In this document: piece by piece, positions 1 through 64,000 of the stretch
Layout of the letters: each line of letters starts with the position of its first letter
Position numbering within the stretch: position 1 is the first letter of the stretch
Source of the DNA: Bacteroidales bacterium 6E
GTDB taxonomy: Bacteria > Bacteroidota > Bacteroidia > Bacteroidales > Prolixibacteraceae
Assembly: GCA_001270045.2 (NCBI GenBank)
Contig: DF970689.1
Coordinates: 324,205-388,204, forward strand
Reading direction: 5' to 3'
DNA length: 64,000 bases
The notes under the pieces: generated by a model
The model's database searches: none
Told to the model about the DNA's origin: nothing
Seen by the model: only the letters and a program-made list of their open reading frames with translations
Position numbers and translations under genes: made by a program

Positions 1-62
1 GATGATTTTTTTATTGGAGTGCCTTACTGACAGCCCCATCTCATTCGTATGAAAAACACACT

Positions 63-584
63 CTAATTTGTGCCGGAAGCCCGAGTCACCTTATGGATAC
101 GGACCTCAAAAAGCATGGTGGAGAATGCAGGTATATACCCCGACCCCTGTTGTCCATAAGCAATCTGGGAAGGAACAATCAGATGGGCAACAGTACCCAG
201 TTTCATCATTTGGACAGCTTCATTCAGTCCATCAATCACCGAGGCTTGCACCCCAACCGGTACAACCGTAAAACGAAGCGGGTCATAATAATGCCCCTCC
301 TCCGAAATATTAAAATCCACAAGCGTACTGTCAATCAGCCACGTGCGATAAAGTACATCTACCTGGTCACCAACTTTAATGGTATCTCCTGTACCTGCCA
401 CCTTTTCGATATAGTACAAACCGGTTTTGGTGGGTTTTACGGTGATATTATTCTTTTGGATAAACTGATCGAGCAGTTCAAGTTCCCTTTCCCTGAGTTT
501 ACCAAGGTCATTGTCGTCACATGCATAAAACAATCCGGAACCGATGATTGCAGCGATTAGTCCTGTCATTAATCTGATTCTCAT
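63..584 (-). CDS. FKBP-type peptidyl-prolyl isomerase lipoprotein (GldI-like)
   Basis: This 173-residue protein is probably a peptidyl-prolyl cis-trans isomerase anchored to a membrane on the periplasmic side. The N-terminus is a lipoprotein signal ending in the lipobox F-Y-A-C (Cys22). It is followed by a charged linker and an FKBP fold (about residues 60-168) with recognisable blocks such as GDTIKVGDQVDVLYRT and the late SQIAYGQQGSGYIPAFSTMLFEV stretch, here named in part only. It resembles GldI and other Bacteroidota FKBP lipoproteins that help fold exported proteins. A second FKBP lipoprotein lies just upstream in the same direction, suggesting a tandem duplication. Fold assignment is firm; a role in gliding is not shown. 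Confidence 0.85.
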   Translation of the reverse strand: MRIRLMTGLIAAIIGSGLFYACDDNDLGKLRERELELLDQFIQKNNITVKPTKTGLYYIEKVAGTGDTIKVGDQVDVLYRTWLIDSTLVDFNISEEGHYYDPLRFTVVPVGVQASVIDGLNEAVQMMKLGTVAHLIVPSQIAYGQQGSGYIPAFSTMLFEVRIHKVTRASGTN

Positions 585-686
585 ACTTTTTAATCCCTGT
601 TTATTGATTGAATTCTGTTTCTGATATTGTTTTTAATCCCGGTAAATAGTTCATTCTTTAAACCAGGATGACTACTAAAAAAATCA

Positions 687-1205
687 TTACTGTGTAGAAG
701 CAGGTTTAATATCTTTCATTTTCATTGAGAACACAATTGTGCTATAAGGTGGAATCACACCCGGCACACCATCAGCCCCATATGCCAAATCTGATGGAAT
801 GATACATTCTAACCTGCGGCCTTTGTTCATAAACTGCATCATATCATCCCAACCTTCAATCATTTCCACACCTTTATATACAAAGGTGTACAATGAATCC
901 TGTGAATGCCAAACTGAGGCATCGAATACTTCTCCAGTTATCAAATAACCGTAATATATCACCGACAGAGTATCACCTGCCTTAGGCATTGCTCCTTGTC
1001 CGGCCTGAATGGGTACGTAATATACCCCGGCAGCGGTAGTGTCAATGTTATACCCCTTACTTACAAGCCGTGCCAGATATTCCGACAACAATCCCTGCTC
1101 CCTTTCCGGGGTATAGTCAATCTTCTCGTCTTTCAGACATGCAGTGGCGACAAAAAATAAAAATCCAAAGTATAAACCTAATCGAATCAATTTGTAATTT
1201 TTCAT
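687..1205 (-). CDS. FKBP-type peptidyl-prolyl isomerase lipoprotein, second copy
   Basis: This 172-residue FKBP-family protein has a signal peptide ending in the lipobox T-A-C (Cys23), so it should be a lipidated periplasmic isomerase. The FKBP core covers about residues 60-165 and keeps family landmarks: GDTLSVIYYGYL early, then IEGWDDMMQFMNKG, SDLAYGADG and IPPYSTIVF late. It sits about 100 bp upstream of the other FKBP gene and only 12 bp downstream of the DHH phosphoesterase gene, so the three genes may be co-transcribed. The two FKBP proteins have the same layout but differ clearly, which points to an old duplication. Confidence 0.85.
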   Translation of the reverse strand: MKNYKLIRLGLYFGFLFFVATACLKDEKIDYTPEREQGLLSEYLARLVSKGYNIDTTAAGVYYVPIQAGQGAMPKAGDTLSVIYYGYLITGEVFDASVWHSQDSLYTFVYKGVEMIEGWDDMMQFMNKGRRLECIIPSDLAYGADGVPGVIPPYSTIVFSMKMKDIKPASTQ

Positions 1206-1217
1206 AATCTACTTTAA

Positions 1218-2249
1218 TTAATCAGCATTATTGAGAAGATGATGATATTCGGGCAAAAGTTGCGTAAACCTATCCAAAGTTTCCTGTAAAGTCAGCTTGA
1301 TCTCTCCTCCTGCCGCATTTAAATGCCCTCCCCCGTTAAAATGCGCTGATGAAAACGCATTGGCCGGGAAATTACCCTTTGACCTGAAGGAAGCCTTGAC
1401 ATAACCATCTTTTTCAATGAACAATGCACTAAACACAATCTGGTTGATAGAAAGGGGTATATTGACGAATCCTTCGGTATCCCCAGGTACAAAATTATAC
1501 TTTTTCAGCTCTTCACGGCTCAAACTGATAAAACCTGTTTTATATTCGGGCAAAACCACCATTTTCTCATGCAGGCAATATCCCATCAATCGAAGTCTGT
1601 CGACCGAAAAGTTATGGTATACACGACCATGGATCGATTCGGTATCGATTCCGTAGGTCATCAATGCCGAAAGCACTTTGTAAAGATTCGGACGGGAGGT
1701 ATTATGGCTGAAAGACCCGGTATCGGTCATGATTCCGGTATAGAGCGCCTCTGCTGCCTCGTGTGACAGATACTGATCAAGTCCCAGAGATACTACGAAA
1801 TCGTAGACCAATTCGGCTGACGAGCTGTACTCTGGCTCCGAAACGGTAAAATGACAAAAATCGGTAGGATATGGATGGTGGTCAACCATAATAATCTTGC
1901 CTTCAAATGATTCGATGGCATCAACCATTTCGTCAGTCCGGTTGATATCATTGAAATCGACACAAAACATGATGCCACATTTCCGTAAATAATAGTCAGA
2001 TGTTTTCTTCATTTTCTGATAATTCAAAATCTCCACATCCCCGTTCAGCCAGGATAAAAACCCCGGATAATCGTTGGGTGAAATGATTTTGACATCGTGA
2101 CCCGCATTCTTCAATACTACGGCAAGACCGTAGGCTGAACCGATGGCGTCGCCGTCAGGATTGGAATGGGGTACAATGACAACGGGAGCCGTATTTTGGG
2201 TAAGTAAATCAGAAATTGCCCCAATTATTTCATTATCAGTATTTTTCAA
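1218..2249 (-). CDS. nrnA: DHH-family phosphoesterase, NrnA-like oligoribonuclease/pAp phosphatase
   Basis: This is a DHH/DHHA1 phosphoesterase of the NrnA type, which degrades very short RNAs and dephosphorylates 3'-phosphoadenosine 5'-phosphate. Visible motifs are HSNPDGDAIGS, a DFND metal motif, the signature DHH in VDHHPYP, and the C-terminal DHHA1 glycine motif GGGHLNAAGG. The frame is open from an ATG at 2300, but a perfect TATCTTTGC promoter element reads toward the gene at 2279-2271, inside that extension. The TTG codon at 2249-2247, just before KNTDNEIIGA, is therefore preferred (343 aa). The only intervening ATG is out of frame and stops at once. The ATG at 2300 remains the alternative. 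Confidence 0.85.
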   Translation of the reverse strand: MKNTDNEIIGAISDLLTQNTAPVVIVPHSNPDGDAIGSAYGLAVVLKNAGHDVKIISPNDYPGFLSWLNGDVEILNYQKMKKTSDYYLRKCGIMFCVDFNDINRTDEMVDAIESFEGKIIMVDHHPYPTDFCHFTVSEPEYSSSAELVYDFVVSLGLDQYLSHEAAEALYTGIMTDTGSFSHNTSRPNLYKVLSALMTYGIDTESIHGRVYHNFSVDRLRLMGYCLHEKMVVLPEYKTGFISLSREELKKYNFVPGDTEGFVNIPLSINQIVFSALFIEKDGYVKASFRSKGNFPANAFSSAHFNGGGHLNAAGGEIKLTLQETLDRFTQLLPEYHHLLNNAD

Positions 2250-2270
2250 AAGCCTTTCATTTTTCGAGTT

Positions 2271-2279
2271 GCAAAGATA
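2271..2279 (-). promoter_or_regulatory. TAnnTTTGC -7 promoter element for the DHH phosphoesterase
   Basis: On the minus strand this reads TATCTTTGC, an exact match to the Bacteroidota -7 consensus. It lies about 22 nt before the TTG start chosen for the DHH phosphoesterase. It overlaps the region between two divergent genes, so the nrnA and ndk promoters are nearly back to back. Confidence 0.55.
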
Positions 2280-2364
2280 AGAATTCTGCCCCACCGGCAT
2301 AATAACCCTCGGGTTAATTTTTGTTATCTTGCAGCCTGGAATATTAACTTAAATTGTCTGTAAA

Positions 2365-2784
2365 ATGACTGGTACAATCACACTTACAATGATTAAACCC
2401 GATGCGGTTTCCAAAAACCACATCGGTGGCATACTTAAAATGATCAATGATGCAGGATTCAGAATAAAGGCCATGAAATACACGCAGTTAAGCAAGGAGC
2501 AGGCCGGGCAATTTTATGCAGTGCATCAAGACAAAGGATTTTACAACGACCTTGTGGAGTTCATGAGTTCCGGGCCTATTGTGGCAGCCATTCTTGAAAA
2601 AGAGAATGCAATTGCCGATTTCAGGAAACTGATCGGGGCCACCAATCCGGCAAATGCCGAACCAGGCACAGTGAGGGCATCCTATGCCGAAAGCGTGCAG
2701 AGAAATGCCGTTCATGGGTCAGACAGCGATGAAAATGCAGTGATTGAAAGTGATTTCTTCTTCTCAAAAGTAGAAAGGTTCTAA
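2365..2784 (+). CDS. ndk: Nucleoside diphosphate kinase
   Basis: Nucleoside diphosphate kinase transfers the gamma phosphate between NTPs and NDPs through a phospho-histidine. The 139-residue length and the start [12 protein letters not shown] are typical. The active-site region NAVHGSDS (about residues 112-119) carries the catalytic His. The adenine/ribose-binding segment [17 protein letters not shown] is also present. The gene is transcribed divergently from the DHH phosphoesterase. A TATCTTGCA element at about 2326-2334 is a plausible promoter, and a hairpin follows the stop codon. No oddities were seen. Confidence 0.97.
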
Positions 2785-2821
2785 AGACTCATTTTCGGGA
2801 TCAATACAAAACATCATACCA

Positions 2822-2849
2822 TAAAACCTGTGCAAATGCATGGGTTTTA
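2822..2849. terminator. Bidirectional hairpin between ndk and dciA-like gene
   Basis: A long stem (AAAACCTGTGCA pairing with TGCATGGGTTTT, two G-U wobbles, AA loop) sits between the convergent ndk and DUF721 genes. It is flanked by A-rich and T-rich sequence on either side, so it can act as an intrinsic terminator for both. Confidence 0.6.
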
Positions 2850-2854
2850 TTCTT

Positions 2855-3145
2855 TTATCGAAGAACCACTTTCCTGATGACCTCCTCCCCCATTTTTTCA
2901 TTCAAACGGGCACGTAGTTCTTCCCTGAGCATCATCAGTTCCGACCTGACCACCGAGGATTCAAGATCAAGATACAAAACACCATCCTTAACCGAAATAT
3001 GCCTAAGGTATCTGCCCATGGTCTGTCCCAGCATTTCCTGACAATGACCGACCACCTCAAGCTCCTTCATTTTTCCGTCGATTCTTTGATCCCGGACAAA
3101 ATCCTTTAGTAACTGCCCCAGGTTTTGTGTATTGCTTCTTCTCAT
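2855..3145 (-). CDS. DUF721 (DciA-like) protein
   Basis: This 96-residue basic/acidic mixed protein belongs to the DUF721 group, which includes DciA, a loader or partner of the replicative helicase DnaB in bacteria without DnaC. Visible family features are the N-terminal helix with LGQLLKDFV, the central WG-like block replaced here by MLGQTMGRYLRHI, and the basic/hydrophobic end. Its ATG overlaps the recF stop by 4 nt (ATGA), indicating translational coupling with the DNA-repair gene upstream. A helicase-loading role is inferred from the family and the recF context. Confidence 0.75.
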   Translation of the reverse strand: MRRSNTQNLGQLLKDFVRDQRIDGKMKELEVVGHCQEMLGQTMGRYLRHISVKDGVLYLDLESSVVRSELMMLREELRARLNEKMGEEVIRKVVLR

Positions 3146-4248
3146 GACATCCTCTCCGTTTTCCCGTTTGTTACTATAAAAAGCCTGTAATCAGAAGTAA
3201 CCGAACGTAAAATGGCATCCAGGTGCTCCCTGTTCGTGTCGGTTATGAATATTTGCCCAAACTGGTCACCGGATACAAGTTTCACAATTTGTTCAACACG
3301 ATTTTTATCCAACTTATCGAAGATATCGTCCAATAGCAGAATGGGTTTTAACCCAGAAACATTGGCAATAAATTCGAACTGGGCCAGTTTCAATGCAATC
3401 AGAAAGGTCTTCTGCTGCCCCTGGGAACCAATTTTTTTCATGGGATGTTCACCAAGAATCAGGTTCATGTCATCCTTGTGAATACCCGAGGTCGTGTACT
3501 GGACCACCTTGTCCCTGGCATATGTTGCCTTGAGCTGGTCATACATCAATCCGGATGACAAGTCTGACAAGTATTCCAACCCAACCACCTCCACCCCCTT
3601 GGAAATGATGCTGTAATACTTTTGAAAAACGGGAACCATGTCGTGAATAAAGCTTTTCCTGCGCTCATAAATTTTGGCTCCGGCTTCCGACAATTGCTCA
3701 TCGTACACATCAATAACCTCAGAATCAGAATACTGTCCCTGGGCTGCCTGCTTCAGGAGATTATTCCTTTGCATCAACACCCTGTTATACCTGATCAGGT
3801 CATGCAGATAGCCGCTGTCAAACTGCGAAATCACGCCATCCATGAAACGCCTTCGCTCCTCGCTACCTCCCATGATCAGGATCGAATCTCCGGGTGAAAC
3901 CATGACAAGGGGAAGCAGGCCAATATGCTCTGACATTTTCCGATACACCTTGCCGTTGCGCTTTATCTGTTTCTTTTGGCTGTCCTGATAACTGCAGATA
4001 ATCTCCTCCTCTTGCCCTGTCCGGTCATATAATCCCTTAAGCATGAACCAGTTTTCACCATGCCTTACATTCATGTAGTCGACTGAATTAAAAAAGCTTT
4101 TAGTGAAGGAGAGATAATATATTGCATCCAAAAGGTTGGTCTTACCTGCGCCATTGTCTCCTATGAAGCAATTCAAACGAGGTACAAATTCCAGGACTAC
4201 CTCCTGAAAATTCTTGAAATTTACGGCCGTCAGATTTTTAAGATACAT
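3142..4248 (-). CDS. recF: DNA replication/repair protein RecF
   Basis: RecF is an SMC-like ATPase that loads RecA at single-strand gaps. The Walker A motif GDNGAGKTNLLDAI is near residue 30, the ABC-type signature region SQGQQKTFLIALKLAQ is near residue 290, and the Walker B ILLLDDIFDKLD is near residue 315, followed by FITDT. The frame is open nine codons further up (to 4275), but the methionine of MYLKNLTAVNFKNF at 4248 matches the usual RecF start and gives 368 aa. It is coupled to the DUF721 gene by a 4-nt overlap. In many bacteria recF lies next to dnaN, but here dnaN is about 24 kb away. Confidence 0.95.
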   Translation of the reverse strand: MYLKNLTAVNFKNFQEVVLEFVPRLNCFIGDNGAGKTNLLDAIYYLSFTKSFFNSVDYMNVRHGENWFMLKGLYDRTGQEEEIICSYQDSQKKQIKRNGKVYRKMSEHIGLLPLVMVSPGDSILIMGGSEERRRFMDGVISQFDSGYLHDLIRYNRVLMQRNNLLKQAAQGQYSDSEVIDVYDEQLSEAGAKIYERRKSFIHDMVPVFQKYYSIISKGVEVVGLEYLSDLSSGLMYDQLKATYARDKVVQYTTSGIHKDDMNLILGEHPMKKIGSQGQQKTFLIALKLAQFEFIANVSGLKPILLLDDIFDKLDKNRVEQIVKLVSGDQFGQIFITDTNREHLDAILRSVTSDYRLFIVTNGKTERMS

Positions 4249-4484
4249 GCTCGAAAAGGTCGTTACGGGAGTCACAAATCTACTTAAAAAAAATGCTCTT
4301 TTAAAACTCCCGTGACCGAACTCCGCTGATCAACCATAAACATAAACCATAAACAGAGGCTGAAAATTCAAGGAATAGGTTATGCCTGGAAGCCACGGAT
4401 TAGTGAGATGTGATAATAACATGGCGTTGTTGATTAATATCCAAAATATTGAAGAAAGGACAGAGCCATTTTTGAAAAAAAAGC

Positions 4485-4493
4485 TATTTTTGC
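4485..4493 (+). promoter_or_regulatory. TAnnTTTGC promoter element for the YfgM-like gene
   Basis: The sequence TATTTTTGC matches the Bacteroidota -7 consensus exactly and ends 25 nt before the preferred ATG of the downstream TPR gene. Confidence 0.6.
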
Positions 4494-4518
4494 GACACAA
4501 TTTTTGAAAAGATTTAAA

Positions 4519-5208
4519 ATGGCGAAAAAGAAATCAACTCAGCACGATAACATCCAGGATATTGAAAGTGCTTTGACAAGGACTGAACAATTCATCGAAG
4601 ACAATCAGAAACTGATCACCTACATTGTTGGAGGTATCGTCATTGTGGCCGCTGCTTTCCTTGGATTGAACAAATTCATCCTTCAGCCCAGGGAGAAAGA
4701 AGCCCAGTCACAAATGTTTATGGCTGAAAACTATTTCGAGAAAGACTCTTTCAACCTGGCTATCAATGGGGATGGCAACTATCTTGGATTCCTGGATATC
4801 ATTGATGATTATGGAATGACCAAGACTTCCAAACTGGCCAAATATTATACGGGTGTTTCTTACCTCCGACTTGGTGAATACCAGGAAGCCATTAACTTCC
4901 TTGGCAAGTTCAAGACCGATGACATATTACTGGCATCCGTGAAGGAAGGCAGCATGGGCGACGCTTATTCTGAGCTGGGTGATGACAAGAAAGCCCTGCA
5001 GCATTACATCAAGGCAGTCGATGCCTCCGCAAACAACTTCACCACTCCTATCTATATGATGAAGGCTGCCGGAATCTATGAAAAGACTGGTGAAAATGCC
5101 AAGGCTCTTGACCTTTACAACAGGATCAAGAAAGACTATCCTGACACCAACGAAGGACGTAATGTCGAAAAATATATTGCACGTGTAAACACCTTGCTGG
5201 GTAATTAA
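4519..5208 (+). CDS. Membrane-anchored tetratricopeptide repeat protein (YfgM-like)
   Basis: This 229-residue protein has a short cytoplasmic N-terminus, one membrane segment (about residues 36-57, IVGGIVIVAAAFLGL) and a periplasmic part built of TPR helices. Repeat-like units include YFEKDSFNLAINGD, YLRLGEYQEAINFLGKF, YSELGDDKKALQHYIKA and YEKTGENAKALDLYNRI. The layout matches YfgM-like proteins, which associate with the Sec translocon and periplasmic chaperones. The start at ATG 4519 was chosen over an upstream in-frame TTG (4504) because it follows a perfect promoter element and gives the usual MAKKK-type start. Function is inferred from architecture only. Confidence 0.8.
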   Translation: MAKKKSTQHDNIQDIESALTRTEQFIEDNQKLITYIVGGIVIVAAAFLGLNKFILQPREKEAQSQMFMAENYFEKDSFNLAINGDGNYLGFLDIIDDYGMTKTSKLAKYYTGVSYLRLGEYQEAINFLGKFKTDDILLASVKEGSMGDAYSELGDDKKALQHYIKAVDASANNFTTPIYMMKAAGIYEKTGENAKALDLYNRIKKDYPDTNEGRNVEKYIARVNTLLGN

Positions 5209-5229
5209 GACTTATATTTTTCATCATAC

Positions 5230-5258
5230 ATCCCGTCATTGCTGATGGGATTTTTTTT
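5230..5258 (+). terminator. Intrinsic terminator after the YfgM-like gene
   Basis: A 9-bp stem (ATCCCGTCA with TGATGGGAT, one wobble, loop TTGC) is followed directly by a run of eight T. It lies between the TPR gene and ribH, so ribH probably has its own promoter or depends on read-through. Confidence 0.8.
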
Positions 5259-5266
5259 CTCATACT

Positions 5267-5752
5267 ATGGCAACAAAAGATTTATCAGCCTATGATGCTT
5301 CCACCGTCCCCACGGCGAATGGGATGAAATTTGGAATAGTGGTGGCAGAATGGAATTGGGAAATTACAGGAGCCCTTGCCCAGGGAGCCTTTAATACCCT
5401 AGTAAAACATGGCGCAAAAGAACATGACATAGAAATACATCATGTTCCGGGAAGTTTCGAGTTACCCATGGGAGGACAGTTTCTGGCCGAAACGGCACGC
5501 TTCGATGCTATTTTGCTTATCGGATGTGTTATCCAGGGAGAAACCCGTCATTTTGACTTCATATGTCAGGGTGTTACCCAAGGCGCTGTCGATCTGAACC
5601 TGAAATACAATTTGCCCTTCATTTTCGGAGTACTGACCACGGATAACCAACAACAGGCACTCGACAGGGCTGGTGGCATCCATGGCAACAAGGGAGATGA
5701 GGCAGCGATCACGGCCATAAAAATGGTGGACCTGAAAAGAAGACTGTCCTGA
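5267..5752 (+). CDS. ribH: 6,7-dimethyl-8-ribityllumazine synthase
   Basis: RibH condenses 5-amino-6-ribitylamino-uracil with 3,4-dihydroxy-2-butanone 4-phosphate in the penultimate step of riboflavin synthesis. The 161-residue length is typical. Family motifs are VVAEWNWEITGAL near the N-terminus, HHVPGSFELPMG (substrate-binding loop) near residue 60, GCVIQGETRHFDFIC with the active-site His near residue 95, and FGVLTTDN followed by GNKGDEAA. No other rib genes are nearby. No FMN riboswitch-like element was seen upstream; only the preceding terminator occupies the short gap. Confidence 0.97.
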   Translation: MATKDLSAYDASTVPTANGMKFGIVVAEWNWEITGALAQGAFNTLVKHGAKEHDIEIHHVPGSFELPMGGQFLAETARFDAILLIGCVIQGETRHFDFICQGVTQGAVDLNLKYNLPFIFGVLTTDNQQQALDRAGGIHGNKGDEAAITAIKMVDLKRRLS

Positions 5753-5781
5753 TATCCATATATGTTTGAATAGTTGGTATT

Positions 5782-5819
5782 AAAAAATGCCGGCGGATAA
5801 AATCCACCGGCATTTTTTG
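5782..5819. terminator. Bidirectional terminator between ribH and DUF4890-like gene
   Basis: A GC-rich stem (AAAAAATGCCGG ... CCGGCATTTTTT) with A-run and T-run flanks separates the convergent ribH and small exported protein genes. It can terminate both directions. Confidence 0.85.
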
Positions 5820-5837
5820 TTTCCTCATTTTGAAGTT

Positions 5838-6224
5838 TTACCTTCTTTGCATCATCCTCTGACGGGCTTCTTCCTGATACTTTTCATAGGCCTTAAATTG
5901 ATCGGCACTTAAAAGCTTTTTCATTTCACCGTCTTTTTCCTTGTTCAGGGCTTCCCTTTTTTCCCTCATTTTCTGGCGGTCTGCATCACTCATATCCCGG
6001 AAGCCTCCACCACCCTGAAACATTTCGGCCGACTTTTTGGCATATTTGAGATTCAGGTCGTATACTTTCTGTTGCAATTCCTTCGTCATTTTCACGGTTT
6101 CCCCCATTTGTTCTGTCTGGCGCTTTGCCATATCCTCAGGTGAAAACTGGCGTCCGCCTGGCTGTGCATTCACGAAGGCAGAAGCAAACAGAATGATCAT
6201 TAGAAATAATCCAAACTTTTTCAT
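5838..6224 (-). CDS. Small exported Met/Gln/Lys-rich protein (DUF4890/Spy-like)
   Basis: This 128-residue protein has a clear Sec signal peptide (MKKFGLFLMIILFASAFVNA, cut before QPGG). The mature part is highly charged and helical, with MKELQQKVYDL-like helices, a glycine patch (FQGGGGF), and the C-terminal sequence LLSADQFKAYEKYQEE. This resembles DUF4890 and the wider Spy/CpxP-type periplasmic helical proteins, some of which are chaperones or metal-stress sensors. It is a single-gene unit bounded by terminators on both sides. The family link is by pattern; the role is not known. Confidence 0.65.
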   Translation of the reverse strand: MKKFGLFLMIILFASAFVNAQPGGRQFSPEDMAKRQTEQMGETVKMTKELQQKVYDLNLKYAKKSAEMFQGGGGFRDMSDADRQKMREKREALNKEKDGEMKKLLSADQFKAYEKYQEEARQRMMQRR

Positions 6225-6309
6225 AGCAATCTTTTAAAATTTGACTTTACTTTTATTTGTGATGCTTTGACTCTTGTTGGGCGTATTAGTTTAAATATCA
6301 TACAATAAA

Positions 6310-6343
6310 AAAGAGCAGGGACCTTTTTAAATCTCTGCTCTTT
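6310..6343 (-). terminator. Terminator after yidC
   Basis: A 12-bp stem (AAAGAGCAGGGA with TCTCTGCTCTTT, one wobble) lies just beyond the yidC stop codon on the minus strand, with A/T-rich flanks. It ends the pyrG-yidC transcript. Confidence 0.75.
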
Positions 6344-6361
6344 CGTTAGTTATGCTTATGG

Positions 6362-8278
6362 CTACTTTTTGCCGGGAGTCTGTATCCCTCTTTCCTTTGC
6401 CATCTGCTCAAGACGTTGCTGGAATTTGGACTTGGTAACCGTTTTTTTCTTGTTCTGCATGATCTGTGACCTGATCTTGTTCTCATCAACCATTCCTCTA
6501 ACGATATAGGTTTGACCGATGGTGATCACGTTAGCCAGGAAGTAGTAATAACTCAAACCGGAAGAATAACTGTTCAGGATAAACATGAACATGACCGGCA
6601 TCATATACATCATGGTCTTCATGCCAGGCATGGTTGCACCTGAAGTAGCCTGGGAATTGAGACGGGTTGAGATGATGGTGGTGATGGTCATTAATAAGGT
6701 AAACAAACTTACATGGTCACCATAGAATGGAATCTTGAAGGGCAGGCTCAGGACCGAATCATAGGTTGACAGGTCATCTGCCCATAAGAAACTCTCCTGA
6801 CGTAGTTCAATTGAAGTCGGGAAGAAGAAAAACATGGCAATCAAGATCGGCATCTGCAACAGCATGGGCAAACATCCCCCCATGGGATTTACCCCAGCTT
6901 TCTTGTACAGCGCCATGATCGCTTGCTGTTTCTCCATCGGTTTGTCCTGACCAAACTTCTCGTTGATTTCATCCATTTCAGGCTTAAGCACCCGCATCTT
7001 TGCCTGTGAAATGTAAGACTTGTAAGTGAACGGGAACAAAATTACCTTAATGAAGATGGTCAGTAACAAAATAATGATCCCCATATTGGACATGTAATCC
7101 CGGAGGAAATTAAACACGGGGATAACCAGCCATCTGTTTACCGGTCTGACAATGGAATACCCAAGATATACCTGGGACGCCATGTCATTATTATATTGGT
7201 TGAGAGTCTTAAAATGGTTGGGACCAAAGTAAAACTGCATTCCGTAATTCTGGGAAGCATTGCTTTCCCAAGGTAATGAAATGCCGGCAAAGAAATTGGC
7301 AATATATTTTTCGTCTTCCTTATAGGGCTCGCTTTTTACCTGTGCTGCCGGGAACGACTCTTCAGCAATGATGGTGGATGTAAAAAAGAGCTGTTTTAAC
7401 CCAATCCATTTGGTGCGGGTAAGGTTCTTGGCCTCAGCCTTGGCAGGGCTCAGTTTATCAACATCATCCTCAAAGAACTTGTAATAAATCTGGGTATATC
7501 GATCCTCACCGTATTGGGAAATCTTTTCCTGACGTGGAACATCGAATGACCATATCCAGTTCAGGTCAGTCTGGTTGGCTGACACCAGCTGGTTCATGCC
7601 TTCCATTTTCACATCGAAGCCAACCATGTAAGAGTTATGCTTCAGACTGTATACATATTCGATATACGTCCCGGGCTGCACCTCCAGACGGAAGCTCACC
7701 GATTGTTGTGACCCCGGGTTGTGTTCGTTGAATTTTTCATCTCCACGATCCCCTTTCTTGACTTCCGGTCCTGAAACGGATGTGGATGCAGGGGCCTGGG
7801 TGTTGAAGAAAAGTTGGTCAGTCTGAATATTTCGGTTTTGTGCGAAGAAATTCAGTCCAAACTGAGTCTTTGGTCCGTCGAATAGGACAAGCGGCCGTCC
7901 GTCATAGGTTTTGTAATCTTTCAGTTCAACTGAATAGATCCGTCCTCCTTTATTCGAAAGGGTAAGTTTGACCAGATTGTTTTCGAAGGTAATGAATGAC
8001 TCTTCCCCATTGGCTGCCGTGCCGAACACGCCCAACTGGCTTTCAAGTTCACGCTGCCTGTTGGCCAGCGTGACCGAATCCGGAACCGAATCGATAGCCG
8101 TGACTACATTTTGTTGTTGCAGCTGGGCCTGGCGCGCACGTTCAGCCTCAACCTGCTGGATCGAATCCTGCCTGATCCGCAAAGCATCAATCTGCTCTTG
8201 TGATGGCTTATTGATGATGGAAAAAACCACCAAAACCAAAAATATGAGAACAATTCCTATGATTGAATTTCTATCCAT
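6362..8278 (-). CDS. yidC: Membrane protein insertase YidC
   Basis: YidC inserts and folds inner-membrane proteins, alone or with SecYEG. The 638-residue protein starts with the N-terminal anchor segment (SIIGIVLIFLVLVVFSII). It continues with a large periplasmic beta domain (about residues 60-350) and then the conserved 60KD_IMP core from about residue 365: NMGIIILLLTIFIKVILFPFTY, the cytoplasmic hairpin with KPEMDEINEKF, then NPMGGCLPMLLQMPILIAMFFFF. The tail is basic (KKKTVTKSKFQQRLEQ), as in ribosome-binding YidC C-termini. It lies 9 bp downstream of pyrG and ends at a terminator. Confidence 0.96.
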   Translation of the reverse strand: MDRNSIIGIVLIFLVLVVFSIINKPSQEQIDALRIRQDSIQQVEAERARQAQLQQQNVVTAIDSVPDSVTLANRQRELESQLGVFGTAANGEESFITFENNLVKLTLSNKGGRIYSVELKDYKTYDGRPLVLFDGPKTQFGLNFFAQNRNIQTDQLFFNTQAPASTSVSGPEVKKGDRGDEKFNEHNPGSQQSVSFRLEVQPGTYIEYVYSLKHNSYMVGFDVKMEGMNQLVSANQTDLNWIWSFDVPRQEKISQYGEDRYTQIYYKFFEDDVDKLSPAKAEAKNLTRTKWIGLKQLFFTSTIIAEESFPAAQVKSEPYKEDEKYIANFFAGISLPWESNASQNYGMQFYFGPNHFKTLNQYNNDMASQVYLGYSIVRPVNRWLVIPVFNFLRDYMSNMGIIILLLTIFIKVILFPFTYKSYISQAKMRVLKPEMDEINEKFGQDKPMEKQQAIMALYKKAGVNPMGGCLPMLLQMPILIAMFFFFPTSIELRQESFLWADDLSTYDSVLSLPFKIPFYGDHVSLFTLLMTITTIISTRLNSQATSGATMPGMKTMMYMMPVMFMFILNSYSSGLSYYYFLANVITIGQTYIVRGMVDENKIRSQIMQNKKKTVTKSKFQQRLEQMAKERGIQTPGKK

Positions 8279-8287
8279 ATGAAAAAT

Positions 8288-9916
<1,629 letters not shown>

Positions 9917-9919
9917 TCA

Positions 9920-9927
9920 CAAAATTA
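9920..9927 (-). promoter_or_regulatory. Promoter-like TAATTTTG upstream of pyrG
   Basis: On the minus strand this reads TAATTTTG, one form of the TAnnTTTG -7 element, about 30 nt before the GTG start of pyrG. Confidence 0.45.
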
Positions 9928-9992
9928 TACTTTTAAAATGTAAATATGAAGGCGACAATGAAATAAAGCATATCACCCTCTTTGCATGAAAG

Positions 9993-10014
9993 AAGCCGGC
10001 TTGTTTGCCGGCTT
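9993..10014 (-). terminator. Terminator after the DUF349 gene
   Basis: An 8-bp GC-rich perfect stem (AAGCCGGC with GCCGGCTT, 6-nt loop) lies 5 bp past the stop codon of the DUF349 gene on the minus strand, with T-rich flanks. Confidence 0.75.
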
Positions 10015-10018
10015 TCAT

Positions 10019-12202
10019 TTAATATTCTGTGCTGTCAAGATCGTCGATGATCCGGATTTTCTCCTTCAGCTGCTCGATTTTCTCACGGGTGTCCTCGATT
10101 TTCCTGTTGACATCCGCAATCAATGCCTGGGCATTTTTCGAGTTGGCGAAAAATCCGATGTTGTTGTCCAGCAATGTAAGGTCATTTTCCAGCTGTTTCA
10201 ACTTCATCATGTATTTTTCCCTCTCCTGACGTACTTTGGATAATCCCCTCTGATTATCGGTCATGGTGGCAATTTTGCTGCGGAACCTCATGGAGTCCCG
10301 CTTTGAAGAATCGACCTTCAGGGTGTCAAAATGCTTGTTGATGGCACTCCTGAAACGGTTCTGCACGTTATCCTTTTCCTTCATTGGTACGTGACCTATT
10401 TCGGTCCATCTTCTCTGGAATTCCCTTAATACCTTGAGAGATTCAGATACATCCTCATCCGGAACGAAGGCCTCAACCTCTTCAATCAGTGCTTGCTTTT
10501 TCTTCAGGTTTTCGACTTGCTCATCATCCACATCACTGAAATGTTCCGATTTGCGGTCAAAGAAATAGTCACAGGCAGCCCTGAAGCGTTTCCAGATAAT
10601 GTCAGAATTTTTCCGTGGAACCGGACCAACTTCTTTCCATCGTTTCTGGATATCGATAAACTGTTGTGTAGTCTTTTTCCAGTCAGTACTGTCTTTCAAC
10701 GCTTCAGCCTCAAGACAAAGATCCATCTTCATCTGAAGATTTTTGTTCTGAACCTCCTTGTTCTGTGAATAGAACTCCCTCTTTTTGTTGAAAAACTGGT
10801 CGCAGGCCGTCCTGAAACGGTCATATATCCGGTTGTTATCCCTTTTGGGGGCAAATCCGATAGTACGCCATACCTTTTGCAGTTCTATCAACTCTTTTGA
10901 CTTCTCATCCCAGTCGCGATGCGATTCCAGGTTGGCAGCGCCGATTTCCTCCGCTTTTTCACAAAGGGCGATTTTGGCTTCAAGGTTACTTTTTTGTTCA
11001 ACCTTGCGCTTTTCAAAAAACTCCTGGTGTTTCTGGTTGATTTGCGTTGTGGCAGCCTTAAACCTCTCCCAGATTTCATCCTTTTTATCCCTTGGGACAG
11101 GACCGATCTCCCTCCACTGTTCATGATATTTCTGAAGGGTGTTGAATGCCCTGATCACTGAAGTTTCCAGAAGGAGCTCCTCGGTTTTTTCGCAAAGACT
11201 GATTTTCGCTTCCAGGTTGCGTTTCAGGTCGAGGTCACGGAGCTCTTTATTGATTTTGATGTAATCATAGAAGTTCTCGACATGGAAATGATAGGTATCC
11301 CAAAGGTCCTTCATTTTTGACTGTGGAACGGGACCGATATCATACCAGGCTTTCTGTAACTCCCTGAATTCCTGAAAGGTTTTATTGATGGATTCTTCCG
11401 TATTCAGAAGATTTTTGATATCATCGATAATGGCATATTTTTTCTGAAGGTTGTGTTCCTTCTCAACCTCCAGCTTTTTCACTTGTTCGTATCTGGATTG
11501 CCTGAATTTCTTTTCCAGCTCCCGAATATCATTTTCGTAGGGATCATCCTCTGGCTGAAATTCTTCCGCGACTCCCCCTTCGGCAACAAACTTGCGTTTG
11601 GCTTCGAGCAGGTTCTCTCTTACCTTTTGACGGAATGCCGCGATCAACAGGTTGACATTACGCTCATCTGAATCCTCATTGTCAACGAGTGCCCGAAGTT
11701 CATTCACCATCTCAATCTGGGTAAGGCTGCTGTAGTCAACCTCTTCCTGATCATCAGGTTCGTCCTCTTCTTCTTCGTGAACCTCAGCTGCTTCAACATC
11801 TTCACTGGCAGTCGGGGTTTCAGGTTTCTTTTCCTGGGACACAGGATCCTCTGCGGTCACTACCTCTGCTACCACCTCAGGTTCAGGCTCAACCGATTCA
11901 GGTTCTTCAGCGATGGGAGTTTCAGGATTTTCGGTGACTTCCTCCACTTTGGATGCGATTTCGGCTGATGGTTCAACAACAGGCTCCTGCGAAGCAGGTT
12001 CCTCGCTCACAACAGCCTCTTCAACAGGTTCCTCGCTCACAACAGCCTCTTCCAAAGGTTCAGGGGAAGCAACTTCTTCTGATACAACTTCATTATCAGC
12101 GCCTTGCACTTCAGTACTCTCATTGTTCGTCAATTCGAATTCGTCACTCAGCGGACGTTCTAACTCTTCAGAGTTTTTCAGATCTTTAAGCTCCATGCAC
12201 AA
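10019..12202 (-). CDS. DUF349 multi-repeat coiled-coil protein
   Basis: This 727-residue cytoplasmic protein has an acidic, repetitive N-terminal third (about residues 20-155, rich in Glu, Val, Pro) and then at least five DUF349 units. Each unit is marked by a Trp plus IGPVP-like core: YDIGPVPQSK, WREIGPVPRDK, WRTIGFAPKR, WKEVGPVPRK and WTEIGHVPMKE. Each core is followed by an (R/H)F(R/K)AA-type helix. The C-terminus is a coiled coil (KVRQEREKYMMKLKQLENDL). DUF349 proteins are common in Bacteroidota and their biochemical role is not settled. The gene stands alone with its own terminator. The acidic part includes a 30-bp tandem duplication. Confidence 0.9.
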   Translation of the reverse strand: MCMELKDLKNSEELERPLSDEFELTNNESTEVQGADNEVVSEEVASPEPLEEAVVSEEPVEEAVVSEEPASQEPVVEPSAEIASKVEEVTENPETPIAEEPESVEPEPEVVAEVVTAEDPVSQEKKPETPTASEDVEAAEVHEEEEDEPDDQEEVDYSSLTQIEMVNELRALVDNEDSDERNVNLLIAAFRQKVRENLLEAKRKFVAEGGVAEEFQPEDDPYENDIRELEKKFRQSRYEQVKKLEVEKEHNLQKKYAIIDDIKNLLNTEESINKTFQEFRELQKAWYDIGPVPQSKMKDLWDTYHFHVENFYDYIKINKELRDLDLKRNLEAKISLCEKTEELLLETSVIRAFNTLQKYHEQWREIGPVPRDKKDEIWERFKAATTQINQKHQEFFEKRKVEQKSNLEAKIALCEKAEEIGAANLESHRDWDEKSKELIELQKVWRTIGFAPKRDNNRIYDRFRTACDQFFNKKREFYSQNKEVQNKNLQMKMDLCLEAEALKDSTDWKKTTQQFIDIQKRWKEVGPVPRKNSDIIWKRFRAACDYFFDRKSEHFSDVDDEQVENLKKKQALIEEVEAFVPDEDVSESLKVLREFQRRWTEIGHVPMKEKDNVQNRFRSAINKHFDTLKVDSSKRDSMRFRSKIATMTDNQRGLSKVRQEREKYMMKLKQLENDLTLLDNNIGFFANSKNAQALIADVNRKIEDTREKIEQLKEKIRIIDDLDSTEY
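11995..12052. repeat. 30-bp tandem duplication inside the DUF349 gene
   Basis: Two copies of the 28-bp unit beginning CAGGTTCCTCGCTCACAACA lie exactly 30 bp apart (11995-12022 and 12025-12052). They encode the repeated peptide VEEAVVSEEP in the acidic N-terminal region, so the phase is kept. The near identity suggests a recent slippage duplication. Confidence 0.9.
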
Positions 12203-12590
12203 CTTGTATTAAATGTTTCGGGCCATCACAATCTCAGGCCATTATGCTACGAAAATAGGGATTTACGCCTTAATACTCAAAGTTTTTCCACTTTTTCTTA
12301 AAAGACGGAATCCCGACAGGGCTCCGAAAATAGAAAAAATCTGATAATGAACTCATACTCAATTTATAAATATTACATTTCACCAACCATGTACCGACTT
12401 TGAAAAATCCTTGGTCAGCAACCACCAAACCTGATTTCAAACTCCGCTTTACCGAAAGAAAATCTGTCATTATATGTTGAATAACATATCACCCAGTCAT
12501 AACCAAGGATTGGCATTTTAAGTATAATATTTTCACATCACACTATGAATCATTTGCTTACGAAGCATTCAACTTTACCAAAAACCAAAT
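12203..12590. other. Intergenic gap between DUF349 gene and ArsC-like gene
   Basis: This 388-bp gap separates divergent genes and holds no convincing gene. A minus-strand frame of 66 codons at 12270-12470 lacks any recognisable domain. A perfect dyad (ATATGTT-GAAT-AACATAT) occurs at 12472-12489, about 100 bp upstream of the plus-strand gene. A weak TATTTTCG promoter-like element for the DUF349 gene lies near 12246-12254 on the minus strand. Confidence 0.6.
12472..12489. promoter_or_regulatory. Perfect palindrome upstream of the ArsC-like gene
   Basis: Seven-base arms ATATGTT and AACATAT are separated by GAAT. The symmetry and the AT-rich setting fit an operator for a dimeric repressor or a short hairpin. 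No regulator gene is adjacent. Confidence 0.35.
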
Positions 12591-13022
12591 ATGAAAATAC
12601 TGTTTCTCAGCCTAAGGAATTGTTGCCGAAGCCAGATCGCCGAAGCCATTCTCAAATACATTGGCCCCAATCTTGAAATTTATTCGGCAGGCATTGACCC
12701 GGCCCCCGAAATCAATCCGGTTGTATTTGAAATCATGAAGGAAGCTGGCATTTCCGTTCAGGGGAAAAAGCCTTCAGCCTATACCGAGATCGCTGATGTG
12801 GAATTCGACTACCTGATTACCGTCGGTGACAGCACTTTTGAGGAATTCAAGGTACCCCCCCTGAAATACAAACAAAAAATCCATCTCGGATTTCACAATC
12901 CCTTCAAAGATGAAAGGGACATTCACAAGATCAAGGAATCCTGCCGTGAAATCCGGGATGAAATTATGGTTGAGCTGGATTATTTTTACCATCATTACAT
13001 CCAGCCCACAAAGGTCTCATAA
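12591..13022 (+). CDS. ArsC/LMW-phosphatase-fold protein without catalytic Cys
   Basis: This 143-residue protein has the low-molecular-weight phosphatase/thioredoxin-type arsenate reductase fold. The P-loop region reads FLSLRNCCRSQIAEA and the C-terminal region LGFHNPFKDERD. In active members the loop is Cys-x5-Arg, as in CTGNSCRSQ. Here the nucleophile position is Ser7, although Arg13-Ser14-Gln15 are kept. The redox cysteine normally found in a TLCGD-type segment is Val79 in ITVGD, and the general-acid Asp of the DP motif is Asn103. Ordinary arsenate reductase or tyrosine phosphatase chemistry is therefore unlikely. It may be a binding or regulatory pseudoenzyme. No ars genes are nearby. Confidence 0.75.
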   Translation: MKILFLSLRNCCRSQIAEAILKYIGPNLEIYSAGIDPAPEINPVVFEIMKEAGISVQGKKPSAYTEIADVEFDYLITVGDSTFEEFKVPPLKYKQKIHLGFHNPFKDERDIHKIKESCREIRDEIMVELDYFYHHYIQPTKVS

Positions 13023-13023
13023 A

Positions 13024-14412
13024 CTACTTACCCACTATCCGGGCAATTTCAGACGGCAATACCGGCACCCTTTTACCCAGTATACGGCTGCCGCCTGCGG
13101 TCACGAGGATATCATCCTCAATCCTGATGCCTCCAAAAGTCTTATACTCTTCCAGCTTGTCGTAACAAATGAAGTCGGAGAGTTTGTTTTCAGCCTTCCA
13201 CTGGTCAATCAGGGCAGGAATGAAATAAATACCCGGTTCATTGGTAATCACGAATCCCGGTTCTAGACGTCGCCCCAGACGAAGAGCAGAGGTGCCAAAC
13301 TGTTTGGATGGCCTGATTTCATCATCGAAACCAACGTATATCTGACCCAGGTCTTCCATATCATGAACATCCAGCCCCATCATATGACCAAGCCCATGCG
13401 GGAAAAAGAGGGCGTGGGCACCATTGGCAACAGCCTCTTTCACGTCACCTTTCATCAGGCCGACATTTTTCAGTCCGGTGGCAATTACCTCGGCAGCTGC
13501 AAGGTGAACCGACAGGTATGTCACTCCCGGACGGACCAGCTCTGTTGCCTTGTTGTTGGCTGCCAATACAATATTGTATATATCAAGTTGCTTTTGAGTA
13601 AAGGTTCCACCTACGGGTACGGTTCGGGTGAAATCACAGGCATAATGCATCCCGCTTTCGGCACCGGCATCCACAATCATTAAACGACCGTTTGTAAGGG
13701 TTTGACTATGATCATGGTTATGCAGGGTTTCTCCATTCTGTGAGAGAATCACCGGAAACGAGAGCATACCTCCCCCTGCAACGGCAATTCCTTCAATCCG
13801 GCCGGCGATCGACCGTTCCCAGGCTCCGGGAACTGCCATTTTCATGGCAGTGACATGCATCTCATATCCGGTGGCACATGCCTTTTCGATCTCCTCAATT
13901 TCACAATCTTCCTTTACGGAGCGCAATGCCACCACAGCCTTGATCAATTCGACGGAGGCATATTCTTTCTGCCGTGAAATATCAATTCCTGTAAGTTCTT
14001 TCAGGAGGATTTTGTTCTCTCCCCGGTAAGGCGGAAGAAAATGCACTTTTCTGCCCGAGCGGATCATAGATGACAAATAACCGAATAAATCATTAAAGGG
14101 TCGTGAGGACGATACTCCCACTTTGGACGCATTCTCGGCCATGGAAACCTGAGGGCCCATCCAAATGATATCGTCAATATCCACGTCATTCCCAAAGATG
14201 ATCTCCTCGCCTGATTCAATATCCAGCACACCTGCCAGTCCGGGCATGTCCAATCCAAAAAAATAGAGAAACGAACTATCCTGCCTGAAATGAAAGGTAT
14301 TGGCGGGGTAATTCATGGGTGAATCAACATTTCCCAATAACAGCACGACTCCTCCGGAGAGCGATTCGACCAATTTCTGCCTGCGGCGGATATAAACATT
14401 TTTTTCGAACAT
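13024..14412 (-). CDS. pepP: Xaa-Pro aminopeptidase (M24B family)
   Basis: Aminopeptidase P removes an N-terminal residue that precedes proline. The 462-residue protein has the AMP_N domain (residues 1-140) and the pita-bread M24 catalytic domain. Metal ligands can be placed: Asp in MIVDAGAESG, Asp in HYACDFTRTVPVGG, His in HGLGHMMGLDVHD, Glu in VITNEPGIYF and Glu in GGIRIEDDILVT. It has no signal peptide, so it is cytosolic. It converges with the ArsC-like gene, with only one base between the two stop codons. The assignment is firm at family level. Confidence 0.93.
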   Translation of the reverse strand: MFEKNVYIRRRQKLVESLSGGVVLLLGNVDSPMNYPANTFHFRQDSSFLYFFGLDMPGLAGVLDIESGEEIIFGNDVDIDDIIWMGPQVSMAENASKVGVSSSRPFNDLFGYLSSMIRSGRKVHFLPPYRGENKILLKELTGIDISRQKEYASVELIKAVVALRSVKEDCEIEEIEKACATGYEMHVTAMKMAVPGAWERSIAGRIEGIAVAGGGMLSFPVILSQNGETLHNHDHSQTLTNGRLMIVDAGAESGMHYACDFTRTVPVGGTFTQKQLDIYNIVLAANNKATELVRPGVTYLSVHLAAAEVIATGLKNVGLMKGDVKEAVANGAHALFFPHGLGHMMGLDVHDMEDLGQIYVGFDDEIRPSKQFGTSALRLGRRLEPGFVITNEPGIYFIPALIDQWKAENKLSDFICYDKLEEYKTFGGIRIEDDILVTAGGSRILGKRVPVLPSEIARIVGK

Positions 14413-14684
14413 ACGGTTTTTACTTTTTTCAGTTTGACCCGAAATTATGGTTTTTTATCGTTTAAACCAAAGACCGTTGTCATTTCCGGCCGACATAAAA
14501 AACAGGGAACCATATCAGGTGCAAAGAATGATGGACGATACCCATTATTTTTTCACAAAAAGTCCATTCCGAATGTCAAGGCAACCTATCCCATGAATTT
14601 TTAGGCATTTACATCAAAAAAACATTCGTTAAATAAACCCTCTCATGCTTAAAATCGTAATATAAAATACAAAAATGAACTGCC

Positions 14685-15428
14685 ATGAAAAATTCATTAC
14701 TGGCCTACCTGAATAAGCGGATGCAAAGCGAGGCTGTCAGTTCCCATAATGAGCGTCCACCAGGTCCGGTTATCACCATTTCCCGTGAAGTTGGATGCTC
14801 AGGACTGGCAGTTGCTGAATCTCTGGCAAACAAGCTAAAAGAAAAGTATCCGGGGCACGATTGGAAAGTGCTTTCAAAGGAGATATTCCACCAAAGCGCC
14901 ATGGAGCTCGACCTTGATCCCGCCAGGGTGTCGAGGGTTTACAAACAAGTGGATCGTACCTCATTTGACGAGGTATTGAACGCTTTTCACGAAAAAAAAT
15001 ACAAGAGTGACAAAAAGGTCAGGAAAACGGTGAGGGATGTAATCCGCAGCTTTGCCGAAGATGGGTATTGCATCATCGTTGGCCGGGCCAGTAACGTAAT
15101 TGCCGCAGACATCAGGAATGCCCTTCATGTGAGGATTGTGGCTCCCCTTGAATACCGCACCCAGAGCATCATGCAGAAGAATATGCTATCACGGCATGAT
15201 GCCCTCAGGTTTATTGAGCAGGTTGAAAAGGAAAGAATTGCCTACCGGCATGCTGCCATGGGAAATGAGTTACATTCGCACGAAATCTTTGACATAACCT
15301 TTAACCGCGGAGCGTTCAGCCTTGACGTAATGGTCGACATCATGCTGGTTGCCGTGGAGGAAAAAGGAATCCTGAAAGATTACATGTCAGAAAGGAAACA
15401 AGATACATTGCAACTCGACTCCAGGTAG
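14685..15428 (+). CDS. Cytidylate-kinase-like family protein
   Basis: This 247-residue protein belongs to the cytidylate-kinase-like family, a P-loop-type kinase group distinct from Cmk. The N-terminal block GPVITISREVGCSGLAVAESLA replaces the classical Walker A, and IIVGRASNVIA plus LHVRIVAPLEYR follow as in nucleoside monophosphate kinases. The lid and base-binding regions are divergent. The substrate is not known for this family. The gene is alone, flanked by a 270-bp gap upstream and a terminator-like stem downstream that serves the opposite strand. Confidence 0.8.
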   Translation: MKNSLLAYLNKRMQSEAVSSHNERPPGPVITISREVGCSGLAVAESLANKLKEKYPGHDWKVLSKEIFHQSAMELDLDPARVSRVYKQVDRTSFDEVLNAFHEKKYKSDKKVRKTVRDVIRSFAEDGYCIIVGRASNVIAADIRNALHVRIVAPLEYRTQSIMQKNMLSRHDALRFIEQVEKERIAYRHAAMGNELHSHEIFDITFNRGAFSLDVMVDIMLVAVEEKGILKDYMSERKQDTLQLDSR

Positions 15429-15437
15429 AATTAAAAA

Positions 15438-15474
15438 TCCCTGACGATGCGTTATCATTACACATCATCAGGGA
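15438..15474 (-). terminator. Terminator for the metal operon
   Basis: A 12-bp stem (TCCCTGACGATG with CATCATCAGGGA, one wobble) is followed on the minus strand by TTTTTAATT. It lies between the cytidylate-kinase-like gene and the end of the HMA gene, and terminates the minus-strand operon. Confidence 0.75.
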
Positions 15475-15529
15475 ATCCCGAAATGGCAGATTCAAATATC
15501 ACCTGCCAGTTTCCTGTTTTAAGTAGTCA

Positions 15530-15892
15530 TCAATGATTATTTCCACTATGGTTTGCGGCTGGCTTTTCCTCAGCCTGTTTCAGGATGGCTGCATAGTCAG
15601 CTTCAGAGATTTTTTCGGCTTTATAACCTTTTTTCTCAACAGCCTTCTGAAGTTTTCCGTCATCCGTTTTCTTTTCGGCATAAACTACCTTGACCGTATT
15701 GGAAACATGGTCAATTTTCAGGTCCTTGACCCCCTTTTCGAAACGTAATTGTTCAAAAAGAGTATTTGCACAGTCTTGGCAGTGCATATTACTCTTGAAA
15801 CAAACAACTTTATCGCCTGTTTTTTGGGCGAATGATGGGCTGGCTGTCAGCAAAGCGATGCAACCAGCCAGAATAATTAACAGGTTTTTCAT
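15530..15892 (-). CDS. Exported heavy-metal-associated (HMA) domain protein
   Basis: This 120-residue protein has a Sec signal peptide (about residues 1-22, ending SFA) followed by one HMA domain (residues 28-95). The metal-binding motif is MHCQDC, a variant of M-x-C-x-x-C. The domain ends with KAVEKKGYKAEKI. The C-terminal tail is His/Asn-rich (NHSGNNH). Such periplasmic HMA proteins bind Cu(I) or similar soft metals. It lies 15 bp downstream of a TonB-dependent receptor, as the last gene of a probable metal-handling operon. Confidence 0.88.
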   Translation of the reverse strand: MKNLLIILAGCIALLTASPSFAQKTGDKVVCFKSNMHCQDCANTLFEQLRFEKGVKDLKIDHVSNTVKVVYAEKKTDDGKLQKAVEKKGYKAEKISEADYAAILKQAEEKPAANHSGNNH

Positions 15893-15907
15893 ATCACAGA
15901 TTTTAAA

Positions 15908-18130
15908 TTAATTATAATTCAACGTAAATCGAACCCCCATATAGATTCGTCGTCCCGATACAGGACCCCATATACGGGTGGCATCAAATCCCGGGGCAAA
16001 CGGGTTTTCATGACCGATCACGGCATGTTTCTGGATGTAATCGGTCAGGTTTTCGGCACCGGCATATATGCTCCAGTACCTGAAATAACGCGTAATCTGG
16101 GCATTCATGATGGTATACGAAGGGAACTCAGTATCCATTCCTGCCATGTTAAGGCTGGCATCGGGCAATAACGGAAGCCGGCCTCCACCATTGAACTGGA
16201 CAGTATAATCGAACATCCACTTTTTCAGGTTGGTGGTATAATTCATGGTGACCAAACCTTTATGCCTGCTGGTCAGTGGCTTTTCAACCAGTTCACCACC
16301 AATGGTCTGCCTGACATCATTCTGTCTCCATGCAACGAGCAGATCAAGGTTTTTGACCACGGGATACCTGACATCCACCTGCCAGGAATTGGCGTATGAC
16401 TTCCCGTCAAGGGGCGCTATGATCAATTGCTGGGAACTTGATTCCCTGTCAACGACCAGTTGCTTCCGGAAATCGGTACGATAAAACTCAGCAGAGATGA
16501 TCAGGTCACGGTCAGCGACATTATATTTCTGGATGAAGTTGACACCATAGTTCCAGGCTTCCTCCTGAATGGTTTCATCAAATACCAGTTCCCTGAAATT
16601 GGATAGCAGGAAGCTGTTTTCAGCCAGCACATTGGCCGTACGATAGCCTTTACCTGCACTCAACCGGAAAGTCCATCGCGGATCGGGTTGGTACCTGAAA
16701 TGCATCCTGGGCGTAACCATGGTACCAAACATATTGTGAAAATCGGCGCGTACACCTGCCATCAACGTCAATTGGTCAGAGGGCTTCAAAGTATACTCCG
16801 TGAAAATTCCCGGCACTGATTCCTTGCGGTCCATAAGTCGCTGATTGAGGATTTCATCAAAGTTATTGATGAAAAAACTCGCTCCCGAATTCAAGGTATG
16901 AAAGCCATTCTTGTCCAGGTCCTGCGTCCAGATCAGGTTGGCATAAAACCGGGTCTCATCTCCCTCGTAATCATGTAGTCCATAATACGAATTCATGGAA
17001 TGAGTGACCGCATTGGTCAAAAGCGCAATGGCCGAATTCTGTGAAGGGAATACATATCCGGCCTTGAATACAGCTTCTGCCAAACGATTATCAATGGCAA
17101 TTCCATAAGGCGAAGTTGTCGTTCTAGGCATATCCTCCCTGAAATCGATTTGTCCGCCTTGACGTTCATCATTGAGAAAACGGAGTCCACCATGTAACAT
17201 CAGGCCTTTATAATTATTGTACTTCCAGGCATTATACAGGTGTACCTGCGTACTCAGGGGATGATCCAGAAACATGTCATGATTGTGGTCAATGCGGTTG
17301 GATAAATTCTCGGCGTGAAAGAATACGCCAGTAGTGAGCATATCCTTGTACAAACGAATATTTGAGTTGGCATTGAATTCGGTTTTACCATCCGCACTGG
17401 CGAATGCATTCAAATGCAACTTTTCCTGACTGTCAGGTTTCTTGAATTCGACGTTAATTTGTCCGGCTATGGATTCATAGCCATTCAGCACTGAAGATGC
17501 CCCTTTTGAAACCAGGATAGATTCCATCCATGGCCCTGGAATAAAAGTGAGTCCAAAATTGGTTGCCAGCCCCCGGAAATTCGCGATATTCTCGGTCTGC
17601 AACTGTGAATAGATGCCATCAAGTCCCAGCAACCTGATTTGTTTGGCACCACTGACCGCATCGCTGTAACTTACATCCACCGATGGATTGGTTTCAAAAC
17701 TTTCGGCGAGGTTACAGCAGGCAGCCTTATGTAGTTCAGCGCCCCCAATCCTTTCGGTTTGGATAGGGCTGATGGTTGACAGGTAAGTCCCCCTGTCCTT
17801 TTGCACCACCGTTATTTCCCCGATTTCGAGATTGGGTTTAAGGACAATTTCAAGAGGTGCTTCTCTATCGATATGGACCGTTTGGGGTTCATATCCGATA
17901 AAGCTGAACTTCAGCATATGTTGATTGCTTTTTTGGGAAATCGAAAATGAACCGTCCGAATCGGTAGTTGTACCCTGACGGGTATTCTCCCAAATGATGT
18001 TTACTCCGGGCAATGGCTGCAGTGAACCATTTTCATTGGCAAATACCTTCCCGGTAATGACCCGGGTTACCTGTGCGGTTCCCAGGATGGATAATACGAC
18101 AAGAATTGAAAATATCAATATTTTTTTCAT
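15908..18130 (-). CDS. TonB-dependent receptor with carboxypeptidase-like domain
   Basis: This 740-residue outer-membrane receptor has a signal peptide, an N-terminal carboxypeptidase-like regulatory domain (about residues 22-100; GKVFANENGSLQPLPGVNI, then FSFIGYEPQTV), a plug domain (about 120-230) and a 22-strand-type barrel to the C-terminus ending in an aromatic-rich strand (GVRFTLNYN). The plug contains a vicinal Cys pair in KAACCNLAESFE, which could bind a soft metal. The neighbours are a Cys/His-rich HYC_CC_PP-type protein upstream and an HMA protein downstream. The likely substrate is copper or another metal chelate; this is inference from context. Confidence 0.9.
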   Translation of the reverse strand: MKKILIFSILVVLSILGTAQVTRVITGKVFANENGSLQPLPGVNIIWENTRQGTTTDSDGSFSISQKSNQHMLKFSFIGYEPQTVHIDREAPLEIVLKPNLEIGEITVVQKDRGTYLSTISPIQTERIGGAELHKAACCNLAESFETNPSVDVSYSDAVSGAKQIRLLGLDGIYSQLQTENIANFRGLATNFGLTFIPGPWMESILVSKGASSVLNGYESIAGQINVEFKKPDSQEKLHLNAFASADGKTEFNANSNIRLYKDMLTTGVFFHAENLSNRIDHNHDMFLDHPLSTQVHLYNAWKYNNYKGLMLHGGLRFLNDERQGGQIDFREDMPRTTTSPYGIAIDNRLAEAVFKAGYVFPSQNSAIALLTNAVTHSMNSYYGLHDYEGDETRFYANLIWTQDLDKNGFHTLNSGASFFINNFDEILNQRLMDRKESVPGIFTEYTLKPSDQLTLMAGVRADFHNMFGTMVTPRMHFRYQPDPRWTFRLSAGKGYRTANVLAENSFLLSNFRELVFDETIQEEAWNYGVNFIQKYNVADRDLIISAEFYRTDFRKQLVVDRESSSQQLIIAPLDGKSYANSWQVDVRYPVVKNLDLLVAWRQNDVRQTIGGELVEKPLTSRHKGLVTMNYTTNLKKWMFDYTVQFNGGGRLPLLPDASLNMAGMDTEFPSYTIMNAQITRYFRYWSIYAGAENLTDYIQKHAVIGHENPFAPGFDATRIWGPVSGRRIYMGVRFTLNYN

Positions 18131-18180
18131 AGCACATAATAGTTTAATGATTGATGAATGAATTCACTATCAGTAAAATA

Positions 18181-18684
18181 TCAGGCTATGTCGGGCACTT
18201 TTGTCTTGCAGATGAAACGTATGTAATTATCTACCAGTAAAGCTACCGGTGGAGGATTTTTCAACCAATCAATCTTTTTGCCCGTTAATTGCTCGTTGAA
18301 ACTTTCGTAACCATAGATCTCAACGACGAACTCACCATAAATTGGCAATAAGGCAATATTGAAGGTCTTTTGATCCGTAAAATGCTCCTTGTTTTGAAAA
18401 AACTGAACCACCGGATTATCGCATCCACAGTCGTTGGCATGGCCATGTTTGACGCAGGATTGATCAGTTTCGCCGGCACAACATGCCATCAGGTCATCGG
18501 CATGATCCTCAAAAAGATGATGATGCTCTTCGTCAAGGTCAGCACAGGTCTCTGGAGCTACATACAATGAGGTTTTGTTTGATCCTGTACAGTTACAATG
18601 CGACTGGATAACCAACACCCCTGATACCGACAGAATGAACGGCAACAGGACTAAAATGCTGATGATGGACTTCCAGGTTTTCAT
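18181..18684 (-). CDS. HYC_CC_PP-type Cys/His-rich membrane-anchored protein
   Basis: This 167-residue protein starts with one hydrophobic segment (IISILVLLPFILSVSGVLV) and then carries metal-ligand-like clusters: HCNCTG, EEHHHLFEDH, LMACCAG, CVKHGHANDCGCD. A conserved-looking NPPPV lies near the C-terminus. The combination of HxC, CC and PP matches the HYC_CC_PP family of Bacteroidota, usually found beside TonB-dependent receptors. The start at 18684 (MKTWKS) is chosen because the longer frame to 18741 begins upstream of the hydrophobic segment and overlaps a leader hairpin. A role in metal binding is likely but unproven. Confidence 0.75.
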   Translation of the reverse strand: MKTWKSIISILVLLPFILSVSGVLVIQSHCNCTGSNKTSLYVAPETCADLDEEHHHLFEDHADDLMACCAGETDQSCVKHGHANDCGCDNPVVQFFQNKEHFTDQKTFNIALLPIYGEFVVEIYGYESFNEQLTGKKIDWLKNPPPVALLVDNYIRFICKTKVPDIA

Positions 18685-18729
18685 TATATCGTTTCGCTGT
18701 ATGACGACTATATTCAAATTAACCGATTC

Positions 18730-18780
18730 AATATTGCGCACGATTACATATACGATCCATTGGATGTTGAACGCAATATT
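18730..18780 (-). promoter_or_regulatory. Leader hairpin of the metal operon (9-bp perfect stem)
   Basis: Perfect 9-base arms AATATTGCG (18730-18738) and CGCAATATT (18772-18780) enclose 33 nt containing the palindrome ATCCA-T-TGGAT (18755-18765). On the minus strand the outer arm would lie at the very start of the mRNA if the promoter at 18789-18796 is used. It may be a 5' untranslated stem or a nested operator for a metal-responsive regulator. Confidence 0.5.
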
Positions 18781-18788
18781 TCCAAATA

Positions 18789-18796
18789 CAAAAATA
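18789..18796 (-). promoter_or_regulatory. TAnnTTTG promoter element of the metal operon
   Basis: The minus strand reads TATTTTTG, matching the -7 consensus, about 105 nt before the HYC_CC_PP-type start codon. Confidence 0.5.
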
Positions 18797-19050
18797 AGTT
18801 TTTCGTGGAGAAACCCTTGTTAACAAAAAGTTAAAGACTTCAAAGTGTTTTATTCAACACTCCCCATATAAATCCCATTCCCCTTGGTACCGGTTCTTTA
18901 TTAATGGTGTACTAATGGAGCTATTTCAAGGTTCTTAATTAGTTATGAGTATTCCAGAACTATTTCATTACTATTCGAGAACTATTTTATATACGACTTT
19001 GACAGGGACCTGGAAAGGTACTATCAATGGAAAGAGAAATGCCTAAATCA
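18797..19050. other. Non-coding gap upstream of the metal operon
   Basis: No gene is supported here. It holds a perfect 6-bp hairpin (AGTGTT-TTATTC-AACACT, 18844-18861) and a direct repeat of AGAACTATTT with 22-bp spacing (18956-18965 and 18978-18987), about two helical turns apart. The repeat could be a binding site for a regulator. Confidence 0.4.
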
Positions 19051-19092
19051 AAAAAAATAGCCGCCGGAGTTTGTTCCGGCGGCTATTTTTTT
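19051..19092. terminator. Strong bidirectional terminator after the TPR protein gene
   Basis: A long near-perfect stem (AAAAAAATAGCCGCCGGA and TCCGGCGGCTATTTTTTT around a GTTTGT loop) lies 16 bp past the stop codon of the minus-strand TPR gene. It has A-run and T-run flanks on both strands. Confidence 0.92.
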
Positions 19093-19107
19093 GATTCTCT
19101 CTGTAAA

Positions 19108-19959
19108 TTACAGCACTTGTTTGCAAGCTTCAATCAATTTCTGCGCATTGGCATTTTTCGGATCCAGCTTGATAGCCTTTTCAAGCAGCTCCATCGCTTT
19201 TTTAAATTCCACTTTAGCTTTGTCTAACTCAGCTGTATATGCGGCGTCAGCGGTAGTAAAGGCACCATCGTTTACCTTTTGGTTAGCAGCGTTAATGATT
19301 GCCGCACCACCGGTGTACAATTCATTTCCGGATACCACATATGCATTTGCCAAAGCCCCTGCAATTTTCTGGTCGGCGGGAAATTTGGTATTTGCTTCCA
19401 CAAGGGTAGCCTCGTATAGTTCATCATTACCCATTCTTTTCTGTGCTGCAGCTTTATTGAAGTATGCATCTTCGGGCCTGAAATTGGCTGCAATCGCTTT
19501 GTCAAAATATTTGACAGTTTTCTCGAAATTCTCAAGACGGAAAGCCAGAACTGCTGAATTGAAGCTCAGGGCACCTGTGTCTTCCTCAGAAGTTTCAATT
19601 GCTTTTTCATAGCATTCCAAAGCTTTGGCTGCATCTTTCATTTTATTATATACAGTTCCTTTATATTCCCATGCTTTGGAAACATTGGCTTCAGCTTCGA
19701 TTGCCTTGTCAAAATATGCAAGCGCGGCCTCATTCTTGTCAGCCTGCATGGCAGCAAAGCCAATATTGAAGTTAATGGAAGCATCTACCTGAACGTCACC
19801 CAGATTCTTCATTGCATTGTCGTAGAGCTCAAAAGCTTCGGCATACTGCCGGTTTTTCATCGCTTCATTGGCCTTGTTGATCATCTCAGCGGCATCCTGG
19901 GCCAATGCCGCAAACGAAAGAAATGCGGCGAAAATTATAAGAACAAACCTTTTCATCAT
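19108..19959 (-). CDS. Exported tetratricopeptide repeat protein
   Basis: This 283-residue protein has a signal peptide ending in ALA before QDAAEM, so it is periplasmic. It consists of TPR units, for example NRQYAEAFELYDNAM, DKNEAALAYFDKAIEA, KDAAKALECYEKAIET and NFEKTVKYFDKAIAA. It ends with LLEKAIKLDPKNANAQKLI. TPR proteins of this type act as scaffolds; no partner is shown here. It is a single-gene unit closed by a strong terminator. Base composition is like that of its neighbours. Confidence 0.85.
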   Translation of the reverse strand: MMKRFVLIIFAAFLSFAALAQDAAEMINKANEAMKNRQYAEAFELYDNAMKNLGDVQVDASINFNIGFAAMQADKNEAALAYFDKAIEAEANVSKAWEYKGTVYNKMKDAAKALECYEKAIETSEEDTGALSFNSAVLAFRLENFEKTVKYFDKAIAANFRPEDAYFNKAAAQKRMGNDELYEATLVEANTKFPADQKIAGALANAYVVSGNELYTGGAAIINAANQKVNDGAFTTADAAYTAELDKAKVEFKKAMELLEKAIKLDPKNANAQKLIEACKQVL

Positions 19960-20127
19960 TTAGATTTTTTTAAATTTTATTTGTTTCAAATCATGTTTTT
20001 AAACAGGAGTCTCAAAAATAGCAATATTGATTCTAAATATGCAAGACAAATTTTCACTCCTGACAAATTTCTTGAAAAAACTATCTATCCACCGACATTC
20101 GTTCATAAATTATGCCAAACTTCATGA

Positions 20128-21519
20128 TCAAGGATCGCGCATCGATCGGTTTGAATAACAGATGATGCTGTTAACCAAATCAATACCTGCCCTTGCACTT
20201 CCATTTGCGGGATCCAGTTCCAGCGCCTTAAGATAACTGTTCAAGGCGTCACCCCATTGCTGGGATTTGTTATAAAATAATCCTTTCGCCACCCAGTGGA
20301 TTGACAAATTTTCAGGGATACCGTTAATTTTCCGCTGAGCCTCTTCCATTCCGCCCCGACCGATGTCAGCAATAATTGATTTATACAATCGATCAGTTTC
20401 AAAAAGAACGTCCTTGCTCCTGAGCAGAATAGCTGCCAACTGGGAAGCCACGGTTTCGGCCAGCCGGGAGGCATCGCGCATGGATTCATTGAGACCCATA
20501 GGCTTATTCGGCAATGAAAAAACACCATCAAAAACCAAAGTGGCCTCTGGTTCATAGGCTCCTGTTATTGCCGATACCGGTACGTTCTTCTGCCGGGCTT
20601 TTTCAAGCAGGACGAATGGTGCTTTACGCGAAAAACCCTGGCTGTCGGTCTTCCCTTCCCCGGTAATGACCCAATCGGCCCATTCCAGATATGCATCCAT
20701 ACCCTGCAGATTCATGATGAATTCGGCACCAGGCTCCAATCGTGCACCCAGCAGGGCAACCAGCCCAATGGCTATGCCTCCGGCAGCTCCCATTCCGGGC
20801 TGGTTCCTCAAGGAAATGCCACTTTCCTTTTCAAGGATGGAAACCCAATTTTCAAGTCCCTTTTCAAGTATTTGGGCATTGTCTGTAGTTACCCCTTTCT
20901 GGGGACCAAAAACAGCAACCGATCCCTGGTCACCCAGCAGGAGGTTGTTGACATCGCAAAGAACCACAAGGGTAGCATTACCACACTTCTCGTCAGGATG
21001 TTTAAGGGACCTGATGGAGGACAAGTTTGCCGGAATCGGTTCGAGTTCCGTGTCTGAACCATCGTAAAACCGAAATCCAAGGGCCGCCAGGATACCAATA
21101 CCTCCATCGATGGTGGCACTGCCGCCGACACCCAGGTAAATTTCGTCGAAATTCAGTTCATATGCCCTTTTGATCAACTCACCGGTGCCATAGGTATTTG
21201 CCTCTAAAGGATTATATTCGGATGGATCCAACAAGCGTAAACCTGATGCGGAAGCCATTTCAATCACTGCTGTCTTGCGTGTTATGCCCATTTCGGCGGT
21301 TATTTCCCGCCCCAGCGGATCATGCACTCCCACTGTCAGTTTTCGGGCGCCCAAAGCCTGGATTAAAACAGGTCCGGTATCATCACCACCATCGGCAATG
21401 GGTACCTTCCTTACTTGAAAAACAGGTGAAACTTTCCTTAATCCGCGTTCGATGCTATCAGCAAAGTCAAAGGCGTTCAAACTCCCCTTCATGGAATTGG
21501 GAGCGACCAGTATATTCAT
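20128..21519 (-). CDS. garK: Glycerate kinase with C-terminal TPR extension
   Basis: This 463-residue protein is a type-2 glycerate kinase (GarK/GlxK family), which phosphorylates D-glycerate at C2. Family motifs are ILVAPNSMKGSLNAFDFAD, PIADGGDDT, VGVHDPLGR, YLGVGGSATIDGGIG and TGEGKTDSQGF. GarK proteins are usually about 375-385 residues. Here about 80 extra residues form a TPR-like pair (WVAKGLFYNKSQQWGDALNSYLKALELDPANGSA). The gene lies 48 bp downstream of the RSH gene, same strand, and may share its transcript. The kinase call is firm; the purpose of the tail is unknown. Confidence 0.92.
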   Translation of the reverse strand: MNILVAPNSMKGSLNAFDFADSIERGLRKVSPVFQVRKVPIADGGDDTGPVLIQALGARKLTVGVHDPLGREITAEMGITRKTAVIEMASASGLRLLDPSEYNPLEANTYGTGELIKRAYELNFDEIYLGVGGSATIDGGIGILAALGFRFYDGSDTELEPIPANLSSIRSLKHPDEKCGNATLVVLCDVNNLLLGDQGSVAVFGPQKGVTTDNAQILEKGLENWVSILEKESGISLRNQPGMGAAGGIAIGLVALLGARLEPGAEFIMNLQGMDAYLEWADWVITGEGKTDSQGFSRKAPFVLLEKARQKNVPVSAITGAYEPEATLVFDGVFSLPNKPMGLNESMRDASRLAETVASQLAAILLRSKDVLFETDRLYKSIIADIGRGGMEEAQRKINGIPENLSIHWVAKGLFYNKSQQWGDALNSYLKALELDPANGSARAGIDLVNSIICYSNRSMRDP

Positions 21520-21567
21520 TCAATCTGATTTATGATGTACGACATTGAGGGCAAGTCGCGGTCGAAT

Positions 21568-23757
21568 TTATGTTTCTCCTCTGGTGACCGACTGGATGCC
21601 CTTTATATTTTTTAATTTATGCATCAGAAAGTCAAGGTGTTCCAAACTGTTAACCAGAACCTTCAGGACACCTTTAAATTCGCCCCGCTCCGACTCCACA
21701 TTGATGGCACGAATCTGTACCCCAAAGTCCTTGGCGATTACGTGTGAAATCTCGGAAACGATTCCCAGGGTATCGGTACCGGTGATATAAAGCGTGGTAA
21801 GGAACGATCCCTTACTGGCCGTATTCCTCCATTTGGTCTTGATAATCCGATACGGAAACCTTTCAATCATTTGGGGGGCATTAGGACACGAAACCCTATG
21901 GATTTTTATCCCGTCACGAATACTGACAAAACCAAAGATATCATCGCCAAAAACCGGATTGCAGCAAGGTGCCAGCTTATAAATGACATTACTGATGTTG
22001 TTATCGATGATCAGGTAGTCGTCGCCCGAGTCGATGGGCAAGTCCCTGACAGATTCGGCAGGAAGAATTTCCTCAAGCCTTGATTTGACACTTTGCTTCT
22101 CATCCTCCTTCAGGACCGATTTAATATCGAGGGTATCGATTTTGCCGGTTGAGATGGCAATATAGAGTTCGGCAGCCGTCTTGAATGAATAATGCTTCAG
22201 GATTTTCCGCATGGTTTCATCCGACAGATCCATTTTCCAGTTCTTGAACTTCCTGGAAAGCATTTCCTTGCCATTGGTGGCTTCCCGTTTCTGGGCCTCA
22301 TTCAGGCTGGCCTTGATACGGTTTTTGGCTTTGGAAGTGACCACAAAGTCGAGCCAGTCGGTTTTCGGCCTCTGGTTATTGGAAGTCTCTATCGAAATGG
22401 TATCCCCGTTCTTCAGCCGGTGCCTGATGGTTACCTTCCGGTCATTGACTTTCCCCCCTACACATTTATCACCGATATCGGAATGAATGTCATATGCAAA
22501 ATCGAGCAAAGTGGCACCGGATGGAAGTTTTCTCAGGTCTCCCCGTGGGGTAAAGACGAAAATCTCGTCGCTGTATACGTTCTTCTTGAATTCATCGATG
22601 AAATCGACAACATTTACCTCAGGGTTTTCAAGGATTTCCCTGATGCCGGTCAGCCACTGGTCCAGTTCACTGGCGCTACGGCCACCTTTATATTTCCAGT
22701 GAGCGGCTACACCCTTTTCGGCAATTTCGTCCATTCGGCGTGTCCGGATCTGGACTTCCACCCATTTTTCCTTGGGCCCCATTACCGTGGTATGAAGCGA
22801 CTCATATCCGTTCGATTTAGGGATGGTAATCCAGTCGCGTAATCGCTCCGGATTTGTCTGGTATTCGTCGGTAATGATTGAATAGACAGTCCAGCAATCG
22901 GCTTTCTCATTGGTTGGTTCAGATTCAAGTATGACACGAATTGCAAAAAGGTCATACACTTCATCAAACGAAACTTTCTGTTTCTGCATCTTGTTCCAGA
23001 TGCTGAAAATCGACTTTGTACGGGCTTTCATGTCGAAGCGAAATCCCCTCTGTCTCAATTTCTCCTCGATTGGCTTTACAAACTCGGCAACAAAGTTGGC
23101 CCTCTCCGTTTCCGTCTCCTTCAGGTTATTCGTGATTTCGAGCCAGGCATCCTTTTTTACGAATTTGAGGTAAAGATCCTGCAGCTCCGAATTGATTTTA
23201 TAGAGCCCTAGTCTGTGGGCAAGAGGGGCATATAAATATTGGGTCTCAGCAGCGACATTCAGCATGCTGGGGGTGGGATAGCGGTCGAAATTGCGCATGA
23301 CCTGCAGCCTGTCGGCAATTTTCAGGATAATGACCCTTACGTCACCAGCCAGTGCAAGCAACAACATCCTGAAATTTTCGGAATGTAGTTCCACTGTATC
23401 TGTTCCCAGGGAATTGATTTTGGCCATCCCTTCAAGAAGCATGGCAACGGTTGGACCAAAAAGTGCCTTGATTTGGTCAGACGTTGCCCTGGTTTCCAGA
23501 TTGGCATAATTCACGTTGTGTAGCAAGGCTGCCACGACGGTATCCGATTCAAGCCCTATTTCGTCCACAATAACAGAAGTAACCTCAAGAGAATGCCTTA
23601 AAATGGATTCCCCGCTTGAAAAAGTCTGCTGTCCGACAAGATCATGGACAAAGTTCCATGCTTTTCGGATTTCATCACAGCCTTTCTCACTGTATTGGCC
23701 AGGAAGCCTTTCAGCCAGTTTGTCGAAAAGTGATTCCGTATATTCCAGTTCTTCCAT
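21568..23757 (-). CDS. relA: RelA/SpoT-family (p)ppGpp synthetase with degenerate hydrolase
   Basis: This long RSH protein (729 aa from the preferred start) has the hydrolase-like region (1-180), synthetase (about 215-330), TGS (about 385-450) and a C-terminal ACT domain. The synthetase keeps YDLFAIRVI, RDWITIPKSNGYESLHTTV and VEVQIRTRRMDEIAEKGVAAHWKYK. In the hydrolase, His55 is present but the HD pair is His80-Asn81, the ED motif is missing, and the RLHNMR block reads RLQVMR. It should therefore synthesise but not degrade (p)ppGpp. The upstream ATG at 23784 lies inside a terminator stem, so MEELEY at 23757 is preferred. Confidence 0.92.
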   Translation of the reverse strand: MEELEYTESLFDKLAERLPGQYSEKGCDEIRKAWNFVHDLVGQQTFSSGESILRHSLEVTSVIVDEIGLESDTVVAALLHNVNYANLETRATSDQIKALFGPTVAMLLEGMAKINSLGTDTVELHSENFRMLLLALAGDVRVIILKIADRLQVMRNFDRYPTPSMLNVAAETQYLYAPLAHRLGLYKINSELQDLYLKFVKKDAWLEITNNLKETETERANFVAEFVKPIEEKLRQRGFRFDMKARTKSIFSIWNKMQKQKVSFDEVYDLFAIRVILESEPTNEKADCWTVYSIITDEYQTNPERLRDWITIPKSNGYESLHTTVMGPKEKWVEVQIRTRRMDEIAEKGVAAHWKYKGGRSASELDQWLTGIREILENPEVNVVDFIDEFKKNVYSDEIFVFTPRGDLRKLPSGATLLDFAYDIHSDIGDKCVGGKVNDRKVTIRHRLKNGDTISIETSNNQRPKTDWLDFVVTSKAKNRIKASLNEAQKREATNGKEMLSRKFKNWKMDLSDETMRKILKHYSFKTAAELYIAISTGKIDTLDIKSVLKEDEKQSVKSRLEEILPAESVRDLPIDSGDDYLIIDNNISNVIYKLAPCCNPVFGDDIFGFVSIRDGIKIHRVSCPNAPQMIERFPYRIIKTKWRNTASKGSFLTTLYITGTDTLGIVSEISHVIAKDFGVQIRAINVESERGEFKGVLKVLVNSLEHLDFLMHKLKNIKGIQSVTRGET

Positions 23758-23770
23758 GCGACGAATATAA

Positions 23771-23799
23771 AAAAAGGCTGCCAAGTTAGGCAGCCTTTC
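23771..23799 (-). terminator. Terminator between ferritin and relA
   Basis: On the minus strand a stem GGCTGCC-TAACTT-GGCAGCC, extended by AAA/TTT, is followed by a run of T. It lies 19-47 bp past the ferritin stop and overlaps the longest possible relA start, so relA likely has its own promoter or internal start. Confidence 0.85.
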
Positions 23800-23817
23800 C
23801 CTATTTCATAAGAAAAA

Positions 23818-24333
23818 TTACTCTGCTGCCAGTGTTTCATCTACGAAAACCCTGCCGCGAAGTTCGCGGTCAAGCATGAAAATTCCATTACCCTGGCCAT
23901 TAATCAGCTTCAGGGTGTCAAGCAATTCGGTAACATTGGCTTCTTCTTCAACCTGCTCGTCAACAAACCACTTCAGGAAGCTTACCGTAGCATGATCACT
24001 TTCGGCAAGAGCTATATCCATGATCTTGTTGATGCTGGCCGTAACCTTTTGTTCATGCTCCAGCGTTTTTTCGAATGCATCGATCACTCCCTCAAAATTG
24101 GTTTCCACCTGTTCTATGGCCATTTGGGTAACCTTTCCGCCACGATCGTTGACATACTTGAAGAATTTGTTGGCGTGTGTCAACTCTTCCTGGTACTGGA
24201 TATACATCCAATTGGCGAATCCGGGTAATCCTTTATCATAAAAGTAGGCTGACATGGACAGATATAAAAATGCAGAGAACTGCTCAGCATTAATCTGGTC
24301 ATTGATGGCTTTTTGTACTTTTTCCTTTAACAT
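23818..24333 (-). CDS. ftnA: Non-heme ferritin
   Basis: Ferritin stores iron as ferrihydrite in a 24-subunit shell. The 171-residue length is normal. Ferroxidase ligands are visible: Glu18 in NDQINAEQFSAF, Glu50 and His53 in YQEELTHANKF, Glu94 in EHEQKVTASI, and Glu/Gln in FVDEQVEEE near residue 127. The N-terminus MLKEKVQKAINDQINAEQFS is typical of FtnA. It has its own promoter-like element and terminator, so it is a single-gene unit. It may be iron- or oxidative-stress-regulated, but no Fur box was identified with confidence. Confidence 0.95.
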   Translation of the reverse strand: MLKEKVQKAINDQINAEQFSAFLYLSMSAYFYDKGLPGFANWMYIQYQEELTHANKFFKYVNDRGGKVTQMAIEQVETNFEGVIDAFEKTLEHEQKVTASINKIMDIALAESDHATVSFLKWFVDEQVEEEANVTELLDTLKLINGQGNGIFMLDRELRGRVFVDETLAAE

Positions 24334-24363
24334 GGTATAAATGTTTTAATGTTTGATTTTTCT

Positions 24364-24371
24364 CAAAATTA
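24364..24371 (-). promoter_or_regulatory. Promoter-like TAATTTTG upstream of ferritin
   Basis: The minus strand reads TAATTTTG, matching TAnnTTTG, about 30 nt before the ferritin start codon. Confidence 0.45.
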
Positions 24372-24777
24372 GCAATTTGATTTCAAATTTAATCCTATTT
24401 CCGCAAACTTAACCAAAAGTTAAATTAGAAAAATTCTTATTTGATAAAATATCGACACATAATTCCTGCAAAGAAGCAATAAGATACTGATATATAATAA
24501 TTAAACCATTAAGACCTCTTTTAATTAATCAATCATTATAGAATCCCTTTGGAGAGGAATTTTCTTCTTTGGTAAAATTTATGAACCATCTTTTACCATT
24601 CAATTTCATGTCCGGCATGTAAAAACTAATTATTTTACTGATATAAAAATACCAACCGGATATTAATGACGTTAAAATACAATAACCTATCGGAATGGGC
24701 CTTATAGCCTCCCATATGACTCAGGGTACCATGAAAATTCCTATTTTTGGACTGAAGTAATATAAAAAACACATCAA
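24372..24777. other. AT-rich divergent gap between ferritin and lipase genes
   Basis: This gap of about 400 bp holds no supported gene and is strongly AT-rich. The only clear structure is an 8-bp perfect inverted repeat, TGGTAAAA (24570-24577) with TTTTACCA (24591-24598), enclosing 13 nt. No obvious terminator follows it. Confidence 0.4.
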
Positions 24778-26022
24778 ATGAGCCGCAAATATTTCCTTCA
24801 AATCGTATTTTTTGTCCTTAGTTTGCTGATTTTCAATGCCTGTGACCTGACACCGGACGATGAACCGAAAATCCCGATCACCAGCAACAAACATCTGATT
24901 GCCTATGGTGAAGTCACTGGATTTCCCAAAGCCATCATAAAACTGGTCATTGACTCGCTCGAAAGCAACCTTGGTGATATCGAAGTTGAATTCTCCGATA
25001 AGGTCAAATATGATGTTCGTGTATATAAAATGACATATAAAACAAAATACAAGAACGATGAGGTGGTTGCTTCGGGATTGGTATGTGTCCCAATGGTACC
25101 AGAAGGGACTTCGGTTCCGTTACTCAGCTTCCAGAACGGCACCAATACCCTGCACAGCGACGCCCCTACCCTAAATTATCGCAGTCGGCTTTTCACCTTA
25201 TTGGAGATGGTATCCTCGTTTGGATATATCATAGCTATACCTGATTATCTGGGCTTCGGGGCATCATCTACCATGTTTCATCCATACCTCGACAAGCCCT
25301 CCACGGTTTCAAGCGTGACCGATATGCTCCGGGCTATACATGAAATGACTTCGGACAAATACCTTGACATGAATTTGTCGAAAGACACCTATTTATTGGG
25401 ATATTCTCAGGGAGGATGGGCTTCTATGGCCTTGAAAAAGGAAATGGAGACAAAACTGCAGGATGAATTCACGTTAAAGGGTACGGTGGCAGGTGCCGGG
25501 CCATATGACCAGACAATGTTATTACGATCAATTATGGAAGTCCAGGAATATCCTATGCCTGTATATCTGGCATACTTATTCCACTCGATGGTCAAGGTCG
25601 GAAACGTAAAAATTGCATTGACCGATATCTTCAATGAACCATACCAAACCAGAATCCCTGGATTATTCAACGGCCAGCGCAACAATGATTTCATCAATGG
25701 TCAGTTAAGCACAAGAATCAGTGAATTATTTGTCCATGGATTCAGGACAAATCCCGATTCCATCAAGTATGTTTCCCTATTTGAAGAATCGGAAAACAAC
25801 AGCATTGAACCCTGGAATTCAACCTCCCCACTTTTACTGATGCATGGCGTTGAAGATACTTATGTACCCCTCACCCAGTCTGAAAATCTGTATACAAAAT
25901 TATTGGAAAGCGGCACAAGCGAACAAATGGTTCAGTACCAGCCTTTACCAGGCAACCATCTTACCGCAGCGTCACCATTTACGTTGTTCGCCTTGAAATG
26001 GATCCTGGACATGCAACCATAA
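24778..26022 (+). CDS. Alpha/beta-hydrolase lipoprotein (secretory-lipase-like)
   Basis: This 414-residue protein carries a lipoprotein signal with lipobox FNAC (Cys22), so it is probably membrane-anchored outside the cytoplasm. It has an alpha/beta-hydrolase fold: nucleophile elbow GYSQGGW (about Ser219), an Asp candidate in MHGVEDTYVPL, and a His candidate in PGNHLTA near the C-terminus. The overall plan, with DYLGFGAS before the elbow, resembles secretory lipases and related serine esterases. The natural substrate is unknown. It stands alone, with large gaps on its 5' side. Confidence 0.8.
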   Translation: MSRKYFLQIVFFVLSLLIFNACDLTPDDEPKIPITSNKHLIAYGEVTGFPKAIIKLVIDSLESNLGDIEVEFSDKVKYDVRVYKMTYKTKYKNDEVVASGLVCVPMVPEGTSVPLLSFQNGTNTLHSDAPTLNYRSRLFTLLEMVSSFGYIIAIPDYLGFGASSTMFHPYLDKPSTVSSVTDMLRAIHEMTSDKYLDMNLSKDTYLLGYSQGGWASMALKKEMETKLQDEFTLKGTVAGAGPYDQTMLLRSIMEVQEYPMPVYLAYLFHSMVKVGNVKIALTDIFNEPYQTRIPGLFNGQRNNDFINGQLSTRISELFVHGFRTNPDSIKYVSLFEESENNSIEPWNSTSPLLLMHGVEDTYVPLTQSENLYTKLLESGTSEQMVQYQPLPGNHLTAASPFTLFALKWILDMQP

Positions 26023-26074
26023 GAAATCTTGTCTATGGAAAGCATGGATGCCCTCCCCTGTATGGGCAGCAATC

Positions 26075-26533
26075 TTATGCCATTTTAGGGTAAGAGCCGG
26101 TAATTTTGGTCAGCCAGCGATGGAAATTATGAAATCCTTTTACAGGCTCGGCAAACATGAGGATGCATTTCTTTGAAATGACAGTAAGGTTATTTTGCCT
26201 TGCTAAGTCCATGACCTCCTCAGTTTCGGAATATTGCTGTATCCAAACCCTTTTAATCCTTGTTTCATCCAGGTCTTTCAACAAGGGAAGGGTATTTTCA
26301 GGCTTTGTGACAATATAAAGGTTCTCCACACCGGATGGGATATCCTGGATACGACGGAAACAGGGTATATCCTGGATCCTGTCGGCTTCAGGGTGTATGG
26401 GGATCAGTTCAAAGCCTCTGCTTTTCAGTTCCTTAAAAACAATGGCCCCAAATTTTTTGGGGTTTCTTGACACACCTGCAAACGCCATTTTTTTGGGTTC
26501 GAGGAATTCTTTGATTTCTGTCAGTGTTGCCAT
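26075..26533 (-). CDS. CoA-binding (Rossmann) domain protein
   Basis: This 152-residue protein is a stand-alone CoA-binding domain, as in the N-terminus of succinyl-CoA synthetase alpha subunits and in YccU-like proteins. Visible features are MAFAGVSRNPKKFGAIV (nucleotide loop), FELIPIHPEADRIQDIPCF, and LYIVTKPENTLPLL. Such single-domain proteins are widespread, and their role is not settled. It is separated by 64 bp from the FAH-family gene upstream on the same strand, so they may share a transcript. Confidence 0.85.
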   Translation of the reverse strand: MATLTEIKEFLEPKKMAFAGVSRNPKKFGAIVFKELKSRGFELIPIHPEADRIQDIPCFRRIQDIPSGVENLYIVTKPENTLPLLKDLDETRIKRVWIQQYSETEEVMDLARQNNLTVISKKCILMFAEPVKGFHNFHRWLTKITGSYPKMA

Positions 26534-26597
26534 AGGTATTCAAGTTTTTGGTTGTCATTATATAGGTTGGCAATCGACATAAATGTTACAATCCGGG

Positions 26598-27212
26598 CTA
26601 TTTTATCCTGAACCGGAACATCTCCTTATCCTCAAGATAACCGGCGAGAACATCGCCCGAATGAACCGGTCCAACACCTACCGGAGTACCTGTATAAATG
26701 AGGTCCCCGATTTTCAGGGTAACAAAACTGGAAACGTAGGATATAATGGTATCGAAATCGTAAATCATGAGGCCGGAATTTCCATTTTGCACCATATTTC
26801 CGTTGATATCCAACCGGAAGCTTATATTTTTCAGGTCAGAAAATGATTCGACAGGCAAGAATTCAGAACCAATGACTGCAGCACGGTCGAATGCTTTAGC
26901 CTTTTCCCAGGGCAATCCTTTGGCCTTTAGCTTGTTTTGCACATCCCTTGCCGTAAAGTCGATCCCCAATCCAATGGCATCGTAATACCGATGGGCAAAA
27001 CGTTTTTCGATTCCCTTGCCCAACCGGCTCACCCTTAGAACCAGTTCCACTTCATGGTGCACATCACTGGTCCAGTCAGGGATGAAAAACGGGTCGTTAT
27101 TCCTGAGCAGGGATGAATCAGGTTTCATGAAAAAAACAGGTTCATCGGGAACCTCGTTATTCAATTCCTGAATGTGGGCCACATAGTTCCGACCTATGCA
27201 TATAATTTTCAT
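26598..27212 (-). CDS. Fumarylacetoacetate hydrolase-family protein
   Basis: This 204-residue protein has the FAH C-terminal domain fold. It begins MKIICIGRNYVAHIQELN, and metal ligands are suggested by HHEVELVLRV (Glu) and GLGIDFTARDVQ (Asp). The segment LIYTGTPVGVGPVHSGD matches the family's GTP-x-G turn. The length fits YcgM/FAHD1-type acylpyruvase or oxaloacetate decarboxylase-like enzymes. Substrate specificity cannot be read from the sequence. A terminator (27234-27268) separates it from the exonuclease gene upstream. Confidence 0.88.
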   Translation of the reverse strand: MKIICIGRNYVAHIQELNNEVPDEPVFFMKPDSSLLRNNDPFFIPDWTSDVHHEVELVLRVSRLGKGIEKRFAHRYYDAIGLGIDFTARDVQNKLKAKGLPWEKAKAFDRAAVIGSEFLPVESFSDLKNISFRLDINGNMVQNGNSGLMIYDFDTIISYVSSFVTLKIGDLIYTGTPVGVGPVHSGDVLAGYLEDKEMFRFRIK

Positions 27213-27233
27213 TGTGCGAAATTTTTATAAAAA

Positions 27234-27268
27234 ACGGGCCATGGGCACATAAAGCGACCTTGGCCCGT
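27234..27268 (-). terminator. Terminator after the DEDDh exonuclease
   Basis: An 8-bp perfect stem (ACGGGCCA with TGGCCCGT) is followed on the minus strand by TTTTTTATAAAAATTT. It lies about 25 bp past the exonuclease stop codon. Confidence 0.75.
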
Positions 27269-27291
27269 ATCTGTGGTTACATATATCAAAT

Positions 27292-28104
27292 TTATGAATT
27301 TTTCTCCTTCATCCTGAGCAAAATCCTTGTCAGTACTTTTTTTGTATACAGAGGAAAATCACCATTGAGGATCCATCCGTAATACCCCGGCTGTTCACGC
27401 AAAACCTTTTCAACTGATTGCCCCTTGTTTTTGCCGAAGTTAAATACCTCAATCCCATTCTCGTCATAGATGATCCGTCCCATATAGTCCACATTCCTGT
27501 CGTAAGACGAGAACTGGCTTAGTTTCTCGACATCATTCTCGATTGGATAGGAAACTTTTCCGTTGTTGTCTTCATACCCAACGCCTTCATATTGGTCGAG
27601 CTGCGCCTTCAGTACCTCGTAGGTTGCACGGGTATCCGCCAGTGCATTATGGGCGTCAGCCAGTTCTTTGTTACAATAGAACTTATAGGCTGCAGTCAGG
27701 GTTCTCTTTTCCATTTTGTGGAAAATGGCCTGAACGTCGACAAATTTTCTTTTCTTGAAATCAATATCCACATCAGCCCTCAGGAACTCCTCCGCAAGCA
27801 AGGGAATGTCAAACCTGTTGGAATTGAACCCTCCCAAATCGCATCCTTCCAAAAACTTTGCAAGGGTTTTTGCCACTTCCCTGAATGGAGGTGCATCCTT
27901 GACATCCTGGTCATATATTCCATGAATTCGGGAAGCAGATTCAGGAATGGGCATTTCAGGATTGATCCTGAATACTTTTTCTTCCTCGCTTCCGTCAGGA
28001 CTAACCTTCAAAAGTGCGATTTCGACAATACGATCGCTGGCAACATTGATTCCAGTGGTTTCCAGATCAAGGAATACCAATGGATTTTTTAATTTCAGAT
28101 CCAT
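27292..28104 (-). CDS. DEDDh 3'-5' exonuclease with C-terminal extension
   Basis: This 270-residue protein starts with a DnaQ-type exonuclease domain. Catalytic positions are Asp/Glu in VFLDLETTGI, Asp in FNSNRFDIPLL, and His/Asp in DAHNALADTRAT, giving the DEDDh pattern. About 80 further residues (KLSQFSSYDRNVDYMGR onward, then FNFGKNKGQSVEKVL and YGWILNGDFPLYTKKVL) form a second conserved module seen in Bacteroidota exonucleases. The gene is just downstream of dnaN on the same strand, which suits a DNA metabolism role. It is not the canonical Pol III epsilon by neighbourhood. Confidence 0.9.
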   Translation of the reverse strand: MDLKLKNPLVFLDLETTGINVASDRIVEIALLKVSPDGSEEEKVFRINPEMPIPESASRIHGIYDQDVKDAPPFREVAKTLAKFLEGCDLGGFNSNRFDIPLLAEEFLRADVDIDFKKRKFVDVQAIFHKMEKRTLTAAYKFYCNKELADAHNALADTRATYEVLKAQLDQYEGVGYEDNNGKVSYPIENDVEKLSQFSSYDRNVDYMGRIIYDENGIEVFNFGKNKGQSVEKVLREQPGYYGWILNGDFPLYTKKVLTRILLRMKEKNS

Positions 28105-28153
28105 TTATCAAATTATTAAGGTCCCGTTTTGCGATGGGAGCCATTTAAAGAAT

Positions 28154-28198
28154 CAGGGGTTTCTTGCCTCGTTAAGTCAAAACAGCAAAAAACCCCTG
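28154..28198 (-). terminator. Hairpin after dnaN
   Basis: Arms CAGGGGTTTCTTGC and GCAAAAAACCCCTG pair over 14 bp with one mismatch. It lies 24 bp past the dnaN stop on the minus strand; the following T-run is short, so termination may be partial. Confidence 0.55.
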
Positions 28199-28221
28199 TT
28201 ATCAAATTATTTATTTCAAGG

Positions 28222-29352
28222 TCAGACGTTTATCATCATAGGCATCAGCAACATCAACACATCTTCGTCCGGATCCTCTTTCTCAGCGGGAAGAATCAAA
28301 CCTGCACGTGATGGGTCGCTCATTTCCAGACGGACCTCTGGTGAAGGGATGTTTGCCAAAATTTCCTGCAGGAACAGGGATTTGAAACCGATTTCCATGT
28401 CCTCACCCTCGTACTCGCATTGTAATCTTTCGACAGCAGAGATCGAGAAGTCAATATCCTGGGCCGAAACGACCAGCTGGGATCCGGAAAGTGACAATTT
28501 CACCAGGTTACTGGCCTGGTTGGCAAATACTGAAACACGTTTCACCGTATTATAGAAAGCCAGACGATCAATCACCATGGAATTGGGATTATTCTGGGGA
28601 ATCACTGAATTGTAGCTGGGATAATTCCCTTCAACCAACCGGCAAATAAGCTGGTAGTTGCTGAGCCTGAAGAAAGCATTCTTGTCATTGAATTCGACAA
28701 CGATGTCTGAACTCTCCTTGGCAAGAAGATTCTTTAAAAGAGCGGCAGGCTTTTTGGGCAAAATGAATGAGGCTTCCAATTCTGTCTTGACGTCATTCCT
28801 GCGGTAACGGACCAGCTTGTGGGCATCAGATGCCACAAAACTCATGAATTTCTCGGTCATTTCCACAAAGATACCGTTCATTACTGGCCGCAATTCATCA
28901 TCGGCAGTGGCGAACAGGGTTTTCTCAATCCCTTTCAACAATGACCTGTGGTTAACCTTCACAGATGCTCCTGAGTCAGGATCGATGGTCGGTATCTGCG
29001 GAAAATCCTCACCATCATAACCCACGATACTGTACTTCCCATTCTCCGACAGGATCTGAATCCCAAAAGTGTTATTGTCGACATGGAATGTCAATGGTTG
29101 TTCAGGGAATTCCTTTAGAGTGTCAATCAAAAGTTTGGCGGGAACAGCGATAATTCCTTCCCCATCAACATTGTCCAGTTCAATTTTGGTAATCAGTGTG
29201 GACTCAATGTCGGAAGCCGTGATGTTCAGACTATTTTCCGTGATTTCAAACAGAAAATTATCCAGAATGGGCATCGTGCTTTTGCTGCTGATCACTTTAC
29301 TGATGGCAGTCAAATGGCTTAAAAGTTCAGTGCTGGAAATAACAAATTTCAT
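28222..29352 (-). CDS. dnaN: DNA polymerase III subunit beta (sliding clamp)
   Basis: DnaN forms the ring that holds DNA polymerase III on DNA. The length from MKFVISSTELL is 376 aa, and three clamp domains can be followed. Landmarks are MPILDNFLFEI, the central FVASDAHKLVRYRR, and the C-terminal LILPAEKEDPDEDVLMLLMPMM that ends the peptide-binding domain. An in-frame TTG two codons upstream (29358) is less likely as the start. Unlike many genomes, dnaN is not next to dnaA or recF here; its neighbour is a DEDDh exonuclease. Confidence 0.97.
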   Translation of the reverse strand: MKFVISSTELLSHLTAISKVISSKSTMPILDNFLFEITENSLNITASDIESTLITKIELDNVDGEGIIAVPAKLLIDTLKEFPEQPLTFHVDNNTFGIQILSENGKYSIVGYDGEDFPQIPTIDPDSGASVKVNHRSLLKGIEKTLFATADDELRPVMNGIFVEMTEKFMSFVASDAHKLVRYRRNDVKTELEASFILPKKPAALLKNLLAKESSDIVVEFNDKNAFFRLSNYQLICRLVEGNYPSYNSVIPQNNPNSMVIDRLAFYNTVKRVSVFANQASNLVKLSLSGSQLVVSAQDIDFSISAVERLQCEYEGEDMEIGFKSLFLQEILANIPSPEVRLEMSDPSRAGLILPAEKEDPDEDVLMLLMPMMINV

Positions 29353-29508
29353 AAACAATATTTTTGTCGATTTTTTTACATCAATTAATCATGCCAATCC
29401 ATTGTAAATCAAAACTGTATAACATCATTAATTTTATATGGCTGACTCTTAAAAAGTACGAATATACTAACTTCTGATGGATTGATTGACTAATCGAGTC
29501 TCAATTTT

Positions 29509-31932
29509 TCATGATTTATTCACCTTCCACCTGCGTTGTCTGAGAAAATGGTAAACCACCCCAAAAATCAAAACCATGAATATCGGGAAGGCTGTATTGG
29601 TCAATGCCCAAAATTGCCTGCTTTCCCTCAATTTTACCTTGTCAAGGAGGCGAAGCTGGACATTGCGGTTACGTAAATCCATAACACCTGTATCATCACT
29701 GAGATACCGAAGTACATTCATGAAATACTCCTTGTTTCCGAAAGTTTGTTGCGAAACCCGGTCGTACCCCAATGGCAGGAACTCAGGTTCCCTTCCCTGT
29801 TGGTATCTCACCTTGTTGGCAATCAAGCTTCCGTCGGCAAAAACCATCATCTTTCCATTCTTGGTTTGATTGCGGATTTGGGCGTTGTCGATTCCCAATT
29901 GATTCAGCATCCGGTTTCTGAACGCGGAATGGAATTCACCTTCCAGTAACACCCCTGTGGGTATATGCGGAATATTAAACAGTTCACGTGCTGGGGGACT
30001 ATCGATAATGCCCAGGCTCACGCTTGCCGGTGTTCGCACTATCCTTGCATAAGGCGATGAACCCAGAATCACAGTTTTTCGGATATTCCCGGCGCCGGCC
30101 ACGGTATCCAGCGACGAAACAAATTCCGACATCAGGAGATTCAGGTGACGGCTTATGGGATGCTGGTCATTGGGTGTCAGCAACGGCGAATAATACCAGG
30201 GTTGAGGGGAAAATTCGGGCCGGCTTGTCGATGGTGCCGTGTTTACAAGTATCTGCAGGCAAACCACATCCTGTATAAGGTCGGTATTGATTCTGGCCCC
30301 ATAATTAAACAGCAGGTCATCGAGATTCAGGTCATTGGGAAAGGCAAGGGTCATCATCCCCCTGGACAGGCTGTCAAGACTTACCTGCACGGGATCGATC
30401 AGCCAAACCAGTCTGCTGCCAGCCATGAATGCCTGATCAATAATGAACTTATCCTTCTCGGTAAAAGCCAATTTCGGGTCCGCGATCACCAGGATATCAG
30501 GTTGCTTATTGACAGCTTCAAGTTCTTCAGGTGTAATAAAGCTGACCTCAAACATCTCTGATGCGCTTTCTACCAAATCCCTGACTTCATAAGGATTCAG
30601 TTCGTCATGTCCTTGCATGAAAGCAAGTGTATGTTTTTCTGCAACCGCAAGTCGCTTAATGGCCGAAACGAGCTCATATTCAATACTCTCAACGCTGTGA
30701 TTCAGGTTGACTTCGGCACTGAAACCGGGATTGTGTTTCAGAAAATTCACTGCCACTTCCCTGCCACCCATCCGGACAATTGCACCAGGAAAGATGAGGC
30801 GGGTAATGGTGCCCTGTTCAGTTCTTTGCCTGACATCCGTTGGAAGGACCCCCTTCCCTGCCAAATCTTCGAAATACTGATTTCTGTTGGCGGCTGTCGA
30901 CTCTTCGTAAGGATCTTTAATGACCACCCTGACCGGAGAACCGGAATATCTGTCCAAATCCCTGATTTTCCCTATGATTTCGTTTTGCAGTTTCCGGAAA
31001 CCTGGTTGAAGTTCCCCGGCAAGATATAGATCGATCGTAACCGGTTCATTTATGGATTCGGCAATACCTCTGGCCGCATGGGTTAAGGTGTAGCGTTTGT
31101 CTGAAGTCAGGTCAATCCTGAAGCGCAAACTCTCCGACAAAACAAAAATGAATATCAGGACCAATCCTCCGTACAACCCCATTTTCCATAACTTTTGACC
31201 CGAGAGACGGACTTTACGGATGGATATCATGGCCAGCATCAGGAATAATGAAGCCAATCCCAGGAAATACATCGTATCCCCCAGATCAATGACCCCCCTG
31301 CCCACCGAGGCAAAATGTTCATTGATGCTCATCCAGGTAAGGATCTTTTCCAGATAATGCGGAATTCCTGTTCCACCGATAAATTCAAATCCTATGAAGA
31401 ATACAAAAGATAAGGCCATGGCCGATATAAAGGCCACGATCTGGTTATCGGTATTCGCAGAGGCAAACAATCCTATTGACACGAAAATTGCCGCCAGGAA
31501 AAAGAGACCGAAATATGCCCCCCAGGTACTTCCGGTATCGATGCTTCCGACAGGGTTACCGAGCTGCCAAACCGCCCAGAAATGGATCAGGGTTGGAACC
31601 AGGGTAAACACGACAAGCGTGAAAGCTGCCAAAAACTTGGCAAAGACAATGTGGAAGTCGGACAATGGACGGGTCAGCAACAGCTCAATGGTACCTGTCC
31701 TGCGTTCCTCTGAAAAAAGCCTCATGGTAATGGCCGGGATCAGGAAAAGATATAACCAGGGAGCCAGGTTGAAAAAAGGCTCTAGGGTTGCGTATCCGCT
31801 ATCCGGGATATTGTAAACTCCGGGGAAAACCCACAAAAACAAACTGCTCAGCAACAAAAACGTGATGATGGCCAGGTATCCGACCAACGACCCGAAAAAC
31901 TGCTTTAACTCTTTCCTGTATAAACTGAACAT
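29509..31932 (-). CDS. gldG: GldF-GldG fusion: ABC permease joined to GldG
   Basis: This 807-residue protein joins two gliding-motility ABC proteins that are separate in Flavobacterium. Residues 1-245 are a GldF-type permease with six membrane segments (FSLYRKELKQFFGSLVGYL, then MRLFSEERRTGTIELLLTRP). From about residue 250 follows GldG: a membrane segment, then DLTSDKRYTLTHAARGIAES, the auxiliary-transport domain, and a final C-terminal membrane anchor. The ATPase GldA is not adjacent. It may act in gliding, secretion or cell-envelope processes; motility cannot be inferred from this gene alone. Confidence 0.88.
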   Translation of the reverse strand: MFSLYRKELKQFFGSLVGYLAIITFLLLSSLFLWVFPGVYNIPDSGYATLEPFFNLAPWLYLFLIPAITMRLFSEERRTGTIELLLTRPLSDFHIVFAKFLAAFTLVVFTLVPTLIHFWAVWQLGNPVGSIDTGSTWGAYFGLFFLAAIFVSIGLFASANTDNQIVAFISAMALSFVFFIGFEFIGGTGIPHYLEKILTWMSINEHFASVGRGVIDLGDTMYFLGLASLFLMLAMISIRKVRLSGQKLWKMGLYGGLVLIFIFVLSESLRFRIDLTSDKRYTLTHAARGIAESINEPVTIDLYLAGELQPGFRKLQNEIIGKIRDLDRYSGSPVRVVIKDPYEESTAANRNQYFEDLAGKGVLPTDVRQRTEQGTITRLIFPGAIVRMGGREVAVNFLKHNPGFSAEVNLNHSVESIEYELVSAIKRLAVAEKHTLAFMQGHDELNPYEVRDLVESASEMFEVSFITPEELEAVNKQPDILVIADPKLAFTEKDKFIIDQAFMAGSRLVWLIDPVQVSLDSLSRGMMTLAFPNDLNLDDLLFNYGARINTDLIQDVVCLQILVNTAPSTSRPEFSPQPWYYSPLLTPNDQHPISRHLNLLMSEFVSSLDTVAGAGNIRKTVILGSSPYARIVRTPASVSLGIIDSPPARELFNIPHIPTGVLLEGEFHSAFRNRMLNQLGIDNAQIRNQTKNGKMMVFADGSLIANKVRYQQGREPEFLPLGYDRVSQQTFGNKEYFMNVLRYLSDDTGVMDLRNRNVQLRLLDKVKLRESRQFWALTNTAFPIFMVLIFGVVYHFLRQRRWKVNKS

Positions 31933-31964
31933 CGTTGTGAATCGTATTTGTTTTTAATCTCATT

Positions 31965-33095
31965 TCAGCTCCCCAGCAATCGGTACATCTCCCGGGCAGC
32001 ACGTCCGGCAGCCCCTGGTTCTCCCATCATGGTGTGTAAACGGTTATAATCAGCCAACATTTCCCCCCTGTAAACCTTATCTTCCAGAAGTCGCTCCAGC
32101 TCAGGCCTGACCGCATCGATATTCATTTGGTCCATGACAAACTCTTTCACTGTTTCTTTACCAAGAATGATGTTGGGGAGGGATATATACTTTACTTTAA
32201 GGAACAACCATTGGAATATCTTGTAAGACAAACCTCCTCCGGCCATCTTGTACAATACTGCCTGAGGCGTGTTTAAGAGAGCCGTTTCAAGGGTGGCAGT
32301 CCCGGAAGTGACCAGGGCAGCGAATGAATGATGAACCAGCTCATAGGTCTGTCCTGACAACAGTTTTAAAGGCTGATGATCGCAAAATTTCCGGTAAATT
32401 TCTTCATCCAGGGCTTCGGCCTTCGAAATCACGAACTGGTAATCGGGATAAAGTGATGCCAACCTGCTCATTACGGGGAGCATATACCGGATTTCCTGAA
32501 CCCGGCTTCCCGGAAGAAGGGCCACAAGGGGCCTGCTGTCGAGATGGTTATCTTGAAGGAATTGCTCTCTTTTCCTGAATTTCTTTTTGCTTTCCAAAAT
32601 TTCATCCAGCAATGGATTACCTACATAACTGACCTTTAACTGATGTTTTTGGAAATAGGCAGTTTCGAAAGGGAGAATCGTGAATAGCTCATCAACATAC
32701 GCCTTCAGTTTTGTGACTCTCCACTCTTTCCATGCCCATACTTTCGGGGCGATATACCAATAAACCCTGAATTGATGGGTATGGGCGAATTCGGCTATCT
32801 TGATGTTGAATCCCGGATAATCGATGAGGATTACCACGTCAGGCTTGTATTTCATGATTTCCTGCTTGCAGAGTTCCATGTTTTTCCGGATTACCCGAAG
32901 ATTCATCAGCACTTCAATGGCACCCATAAAGGCCATCTCGCGATAATGCTTCAACAAAACGCCTCCTTCCGACGCCATCCGATCGCCGCCAAAGAAACGA
33001 AATTCCGCACTGGAATCCTCTTTCTTCAAGGCATTCATCAATGCAGCCCCATGGAGATCACCCGAGGCTTCCCCTGCTATGAGAAAATATTTCAA
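31965..33095 (-). CDS. lpxB: Lipid-A-disaccharide synthase
   Basis: LpxB joins UDP-2,3-diacylglucosamine and lipid X to make the lipid A disaccharide at the inner membrane. The 376-residue length is normal. Family motifs are FLIAGEASGDLHGAAL at the N-terminus, LIDYPGFNI near residue 95, YWYIAPKVWAWKEWR, ALLPGSRVQEI near 190, and VTSGTATLETALL near 270. It lies in a surE-(small membrane protein)-lpxB-gldFG gene order, all on the minus strand. It implies a normal Gram-negative outer membrane. Confidence 0.97.
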   Translation of the reverse strand: MKYFLIAGEASGDLHGAALMNALKKEDSSAEFRFFGGDRMASEGGVLLKHYREMAFMGAIEVLMNLRVIRKNMELCKQEIMKYKPDVVILIDYPGFNIKIAEFAHTHQFRVYWYIAPKVWAWKEWRVTKLKAYVDELFTILPFETAYFQKHQLKVSYVGNPLLDEILESKKKFRKREQFLQDNHLDSRPLVALLPGSRVQEIRYMLPVMSRLASLYPDYQFVISKAEALDEEIYRKFCDHQPLKLLSGQTYELVHHSFAALVTSGTATLETALLNTPQAVLYKMAGGGLSYKIFQWLFLKVKYISLPNIILGKETVKEFVMDQMNIDAVRPELERLLEDKVYRGEMLADYNRLHTMMGEPGAAGRAAREMYRLLGS

Positions 33096-33228
33096 AACAC
33101 TGAAATTATAGTAATTTACCAGGTCTGCCTGTATACACGCAAAGTAACAAGATTATTGTGAAATCTGAAAAACTCCGCCCCCGCAAAAAATGAGTGCTAT
33201 ATGACACAGCTTTGCCTGTTTGGCAAGA

Positions 33229-33531
33229 TCAAATAATTTCGAATAACAAAAAAAGAAGCGCATAAACCAGGGTGGCCATGATGACTCCCTTGGCAGCTTT
33301 CTCCATTTGGAGCTTCAGATACAGGAAAAAGATCAGGAGATTTGCAAAACCGCAAAGGCTCAAAATCTTGAAGGTGATATGTAGTTTCCAAAGCTGCACC
33401 AGATAATCGCCCAGCGGTACATCGGCATAACGAATCGCATAGATGACCATAAATATGGCGAGAGGTGCTGAAATCCCGACAAGGATTCCGGCTGAAAGCT
33501 TATCCAGCTTCTTTCTTCTTCCCCTACCCAT
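33229..33531 (-). CDS. Small membrane protein of unknown function
   Basis: This 100-residue protein begins with a basic patch (MGRGRRKKLDKL) and has three hydrophobic segments (about residues 12-35, 50-70 and 78-100), so it is an integral inner-membrane protein. No catalytic motif is visible. Its ATG overlaps the surE stop by one base (TGATG), indicating translational coupling. It also lies upstream of lpxB. This order suggests an envelope role, but the family is not recognised. Confidence 0.75.
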   Translation of the reverse strand: MGRGRRKKLDKLSAGILVGISAPLAIFMVIYAIRYADVPLGDYLVQLWKLHITFKILSLCGFANLLIFFLYLKLQMEKAAKGVIMATLVYALLFLLFEII

Positions 33532-34292
33532 CAGAAGTTCCAGGTTTTGATCGAATCCAGCGTCTCATAGCAGGTCATGTCGACCTTGACAGGCACAACT
33601 GAAACGTAGTTCTTCTCCAGGGCATATATGTCGGTATCCTTGGCTTCCTCTTCGAAATTGATAAAGGAACCCGACAACCAATAATAGCTGCGGTTGTGCG
33701 GATCTATGCGTTTGTCGAACTCTTCCACCCATTTACCGCTGGCCTGGCGACATAATTTTATGCCTTTGGGTGATCCGGTCGGGACATTGATATTCAGGCA
33801 GGTATATCGGGGCAGACTGTTATCCATGACAGCCTGGAAAATCCTGGCGGCAAATATTTTGGCCTTTGAAAAATCGGCATCCGGACTAAAATCAAGCAGG
33901 GAAAACCCTATGGAGGGAACGCCGTGGAGACAACCTTCAACCGCTGCGCCCATGGTGCCACTGTAAATCACGCTGATCGATGAATTTGAACCGTGGTTTA
34001 TTCCGGAAACCACATAATCAGGAGTCCGATCAAGCAGATGGTTAAAGGCAATCTTGACACAGTCGACTGGGGTGCCGCTACATTTATACACCGTCAGGCC
34101 CGGATCTTCCGACAATTTATGAACACGCAATGGTTTGTCGGCAGTAATGGCATTTGACATGCCTGACATGGCCACTTCAGGGGCTATTACCACCACTTCT
34201 CCAAATAGTTGCATCACTTCAACGAGTTCGTGAATCCCTTTTGCATGAATGCCGTCATCGTTGGTAACAAGTATCAATGGTCGTTCAGTCAT
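33531..34292 (-). CDS. surE: 5'/3'-nucleotidase SurE
   Basis: SurE is a survival protein that dephosphorylates nucleoside monophosphates and can act as an exopolyphosphatase. The 253-residue protein has the metal-binding motif ILVTNDDGIHAKGI (Asp-Asp), MSGMSNAIT (Ser/Asn) and VSGINHGSN (Asn). It ends with YETLDSIKTWNF. It is the first gene of a minus-strand set that includes a small membrane protein, lpxB and gldFG. An exact promoter element lies upstream. Confidence 0.95.
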   Translation of the reverse strand: MTERPLILVTNDDGIHAKGIHELVEVMQLFGEVVVIAPEVAMSGMSNAITADKPLRVHKLSEDPGLTVYKCSGTPVDCVKIAFNHLLDRTPDYVVSGINHGSNSSISVIYSGTMGAAVEGCLHGVPSIGFSLLDFSPDADFSKAKIFAARIFQAVMDNSLPRYTCLNINVPTGSPKGIKLCRQASGKWVEEFDKRIDPHNRSYYWLSGSFINFEEEAKDTDIYALEKNYVSVVPVKVDMTCYETLDSIKTWNF

Positions 34293-34309
34293 AACTGTGT
34301 ATTTTCACG

Positions 34310-34318
34310 GCAAATATA
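34310..34318 (-). promoter_or_regulatory. TAnnTTTGC promoter element of the surE operon
   Basis: The minus strand reads TATATTTGC, an exact consensus match, ending 18 nt before the surE ATG. Confidence 0.6.
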
Positions 34319-34462
34319 GCTAATTGAAGTCTGATCCTGAAACCCATTAAATACCATTTCAATTCCTGAACCTGATCAAAACTCAGGAATATAAAATTTG
34401 CATTACCTATCGATTTTCAAAAGATTTTTTCTTTTTTGCAAAAAACCCTCGTCACACTTTGT

Positions 34463-34470
34463 TATTTTTG
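34463..34470 (+). promoter_or_regulatory. TAnnTTTG promoter element of the S9 peptidase
   Basis: TATTTTTG lies 35 nt before the ATG. A TTTTTTGC block about 23 bp further upstream (34433-34440) is a plausible -33 partner. Confidence 0.5.
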
Positions 34471-34504
34471 AGACTTTTCAATTTTCGCCATCAATAAATT
34501 CGAT

Positions 34505-36934
34505 ATGAAAACCATAAAGGCCCTGTTATTTATCCTTGCCATCGCAGCCATGACCAAAACAAATGCACAGATTGACGTAAATTACCAATTGCCACCGGAA
34601 GAAATACTGGAACTCGCCGATGCCCCAATGCCACCATCCATTCTGCTCAGCAGAAATGGTGAAGATATTGTACTGCTTCACAGGAATCGCTATATCGGCA
34701 TTGAAGAGTTGGCCGAGACCGAAATAAGGCTGGCAGGATTAAGGATTAATCCGAAGATCAACAATGAAAGCCGCACCATCAATTACAACAGGATTACCCT
34801 GATGAAGGCCGGAAACAAGGAGGTCGGCGAAGTCAAAGGATTGCCTTCACAACCCAAACTTTCGGGTTTCCAGTGGTCACCCGACCAAAAAAAGGTGGCC
34901 TTCCTGCATACGGCAGCCACTGGCACTGAGCTTTGGGTCCTCGACATTGCCTCTTCATCAGCCAGCAGACTTACTGCCCCGGTTTTGAATGGCAACCTCG
35001 GAAGGGCTTTTACCTGGTTCCCCAACAGCAACGAATTGTTGATCAAGGTACTGCCTTCCGACCGACAGCCCCTGATTGACAAATCAAACAATATTCCTTC
35101 CGGACCAAAGATTTCTGTTACGACAGGCACCGAGGCCCAGAATCGCACCTATGCTGACCTTTTACAGGACAAGGCAGATGAATTCAACTTTACCCAACTG
35201 GCACGGTCAGAACTTCGGAAAGTTGACCTGAATGGCCAAATTTCAATATGGAAGGAAACTGCCATTTATGCTGGAATGAATTTTTCACCTGATGGCAATT
35301 ACATCCTTATCAATACCATCCATGAGCCGTATTCATATATGGTACCCTATTCAAGGTTCCCTTCCAAGAGCACCATATATTCCGCTGATGGCAAATTGGT
35401 TAAACTGGTGACCGAAAATCCTTTACTGGAAGATCTTCCCAAAGGAATGAACTCAACCATGAAAGGAATCCGCAGCATATCCTGGAGGAGCGATAAGCCG
35501 GCCACGCTGAGTTATGTTGTGGCACTTGACGAGGGAGACCAGGCCAATGAAGTAGAATTTCGTGATGAGGTATTTGAACTCCCGGCTCCATTTACGGGAG
35601 AGCCCCGAAGCCTGATCAAAACCATCAACCGTTATGCCGGAATCCAATGGGGTAACGACCAAATGGCCGTCGCCTTTGACCGTTGGTGGAGTAACAGGAA
35701 TACCAAGACTTACCTGTTCAATCCTTCTGATCCGTCAAAAAAACCTGAAGTAATCGTTGACCGGAATTACCAGGACAATTACAATGATCCGGGGAGCTTC
35801 ATCACCACCAGGAATGAATGGGGCGAAAATGTGCTCGATATCCAGGGTAAATACCTGTACCTGACAGGTCCGGGTCATTCAGATCAGGGGCCAAGGGCTT
35901 TTATCGACCGCTTTGACACAGGTACGAAAAAAACGGAAAGGTTATGGCAAGCCGATGGCACTTCTAACCTCGAGCAAGTGTCCTTTGCATTGGATATCAA
36001 AAAGGGACTGATCGTGACCATTATCCAGTCACAAACGGAATACCCTAACTATTTCTTACGGAACATCCAGAAGAAAGCTTCTCCCATACAGCTTACCTTC
36101 TTTGAAAATCCATACAAGAGCCTTGAGAATGTCCATAAGGAGCTGATTACATATAAGCGCGATGACGGGGTTGATTTGTCGGCCGTGTTATATCTCCCTC
36201 CAGGCTACGACCGTGAAAAGAAAGAGAAACTGCCCATGCTGATGTGGGCTTATCCACGCGAATTCAAGGATGCGGCGAGCGCCGGACAGGTAACCACTTC
36301 GCCACACCAGTTCACCTCCATCAATTATGGCTCTCCGCTCTTCTGGGTGATGAGAGGATTTGCCATTCTCGACAATGCCGCATTCCCCATCATCGGAGAA
36401 GGGGCAACTGAACCGAACGATACATTTGTCGAACAGTTGGTCGCCAACGCCAAAGCTGCCATCGACGCCGTGGACAACATGGGTTTTATCGACCGTACCA
36501 GGGTGGCAGTCGGAGGACATTCTTACGGGGCATTCATGACAGCCAACCTCTTGTCGCACAGCGACCTGTTTGCTGCCGGCATCGCACGCAGCGGTGCATA
36601 TAACCGCACGCTGACACCTTTTGGCTTCCAGTCGGAAGAAAGGAATTATTGGGAGGCTCCCGATGTATACAACACGATGTCGCCCTTTATGAATGCAAAC
36701 AAGAACAAGACCCCCATTCTCCTGATCCATGGCGAGGCCGATAACAATTCAGGCACCTTCCCGATGCAGAGCGAACGCTATTTCAATGCATTAAAGGGAC
36801 TGGGGGGCACAGCCCGACTCGTTGTCCTTCCTCATGAAAGCCATGGTTATTCCGCACGGGAATCGATCATGCACATGCTCTGGGAAACCGACGAATGGCT
36901 CAACCAATGGGTAAAGAATAAACCCAAGAAATAA
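34505..36934 (+). CDS. Exported S9-family prolyl-oligopeptidase-like peptidase
   Basis: This 809-residue protein has a signal peptide (about 1-21, ending TNA) and a long beta-propeller-like N-terminal part. A C-terminal alpha/beta-hydrolase peptidase domain follows. The serine elbow is GGHSYGAFM (Ser near residue 680), the Asp is in LIHGEADNNSGTFPMQS, and the His in PHESHGYSARES. It resembles the S9 group that includes plant and bacterial glutamyl endopeptidases. It is probably periplasmic and processes oligopeptides. No adjacent gene suggests a specific substrate. Confidence 0.9.
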   Translation: MKTIKALLFILAIAAMTKTNAQIDVNYQLPPEEILELADAPMPPSILLSRNGEDIVLLHRNRYIGIEELAETEIRLAGLRINPKINNESRTINYNRITLMKAGNKEVGEVKGLPSQPKLSGFQWSPDQKKVAFLHTAATGTELWVLDIASSSASRLTAPVLNGNLGRAFTWFPNSNELLIKVLPSDRQPLIDKSNNIPSGPKISVTTGTEAQNRTYADLLQDKADEFNFTQLARSELRKVDLNGQISIWKETAIYAGMNFSPDGNYILINTIHEPYSYMVPYSRFPSKSTIYSADGKLVKLVTENPLLEDLPKGMNSTMKGIRSISWRSDKPATLSYVVALDEGDQANEVEFRDEVFELPAPFTGEPRSLIKTINRYAGIQWGNDQMAVAFDRWWSNRNTKTYLFNPSDPSKKPEVIVDRNYQDNYNDPGSFITTRNEWGENVLDIQGKYLYLTGPGHSDQGPRAFIDRFDTGTKKTERLWQADGTSNLEQVSFALDIKKGLIVTIIQSQTEYPNYFLRNIQKKASPIQLTFFENPYKSLENVHKELITYKRDDGVDLSAVLYLPPGYDREKKEKLPMLMWAYPREFKDAASAGQVTTSPHQFTSINYGSPLFWVMRGFAILDNAAFPIIGEGATEPNDTFVEQLVANAKAAIDAVDNMGFIDRTRVAVGGHSYGAFMTANLLSHSDLFAAGIARSGAYNRTLTPFGFQSEERNYWEAPDVYNTMSPFMNANKNKTPILLIHGEADNNSGTFPMQSERYFNALKGLGGTARLVVLPHESHGYSARESIMHMLWETDEWLNQWVKNKPKK

Positions 36935-37037
36935 AACAATTTATTCCTGAATCTGTTTGTTTCATTGGATCAGAGATGCCCGAAAAATCTCTGTACATGA
37001 AAACATGTTCACTAACAGTCGAGAGTAACAATTCTGA

Positions 37038-37613
37038 ATGAAAAAATTCCCAAGGTTCCGTTTTCTTTTGATAAATCTGGGAAGAGGACTTATTTGGTTT
37101 TCGCTAATTGCAGCCGCTTATATCCTCTTTATGGAATTGGTTTATAAAAACAACCCGGAAGTCTGGCTTGAAAGGTTATATTCCAAGCCACTCCAGATTT
37201 ATGCCATTTACTTTTTCTCCGAATTCATGATGGGAATTTTCCCTCCTGAATTCTTCATGATTTGGGCCCTACATAAATCCAGTACACTTCACTACGTTTT
37301 CAATGTCGCTTTTTTCGCCATTGTATCCGTGATTGCAGGGTATTCAATGTTTCTTTTGGGAAAATACCTCCAAAGAAGGCTCTATTTCAGGTTTGTCCAG
37401 CGCAAATTCTTCAGGCAATTCATGCCCCAGGTGCGGAAATACGGACTCTTCCTGTTGGTGGTTGCAGCCATTACGCCACTACCCTATTCGGCTACCAGCC
37501 TGGTTGTCGGGTCATCAGGCTACTCCAACCGAATGTACCTTCTGGCTGCCACGACACGTATCCTGAGGTATGCCGTTTATGGTTATATCATCTATCAGAC
37601 CCACAACTTATAG
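37038..37613 (+). CDS. VTT/DedA-like membrane protein
   Basis: This 191-residue protein has five or so hydrophobic segments. The C-terminal half contains AAITPLPYSATSLVVGSSGYSNRMYLLAATTRILRY, here quoted in outline, which resembles the VTT/DedA signature TPLP...LxxG...RxxR. Such proteins act in lipid flipping or membrane homeostasis. It is shorter than classical DedA, and its first half differs. The neighbouring DUF6787-MsrA gene is 106 bp downstream on the same strand. The family link is moderate in strength. Confidence 0.65.
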   Translation: MKKFPRFRFLLINLGRGLIWFSLIAAAYILFMELVYKNNPEVWLERLYSKPLQIYAIYFFSEFMMGIFPPEFFMIWALHKSSTLHYVFNVAFFAIVSVIAGYSMFLLGKYLQRRLYFRFVQRKFFRQFMPQVRKYGLFLLVVAAITPLPYSATSLVVGSSGYSNRMYLLAATTRILRYAVYGYIIYQTHNL

Positions 37614-37719
37614 GTTGGTTCAAACATTTTCGTATGGGTTTCTTTCATCACAAACAGGAAAGCTGATTTTTTAATCAACCAATCGGGGAAAGAAATGTTA
37701 TACAATGAAAAAATAGCGA

Positions 37720-38610
37720 ATGATTCAAAGACTAAAGAAACGCTGGAGAGTTGAATCCACGTTTCAGGCCATCATCATATTAATTGTATTTTCTTTGACC
37801 GGAATGGCCACCTTGCAAGTAAGGAAAGCCATCTGGCCATATCTCGGTCTTGAGCCTGAAACTTCCCTCTGGATCAAGGTTCCGCTTTACATTCTCATCA
37901 TTTTCCCAACATACCAGGTATTGCAGTTGATCATTGCGGCCCTTTTCGGTCAGTTCAGGTTTTTCTGGGAATTTGAGAAAAAGATGTTCCGGAGAATTGG
38001 AATCCTTTCACGAAACAAATCCATCATCATTATTGCATTTACTCTATTTACTTACAATACATCAGCCATGAATCAGGGAAAGGAAACAGCAACCCTTGGA
38101 GGCGGGTGCTTTTGGTGCACCGAAGCCGTATTTCTTCGAATGAAAGGTGTCGAAAAAGTGACTCCGGGATACAGTGGAGGACATATCAAAAACCCTGCCT
38201 ATCGGGAGGTGACAACCGGCAGGACCGGACACGCCGAGGTGATACAGATTGTATTTGACCCCAAGGTGACCACTTATGTGGAAATTCTGGAAGTGTTTTT
38301 TGCCACCCACGACCCAACAACGCTAAACCGTCAGGGAGCAGACGTCGGGACCCAATACAGATCAGCCATTTTTTACCATACGGAATCGCAGAAGAAGGAA
38401 GCAGAGAAAGTCATTCTGGAACTTGAGAGATCGGGAGCCCATGAAAATCCAATTGTAACGGAAGTCAAAGCTTTTACAAATTTTTACGAGGCGGAAGATT
38501 ACCATAAAAACTACTTCAACAACAACCGGAACCAACCTTACTGCAGGTATGTGGTGGCTCCCAAGGTTGAAAAGTTCAATAAACTGTTCAAAGACAAAAT
38601 AAAGCCGTAA
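37720..38610 (+). CDS. msrA: DUF6787 membrane domain fused to peptide methionine sulfoxide reductase MsrA
   Basis: This 296-residue protein has two parts. Residues 1-95 form a DUF6787-like domain with two membrane segments ([29 protein letters not shown]) and the ending [15 protein letters not shown] third hydrophobic segment (101-112) and a short linker follow. From residue 117 there is a complete MsrA with catalytic Cys130 in GGGCFWC, the GYSGG and TGRTGHAEV motifs, QYRSAIF, and a C-terminal Cys in NQPYCRYV. MsrA repairs oxidised methionine. An internal start at 37984 (Met89) would give an exported MsrA, so two products are possible. Confidence 0.85.
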
Positions 38611-38716
38611 ATTAACCCTGGTTTTAGATGGGACGTATTCATCATACTCCTTTCAGGGTTGAACAGGCATTCACGGGATTTACATACAACAAACCAGAAA
38701 ACTTTAACTTAATCGT

Positions 38717-39109
38717 ATGAAAATCAAATCATTCATTTTATTGTCATTTCTACTTCTTCCATTATTAGGAATTGCCCAGCGAGAATTCATCACTGCTGAG
38801 GGTGATACCATGAAGCGATATGTTTTCATGTTGTTGGAAGCTGGCGATAACCGTAACCACGACTCAATCCAGGTCGTCAACATCCAGAAAGGCCACATGG
38901 ACCATCTGAACATGATGGCCTCCACAGGCAAGCTGATCATGGCAGGTCCTTTCGAGAAGGGCGATCCCTATCGCGGACTTTTGATTTTTGATCTTGAAAC
39001 CATCGAGGAAGCTGAGAAGATGGAGCGTGACGATCCTGCGGTAGTGGCAGGCCGACTGAAAATGAAAACATTTTACTGGTGGTCGGCAAAGGGCGTCACC
39101 CTGAAATAG
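38717..39109 (+). CDS. Exported YciI-like protein
   Basis: This 130-residue protein has a signal peptide (MKIKSFILLSFLLLPLLGIA) and then a YciI-like ferredoxin-fold domain. Family features are the YVFMLLEAGDNR strand, the central HMDHLNMMASTGKLIMAGPF (His/Asp pair) and the terminal VVAGRLKMKTFYWW. YciI-like domains are usually cytosolic, so the signal peptide is a small oddity. The enzymatic role is unknown. It stands downstream of the MsrA fusion on the same strand, with a 106-bp gap. Confidence 0.75.
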   Translation: MKIKSFILLSFLLLPLLGIAQREFITAEGDTMKRYVFMLLEAGDNRNHDSIQVVNIQKGHMDHLNMMASTGKLIMAGPFEKGDPYRGLLIFDLETIEEAEKMERDDPAVVAGRLKMKTFYWWSAKGVTLK

Positions 39110-39128
39110 CTATTCCACCTGGCGGTCT

Positions 39129-40088
39129 TTACTCTCCCTCCTTGTGTAACCAGACCACCTTTTGTTCCGACACATTGGGCTTGCCTAGGATGTCTCGGTA
39201 CAATTCAGGTCTCCTTGCCTTGGTGTATCGGTGCCCACCTGCCTGGATAAGCTTCTCGGGCACCAGCGTTGCCGTCACAAAATCATTGTCAAGTTTCCTG
39301 CATTCCGCAACGACATCACCATGAGGGTCAATAATCATGGAGCATCCGTTCTTAAGCTGGTCGTCATCCATGCCGATCGGATTGGAGAAAACCACATAAA
39401 TACCATTGTCCCAAGCCCTTGAAGGAAGCCATTTCATCAACCACATCCTGCCTTTAGGCCCATCAAACTCCAACCGAAGGGAAGTGGGATCATTTTCGCG
39501 GTTCTCCCAAAGGACAGGATCAACAAAACCGGCGCCAGGTCGGGGTGATGGCGTGCACATGGTCACATGGGGCATAAATATGACCTGGGCGCCCAATAAC
39601 GCGGTAGCACGTACATTCTCCACAACATTATTGTCGTAACAGATCAGGATACCGCATTTCCATCCATACAAGTCAAAAACACAATATTCCGTACCCGGTG
39701 ACAGGTAAGGATTGATAAAAGGATGCAGCTTCCTGTAGCGGGCGACCAATCCGTTCCTGTCGACACAGACATATGCCTTGTACAGCTTTTCTTCGAAATC
39801 CTTTTCAAAAAGCCCGGCCAATACGGCTATGTCATGCTTTTCCGCAATCTGCCTCATTCTTTCCAGACTGGCTCCGCCAGGAATCGGTTCTGCCAGGTCC
39901 AGCATCTCTTCTTTCGATAAATTCCGGGCAAAAGTATAGCCGGTAATGGAACATTCATGGAAAGCGATGGCTTTGGCACCATCTGCAGCTGCCTTTGCGG
40001 CCAGTTCTTCCATAACCGAAAGGTTATATTCCTTATCGCCACTCCTGTTCTCGAACTGTGCGGTCGCAATTTTCAGGTTTTTCATCAT
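39129..40088 (-). CDS. Carbon-nitrogen hydrolase (nitrilase superfamily)
   Basis: This 319-residue protein is a nitrilase-superfamily amidohydrolase. The catalytic triad positions are visible: Glu in AIAFHECSITGY (about 45), Lys in YRKLHPFI (about 122), and Cys in GILICYDNNVVENVR (about 155). It has no signal peptide. It resembles N-carbamoyl-amine or aliphatic amidases, but the substrate cannot be fixed from motifs. It converges with the YciI gene 20 bp away and diverges from the M3 peptidase gene. Confidence 0.9.
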   Translation of the reverse strand: MMKNLKIATAQFENRSGDKEYNLSVMEELAAKAAADGAKAIAFHECSITGYTFARNLSKEEMLDLAEPIPGGASLERMRQIAEKHDIAVLAGLFEKDFEEKLYKAYVCVDRNGLVARYRKLHPFINPYLSPGTEYCVFDLYGWKCGILICYDNNVVENVRATALLGAQVIFMPHVTMCTPSPRPGAGFVDPVLWENRENDPTSLRLEFDGPKGRMWLMKWLPSRAWDNGIYVVFSNPIGMDDDQLKNGCSMIIDPHGDVVAECRKLDNDFVTATLVPEKLIQAGGHRYTKARRPELYRDILGKPNVSEQKVVWLHKEGE

Positions 40089-40129
40089 CAGGTTGATTTG
40101 TTAAGTTTTAGAAATCAGCTGAATTATTC

Positions 40130-40138
40130 TAATTTCGC
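40130..40138 (+). promoter_or_regulatory. Promoter-like element of the M3 peptidase
   Basis: TAATTTCGC differs from TAnnTTTGC at one position and ends 30 nt before the ATG of the M3 peptidase gene. Confidence 0.4.
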
Positions 40139-40167
40139 AAACAAAATTAAATCTTTAACATTAGATT

Positions 40168-42288
40168 ATGAAGAATACCACCATTATCCTTTTGCTTTTG
40201 GCAGGCATCGCTGTTTCGTCCTGCCAGAATCAGGGCAAATCCACGGCCACTGATTCGGAGAATCCATTTTTTACGGAGTATACAACACCTTTCCAGGTAC
40301 CTCCATTCGACCAGATCAAGCTCGAGCACTTTATGCCGGCAATTGATGAAGGGATCCTGCAACAGGAAGCTGAAATCAAGGCTATCGTAGAAAACCAGGA
40401 TGAACCAACCTTCGAAAACACTATCCTGGCATTCGACAATTCAGGAGAATTGCTTTCAAAGGTCAATTCGGTGTTCGGTCCACTGAATTCGGCCGTCACC
40501 AATGACGAAATGCAGGCACTGGCCCGCGAAATTTCGCCAAAACAGACCATCCACCGCGACAATATCATGCTCAACCCGGTTCTTTTCCAGCGCATTAAGG
40601 CTGTTTATGAAAAGAGGAATGAACTTGGTCTTGATGCACAGCAGCTCAGGTTGGTTGAAAAATACTATCAGGATTTTGAAAGGAATGGCGCCAACCTGTC
40701 AGCGGAAGACCAGACGAAACTGAGGGGCCTCAATGAGGAACTGTCAAAACTCCAGCTTAAGTTTTCGGAAAACGTTTTACTTGAAACCAACCGTAATTTC
40801 CGACTGGTGGTTGAAAATGAAGCGGACCTCAAAGGACTTCCACAGGACGTCATTGTAAGGGCTGCCGAACAAGCCAAAAAAGACAGTATGGAAGGCAAAT
40901 GGGTATTCACCCTCGATAAGCCCAGCATGCTTCCTTTCCTCCAGTTTGCTGAGAACCGCGAATTGCGCGAAAAACTCTATCGTGGTTATTACATGCGCGG
41001 GGACAATGACAATGAATTTGACAACAAGGAAATCATCAAACAACTTGTAAAACTGCGTGACCAGAAAGCCAAACTGATGGGCTTCAAGAATTTTGCCGAA
41101 TATGTGATTGACATTAACATGGCCAAAACACCGGATGCAGTCTATGACTTCCTGAAGCAACTCTGGGAACCAGCCATGAAAATCGCTAAATCTGACCGTG
41201 ATGCCATGCAGAAAATTATTGATGCCGAAGGTGGAAACTTCAAACTGGCAGCCCACGACTGGTGGTATTACTCCGAAAAACTTCGCAAACAGAAATTTGA
41301 TCTGGATGAAAATGAGGTTAAACCTTACTTTAGCCTTGAGAACACCATCAACGGAATGTTCCATGTCGCCACCCAGCTTTATGGCATCACCTTCGAAAAG
41401 CGTGATGACATTCCGGTATACCATGAGGAAGCATCTGCTTATGAAGTCAAGGAAGCCGACGGATCACACGTAGGTGTCCTGTTCGTCGATTTCCATCCCC
41501 GTGACGGCAAACGTCCCGGTGCCTGGTGCACCAGCTTCCGCCGTTCAGCCTATAAGAATGGGGAAAGGGTTTATCCGCTCAGCACCATTGTCATGAACTT
41601 CACCCGCCCTGCCGGTGACACACCTGCATTATTGAGCTTCGACGAAGTGTCAACGATGTTCCATGAATTTGGACATGCACTTCACGGATTGTTTACCGAT
41701 GAGCCTTACAAAAGGACTTCAGGCAGTGTTCCGCGTGACTTTGTGGAATTGCCTTCACAAATCATGGAACATTGGGCTTCCGAACCCGAAGTCATGAAAG
41801 TCTATGCCCGTCATTACCAGACAGGAGAGGCCATTCCGGATGAGTTGATAGCCAAGCTCCAGGCGGCGGCAACTTATGATCAGGGATTCATTACCGGTGA
41901 ATATGTGGCGGCATCATTGCTTGACCTCGATTATCACACCACCGAAAATCCCGACATCGCCGATGTAAGGGAATTCGAAAAACAGTCCATGGAAAAATAT
42001 GGCCTGATTCCCGAAATTCTGCCCCGTTACAGGAGTACCTATTTCTCGCATACCTTCAGTGGCGGTTACACTGCAGGATACTACGTATACATCTGGGCCG
42101 GGGTACTTGACTCCGACGCTTTTGAAGCCTTCAAGGAAACCGGGGACATCTACAATAAGGATGTGGCATCGAAATTCCGTACCCTGCTTTCAAAATCAGG
42201 TTCCGATGAAGGTATGAATATCTACAGGCAGTTCAGGGGTAAAGATCCCGAGATCACTCCACTGCTGAAAAACAGAGGACTTCTTTAA
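40168..42288 (+). CDS. dcp: M3-family metallopeptidase lipoprotein (Dcp-like)
   Basis: This 706-residue protein is a peptidyl-dipeptidase or oligopeptidase of family M3. It has a lipoprotein signal with lipobox VSSC (Cys19). The zinc motif HEFGH (in MFHEFGHALHG, about residue 500) is intact, with the downstream Glu in FVELPSQIMEHW. Typical blocks such as LLSFDEVSTMF and FSHTFSGGYTAGYYVYIWA are present. Bacteroidota Dcp enzymes of this kind are periplasmic, as this signal also suggests. It is followed by a strong bidirectional terminator. Confidence 0.95.
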   Translation: MKNTTIILLLLAGIAVSSCQNQGKSTATDSENPFFTEYTTPFQVPPFDQIKLEHFMPAIDEGILQQEAEIKAIVENQDEPTFENTILAFDNSGELLSKVNSVFGPLNSAVTNDEMQALAREISPKQTIHRDNIMLNPVLFQRIKAVYEKRNELGLDAQQLRLVEKYYQDFERNGANLSAEDQTKLRGLNEELSKLQLKFSENVLLETNRNFRLVVENEADLKGLPQDVIVRAAEQAKKDSMEGKWVFTLDKPSMLPFLQFAENRELREKLYRGYYMRGDNDNEFDNKEIIKQLVKLRDQKAKLMGFKNFAEYVIDINMAKTPDAVYDFLKQLWEPAMKIAKSDRDAMQKIIDAEGGNFKLAAHDWWYYSEKLRKQKFDLDENEVKPYFSLENTINGMFHVATQLYGITFEKRDDIPVYHEEASAYEVKEADGSHVGVLFVDFHPRDGKRPGAWCTSFRRSAYKNGERVYPLSTIVMNFTRPAGDTPALLSFDEVSTMFHEFGHALHGLFTDEPYKRTSGSVPRDFVELPSQIMEHWASEPEVMKVYARHYQTGEAIPDELIAKLQAAATYDQGFITGEYVAASLLDLDYHTTENPDIADVREFEKQSMEKYGLIPEILPRYRSTYFSHTFSGGYTAGYYVYIWAGVLDSDAFEAFKETGDIYNKDVASKFRTLLSKSGSDEGMNIYRQFRGKDPEITPLLKNRGLL

Positions 42289-42311
42289 TGAATTGAATTC
42301 ATTGACCCGAT

Positions 42312-42351
42312 AAAAAAATCCCGTCCGGAAGAGTTTCCGGACGGGATTTTT
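42312..42351. terminator. Strong bidirectional terminator between dcp and mscS
   Basis: A 13-bp perfect stem (ATCCCGTCCGGAA with TTCCGGACGGGAT) around a GAGT-like loop has A- and T-runs at both ends. It separates the convergent M3 peptidase and MscS genes. Confidence 0.93.
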
Positions 42352-42362
42352 ATTTATTGTCA

Positions 42363-43181
42363 TCAACGATTAACGACGTTTTCCAAAGGGTTTTGGTTTT
42401 CGTGCTGGAGCGACACCTTCAGGACAGGAATTTCGATTCCTTCCCTGCGGAAAGCCTCCATGACCGAAAGGAAGACTGAGTTCCGCACTTTCAGGAAGTT
42501 GTCGCGCTCGTGCCAAACGGCAAAGGTTATCTCCACGCCATTGGCGCCAAACGCCGACATGATGACTATGGTCTCTGGTTCATCGAGTACCAGGGGATTA
42601 TGGGCTGCAATCTCTTCCAGCAATGATTTCACCTTCTGAAGATCTGCCTGGTATGTGACAGTCAACTTGATATCCATCCTGCGGATCGGGAAACGGGTAA
42701 CATTGATCAGCTCGGTACTGATGACAGTCTGGTTCGGAATACGGAGCAGCAGGTTATCGAAAGTCTTGATCTTGATGGATAAAAGGTCAATGGAATAGAC
42801 CCTGCCGGTCTTGTCTCCGATACGAACTACGTCACCGATTTCAAATGACTTTTCTGAAACCAGGAACAGGCCGCTCACGATGTTGCCCAGACTGGTCTGG
42901 GAGGCGACACCGATCACGATACCCAATACTCCTGCTGCACCAAATAAGGCGGTGATATCCACCTCAAGCATCCGAAACACAAAAAAAGTAAGGACTATCA
43001 ATCCGGTATATACGATTCCCCGGTTTACCACAACCCTCGATTGCTTCGTCATCTTGCGGGTGAAGGTTGCCCTCACCGCATAGGCAAGACCATAAATAAT
43101 GGCAAGACCTATCGCAATGGTCAGGATGATGCGCACGATTTTCTCCACCACCTCAGGTGACATATTGAGTCCAAAGTCCAT
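42363..43181 (-). CDS. mscS: MscS-type mechanosensitive ion channel
   Basis: This 272-residue protein has three hydrophobic segments followed by the MscS beta domain. The pore helix region reads GAAGVLGIVIGVASQTSLGNIVSGLFL, quoted in outline. The beta domain begins SFEIGDVVRIGDKTGRV and continues LRIPNQTVISTELINVT. The length matches E. coli MscS (286 aa). The channel protects the cell from hypo-osmotic shock. Its start is 2 bp from the stop of a DUF432-like gene, so the two are co-expressed. Confidence 0.93.
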   Translation of the reverse strand: MDFGLNMSPEVVEKIVRIILTIAIGLAIIYGLAYAVRATFTRKMTKQSRVVVNRGIVYTGLIVLTFFVFRMLEVDITALFGAAGVLGIVIGVASQTSLGNIVSGLFLVSEKSFEIGDVVRIGDKTGRVYSIDLLSIKIKTFDNLLLRIPNQTVISTELINVTRFPIRRMDIKLTVTYQADLQKVKSLLEEIAAHNPLVLDEPETIVIMSAFGANGVEITFAVWHERDNFLKVRNSVFLSVMEAFRREGIEIPVLKVSLQHENQNPLENVVNR

Positions 43182-43183
43182 AA

Positions 43184-43990
43184 CTATATCTGGTATATGT
43201 TTTTAATGAAATGAAAATTGATCATCAACGATGATTTCCCTCCGGAAGATCTTGGGGTGGCCAGCTGAAGGTGATTATCACCATGCACACTCTTATCCAC
43301 CCGGTATGTGGCACTGCTAATCTGCTCCTTTCCCTTGTATTCGATATCCACGACGCTGGTCATCAGGCCATGGCTGGTCGAAAGTATCGCCAGATTGTCT
43401 ACCCGGATGATGAATCGCTGAACCTCGAGCAACAGGGTTGAATGGTTGGTAATCAGCACCGGGCATATGACCTCCCAGGGCAAAGGATCCAAAAGTTCCG
43501 GATCTTTCTGGTAATGGCTGCCCAGGGCAAAGGCTGTCTCTCCTTCATCGGGTTCCCCAAACCAGGTGTCAGATAGCCTGATCAACGGATATTCGGTGAT
43601 AAAATAATCCGTTATGGCATCCGTATGGTGAAACTGGAGGTTCAAAGGCACCTTGACAAAAAATCTCATGCTCTGTCCCGGGAGAATCCTCATACCACTG
43701 TTCTTCAGCACCACCGGTTTCAAAGGGAGTGCAGGCGTTATCACCAGCGTATCTGAACGGCCCGATTGAAAAAGGTCACTTTCGCTTACCTCCAATGATG
43801 GTATCTCCGAACTTCTGTAAATCCCCTCAAAAGGTTGCTCCGTTGGAAGAACGTGAAATCCCCAACCCATGGAAAACCGCTTCACGATAAGGTGCAGAGT
43901 GCCAGCCCTGATTTCAAGTCCCTGCCCATTGGATATCTCATGCTTTCCGAAAATCTCCTGAATTGTCATGCCATTTCGTTTAGTTTTCAA
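43184..43990 (-). CDS. DUF432-like protein coupled to MscS
   Basis: This 268-residue soluble-looking protein lacks signal peptide and membrane segments. It begins MTIQEIFGKHEISNGQGLEI and has beta-rich blocks such as RILPGQSMRFFVKVPLNLQF, YPLIRLSDTWFGEPDEGE and SHGLMTSVVDIEYKGKEQISSA. The start and the position beside an MscS gene suggest DUF432, a family of unknown function known mainly in archaea, but this link is from memory. It lies 2 bp upstream of mscS, so it could be an accessory subunit or regulator of the channel. An internal ATG at 43969 is a possible start. Confidence 0.5.
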   Translation of the reverse strand: MKTKRNGMTIQEIFGKHEISNGQGLEIRAGTLHLIVKRFSMGWGFHVLPTEQPFEGIYRSSEIPSLEVSESDLFQSGRSDTLVITPALPLKPVVLKNSGMRILPGQSMRFFVKVPLNLQFHHTDAITDYFITEYPLIRLSDTWFGEPDEGETAFALGSHYQKDPELLDPLPWEVICPVLITNHSTLLLEVQRFIIRVDNLAILSTSHGLMTSVVDIEYKGKEQISSATYRVDKSVHGDNHLQLATPRSSGGKSSLMINFHFIKNIYQI

Positions 43991-44117
43991 AAATACAACA
44001 AATCACACTTGAAACCTCCGATGCGTTTTGCAAGAAAAAGTGATATCACCATGTAATGATTCTCCGCGATAAACGTCATACCTTTGAAAACAAGCAGGAA
44101 CTATCGGAAAAGAAACG

Positions 44118-44657
44118 ATGCAAACAAACGAATTTAAACAGGAGGTGCTGCCACTCAGCAAGAGCATGTTGCGATTTGCGGCACTGTTTCTGAAGGACAG
44201 CGATGCATCACAGGATATTGTCCAGGAAGTGTTCCTTAAACTCTGGCAGATCAAGGATGAACTTGACCATGTCGACAACTTGAAGGCGTTTGTCACCCGA
44301 ATGGTACGGAATAAATGCCTCGACCATATCAGGGCAGGCAAGAAATGGGTGATCAGGGACACACTGGAGCAAAAGGCCATTGAGTTGGCTGACGAATATG
44401 ATCGTGTCGAGTGGAGCGAAACCAGTTCAAGAATCAGGGTACTGATCAGCAAGCTTCCGGAGCAACAACAAACGGTCATGTACCTGAGAGATATCGAACA
44501 GAATGAATATGATGAAATTGAAGATATTACAGGCTTAAATGCCAATGCGATCAGGGTGAACCTGTCGCGTGCAAGGAAAAAGGTGAGGGATGAATTACTT
44601 AAAACATGGAATCATGAAAGCGAACATAGCAAAGACATTACTGCAAAAATTCTTTGA
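44118..44657 (+). CDS. ECF RNA polymerase sigma factor
   Basis: This 179-residue protein is an extracytoplasmic-function sigma factor. Region 2 shows the FLKDSDASQDIVQEVFLKLW motif and region 4 the helix-turn-helix YLRDIEQNEYDEIEDITGLNANAIRVNLSRARKKVR, quoted in outline. The arrangement is normal, with no extra domain. The next gene overlaps by 44 bp and has one membrane segment, so it may be the cognate anti-sigma factor. The third gene encodes an exported DUF4252 protein, which may be the target or the signal-sensing partner. Confidence 0.92.
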   Translation: MQTNEFKQEVLPLSKSMLRFAALFLKDSDASQDIVQEVFLKLWQIKDELDHVDNLKAFVTRMVRNKCLDHIRAGKKWVIRDTLEQKAIELADEYDRVEWSETSSRIRVLISKLPEQQQTVMYLRDIEQNEYDEIEDITGLNANAIRVNLSRARKKVRDELLKTWNHESEHSKDITAKIL

Positions 44658-45159
44658 AGCGGAGACTTCCCTGGAAGAGGAAAAGATGCTGAGGGAATAT
44701 TTCAACCAGGGCGAGGTAGACCCGGAGCTGCTTCCCTACCGCGAGTTCTTTGCAGATACGGAAAGTCAGTTCAAAACCAAAGGGGAAGACCAGATTGAAG
44801 AAAAGGTGATGGACCATATCCTGGAAAACGAAAGCAAAAACAGGGGTCGTTACCGACAACTTTGGCTGACAGTATCAGGAATTGCCGCCTCCCTGGTCAT
44901 AGCGGTTTCCTCCATGCTTTACTACCAGAGCCAGCAAGGCTATCAGGACACGTTCACGAATCCGGATGAAGCCTATGCATATGCTGAACAGACCCTCGCT
45001 TTTGTATCCCAGAAATACAACCAGGGACTGGCAAGCCTTGAACCCCTGAAGAAAGTGAACCAGTCGGTGCAACCTCTTGAAAACGGGCTACAGACATTGA
45101 ACAAAGGTTTAAACCAGATACCCTCAAATCTTATAAAAGGGAATGATTCACAGGAATAA
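44614..45159 (+). CDS. Probable anti-sigma-like single-pass membrane protein
   Basis: This protein (181 aa from the preferred start MKANIAKTLLQ) begins with a helical cytoplasmic part (KFFEAETSLEEEKMLREYFNQG), has one membrane segment (LWLTVSGIAASLVIAVSSML) and a periplasmic tail. The cytoplasmic part resembles the sigma-binding end of FecR-like anti-sigma factors and other short Bacteroidota anti-sigma proteins, but no ZAS zinc motif is visible. It overlaps the sigma gene by 44 bp, so the pair is translationally linked. The frame is also open from 44590. The function is inferred from position and topology. Confidence 0.65.
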   Translation: MKANIAKTLLQKFFEAETSLEEEKMLREYFNQGEVDPELLPYREFFADTESQFKTKGEDQIEEKVMDHILENESKNRGRYRQLWLTVSGIAASLVIAVSSMLYYQSQQGYQDTFTNPDEAYAYAEQTLAFVSQKYNQGLASLEPLKKVNQSVQPLENGLQTLNKGLNQIPSNLIKGNDSQE

Positions 45160-45210
45160 AGTTTACAGGAAAGAATAATATACAAGAAATAATCTCTAAA
45201 AAATAGCAAA

Positions 45211-45717
45211 ATGAAACGATTGATTTTAATGATTGCAATGCTGGCACCCATGGTATTGGCCGCACAGAAAAGCCCGGTCGACAAGCTGTTCGACAAATAT
45301 GCCAACCAGGATGGCTTTACCACCGTCAACATTTCCGGAAAACTTCTGGGAATGGCCGGAAAGATGGACAAAAGCAATCCCGACACGAATGATATGCTGA
45401 ACAAGCTATCAGGAATCCGGATCCTGTCGGTCGATGACGAGTCCTTAAATTCAAAACTCGATTTCTACAAGGAACTCGAAAACGACGGATTCTTCAGGAA
45501 CAACACCTATGAAGTACTGATGGAGGTGACCGAAAAGAACGAGGTGGTCCGTTTCTACGGACGTACCACACCTGAAGGTAAGTATGGAGAACTGCTGCTT
45601 GTCGTCGGAGGGAAAAGCAATGCCCTGATCAGCATCAGGGGAATCATCGATCCTGATAACATCGGAAAAATCATGGATGGTTTGGATGTGGATGTCGATG
45701 TAAGTAAAAAACCATAA
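45211..45717 (+). CDS. Exported DUF4252 protein
   Basis: This 168-residue protein has a signal peptide (MKRLILMIAMLAPMVLA, cut before AQKS). The mature part shows the DUF4252 pattern: VDKLFDKYANQDGFTTVNIS, then FYKELENDGF, MEVTEKNEVVRFYGR and LLLVVGGKSNALISIRG. DUF4252 proteins are common in Bacteroidota, often next to ECF sigma/anti-sigma pairs as here, and their role is unknown. It is followed by a terminator. The gene may be controlled by the sigma factor encoded just upstream. Confidence 0.85.
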   Translation: MKRLILMIAMLAPMVLAAQKSPVDKLFDKYANQDGFTTVNISGKLLGMAGKMDKSNPDTNDMLNKLSGIRILSVDDESLNSKLDFYKELENDGFFRNNTYEVLMEVTEKNEVVRFYGRTTPEGKYGELLLVVGGKSNALISIRGIIDPDNIGKIMDGLDVDVDVSKKP

Positions 45718-45731
45718 ATGCATCAACTGGC

Positions 45732-45769
45732 AAAAAGGCTGTATCAATAACGATGCAGCTTTTTTTTTT
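45732..45769 (+). terminator. Intrinsic terminator of the sigma/DUF4252 operon
   Basis: The stem AGGCTGTATC with GATGCAGCTT (two wobbles, AATAAC loop) is followed by about ten T. It ends the ECF operon 15 bp past the last stop codon. Confidence 0.8.
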
Positions 45770-45827
45770 GCACAGGCACATCAACAATATCAATAAATAC
45801 CAATATCTATTATCACAATGGTTTCCT

Positions 45828-45985
45828 ACCCCTTTTGACCATTAAAATACCATTGCCATAGCAATGACATTCTTTTGCCATATGCAAAAGAAAAAATAAT
45901 GGAAAACATATGCAGAAGATATGGAAAAACCCAAAAGGGGTGCAAGTCCTGACCAAACCTGACAAGGTAATTCTGCAAGCAGAAT
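45828..45985 (+). ncRNA. Candidate structured RNA or multi-stem element
   Basis: Several perfectly complementary stems are packed together. P1 is ACCCCTTTTG (45828-45837) with CAAAAGGGGT (45932-45941). P2 is CCATTA (45839-45844) with TAATGG (45897-45902). P3 is CATTGC-CATA-GCAATG (45851-45866). P4 is CTTTTGC-CATAT-GCAAAAG (45872-45890). P5 is CATAT-GCAGAAG-ATATG (45907-45923). P6 is ATTCTGC-AA-GCAGAAT (45970-45985), followed by a T-run. P1 encloses P2 and P5, and P2 encloses P3 and P4. Strand is inferred from the T-run. It could be a small RNA, a leader, or a DNA-level element. No known family was recognised. Confidence 0.4.
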
Positions 45986-46133
45986 CAAATCATTTTTTCA
46001 GGTTAAGGATAGCCGGAAATATTTTGGTAATCTCTTTATAATTTTCCGACGATTGTCATTCTCAAGGGTGCAACGCAATTTTAACATCACGAATCAGGAA
46101 GGGCCGAATAAGAAAATTTCCAATGATTTTCCT

Positions 46134-46142
46134 TACTTTTGG
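46134..46142 (+). promoter_or_regulatory. Promoter-like TACTTTTGG upstream of pheT
   Basis: TACTTTTGG matches TAnnTTTG and ends 32 nt before the pheT ATG at 46175. The in-frame ATG at 46139 overlaps this element, supporting the downstream start. Confidence 0.55.
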
Positions 46143-46174
46143 GCCGTTTATCAGAATCGGAAAAACATACCATA

Positions 46175-48628
46175 ATGAAAGTCTCATATAACTGGCTCAA
46201 GAGCTACATCCAATTTGACCACACCCCGTCGCAATTATGTGAACTTCTTACCAGCATTGGCCTGGAAGTTGGCGGATCCGAAGAGGTTGAAAGCATACGT
46301 GGCGGATTGAAGGGCCTGGTGATCGGCAAGGTCGTAACTTGCGTACCCCATCCCAACAGCGATCATTTAAGCATTACCACGGTTGACACCGGAAGTGGTG
46401 AAATCCTTCCCATTGTTTGCGGGGCTCCCAATGTACGGGCCGGACAAAAAGTGGTGGTAGCAACGGTAGGCACTACCCTTTACGATGGTGACCAGACTTT
46501 TGAGATCAAAAAGGCCAAAATCCGTGGTGAGGTTTCAGAAGGAATGATTTGCTCGGAGACCGAAATTGGCGTTGGTTCCGATTCCTCTGGCATTATGGTA
46601 TTGCCCGAAGAGAGTGTCATTGGGACTGCCGCCTCCGATTATTTCAAGGTGGAGTCTGATTGGGTTATAGAGGTTGACATCACCCCAAACCGGATTGATG
46701 GGGCTTCCCACATAGGTGTTGCGCGCGATATCGCCGCCGCTCTAAGGCAAACAGGTGAGAACGGTTACAAGAGACCCTCCGTTGAAAGCTTCAAGGTTGA
46801 CAACCATCAGCTCGACATCAACGTTGAGGTGCTGAACCCCGAGGCTTGTCCCCGCTATTCCGGAGTTTCCATTTCCGGGGTTGAAGTCGGAGAATCACCT
46901 GCATGGCTGCAAAACAGGCTCAAGGCCATTGGACTTACGCCCATCAACAACATCGTCGACATTACCAATTTTGTATTGTTTGAAACTGGTCAGCCTTTAC
47001 ATGCATTCGATGCCGACGAAATCACGGGAGGCAAGGTGATCGTCAGGACGCTGATGCCAGGAACACGTTTCAAGACCCTCGATGGTGCAGAAAGAAAACT
47101 GGACGAGAAAGACCTGATGATTTGCAATTCAAACGAGGGAATGTGTATTGCCGGCGTTTTCGGAGGGATTGACTCCGGAATCAATACGACCACCCAAAAC
47201 GTGTTTCTGGAAAGTGCTTGCTTTGATCCGGTATATATCCGCAAAACCTCACGCAGGCATGGCTTGTTTACCGATGCTTCTTTCAGGTTTGAACGCGGCA
47301 CCGATATCAATGCCACCATATATGCCCTGAAAAGGGCTGCAATCCTGATAAAGGAGATTGCAGGGGGCACCATTTCTTCCGAAATTAAGGATTATTATCC
47401 CCAACCGGTGCAGGGATACCCGGTTGAGGTATCCTATCATAACATCAACCGACTCATTGGCAAGACCATTCCTAAGGAAACCCTGAAAGAGATTCTGGTT
47501 TCCCTGGAAATGGAAATCGTGTCGGAAACCGATCGCGGACTTTCCCTGATGGTCCCAACCTATCGGGTGGATGTGCACCGCGAATGCGACGTAATCGAGG
47601 AAATACTCAGGATTTATGGATACAACAATGTTGAAATCCCGACCCATGTTTCCGCTTCCTTAAACTATGCCGAGAATCCCGATCCCAACAAAGTCAAAAA
47701 CGTGATTGCAGATTACCTGGCTGCACAGGGTTTTAATGAAATGTGGTCCAACTCGCTGACAAAGGCATCCTACTATGAAAACATGAAGGATTATCCTGCC
47801 GAGAAGACCGTCAAATTATTTAATCCTTTGAGCAGCGACCTGGGCAGCATGCGTCAAACTTTGCTGTATGGCGGACTGGAGTGCATTCAGCTCAACAGCA
47901 ACAGGAAAAACGAAGACCTCAGGCTGTTTGAATTCGGGAACTGTTACTTCTTTAAGGGAACCCATTACAAGGAAGATTCCGCCGCCAACTATTTTGAGGA
48001 GGAACACCTTGGCCTTTTTATCACCGGCAACCGGGAAAGCCAAAACTGGCTTACTCCGGAAACCACCACTTCGTTCTTCCTTATGAAATCCTATGTCGAG
48101 AATATATTGACCCGTCTTGGATTTACCCTGGAACAACTGAAAGTGAATGAATCGGGCAATGAGATTTTCTCGGAAGGATTGTCATACGAAACGGCCAATA
48201 AGCAAAAACTGGTTGAATTCGGGATTGTATCACCCAAATGGGCAAAATCCTTTGACCTGGAAAATGCCGTCTATTATGCCGACTTTGACTGGGGACAAAT
48301 CCTTTGGGAAAGTAAAAAGAACAAGGTGAAATTCACGGAACTGCCCAAGTATCCCGAAGTCAGAAGGGATTTGGCCCTGGTGCTCGACAAGGAAGTAAAA
48401 TTCTCGTCGATCAAAAATATTGCATTTGCGAGTGAAAGACAATTGCTGCAGTCAGTCAGTTTGTTTGATGTGTATGAAGGGAAAGGTGTTCCTGAAGGAA
48501 AAAAATCCTACGCCATCAGCTTTATCCTGCGTGACGACAACAGGACCCTGAACGACAAACAGATCGACAAGGCGATGGAACGTATACTTATCGCTTGCGA
48601 AAAGCAGGCCGGTGCGAAACTTCGCTGA
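46175..48628 (+). CDS. pheT: Phenylalanine-tRNA ligase beta subunit
   Basis: PheT pairs with PheS to charge tRNA-Phe and edits mis-charged tyrosine. The preferred start MKVSYNWLKSYI is the family standard (817 aa). Domains in order are the tRNA-binding EMAP-like OB fold (residues about 40-150, VIGKVVTCVPHPNSDHLSI), the B3/B4 editing domain (LQNRLKAIGLTPINNIVDITN near 250), B5 (about 410-480), the catalytic-like core, and the C-terminal ferredoxin anticodon-binding domain (KYPEVRRDLALVLD to AGAKLR). pheS is not in this window. Confidence 0.97.
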   Translation: MKVSYNWLKSYIQFDHTPSQLCELLTSIGLEVGGSEEVESIRGGLKGLVIGKVVTCVPHPNSDHLSITTVDTGSGEILPIVCGAPNVRAGQKVVVATVGTTLYDGDQTFEIKKAKIRGEVSEGMICSETEIGVGSDSSGIMVLPEESVIGTAASDYFKVESDWVIEVDITPNRIDGASHIGVARDIAAALRQTGENGYKRPSVESFKVDNHQLDINVEVLNPEACPRYSGVSISGVEVGESPAWLQNRLKAIGLTPINNIVDITNFVLFETGQPLHAFDADEITGGKVIVRTLMPGTRFKTLDGAERKLDEKDLMICNSNEGMCIAGVFGGIDSGINTTTQNVFLESACFDPVYIRKTSRRHGLFTDASFRFERGTDINATIYALKRAAILIKEIAGGTISSEIKDYYPQPVQGYPVEVSYHNINRLIGKTIPKETLKEILVSLEMEIVSETDRGLSLMVPTYRVDVHRECDVIEEILRIYGYNNVEIPTHVSASLNYAENPDPNKVKNVIADYLAAQGFNEMWSNSLTKASYYENMKDYPAEKTVKLFNPLSSDLGSMRQTLLYGGLECIQLNSNRKNEDLRLFEFGNCYFFKGTHYKEDSAANYFEEEHLGLFITGNRESQNWLTPETTTSFFLMKSYVENILTRLGFTLEQLKVNESGNEIFSEGLSYETANKQKLVEFGIVSPKWAKSFDLENAVYYADFDWGQILWESKKNKVKFTELPKYPEVRRDLALVLDKEVKFSSIKNIAFASERQLLQSVSLFDVYEGKGVPEGKKSYAISFILRDDNRTLNDKQIDKAMERILIACEKQAGAKLR

Positions 48629-48681
48629 TTGCGCTGACATACTTTTTGATTTTCACTTCAAACCTCTAATGCCGGTCGGAT

Positions 48682-49599
48682 ATGCAAAACCAGGCCAAAG
48701 GTGTTTTATACGCGGTGATCACTGCCGTTTTGTGGGGAGTATTGGCAGTTGCCCTGAAGGTAGCTGGCGACGAAGTGGAAGCACCAACCGTCGTATGGTT
48801 TCGTTTTAGCCTTGCCTTCCTGCCATTACTTGCGTGGCATATCATCAAGAAGCCCCGGGAACTCAGAATCCTTTATAAGCCGCCGCTCATACTGGTCATA
48901 GCGTCTGTAACCCTGGCATACAATTATATCGGGTTCATGTGGGGAGTCAATTACACCACCCCTTCCAATGCCCAGCTGTTTATCCAGACAGGCCCCATCT
49001 TACTGACGGTAGCCGGGGTGATCTTTTTCAAGGAGGTGATCAGCAGGCGACAGCTTTTGGGATTTATCATCACTTTTATTGGATTCTATCTTTTCTACAA
49101 CCAACAGATCAGTGCACTGACGAGCGGCGAAAACCTCTACATGAAAGGTGTCCTGTTGACCCTGAGCGGGGCTGTCGCCTGGACAGTCTATGCCGTGATG
49201 CAGAAAAAACTGGTGGTACATTATTCAAGCCTCACTCTGAACTTGTTTTTGTTTGGGTTACCCACGCTGCTTTACCTGCCGTTCGTGAAATTCTCTGAGC
49301 TGGCGCACCTGAGTCCTGTCATGTGGGCCATCATGATTTTCCTTGGATTGAACACCCTGGTAGCCTATACTACCCTGTCGGTGTCGCTGAAATACCTCGA
49401 AGCCGGCAAAGTAAGCATCATCATCATCCTGAACCCTTTGATCACCTTTGTGATCATGGCCATTTTGACCAACATGGAAGTAACCTGGATCAAGGGAGAA
49501 AACTTTACGCTGCTTTCCGTAATAGGGGCAATCATTGTCATTGCCGGGGCAATACTGGTCATTAAAAAGGACAGGAAAGCCCGGAAACAAGCTGCTTAA
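48682..49599 (+). CDS. EamA-family (DMT) transporter
   Basis: This 305-residue protein has ten membrane segments arranged as two EamA repeats, typical of drug/metabolite transporters. The first repeat starts GVLYAVITAVLWGVLAVALK and the second near GVLLTLSGAVAWTVYAVMQK. Glycine/proline-rich turns such as NYTTPSNAQLFIQTGPILL are normal for the family. The substrate is unknown; metabolite or amino-acid efflux is typical. The tail (KKDRKARKQAA) is basic and cytosolic. Its stop overlaps the converging udk stop by 4 nt. Confidence 0.9.
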   Translation: MQNQAKGVLYAVITAVLWGVLAVALKVAGDEVEAPTVVWFRFSLAFLPLLAWHIIKKPRELRILYKPPLILVIASVTLAYNYIGFMWGVNYTTPSNAQLFIQTGPILLTVAGVIFFKEVISRRQLLGFIITFIGFYLFYNQQISALTSGENLYMKGVLLTLSGAVAWTVYAVMQKKLVVHYSSLTLNLFLFGLPTLLYLPFVKFSELAHLSPVMWAIMIFLGLNTLVAYTTLSVSLKYLEAGKVSIIIILNPLITFVIMAILTNMEVTWIKGENFTLLSVIGAIIVIAGAILVIKKDRKARKQAA

Positions 49600-50225
49600 G
49601 CATCATTCGGCTTATGCTTTTTAAGGATTTGTTTGATGTAGTTGGTGAGGATTTCTATCGCACGCCGGTTCATGCCCCCCTGTGGGATGATGATGTCTGC
49701 AAAATGTTTGGTGGGCTCAATGAATTGAAGGTGACTGGGGCGAACCGTCTTCTCGTAACGTTCCAACACCTGGTTCACGTCGCGGCCCCTTTCCATGATG
49801 TCCCTGCGGATTACCCTGGAAAGCCTGACATCCGAATCGCAGTCGACATACACCTTCACGTCCATTAGGTCGCGCAGCTTTTCATTGGAGAGGCAAAGGA
49901 TCCCTTCGATGATCAGCACATGCCGGGGTTCGACAAGGACCGTCTCTTCCAGTCGGGTGCAGGTAATAAAGGAATAGGTTGGCTGCAAGATCGGCTTCCC
50001 TTTCTTCAGCGCCTCGACATGCTCCACCATCAGCTCAAACTCTATGGCATCCGGACGGTCATAGTTTTTTTTGCGGCGATCTTCGAGGGCCAGGTCACTG
50101 TTGTCATAATAATATGAATCGTGCGAAAGGACAGCCACCTCATTTTCGGTAAACGACTGGATAATTTTCTCAACCACGGTGGTTTTCCCCGACCCTGTTC
50201 CTCCTGCGATGCCAATAACCAGCAT
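49596..50225 (-). CDS. udk: Uridine kinase
   Basis: Uridine kinase phosphorylates uridine and cytidine in pyrimidine salvage. The 209-residue protein has the Walker A motif GIAGGTGSGKTTV at the N-terminus, SHDSYYYD near residue 38, NYDRPDAIEF near 55, and the lid region RLSRVIRRDIMERGRDV near 150. The length matches E. coli Udk (213 aa). It is transcribed toward the EamA transporter gene, with a 4-nt overlap at the 3' ends. Confidence 0.96.
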   Translation of the reverse strand: MLVIGIAGGTGSGKTTVVEKIIQSFTENEVAVLSHDSYYYDNSDLALEDRRKKNYDRPDAIEFELMVEHVEALKKGKPILQPTYSFITCTRLEETVLVEPRHVLIIEGILCLSNEKLRDLMDVKVYVDCDSDVRLSRVIRRDIMERGRDVNQVLERYEKTVRPSHLQFIEPTKHFADIIIPQGGMNRRAIEILTNYIKQILKKHKPNDA

Positions 50226-50292
50226 AATTTAGGCTTGTGTTAATAAAAATCGCTTTTTATGACAGCTCACCTGCCGGCTGCTAAATTAGTGC

Positions 50293-50301
50293 TATTTTTG
50301 C
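50293..50301 (+). promoter_or_regulatory. TAnnTTTGC promoter element of the Dabb gene
   Basis: TATTTTTGC is an exact consensus match, 37 nt before the ATG of the Dabb-domain gene and divergent from udk. Confidence 0.6.
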
Positions 50302-50338
50302 GAACAACAGTTTCACACCGAAATTAAAGATCACAAAT

Positions 50339-50638
50339 ATGATTAACCATGTTGTTCTTTTTAAGCTGAAACCCTTTGCGGCAGAAGAAAAGCAAACCAT
50401 CCTGGACGAGGTAAAGGCGCTTCTTGAAAACCTTCAGGGAAAAATCGAAGAGTTGAAGTTTATTGAAGTAGGGATCAACTATGAACTGGAAGGCAAAAGC
50501 TTTGACCTGGCGCTCATCTCCCACTTCAACTCGATTGAAGAGCTTGACAAATACAGGGTACATCCCGAACATGTGAAAGTCACCCAACGTATGGCAGAGG
50601 TCGTCGAATCAAGAGCGGCGGTTGATTATATTTTCTAA
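50339..50638 (+). CDS. Dabb (stress-responsive dimeric alpha-beta barrel) protein
   Basis: This 99-residue protein has the Dabb fold. Signature pieces are MINHVVLFKLKPFAAEE, LLENLQGKIEELKFIEVG, FDLALISHFNSIEELDKYRVHPEH and a final VVESRAAVDYIF. Dabb proteins form dimers and include stress proteins and polyketide cyclases; the exact function here is unknown. The next gene (mannose-6-phosphate isomerase) begins 16 bp downstream on the same strand. Confidence 0.9.
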   Translation: MINHVVLFKLKPFAAEEKQTILDEVKALLENLQGKIEELKFIEVGINYELEGKSFDLALISHFNSIEELDKYRVHPEHVKVTQRMAEVVESRAAVDYIF

Positions 50639-50654
50639 CAATCACACTAAACCC

Positions 50655-51638
50655 ATGAGCAGTCTTTATCCTTTAAAATTCAGGCCAACCTATCAGGAAC
50701 GAATCTGGGGTGGCAGCCGTATGCACGCACTCCTGAACAAAGCCGTCTGTGAAAACGGAGGTTGCGGCGAAAGTTGGGAATTGTCGGGTGTCGAAGGCCA
50801 CATTTCGGAAGTGTCGAATGGTTTCCTCGAAGGCAATGACCTTCAGGAGCTGATTGAAATTTACATGGGCGACCTGGTGGGTGACCGTGTATATGAACAG
50901 TTTGGAACCGAGTTTCCCCTTTTGATCAAATTCATTGACGCGATGGATGACCTGAGCATCCAGGTGCACCCGGGTGACGACCTTTCGAAAAAACGGCACA
51001 ATGCCTATGGCAAGACCGAAATGTGGTACGTCCTTCATGCAGATGAAGGGTCGATGTTGAACTCAGGGTTCAACCAGCCGGTCGACCGTGAAAAGTATCT
51101 CGAATACCTGAACAGTGGCAGGCTCACCGAACTGCTCCATTTTGAGGAAGTGAAAGACGGAGATGTCTTCTTCATCCCGGCAGGAAGGGTGCATGCCATC
51201 GGCAAAGGCCTGATAATAGCCGAAATCCAGCAAACTTCCGACGTTACCTACCGGATCTATGATTACGACCGCAAGGACAAAAACGGCAACCTCAGGGAAT
51301 TACATACCGACCTGGCCCTCGATGCCATTGACTTTAGCTACAAAGAGAACTATAAAACACATTACAAGCCTGTTAAAAACAAGACGGCAGAAATCGTTAC
51401 CTGTGACTATTTTTGCACCAACATCGTCCTGTTTGACCAACCCGTCATCAAAGAGATCGCACACATCGACTCATTCGTCATTTACATATGCATTGATGGC
51501 AGTTACGAAATTGTATGGGACGGAGGACGTGAACAGGTGAAAAAAGGTGAGACAGTGCTGATACCGGCCAGCCTGACTGAATATCGTCTCGAACCCACAA
51601 CCGGGGAAACAAAGGTGCTGGAAGTGCATTTGCCCTAA
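50655..51638 (+). CDS. manA: Mannose-6-phosphate isomerase, class I
   Basis: ManA interconverts fructose-6-phosphate and mannose-6-phosphate. The 327-residue protein (from MSSLYPLKF) has the zinc-binding motifs QVHPGDDLS and EMWYVL, and HAIGKGLIIAEIQQTSDVTYRIYDYDR near residue 185. The C-terminal beta-barrel ends VLEVHLP. The length fits the short class I form common in Bacteroidota. The ATG at 50655 is preferred over 50622, which would overlap the Dabb gene. Product feeds GDP-mannose and cell-surface glycan synthesis. Confidence 0.94.
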   Translation: MSSLYPLKFRPTYQERIWGGSRMHALLNKAVCENGGCGESWELSGVEGHISEVSNGFLEGNDLQELIEIYMGDLVGDRVYEQFGTEFPLLIKFIDAMDDLSIQVHPGDDLSKKRHNAYGKTEMWYVLHADEGSMLNSGFNQPVDREKYLEYLNSGRLTELLHFEEVKDGDVFFIPAGRVHAIGKGLIIAEIQQTSDVTYRIYDYDRKDKNGNLRELHTDLALDAIDFSYKENYKTHYKPVKNKTAEIVTCDYFCTNIVLFDQPVIKEIAHIDSFVIYICIDGSYEIVWDGGREQVKKGETVLIPASLTEYRLEPTTGETKVLEVHLP

Positions 51639-51666
51639 GATTCCGGCAGTACATTAAAACATATAT

Positions 51667-52266
51667 ATGGACATTAAGCAAGCCCGATTTGTTGTAAGCA
51701 ATTCCACCGTTTCGAAATGCCCTAAGCCCGACAAGCCCGAATATGCGTTTATCGGTCGTTCGAATGTGGGTAAATCATCGCTGATCAACATGCTTGTCAA
51801 CAGCAAATCACTGGCAAAAACATCCGCAAGACCAGGCAAAACCCAATTAATCAACCACTTTCTGATTAACGAGGAATGGTATCTTGTTGACCTTCCTGGA
51901 TATGGATTTGCAAAAGTGCCCCAGGCGGAAAAGAAGAAATGGGAAAAGTTTATCCGTGAATACATCTTAAAAAGGGAGAACCTTTATTGCCTGTTTGTCC
52001 TGATCGACATAAGGCACGAGCCACAAATGGTTGACCTCGAATTCATCGAATGGCTGGGCATTAGCTATATTCCCTTTTCCATCATTTTCACAAAAGCCGA
52101 TAAGTTGAAACCCGAGGAAATTGAGCCAAAGGTGGAAGACTATAAAAAAGTTTTGCTCGAGAAATGGGAAAGCCTGCCTGACATATTCGTTTCATCTGCC
52201 GATAATTTCATGGGCAAGGCTGAAATCCTCGGATTCATTGACAAAGTGAACAAGGAAAACCGTTAA
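51667..52266 (+). CDS. engB: Ribosome biogenesis GTPase YihA/YsxC (EngB)
   Basis: This 199-residue GTPase assists late assembly of the large ribosomal subunit. Motifs are G1 [12 protein letters not shown]2/switch [15 protein letters not shown]3 [10 protein letters not shown]4 TKADKL, and G5 FVSSADNF. The size matches E. coli YihA (210 aa). No unusual residues were found. It lies 28 bp downstream of manA on the same strand. Confidence 0.96.
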
Positions 52267-52334
52267 GTGCCAACCTGGGAGTCATAGACAAGGCAAATTA
52301 TCATGGGCCCCTTTTCTTGCCTTCAAATAAATTT

Positions 52335-52343
52335 TACTTTTGC
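52335..52343 (+). promoter_or_regulatory. TAnnTTTGC promoter element of prs
   Basis: TACTTTTGC is an exact consensus match, 40 nt before the prs ATG at 52383. Confidence 0.6.
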
Positions 52344-52382
52344 ATAACGATTTGGTAATAATCATCCATCAAACAAATAAAA

Positions 52383-53324
52383 ATGGGATCAAAAAGCCAT
52401 CCGCTTAAAATTTTCTCCTGCCGTAACAGCACTTATCTTGCCGAAAAAATCTGTGAAAGCCTTGGGCTGAACCTGGGATTATCCTCCTGTCCGGTCTTTT
52501 CAGACGGTGAGTTTGAACCATGCTTTGAAGAAACAATCCGTGGGTCACATGTATTTATCGTGCAATCCACACCCCCACCTGCCGACAATCTGATGGAACT
52601 TCTCCTCATGATTGATGCAGCCAAAAGGGCCAGTGCCTACAAAGTGATTGCTGTTGTCCCATATTTCGGGTATGCCCGCCAGGACCGCAAGGACAAGCCC
52701 AGGGTTTCCATAGGGGCCAAGCTGATGGCAGACCTGCTTTCAGCTGCCGGGGTTGACAGGGTGATCACCATGGACCTGCATGCCGACCAGATTCAGGGAT
52801 TTTTTAATGTACCCGTAGACCACCTGTTCGCATCCGCCATGTTTATTCCGTACATCCGGAATATGGGCCTGAAAGATATCGTCATCGCTTCACCCGACGT
52901 AGGGGGAACAAAGAGGGCCAATACCTATGCAAGGCTTATGGAGACCGATATGGTCATTTGCCATAAGTCGAGGGCCAAAGCCAACGTAGTGGATAAAATG
53001 ACACTGATCGGAGAAGTTGCCGGGAAGGATGTCATTATCGTCGATGACATGATCGACACTGCAGGCACCATCAAAAAGGCAGCCGCCCTGATGAAAGAAA
53101 AGGGAGCCAACAGTGTGCGTGCCTTTGCCGCACATGGTGTGCTCTCGGGAAAAGCAATCGAGAATATCGAATCATCGGAACTTGAAGAGGTTTATTTCAC
53201 GAATTCCCTGCCCCGAAAAAACAGCTGCGAGAAAATCAAATACATCAGTGTGGCTGATGCATTTGCCGAAGCGATTGCCAGAGTTTATAAAAATCAGTCA
53301 ATAAGTTCATTATATTTCAGATAA
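52383..53324 (+). CDS. prs: Ribose-phosphate pyrophosphokinase
   Basis: Prs makes PRPP from ribose-5-phosphate and ATP, the precursor of nucleotides, histidine and tryptophan. The 313-residue protein has the ATP-binding flexible loop YFGYARQDRKDKPR, the metal-binding DLHADQIQGFF, and the PRPP loop DVIIVDDMIDTAGT. It begins with SHPLKIFSCRNSTYLAEKI. The length matches the family. It has its own promoter, and the stop is followed immediately by the rplY promoter. Confidence 0.97.
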   Translation: MGSKSHPLKIFSCRNSTYLAEKICESLGLNLGLSSCPVFSDGEFEPCFEETIRGSHVFIVQSTPPPADNLMELLLMIDAAKRASAYKVIAVVPYFGYARQDRKDKPRVSIGAKLMADLLSAAGVDRVITMDLHADQIQGFFNVPVDHLFASAMFIPYIRNMGLKDIVIASPDVGGTKRANTYARLMETDMVICHKSRAKANVVDKMTLIGEVAGKDVIIVDDMIDTAGTIKKAAALMKEKGANSVRAFAAHGVLSGKAIENIESSELEEVYFTNSLPRKNSCEKIKYISVADAFAEAIARVYKNQSISSLYFR

Positions 53325-53328
53325 ATAC

Positions 53329-53337
53329 TATTTTTGC
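53329..53337 (+). promoter_or_regulatory. TAnnTTTGC promoter element of rplY
   Basis: TATTTTTGC is an exact consensus match starting 5 bp past the prs stop codon, so rplY is transcribed from its own promoter with a leader of about 90 nt. Confidence 0.6.
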
Positions 53338-53350
53338 ACCGCTTTTTCTA

Positions 53351-53399
53351 AAACGGCAGCTTAGATTATGCATGCTGTTTGCCCTTTCATCGAAAAGGG
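53351..53399 (+). promoter_or_regulatory. Two-hairpin leader of rplY
   Basis: Two stems occur in the predicted 5' untranslated region. AAACGGCA (53351-53358) pairs with TGCTGTTT (53373-53380) with one G-U pair. CCCTTT (53382-53387) pairs with AAAGGG (53394-53399). This could be a regulatory leader bound by L25/CTC. Confidence 0.35.
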
Positions 53400-53433
53400 A
53401 GGACTGAGTACCATAATTAAAAATTACATTTAA

Positions 53434-54018
53434 ATGAAGACATTAGAAATTAAAGGAAGTCTCCGGTCAGCTACCGGAAAGAAAGGTTCAAAGAGCCTGA
53501 GAGAACAGGAAATTGTGCCATGCGTGATGTATGGTGGTGCCGAACCAATTCATTTCCAGGTTCCTTTCAGTGAATTCAGGCCTGTCGTTTATTCACCCGA
53601 CGTGTTTCTGATTACCGTGGATATCGAAGGTAAGCAATACAAGGGAATTCTTCAGGATACCCAATGGCATCCGGTTGAAGAGACTTTGATGCATGCCGAT
53701 TTCCTTCAGGTATCTGAAAAGAAACCGGTAAAATTAAACCTGCCGGTTAACATCACCGGGACTGCAAAAGGTATCAAGGTTGGGGGTAAACTGAAAGTGA
53801 ACCTCCGTCGCCTCAAGGTTAAAGGCATGGTTAATGACATGCCCGACGCCATAGATGTTGACGTTACCGAGCTGGGACTTGGACAGAGCATCAAGGTTGG
53901 TGCCCTGAAACCTTCGGGATACCAGATCCTTAACAGCAAATCTGACGTGGTTGCTACCATTACCGTAACCCGTGCTGCACGTGCGGCCATGACTGCCGAA
54001 ACCAAAGGCAAGAAGTAA
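53434..54018 (+). CDS. rplY: 50S ribosomal protein L25/general stress protein Ctc
   Basis: L25 binds 5S rRNA. The 194-residue length is the long CTC form, with an N-terminal L25 domain (about 1-90; LEIKGSLRSATGKKGSKSL, QDTQWHPVEETLMHADFLQV) and a C-terminal TL5-like beta domain (about 95-185; GKLKVNLRRLKVKGMVNDMP). The tail MTAETKGKK is basic. It precedes pth by 18 bp, an order common in many bacteria. A structured leader lies upstream. Confidence 0.95.
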   Translation: MKTLEIKGSLRSATGKKGSKSLREQEIVPCVMYGGAEPIHFQVPFSEFRPVVYSPDVFLITVDIEGKQYKGILQDTQWHPVEETLMHADFLQVSEKKPVKLNLPVNITGTAKGIKVGGKLKVNLRRLKVKGMVNDMPDAIDVDVTELGLGQSIKVGALKPSGYQILNSKSDVVATITVTRAARAAMTAETKGKK

Positions 54019-54036
54019 ACTTAAAATTTCGTTGTT

Positions 54037-54612
54037 TTGAAGTACCTGATTGCCGGTTTGGGCAACATCGGAAAAGAATACGAAAATACCCGCCACAATA
54101 TTGGGTTTAAAATATTGGACGCCCTCGCAGGTGCGTCCAATATTTCTTTTAGCGACAGCCGTTATGGATTCGTGGCCGAAATGAAGCATAAAGCCAGGAC
54201 TTTTATCCTCCTACGGCCTACCACCTACATGAACCTCAGTGGCCGTGCCGTCAATTACTGGCTGAAAGCCGAGAACATTCCCATCGAAAACATGCTGGTG
54301 CTGGTCGATGACATTGCCCTTCCTTTCGGTACCATCCGCATTAAGGCCAAAGGCAGTGACGGAGGGCACAACGGTCTCAGGAACATCCAGGATGTGCTGG
54401 GGCGGAATGACTATGCCCGGCTCAGGTTTGGTATCGGCGACAACTTCCATAAAGGAACACAGATCGATTATGTACTCGGCCAATGGAGCCGGGAGGAAGA
54501 AAAAGAGCTTCCGTTCCTGATTGACCAGTGTATGGATGCGGTGAAAAGTTTCGGCACGATCGGGATTGAAAGGACCATGAACATTTTCAATACCAAAAAA
54601 CCAAATCCCTGA
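54037..54612 (+). CDS. pth: Aminoacyl-tRNA (peptidyl-tRNA) hydrolase
   Basis: Pth releases peptides from peptidyl-tRNA after abortive translation. The 191-residue protein has the catalytic His in NTRHNIGFKIL (about residue 22), Asp in LVDDIALPFGTIR (about 91-92), and the GGHNGLRNIQ motif (about 108). The start codon is TTG (in GTTTTGAAGTAC). Its stop overlaps the ATG of the S4 gene by one base (TGATG), showing translational coupling. The order rplY-pth-S4 is a translation-related operon. Confidence 0.95.
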   Translation: MKYLIAGLGNIGKEYENTRHNIGFKILDALAGASNISFSDSRYGFVAEMKHKARTFILLRPTTYMNLSGRAVNYWLKAENIPIENMLVLVDDIALPFGTIRIKAKGSDGGHNGLRNIQDVLGRNDYARLRFGIGDNFHKGTQIDYVLGQWSREEEKELPFLIDQCMDAVKSFGTIGIERTMNIFNTKKPNP

Positions 54613-54989
54613 TGGCCGATACAGTCAGGATCGACAAATGGCTTTGGACTGTCAGGCTGTTCAAGACCCGAAGTCTGGCCACCGATGCATGCAACAAGGG
54701 ACATGTCGTCGTGGGTGATTTGCCTGTCAAGCCTTCCCGTATGGTCAAACCCGGCGACCTGGTGAAAGTGAAGAGACCTCCGATATACAGGCATTACAAG
54801 GTGATCGGACTTCCCGGTAACCGAATTGGCGCCAAGGAAGTGCCCAATTTCATGGAAGAAGTAACCCCCCAATCCGAACTCGACCTCCTGGATATGCAGA
54901 AAGACATGCAATGGATTACCCGGGAGCGTGGCTCCGGAAGACCTACAAAAAAGGACAGACGCCAGCTCGACGATTTTTTTGGAATCTAA
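54612..54989 (+). CDS. S4-domain RNA-binding protein (HslR/RqcP-like)
   Basis: This 125-residue protein begins with an S4 RNA-binding domain: VRIDKWLWTVRLFKTRSLAT, then GHVVVGDLPVKPSRMVKPGD. The rest is basic (ERGSGRPTKKDRR). It resembles HslR (Hsp15), which binds 50S subunits carrying peptidyl-tRNA, and RqcP. The position directly after pth, coupled by TGATG, fits a role in rescuing stalled ribosomes. The specific member is uncertain. Confidence 0.88.
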   Translation: MADTVRIDKWLWTVRLFKTRSLATDACNKGHVVVGDLPVKPSRMVKPGDLVKVKRPPIYRHYKVIGLPGNRIGAKEVPNFMEEVTPQSELDLLDMQKDMQWITRERGSGRPTKKDRRQLDDFFGI

Positions 54990-55002
54990 AAATCAATCAC
55001 CA

Positions 55003-55542
55003 ATGTTTATAGCCAGGGAAAAAAGGAAAGAAAACCTGTCGGAATACCTCATATACATGTTTCAGATTGAGGATGCCATCCGCTCGGCCGATGCTGATCT
55101 GCAAGCCATCGAGCGGAAAATGATCGTTCCCTTCATGTTGCCTGAAGCTACCCACCGGGAAATGGTCAACTGGTATGCCAACCTGATCCTGATGATGGAA
55201 AAGGAAAAGGTCAGGACAAAAGGACATCTCCAGTTCCTGGTTAACCTGATGGATGACCTGAACGGTTTCCACCTTCGGCTGATGGCGTCAGAATTGGATG
55301 CTCAATATGAACAATCCTATAAATCGGTTGCGGGATTATTGACTGAAGTCAGAAGACGGGGAGCCAGGGGCAATCACGATGTCGAGACCGCCCTCACTGC
55401 CTTGTATGGCTATTACATTCTAAAACTGGGCAAAAAGGCCATCTCACACGAGACAATACAGGCGATGACTCAGATCAGTAAATGGTTAGGGTTATTGTCT
55501 GAATTATACCGGCAGTTTGAAGCCGGCGAATTCGAGTTTTAA
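55003..55542 (+). CDS. DUF4924 family protein
   Basis: This 179-residue soluble, helical protein begins MFIAREKRKENLSEYLIYMFQ and contains EDAIRSADADLQAIE and FQVFLVNLM-like helices. These match DUF4924, a conserved Bacteroidota family of unknown function. The frame is open upstream to 54928, but that would overlap the S4 gene; the ATG at 55003 is preferred. The last 39 bp overlap the converging DCC gene. A role in translation is suggested only by the operon. Confidence 0.8.
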   Translation: MFIAREKRKENLSEYLIYMFQIEDAIRSADADLQAIERKMIVPFMLPEATHREMVNWYANLILMMEKEKVRTKGHLQFLVNLMDDLNGFHLRLMASELDAQYEQSYKSVAGLLTEVRRRGARGNHDVETALTALYGYYILKLGKKAISHETIQAMTQISKWLGLLSELYRQFEAGEFEF

Positions 55543-55944
55543 CTCCTCGACCGACGGAAACAACCTGCGCTCCTCTTCGGTGGGCATCCGGCAAACCTGA
55601 CGCTTGCCAAACCACCGGTAACGATGTGTTGCCACCAGGTTGTATACGGGATCACGAAACGCCTTTGGAACAATCCGGAAAGAGCCTAACCAGGACCAGG
55701 GTTTTTTAAGTTTGGAGGCAATCATCAGGGCAGCATCCGACTGCCGATATATCTTCCCATCTGAAATAAGCATCACGGATTGTGGTTCCGGAGGAATTTT
55801 GAAAACACCGGAAAGGTAGGCCCCTGCCTCCGACTGTAATGCCACATAGCGAAAAATCCCTTGATGATCACGTTTAACGATGAAATCAACGCTGCGGTTG
55901 CACAGGTTGCAATAGCCATCAAAAATCACCAGCTGACGGGTCAT
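55504..55944 (-). CDS. DCC-family thiol-disulfide oxidoreductase (DUF393)
   Basis: This 146-residue protein has the DxxCxxC motif of the family ([19 protein letters not shown] at residues 8-26, in outline), followed by [12 protein letters not shown]. It is a thioredoxin-like oxidoreductase-type domain of unknown substrate. The stop codon and last residues lie inside the DUF4924 gene, a 39-bp convergent overlap. Its ATG overlaps the smpB stop region by 4 nt on the minus strand, so smpB and this gene are coupled. Confidence 0.88.
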
Positions 55945-56399
55945 GCCTTCATCATACGGTCCATCTCCCTGCCGGCATCCCGCTGTTTGATGGACTCTCT
56001 TTTGTCGTAGACTTTCTTGCCCTTACACAGGCCAATCTCGATCTTGGCCAATCCCTTGTCGTTGATGAAGAGCTTCAGCGGGATGATGGTCAGTCCCGAT
56101 TCCTTCACCTTTTTCTGCCATTTCAGGAGTTCACGCTTTTGCAGCAGCAACTTCCGGTCACGTTTGGCCACATGGTTATTGCAGGTACCCAGTTCATATT
56201 CCGAAATATGAAGGTTCCTGACATACATTTCCCCGGTAACAAACTGGCAGTATGAATCGGTCAGGTTGGCCCTGCCAGCCCTGATGGACTTGATTTCTGT
56301 TCCCAGAAGGACAATTCCCGCCGTAAAGCTTTCAATGATTTCGTATTCAAAAAAAGCCTTCTTGTTCTTGATCGATATGTTAGATGCCTGATGAGCCAT
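55941..56399 (-). CDS. smpB: SsrA-binding protein SmpB
   Basis: SmpB binds tmRNA and brings it to stalled ribosomes for trans-translation. The 152-residue length is normal from the Met of [17 protein letters not shown] (ATG at 56399). Family motifs are [24 protein letters not shown], quoted in outline, then DSYCQFV and the basic C-terminal tail [17 protein letters not shown] longer frame to 56624 overlaps the beta-lactamase gene and is rejected. An exact TAATTTTGC promoter element lies upstream. The tmRNA gene itself was not found in the window. Confidence 0.97.
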
Positions 56400-56463
56400 A
56401 TACTCTATGCCTGATTTTTTTGCTGTACCAATCTGCCAACCATGAATGACGACAGGTGATTCT

Positions 56464-56472
56464 GCAAAATTA
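56464..56472 (-). promoter_or_regulatory. TAnnTTTGC promoter element of smpB
   Basis: The minus strand reads TAATTTTGC, an exact consensus match, 65 nt before the smpB ATG. It lies just past the end of the metallo-beta-lactamase gene, separating the two units. Confidence 0.6.
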
Positions 56473-56496
56473 ACCAAATTATTCACTTGCCTGCAA

Positions 56497-57243
56497 TCAA
56501 TGCCTTGGAGTTGCAAGTTCCAGCGTATGGGACAGCAGTTCAGGGCCTCCCCATTTTCCATGTCCGGGCACCACATAAACGGCTTCCCCATATCTTTCGA
56601 TGACATTCCGAATGGTCGATGCATAGTTCACAGTATCGCCATCACGGGTGTTCCCCAAATTCATTGAGTCCATGCTTTTTGCCATGCAACCCGCAAACAG
56701 GATCTTCTCCGCTGGTATCCATACCACGATGTTATCATGGGAATGGGCGGGTCCCGGATATTCGCAAATTACCTCCTGTCCCCCAATACTAATGACCATC
56801 CGGTCCAAAAAACAGTGATCCGGGACAGGAAGGCTATGGGACTTTGCCTGGTCACAGGTCATTTGGTGGGCATAGGAGGGAATCCCCAGTGATTGAAGAT
56901 ATGCCAGTCCTCCCATGCAGTCCTCGTGCCAGTGATTGGGCACAAAGCCGGTGATTTTCAGGGATAGGGAATCCTCCAGGAACCTTAGCAGGGTTCGGGT
57001 CATCTCATCTGTTACCGGGGTGTCAAAAAGGAGAGCCTCTCTTCCATTGGCATATACCATCCCGTTTGAAGAATACCTTCCGTAACCCGGAGTCTCTGAC
57101 CATGACACATGGATATAGGATTGACCGGTGAGTTGTATGAGCTGCAGCTCTTCCGAGACATGCCAGGTTTTTGACTCCTGTCCCAATAAGGTAAATGACA
57201 AGGTCCCCAGGAAAATGATAAGACACAAATATTTTTGATTCAT
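56497..57243 (-). CDS. Subclass B1 metallo-beta-lactamase (CcrA/CfiA-like)
   Basis: This protein hydrolyses beta-lactams, probably including carbapenems, with zinc. From the preferred start MNQKYL it has 248 aa, with a signal peptide ending near LLGQ. All B1 ligands are present: His104, His106 and Asp108 in [10 protein letters not shown]; His167 in GPAHSHDNI; Cys186 in FAGCMAK; and His228 in VPGHGKWGG. The sequence resembles CcrA/CfiA of Bacteroides at several blocks (for example [18 protein letters not shown]). No insertion sequence is adjacent, so expression may be low or intrinsic. The frame is open further upstream (to 57303), without a better signal. Confidence 0.92.
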
Positions 57244-57323
57244 GGCATACATAGTTGTATTGTTTTCTCTTTTACACTTCCGATCAAAGATCGGATAACA
57301 CATGGTACAGGGTTCTGCGGAGA

Positions 57324-57767
57324 TTATCCCGCTTTGCGGATCAGTCGAACCATATAGAGCAAAAAGACTCCTACCAGCAACAACACGATGTGCCTGATGC
57401 CGGGAATGGTATCTCTCTCCAGCGCATTAAAAAACGGCATGGCCTTGAAATATCGTATCTTGATCCTGGAGTTACCGTCAGGTTTCAGGAAAACAGGATC
57501 GGATATCTTGCGCGAATAGCCATCTATCGTTCTTCCATCCTCCAGTTGAAAGGAGTATCCGATGATCAGGGTGTACCTGTTGGGAATGACTTCATTTCGC
57601 TCCCCCATTTCCCTTCGGATGTGGGTGATGACCGCTTCCTCCTGTTCGCCAAAAAAATAGAGGGCAAGCAGGGTAAATGACCAAAGCACAAAACCGACTC
57701 CCAGAATCATGAAAATGATCCTGATTGCAAGGGTATTTCTCTTATTTCCGGTCGGTTTTCGTGCCAT
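57324..57767 (-). CDS. Two-segment membrane protein (DUF3592-like)
   Basis: This 147-residue protein has a membrane segment near residues 14-35 (IIFMILGVGFVLWSFTLLALYF) and another near 125-140. Between them lies a periplasmic beta-rich part: NRYTLIIGYSFQLEDGRTIDGYS and SRIKIRYFKAMPFFNALERD. This topology resembles DUF3592 proteins, whose function is unknown. It is the last gene of a minus-strand set of three membrane proteins and ends about 80 bp upstream of the beta-lactamase gene. Confidence 0.65.
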   Translation of the reverse strand: MARKPTGNKRNTLAIRIIFMILGVGFVLWSFTLLALYFFGEQEEAVITHIRREMGERNEVIPNRYTLIIGYSFQLEDGRTIDGYSRKISDPVFLKPDGNSRIKIRYFKAMPFFNALERDTIPGIRHIVLLLVGVFLLYMVRLIRKAG

Positions 57768-57799
57768 GACAGTTTCCTTAATCTTGATATAACTTCAGG

Positions 57800-58408
57800 T
57801 CAGGACTTGATCGTGACCGATTCCCTGACATGGGCCAGAAGATACATCCTTACAACAGAATAGTTATCGTGGGTGCAAAACAGGGCCAGCTGGTTTCCCA
57901 ATCCTGCCCTGACCAGAATGGACCTTGAAGAGTCAAAAAACCGTACCTTTTGCACCGACGACCATCTGATGTTCTGTTTTTGTCCAACCATGGCCAACAC
58001 ACCTGCCCCGGCCGCAGAAAACTTCCCGGTGAATAGTCCGAGGACCACCGTCAGCCAGTTGACCACCCGGTTTCTTTTTGCCTGCCTCGTCAGGGTATGG
58101 CTTTTGATTCCAGCTGATGACAAGTGAAAGCCGACCTGGTACTTCCCGCCATAAAGAGCCAGAATAAACACATAAGTCATCAGAAATAACAATGCAACCA
58201 GAATGACACCATTGTAAGCCTTCACGATTACCAAAACAACCAGCAGGATCCCAAAGGGAATTCCGATAGCCAATCCCAGCTGACGCAGAATCAATGGATT
58301 CCTGAAAATGGGAACGTGAATCTCCCATTCAAGAATTTCTGGCAGACTAACTACAGCAGGTTTTTGTCCTTCATCAGGTGAAGGCAGGTTCTCAGCCATT
58401 TTGTTCAA
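57800..58408 (-). CDS. Two-segment membrane protein of unknown function
   Basis: This 202-residue protein has a cytoplasmic N-terminus, a pair of membrane segments near residues 43-95 (LGLAIGIPFGILLVVLVIV and VILVALLFLMTYVFILALY) and a soluble C-terminal domain with strands such as KYQVGFHLSSAGI and SSVQKVRFFDSSRSILV. This is like a PH-type membrane domain. No family is recognised with certainty. Its start overlaps the end of the next upstream gene by about 17 nt, so the genes are coupled. Confidence 0.6.
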   Translation of the reverse strand: MNKMAENLPSPDEGQKPAVVSLPEILEWEIHVPIFRNPLILRQLGLAIGIPFGILLVVLVIVKAYNGVILVALLFLMTYVFILALYGGKYQVGFHLSSAGIKSHTLTRQAKRNRVVNWLTVVLGLFTGKFSAAGAGVLAMVGQKQNIRWSSVQKVRFFDSSRSILVRAGLGNQLALFCTHDNYSVVRMYLLAHVRESVTIKS

Positions 58409-58796
58409 GATTGGATGGCAGCAACCAGGTAAGTACCAAAATCAACGCAGCTACGCCGGCAGTCGTCGGTTGCATCCATGAGACATAGCCGATGATGGCC
58501 ACTTGGACGGTAAGCCAGATTACGGTAACCATCCCGGCGAAAAAGGAGGCAAGTCTGGAATACAGGGATTTGCGGAAAACAAGGATTCCCGCAAACAGGG
58601 AGGTACCCCCAACGGCGACAAACAGGATCAGTGAAGATATGAAATAGCTTGTAAATGGAGTGCCTTCGAGCCACTCCACAGGGACGTCAGGTGCCCCGGA
58701 CATCCCATAAAAACCGCCGCCTAAGGCGTTGATGGCCAAAATAATCAACAGGATCCCCAAGGCATAGCGGGTCACAATAGCCAGTTTTTTTGTCAT
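58392..58796 (-). CDS. Four-segment membrane protein of unknown function
   Basis: This 134-residue protein has four hydrophobic segments (about residues 8-28, 49-70, 80-105 and 112-128), so it is an integral membrane protein. It resembles DoxX-like or DUF-type four-helix proteins, but no signature motif is clear. It is the first gene of the coupled set 58796-57324. A function cannot be assigned. Confidence 0.6.
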   Translation of the reverse strand: MTKKLAIVTRYALGILLIILAINALGGGFYGMSGAPDVPVEWLEGTPFTSYFISSLILFVAVGGTSLFAGILVFRKSLYSRLASFFAGMVTVIWLTVQVAIIGYVSWMQPTTAGVAALILVLTWLLPSNLEQNG

Positions 58797-59140
58797 CTTG
58801 GTTGCAATTTCAGGTTTTGAATGATTAAGACAGGGATAGCCATCCGGTAAATTAATTCAAGTAAAAGAAAGATCTATGCAATTCGCCCCTGTGCTTATGT
58901 CGCCTATCTTCTCCCTATTGCACATATCCAAAATTAATCAATAATTTGATCAGGCAATTCTATTAAATATAAAATTATCTGCGAATTTACTGACTGAACC
59001 ATCCTATGAGGCCACGCCATAAGGTATCTTTTCATCAACCACATGACATATAAAACCAATTCAGGAAACTCTGTCCCGGGAATCCAAATCCCTGAAGAAT
59101 AAACACTACTGAACCAACAGTGTTGCAACCTAAAATGAAC
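58797..59140. other. Gap without a supported gene
   Basis: These 344 bp are AT-rich and lie upstream of the membrane-protein set and downstream of the GlsB-like gene (both minus strand). A 64-codon minus-strand frame at 58934-59128 has no signal or domain and is not supported. No hairpin was seen. Confidence 0.5.
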
Positions 59141-59389
59141 CTATTTCTTCTTGAAAATCAGGTTAAAAAGGAAAAGTATCACGATGGCCCCGATTGCGCC
59201 GGTAAAAATGGCACCAAGCCAACCGGTTCCCAGATGGATACCCAGTTTTCCCAATAACCAATACCCGACAAAGCTGCCAAGAATGCCCACGACAATATTG
59301 CCAATCAGGCCCAGTCCACCCCCGCGGTAGAGCAAGCTACCCAGCCAACCGGCCAGACCACCGATGATCAATGTTCCGATAATTTCCAT
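59141..59389 (-). CDS. GlsB/YeaQ/YmgE-family stress membrane protein
   Basis: This 82-residue protein is almost wholly hydrophobic, with three membrane helices and the glycine pattern GLAGWLGSLLYRGGGLGLIGNIVVGILGSFVGYW, quoted in outline. This is typical of the transglycosylase-associated GlsB/YeaQ/YmgE family, which is linked to stress responses. The C-terminus ends IFKKK. It stands alone, with AT-rich gaps on both sides. The biochemical role of the family is not known. Confidence 0.92.
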   Translation of the reverse strand: MEIIGTLIIGGLAGWLGSLLYRGGGLGLIGNIVVGILGSFVGYWLLGKLGIHLGTGWLGAIFTGAIGAIVILFLFNLIFKKK

Positions 59390-59546
59390 AGCTCAATTTT
59401 CAATATGGTTAATACAATGAGAGTTTCACATTTCAGAAATGTTCACCATGAAAAGTCTGGATACGTTAAAACTGACCAAAGAGTTACCTTACGGTATTCA
59501 CGGCACATCTCTATTTACAATCAGTAAGAATCTTCTGCACAACACG

Positions 59547-60008
59547 TTACTTTGTGGTTTCACCACCCATGTCGGTAAATACGCTGTCGACCGGCTCCCA
59601 CAATTCGATCTTGTTACCCTCCGGATCCATGATGTGGACGAATTTTCCGTAATCGAAGGTTTCAATGTCATCCAATACGGTAACCCCATTAACTTTGAGG
59701 TTTTTGACCAGTTCCTCCATGTTTTGCACCCTGTAGTTCACCATGAATTCCATTTTCGAAGGCGCAAAATAGCTGTCTCCCCGTTTGAACGGACTCCATT
59801 GCAAGTAGTTGATCTCCTCGGGCCGATGGGCATTCCGGAACTCAAAGGTCGAGCCGTATTCATTGACGGCAAGACCCAGGTTTTTGCTGTACCACTCTTT
59901 GGTTGCTTCCGGATCATCGGTAAAGAAGAATATTCCACCCACGCCGGTTACCTTTGGTTCTTTTCGCTCCTGATTGCTTTCTGTACCACTTTGATTTTCA
60001 TTTTTCAT
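59547..60008 (-). CDS. VOC-superfamily (glyoxalase-like) protein
   Basis: This 153-residue protein has the vicinal-oxygen-chelate fold. Landmarks are VTGVGGIFFFTDDPEATKEWYSKNLGLAV in outline, FAPSKMEFMVNYRV, and FGKFVHIMDPEGNKIELWEP. The Glu of KIELWE is the usual C-terminal metal ligand, but the N-terminal His ligand of glyoxalase I is not obvious, so it may lack metal activity. Substrate unknown; it could be a resistance or isomerase-like protein. No neighbour suggests one. Confidence 0.88.
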   Translation of the reverse strand: MKNENQSGTESNQERKEPKVTGVGGIFFFTDDPEATKEWYSKNLGLAVNEYGSTFEFRNAHRPEEINYLQWSPFKRGDSYFAPSKMEFMVNYRVQNMEELVKNLKVNGVTVLDDIETFDYGKFVHIMDPEGNKIELWEPVDSVFTDMGGETTK

Positions 60009-60568
60009 GGGATACCATTTTAGAATACCAATTACATTAAATCAGTGATTGTTTGTGATTCCGGCGATTTAAAAAACTACGATCCTCGCCAATCACTTAC
60101 TTTAAACACGAATTGTAAATCTAAGGATTTTCATTGAACCATATTTGTTAACATACGGTCTGCAAAATGGAGAAATCGGGATTTCCATCATTCGTTTCAG
60201 CAGAAACACCTGAAGGATAAGGTTACTCATTCAAACCAATGTTTCAATATTTCGAGAAATAAAAGATAAAAAACGATTTTATTACAATATTTTGTTCTAA
60301 ACTATTGCATTTTACCAAGGAATATCGTAATTTTATTTCTGTATGTATTCAAGCGCAAGTGCGATATCGAGTTTGGGTCGAAAAGAGAATACAACCACCT
60401 TGATACAGTTGAATGATGAGTCCCTTCGTATATTTGTAATTAGGAAAGGCGTTATGCACACGGTAGCAGGTTCGCGTCGGCAAGTCCTTCGGTCTCTGCG
60501 CTCAATCCGGTCAGACGTTACCGAAAGCAGTTTAATGGAACATTCTTCTCCTTAAAAGGTGTTTTTTT
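60009..60568. other. Long gap between VOC gene and P-loop gene
   Basis: These 560 bp carry no convincing gene. They include a dyad GAAATC-GG-GATTTC (60172-60185) and a short hairpin GTTTC-AGCA-GAAAC near 60194-60207. A 70-codon plus-strand frame at 60343-60555 has no recognisable domain. The region is AT-rich up to 60340 and then closer to average, which suggests the remains of an older sequence or a leader for the P-loop gene. Confidence 0.45.
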
Positions 60569-61222
60569 ATGTCCATACCTCTCCCATCCCACTTTTTTCT
60601 GATCCATGGAAAAACCGGTGCCGGCAAAACCCGCCTCCTCTCTTGCCTTAAATCAAAAGGACAGCCAGTTCTCGACCTCGAAACAATCGCCCAACACCGC
60701 GGGTCGGCGTTTGGTGCCAACAGTTTTACCATGGGACAACCCGACAAGGAATCATTTGAGCAACAAATCATCGATGCACTCCTGAAGGCAGTGGCCCTTG
60801 ATTATTGTTTTGTCGAGCAGAAGGGAAACAATATCGGTAAGAGGCGGATTCCGGAATACCTGAAAGAGGGCATTGACGATGCCATGGTAATTCAACTTGA
60901 ATCATCATCCGAAATGAGGATAAAGCATATCAGGGAAGACTATTTTTCCCATCCCACCTGCATGGAAGATGCCATGGAATCCCTGACGAAACTGAAAGAA
61001 AAAATGGATCCCATACTTTGGAAGGAAACATACCGGATGCTTGAATCAGGCGATAAGGATTCCTTTATCAAGTCCATGCTTGAATTCTACGATTCCAGCA
61101 CCCGCTATCATCTTACCCAAAACCCGGTTTTGACGGTTTATGTTAATGCCGACAATGAATTTGAATTGGCGGCAAACCAGGTTCTCGAATTCGTACAGCA
61201 GAAAATCAGGACTTATTCCTGA
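60569..61222 (+). CDS. Stand-alone P-loop protein like the C-terminal half of MnmH/SelU
   Basis: This 217-residue protein begins with a Walker A motif (IHGKTGAGKTRLL) and then LDLETIAQHRGSAFG. Both closely match the C-terminal P-loop domain of tRNA 2-selenouridine synthase (MnmH/SelU). The later YCFVEQKGNNIGKRRIPEYL agrees with the family's VExESxxIG motif. MnmH normally starts with a rhodanese domain carrying the catalytic Cys; it is absent here. The protein could be half of a split enzyme or a repurposed ATPase. Its 3' end overlaps the converging unknown gene by 17 bp. Confidence 0.8.
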   Translation: MSIPLPSHFFLIHGKTGAGKTRLLSCLKSKGQPVLDLETIAQHRGSAFGANSFTMGQPDKESFEQQIIDALLKAVALDYCFVEQKGNNIGKRRIPEYLKEGIDDAMVIQLESSSEMRIKHIREDYFSHPTCMEDAMESLTKLKEKMDPILWKETYRMLESGDKDSFIKSMLEFYDSSTRYHLTQNPVLTVYVNADNEFELAANQVLEFVQQKIRTYS

Positions 61223-63083
61223 TATGTTCCAGGCGGTCATAATAGAGTCCGCTGCTGCCTTCTCCCCTGCCTGTCTGCTTTTTGTAACCATACCATCCAA
61301 GGATGGTTCCGTTCATCCAGCGTCCTCGCTGGTGGGTACCCTTTAAATGGATCCCTGCCCTCGGAACCTCTTCCTCATTTACGAAGTACGGCTGCAACTG
61401 CTTGTCGTCACCTTGCAGTCCAACGCGAAGGATGCCCGACTGTGGCCTCACCTTGCTGAATTCATTGTTGAAGAGCCGCGGCATGGAGGCGCGCTGTAAC
61501 CTGATCGAGCGGTTACTGCCGGGCTGGTGTACCGGGACAAAAGGAATCCAGTTTTCGGGTACGGTATTGCCCAACACATATCGGAACATGGCTGACTCAT
61601 CCGGAATCACCATGGGTTTTTCCACCGATTCCAGTCCTGCCAGCAACCCGTTATACTGTCTGGCAACACGCGATGCATCCATGGTTCCGCCTGCCCCATC
61701 GGGAAGGGTGACTTCGACTGCCCACACCATGTTGGTCATTTCATCGCGTACCATGCGGACTTCTTCCACAGGATCACTTTCCATGGCCTTCGGGAGCGCC
61801 GGTGCCAGGAACATCCTGGTATCTGCAGGTGCGCTCTTGTCGGGCTGGTCCTTCAGGGTGCTCAGGTTGAACATACCCCAGCTGCTCCAGGTGTCGCTCA
61901 GGCCTTGGTTGGCTGATTCAACAAGCGATTGCTCCCCAAACACATCCGTTACGATGATTCCCCTGATTTCACTGACCGATCCTACCGGAACAGAGAGTGG
62001 GATCAACTGCCAGTCGTTGCTGTAAAGCAGGGCGTATTCCGAGAAAACAAGCCTCGCAATGTCAGTGGTCCCTGCATGCAGATTGCCCAGGTCGATCCGG
62101 CCGTCCTCAAACTGCCACCATCGTGAGTTGGGGGCTCCCGCAAATGTTGCCTCCACCGGGATGACCGAAACCAATGATGCTGAGCGTTGCAGGGCTTCTT
62201 CCGGTGTTACGTTGCCGGGAATGGGCTTTACGGACTTCAGGTTGACATCGAACGAATACCAATCCAAATGCCCGCCGGCATACTCTTCGGCGCTCAGAAC
62301 CTCCCTCTTGGTCCCATTTCCCGGGAATGCCAGGTCAAAGGCATACTCGAGCCGTTCAGGTACCCATGCGTTGTCGGGGAAGGCTTTTGTCACCTGGTAG
62401 GTCTTTTCATACCAAGCCTGAAAATCATCGATCGCCTGGATCACAAAAGTCGTGTGTGCCGGATTTCCTCCGGTAATGTCCTGGATGGCCTGTGCCTTTT
62501 GGGTACTAATTTTATTATAGGCTTTCTGACCGTCAAAATACCGGTCGTGCATGCTCTTTTTAAACCGGGTGCCTGTTTCATTGGCCATTTCATGTGTGCC
62601 TGAGAGGATATCTTCATGACTGTCATCCTTGGCTACCGTCTCCGGTGCATCGAAGGGATACAAACCTTTGAGCCGTGCCTTCATGTCCTTTGAATTATAG
62701 CCGGCCACCGCCAGTTCTGCAGCTTTGTTATCTAGGCTTTTGGCCAGCATAAAGGCAGCATCGGCACGATCTCCGGCACTCATATCCAAAGGTATGCTTT
62801 CAACCTGGATCTCCAGCGGGATCTCGTTCGAGAACTCCCTCACCACTCCCCCGGCGTTTTTCATCCGGGTGATCCCGGAAACGGACATCAACACTTTCGA
62901 GAAAATGGCACTACCGGTATCTTCCCCCTGCATTTCCCCGAATTGCCATTGACGGGTCAGGAACCACAAAGGATCATGTACGGTTGCGGCAAGTACTTCC
63001 TCAAATTCTGCCTTCCTGGGTCTTCCTTCCAAACGGTTCCATGCCCTGAAGGGATCACAGCTGTAATAATCTATTCTGGCCAT
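61206..63083 (-). CDS. Large cytosolic protein of unknown function
   Basis: This 625-residue protein has no signal peptide and no membrane segment. The first 60 residues are strikingly conserved in feel: YSCDPFRAWNRLEGRPRKAEFEEV, HDPLWFLTRQWQFGEMQGEDTGSA, both in outline. Later blocks are rich in Trp and Pro, such as NSRWWQFEDGRIDLGN and RGRWMNGTILGWYGY. I remember similar proteins in other bacteria as uncharacterised, but do not recognise a named family. It lies 6 bp downstream of the next gene on the minus strand, so the two form an operon that begins beyond the window. Confidence 0.8.
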   Translation of the reverse strand: MARIDYYSCDPFRAWNRLEGRPRKAEFEEVLAATVHDPLWFLTRQWQFGEMQGEDTGSAIFSKVLMSVSGITRMKNAGGVVREFSNEIPLEIQVESIPLDMSAGDRADAAFMLAKSLDNKAAELAVAGYNSKDMKARLKGLYPFDAPETVAKDDSHEDILSGTHEMANETGTRFKKSMHDRYFDGQKAYNKISTQKAQAIQDITGGNPAHTTFVIQAIDDFQAWYEKTYQVTKAFPDNAWVPERLEYAFDLAFPGNGTKREVLSAEEYAGGHLDWYSFDVNLKSVKPIPGNVTPEEALQRSASLVSVIPVEATFAGAPNSRWWQFEDGRIDLGNLHAGTTDIARLVFSEYALLYSNDWQLIPLSVPVGSVSEIRGIIVTDVFGEQSLVESANQGLSDTWSSWGMFNLSTLKDQPDKSAPADTRMFLAPALPKAMESDPVEEVRMVRDEMTNMVWAVEVTLPDGAGGTMDASRVARQYNGLLAGLESVEKPMVIPDESAMFRYVLGNTVPENWIPFVPVHQPGSNRSIRLQRASMPRLFNNEFSKVRPQSGILRVGLQGDDKQLQPYFVNEEEVPRAGIHLKGTHQRGRWMNGTILGWYGYKKQTGRGEGSSGLYYDRLEHIRNKS

Positions 63084-63089
63084 AATATT

Positions 63090-64000
63090 CTATTCTTCCT
63101 TGACTTTGACATTCGCGAAATCCAACACTGCCTGCACTCCCAAAGGATTTGAATCCTCGTTGCGCATCTGTGGAGGTACGACCTCGGCATATACCGACGG
63201 TATGATCTGGTTGAGCCATGTCGTCTCCAGATGATCGGGCTCAACAGCCCTGATCTTTGCCATTTCCATGGTATCGGTAATGGTATGGACCAGGTCGTCC
63301 CATGTCCATTTTTCGTCCGGATGGGGCGTCACCGCAACCAGTACCGCCTGTGGTGCCGTAGCCCCCGGCTGGTTGTAATGGAAGGAGACACCGGTTGTTT
63401 CATGGGTGCCCGGAATGATCTCGTGCCATTCATCGAGTACCAGGGCACACTGGACTGTATCCTTGACTATCTGATCATTTAACAGTACCAGGGAGGTTAC
63501 ATCACCCTCTTTTTCGAAATTGGCCGGATAGGACAATCCATACCAATAATCGCCAGGCTCCCATGGCAATTGTGCCGGCTGTATGTTGACTTCCGGCAGG
63601 TCATGGGAATCGGCCATCCTGCGGTATTTGTGAAGCTCGGACACGACTGGCCTGATATGGGAGAGTTGACGTATCCAGTTCTCTACCGAAAGTGCTCCCT
63701 CAAAACGGCTTATTTTCTGGGCTACAGGCAGGTCAAGCTGCTGGATGACCTGTGATACATCATGTTTGGTAAACGATGCCAGTGCCCTGAATCCTTTTCC
63801 GAACACGATTGTTCCCAATTCATCCAGTTTTTCCACCCGGAGCCTCTGGTTCGATGCCGGAGGAAGGGCGGCAAATGCCTTGTCGGCCTCTGCCTTCCGC
63901 TTTTTGGCCTCTTTCAGCACTCCTATCAATTGTTTCAGGCAGGCTCTCTGGCCTTCCTGAGAATCGGAATGGCCCATGACCGGTAGGTTCATGGCATTCG
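63090..64000 (-). CDS. Unknown protein, 5' end beyond the window
   Basis: At least 303 codons are open, and the frame continues to the window edge, so the protein is probably longer. An ATG at 63992 is possible but is preceded by in-frame codons (Asn-Ala) with no stop. The visible part has a coiled-coil/helical region (GVLKEAKKRKAEADKAFAALP) and an acidic C-terminal part with EPDHLETTWLNQIIPSVYAE and a VLDFANVKVKEE end. No family was recognised. It is the upstream partner of the 625-residue unknown protein. Confidence 0.7.
   Translation of the reverse strand, partial: NAMNLPVMGHSDSQEGQRACLKQLIGVLKEAKKRKAEADKAFAALPPASNQRLRVEKLDELGTIVFGKGFRALASFTKHDVSQVIQQLDLPVAQKISRFEGALSVENWIRQLSHIRPVVSELHKYRRMADSHDLPEVNIQPAQLPWEPGDYWYGLSYPANFEKEGDVTSLVLLNDQIVKDTVQCALVLDEWHEIIPGTHETTGVSFHYNQPGATAPQAVLVAVTPHPDEKWTWDDLVHTITDTMEMAKIRAVEPDHLETTWLNQIIPSVYAEVVPPQMRNEDSNPLGVQAVLDFANVKVKEE

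Follow-up and report, generated by a model that had tools for sequence, protein, structure and literature searches.

Does the group of short complementary stems upstream of pheT in Bacteroidales bacterium 6E encode a structured RNA, or is it a feature of the DNA itself? The window, a stretch of 64,000 nucleotides of contig DF970689.1, carries the group at 45828-45985. An earlier note on this DNA had described six nested stems there, considered the nesting more than chance in a region free of protein genes, and proposed a new structured RNA, with a DNA-level element as the alternative. All six stems and their nesting were found at the positions described (Table 1), and the list of open reading frames holds none of 60 aa or longer inside 45828-45985. 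When 45800-46010 was folded and compared with shuffled controls, as had been proposed, the + strand reached -53.4 kcal/mol (z -4.47) with none of 200 shuffles as good, indicating that the stretch is more than a chance assembly of dyads; the - strand gave z -2.19, with 2 of 200 shuffles as good.

Table 1. Stems and arms of the element in the window, with neighbouring features.
Feature	Position	Strand	Basis or remark
Upstream neighbour gene, DUF4252 protein	45211..45717	+	PF14060, E 2.2e-24; context, outside the element
Terminator-like hairpin and T-run of the upstream gene	45735..45770	+	Seen by eye; absent from the consensus-scan output
Whole interspersed element, conserved span	45794..46001	+	Consensus of 57 rows in common orientation; edges approximate
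Left arm: ATGGCAAAAGA, ATGTCATTGCT, ATGGCAATGGT, ATTTTAATGGT, CAAAAGGGGTA, GGAAACCATTG, TGATAATAGAT	45805..45884	-	11-nt modules, row L027
Palindromic core, dyad between 45884 and 45885	45818..45954	+	Axis of complementarity; modules
Stem P1, ACCCCTTTTG / CAAAAGGGGT	45828-45837 / 45932-45941		Located in the sequence
Stem P2, CCATTA / TAATGG	45839-45844 / 45897-45902
Stem P3, CATTGC / GCAATG	45851-45856 / 45861-45866
Stem P4, CTTTTGC / GCAAAAG	45872-45878 / 45884-45890
Right arm: AAGAAAAAATA, ATGGAAAACAT, ATGCAGAAGAT, ATGGAAAAACC, CAAAAGGGGTG, CAAGTCCTGAC, CAAACCTGACA	45885..45964	+	11-nt modules, row L027
Stem P5, CATAT / ATATG	45907-45911 / 45919-45923
Right flank, holding hairpin P6	45965..46001	+	Consensus; ends near TTTCAG, as do several other copies
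Stem P6, ATTCTGC / GCAGAAT	45970-45976 / 45979-45985		T-run directly after
Downstream neighbour pheT	46175..48628	+	Context, outside the element

Transcription signals were sought by a consensus scan of 45100-46300, which returned three terminator-like sites (1.0 in shuffles), one of them at P3 on the + strand, and five promoter-like sites (3.2 in shuffles), none of which falls on the + strand within the element. No Rfam family reached its gathering score anywhere in the window, and a known RNA family was dropped as a candidate; the region itself gave only weak Rfam matches, the best at E 0.076. Phage or plasmid cargo was likewise set aside, the window copy having no match at E 1e-5.

By its PheT, the source genome is nearest, among named records, to Prolixibacteraceae MAGs. 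A DNA search of this genome (G000; 4.44 Mb in 25 contigs) revealed dispersed copies of the stretch, and the idea of a unique small RNA was dropped once these appeared. Two search models were used: R1, a sequence-only model of 12 copies, and R2, built from 48 copies of G000 and its sister genome G004 (66% complete). With 150 candidates scored, R2 recovered at least 41 distinct intergenic places in G000 at E<=1e-3, many of which had contributed copies to the model. Its match at G000:C24:370010-370176 corresponds to 45806-45972 of the window. Of four weak matches outside the 41 that were read by eye, two look genuine (C10:40389 and C5:172319). The copy table contains 57 rows, 36 from the 41 places in G000 and 21 from G004, and their consensus in common orientation shows a conserved span of about 200 bp. 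Hairpin P6 and its T-run are missing from this consensus, read by eye, and look specific to the window copy.

For the R2 alignment, five truncated, masked, duplicate or doubtful rows and four low-scoring rows were removed. Gaps were needed in only one of the 48 remaining rows (L144); because rows were cut to a fixed length (window equivalent 45796-45974), this statement rests on the alignment and not on row length. The copies are nevertheless far diverged, with a median all-pair core identity of 51% vs 27% for shuffled rows (56 rows).

The stems P1-P5 proved to be the visible portion of a longer palindrome that is made of 11-nt modules and recurs genome-wide. In 54 rows, the best complementarity axis common to the copies is the one on which core positions sum to 135 (complementarity 0.56), followed by the two axes displaced from it by 11 nt in each direction (0.43 and 0.41). 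From the dyad outward, each arm consists of four ATGGNAAAANN or ATGCAGAANAT modules, then a CAATAAGGGGT-like module, a CAAGACCTGGT-like module and one more, and the consensus modules partly differ between the left and right arms. Scanning the window for inverted 11-nt arrays gave the element a score of 1.07 and the next place 0.85. Autocorrelation peaked at lag 11 in all seven groups of loci (0.43-0.63), with a second peak at lag 22; the groups contained from 1 to some 50 loci each, and G475 was represented by one locus. The element thus has the layout of an iteron array: each of its two arms is a tandem row of repeats spaced by roughly one helical turn. A coding repeat was not favoured, by reasoning, because an 11-nt period breaks the reading frame. 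In copy L024, the second module of the right arm has the left-arm consensus form ATGGTGTTTGT, as though the sequence of one arm had replaced that of the other.

The neighbours of the copies were surveyed by viewing the first residues of the nearest ORFs for the 57 rows, and a few ORFs were run against Pfam. A pheT leader is not favoured because the copies adjoin many unrelated genes. A role at 3' ends of genes was also rejected: the left neighbour faces the element in 25 of 34 scorable G000 copies, but in 12 of 34 in G016. By eye, the genes beside copies L158, L159 and L048 encode one type of protein. The first two copies are nearly identical; the gene by L158 has a weak DUF6266 match (E 4e-4, under the cut-off), and the gene by L048 has no Pfam match. 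The stretch belongs, as a single copy, to an interspersed family of intergenic DNA elements in which two inverted 11-bp arrays surround a dyad.

Whether this palindrome is kept as RNA or as DNA was addressed by the pattern of changes between its arms. RNAalifold assigned 0 consensus pairs on 48 copies, so that no consensus fold was obtained. Cells across the dyad were paired in 63.2% of cases vs 56.6% in shuffled data (0/500), and the covariation score at the dyad was 0.224 vs 0.143 shuffled and no higher than 0.102 for slides of 1-3 columns; pairs changed on both sides were not raised (46 vs 44.7 in shuffles). In 49 rows of G000 and G004, the Watson-Crick excess at the dyad reached Z 11.9, with 6.1 and 4.9 at 11-nt slides and -1.1 to 1.7 at other small slides; it was Z 8.1 in a subset of 32 ATGG copies and 5.4 in the remaining 17. 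In the 49 rows, G.T cells (Z -3.8) and A.C cells (Z -2.9) were both under expectation. In the ATGG subset, the G.T value (Z -2.4) was no more extreme than that of an off-axis control (-3.2), and what can safely be stated is an absence of wobble enrichment.

An RNA whose fold is maintained should accept wobble pairs on the strand that is transcribed. Since the covariation is Watson-Crick only and neither strand is enriched in wobble, the best reading of the palindrome is a DNA-level one, in which selection on the duplex or copying from arm to arm maintains it in its own genus. In the relative G016, arm-to-arm covariation was not detected in 33 copies on a fixed axis (1228 vs 1228.1 Watson-Crick cells); these are 33 of 38 loci, after removal of two that nearly duplicate L234 and three whose centre differs. 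An apparent signal there (1462 Watson-Crick cells vs 1088) was an effect of choosing the axis for each copy and was gone on the fixed axis. On the compensatory changes that the earlier note had asked for, the observations were mixed: covariation at the dyad was seen in G000 and G004, but wobble was not enriched and G016 showed no covariation.

A multi-copy structured small RNA transcribed from the + strand of 45794-46001 would account for the better fold of that strand, the raised pairing and covariation at the dyad, the terminator-like site at P3 and the intergenic position. We nevertheless consider it very improbable, given the lack of consensus pairs and of an Rfam match, wobble at no more than expectation, two-sided changes at the level of shuffles, G016 copies without covariation, and a P6 and T-run that lie outside the consensus. 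The evidence thus does not uphold the structured RNA that headlined the earlier note; the dispersed palindrome with its Watson-Crick-only covariation favours the DNA-level element that the note had offered as an alternative, and we infer that the element works as DNA. Single copies of such elements can pass for structured RNAs.

The distribution of the element was then considered beyond its own genus. R1 passed E 1e-5 in 2 of 41 genomes (the own genome and 40 relatives). R2 passed 1e-3 in at least 15 of 140 family genomes and at least 34 of 393 order genomes, with 19 and 6 candidates scored per genome, respectively; 27 of the 34 order genomes have one match, possibly a chance one. One set of twelve loci that was read showed an array in six and none in five (L276, L278, L279, L182 and L184), while the portion read of the twelfth, L178, missed the match. 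Loci read by eye carry inverted 11-bp arrays of ATGGACAAACC units in variable number in G016 and G109, and inverted 11-bp arrays were also seen in G108, G138 and G153. With other units, they occur in G394, G302, G475, G426 and probably G496, where the reading was again by eye. Several further lineages of the order share the architecture while using different unit sequences. Outward inverted repeats were seen by eye around the arrays of G394 and G302.

An array scan of a 400-kb sample of G016 recovered the known copies together with a previously missed copy at ~3581 kb. Alongside the ATGGACAAACC class, G016 also holds a second class of arrays with GGGTAAACGAA / AGTTACCCTTC-like units (L231 ~11620, L219 ~1705). 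In G002 and G006, which belong to the same genus as the source genome (~173 kb each), nothing scored above 0.91, and an earlier version of the scan, run over 80 pheT loci (819 kb), had no clear array in its top 25 places. Many G000-type copies escape the scan (their median score is 1.03, and the lowest 5% score zero), and array absence is for that reason weak evidence. Conservation in G016 ends ~100 bp each side of the element centre. The copies lie in ORF gaps of median 1.0 kb vs a background of 125 bp (34 loci with an ORF of at least 100 aa on both sides), some gaps being overstated by uncounted tRNA and rRNA genes. An Rfam search of six of the 38 G016 loci placed three of them near rRNA operons. 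These three (L234, L267 and L270) are near-identical element copies by three rRNA operons, with a group II intron match close to one of them.

The positions of the copies along the chromosome were compared with uniform placement, in tests made post hoc after the pattern had been noticed. G016 is one contig of 4.465 Mb, and its sites, at least 39, are the union of two pattern searches and one place from the array scan. For 38 sites, the mean gap was 117.5 kb with a coefficient of variation (CV) of 0.445 vs 0.963 under uniform placement (0/100,000). When the missed copy was included, 39 sites gave CV 0.432 vs 0.96 (0/100,000 placements), and without the three copies near rRNA operons the value was 0.437 (0/20,000). 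The shortest gap was 24 kb, and no site gap was seen near the likely terminus, as placed by coarse GC skew. In G000, the 31 within-contig gaps on ten contigs gave CV 0.55 vs 0.90 (P 4e-4), with a shortest gap of 30 kb (0/20,000 placements). G394 showed no regular spacing (14 sites, CV 0.82, P 0.32), in a test that counted a 1-kb pair once and left out a copy on contig C5, the genome being given 6% contamination. Among the sites listed for G109, one gap is ~17 kb. The known copies are thus spaced more evenly than chance in two genera, unlike in the third (G394). The 1-kb pair of G394 consists of two copies exactly 1,000 bp apart (C1:4792782 and 4793782), as if by a 1-kb tandem duplication.

Sites also turn over between close relatives. 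Flanks are shared with one of 36 compared G000 copies by 13 of the 21 G004 copies (9 on both sides, 4 on one), and the other 8 have no counterpart among those 36, two of them having little or no flank on one side. In ten G000/G004 pairs, core identity was 48-79% and that of the main flanking blocks 74-89%; in 4 of the 10, the G000 copy had its G004 partner as its closest relative. At L053 the upstream gene and pheT stand as in G000 with the element absent, and in G001 the metK gene pair is present without it; both empty loci are too diverged to fix element borders or a target-site duplication. A gene neighbourhood shared across genera was rejected, as only 3 blastp pairs exceeded 40% identity between G016 and G000/G004 loci; these involve two G016 proteins, one of which resembles seryl-tRNA synthetase by eye.

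The main rival to a host function is a miniature non-autonomous transposable element, resembling a MITE, whose arms would serve as transposase-binding ends and derive from a transposon that is lost or has gone unseen. Target immunity is known from Mu and Tn7, and the even spacing might arise from such immunity rather than from a host function. This reading would suit the relatives' loci that lack the element, the turnover of site positions, the intergenic and patchy occurrence over genera, and the outward inverted repeats that flank the G394 and G302 arrays, although the ends of the window copy are undefined; the shortest gaps in G016 and G000 would also fit an exclusion range. It has more difficulty with copies that are far diverged and yet nearly free of indels, unlike decaying insertions, and with G016, whose spacing a 24-kb exclusion by itself would, by our estimate, not make so even. 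The short gap in G109 and the copies 1 kb apart in G394 also speak against it, a target-site duplication was not definable at the diverged empty loci, and no transposase was tied to the element in a search for the Y1 family. We regard it as possible but on balance unlikely.

REP palindromes depend on a transposase family, Y1. One Y1 transposase gene was found in G000, set among its own, different CCCCGTAGGGGT repeats; the genus members G001, G003 and G005 have one to six Y1 genes each and no element match, and G004 (66% complete) showed no Y1 gene. A RAYT as mobiliser was therefore rejected, the Y1 gene not being flanked by element repeats and the three genus members with Y1 genes giving no element match. 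The Y1 (RAYT-like) gene of G000, within C10:32000-44000 (L328), lies in dense CCCCGTAGGGGTGACA repeats, a separate REP-like family, and a weak 11-nt element is located ~4 kb from it.

A functionless origin was also weighed, in which the arms would be kept alike by mutation alone, through template switching from one arm to the other and 11-nt slippage. The right arm of L024, with its module of left-arm form, the Watson-Crick-only covariation and the variable unit number in G016 and G109 would all be consistent with it, but it leaves unexplained the dispersal to some 40 places, the even spacing and the nearly indel-free G000/G004 alignment, and as a full account it appears improbable.

Interspersed palindromes are common, and a literature search found no description of such inverted 11-bp arrays. 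ERIC is an imperfect palindrome. ERIC and RU-1, RU-2 and RU-3 of enterobacteria are described as repeats of 103-168 bp at many intergenic places, likened to MITEs (PMC2759123). The present element resembles them in being a short repeat at many intergenic places, and differs in arms made of 11-nt modules in fixed register and in copies that are far diverged almost without indels and evenly spaced in two genera. REPs are given as 20-40 bp repeats tagged GTAG or CGTC, with RAYT transposases (PMC3733652); interspersed palindromes between genes are common to both, whereas the Y1 transposase of G000 has its own, separate repeats. BrickBuilt of Porphyromonas gingivalis is a MITE with a minisatellite in 19 copies, with 23-nt direct repeats between IS-like terminal inverted repeats (PMC4596501). 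It too belongs to the Bacteroidota and has dispersed copies holding short tandem repeats, but inverted 11-nt arrays are not known to be reported for it.

Among protein-binding sites, the element shares with the ParR/parC system two groups of one-turn repeats, to which protein binds cooperatively in parC. This plasmid centromere has 11-bp iterons, usually at one site per plasmid beside par genes; here, some 40 chromosomal sites with inverted arms are found instead, and no par genes were recognised beside the copies, of whose neighbours few were identified. The sites of Noc, SlmA and MatP number tens per chromosome and are single short motifs with regional bias. Tens of sites over one chromosome are likewise seen here, in the form of ~200-bp arrays and with no gap near the likely G016 terminus.

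For the DNA-level reading preferred here, we see an even chance that the element is an iteron array for a putative binding protein, possibly one that organises the chromosome. Because the repeats lie about one helical turn apart, equal contacts would fall on about the same face of the helix. Cooperative loading of a putative sequence-specific protein along each arm could then build a single nucleoprotein complex on the dyad. The sites, with mean gaps of ~75-118 kb, might serve chromosome organisation or segregation, which is a guess. Co-evolution with a binding protein would be expected to give units that differ between lineages and are mostly alike within one, which is the pattern seen. A docking-site function is opposed by the turnover of sites, the loci of relatives that lack the element, the irregular spacing in G394, the short gap in G109 and the patchy distribution, and also by unit sequences that can differ strongly within one genome (the second class in G016; two types in G475), which puts a single-protein reading under strain.

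The broader proposal is speculative, and rather unlikely in its full form: some of the Bacteroidota would possess a chromosome-wide system of about 40 dyad-symmetric arrays of 11-bp iterons at even distances, whose co-evolving protein organises, anchors or segregates the chromosome, with lineages changing iterons and moving sites while keeping the architecture. What is unusual is to find three traits together: a strict inverted 11-bp layout that persists while its sequence changes, wholesale replacement of the units between lineages, and even spacing along a chromosome. If one protein binds the sites, they would constitute a chromosome-organising site system in these bacteria; if they are the remains of a transposon, target immunity would have left a natural record in their spacing.

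In G475, L274 and L293 are two long, nearly perfect palindromes. Their units are ACTGGACAACA and TATTGTACAAT, and both palindromes share outer CGGTCGTTG / CAACGACCG flanks.
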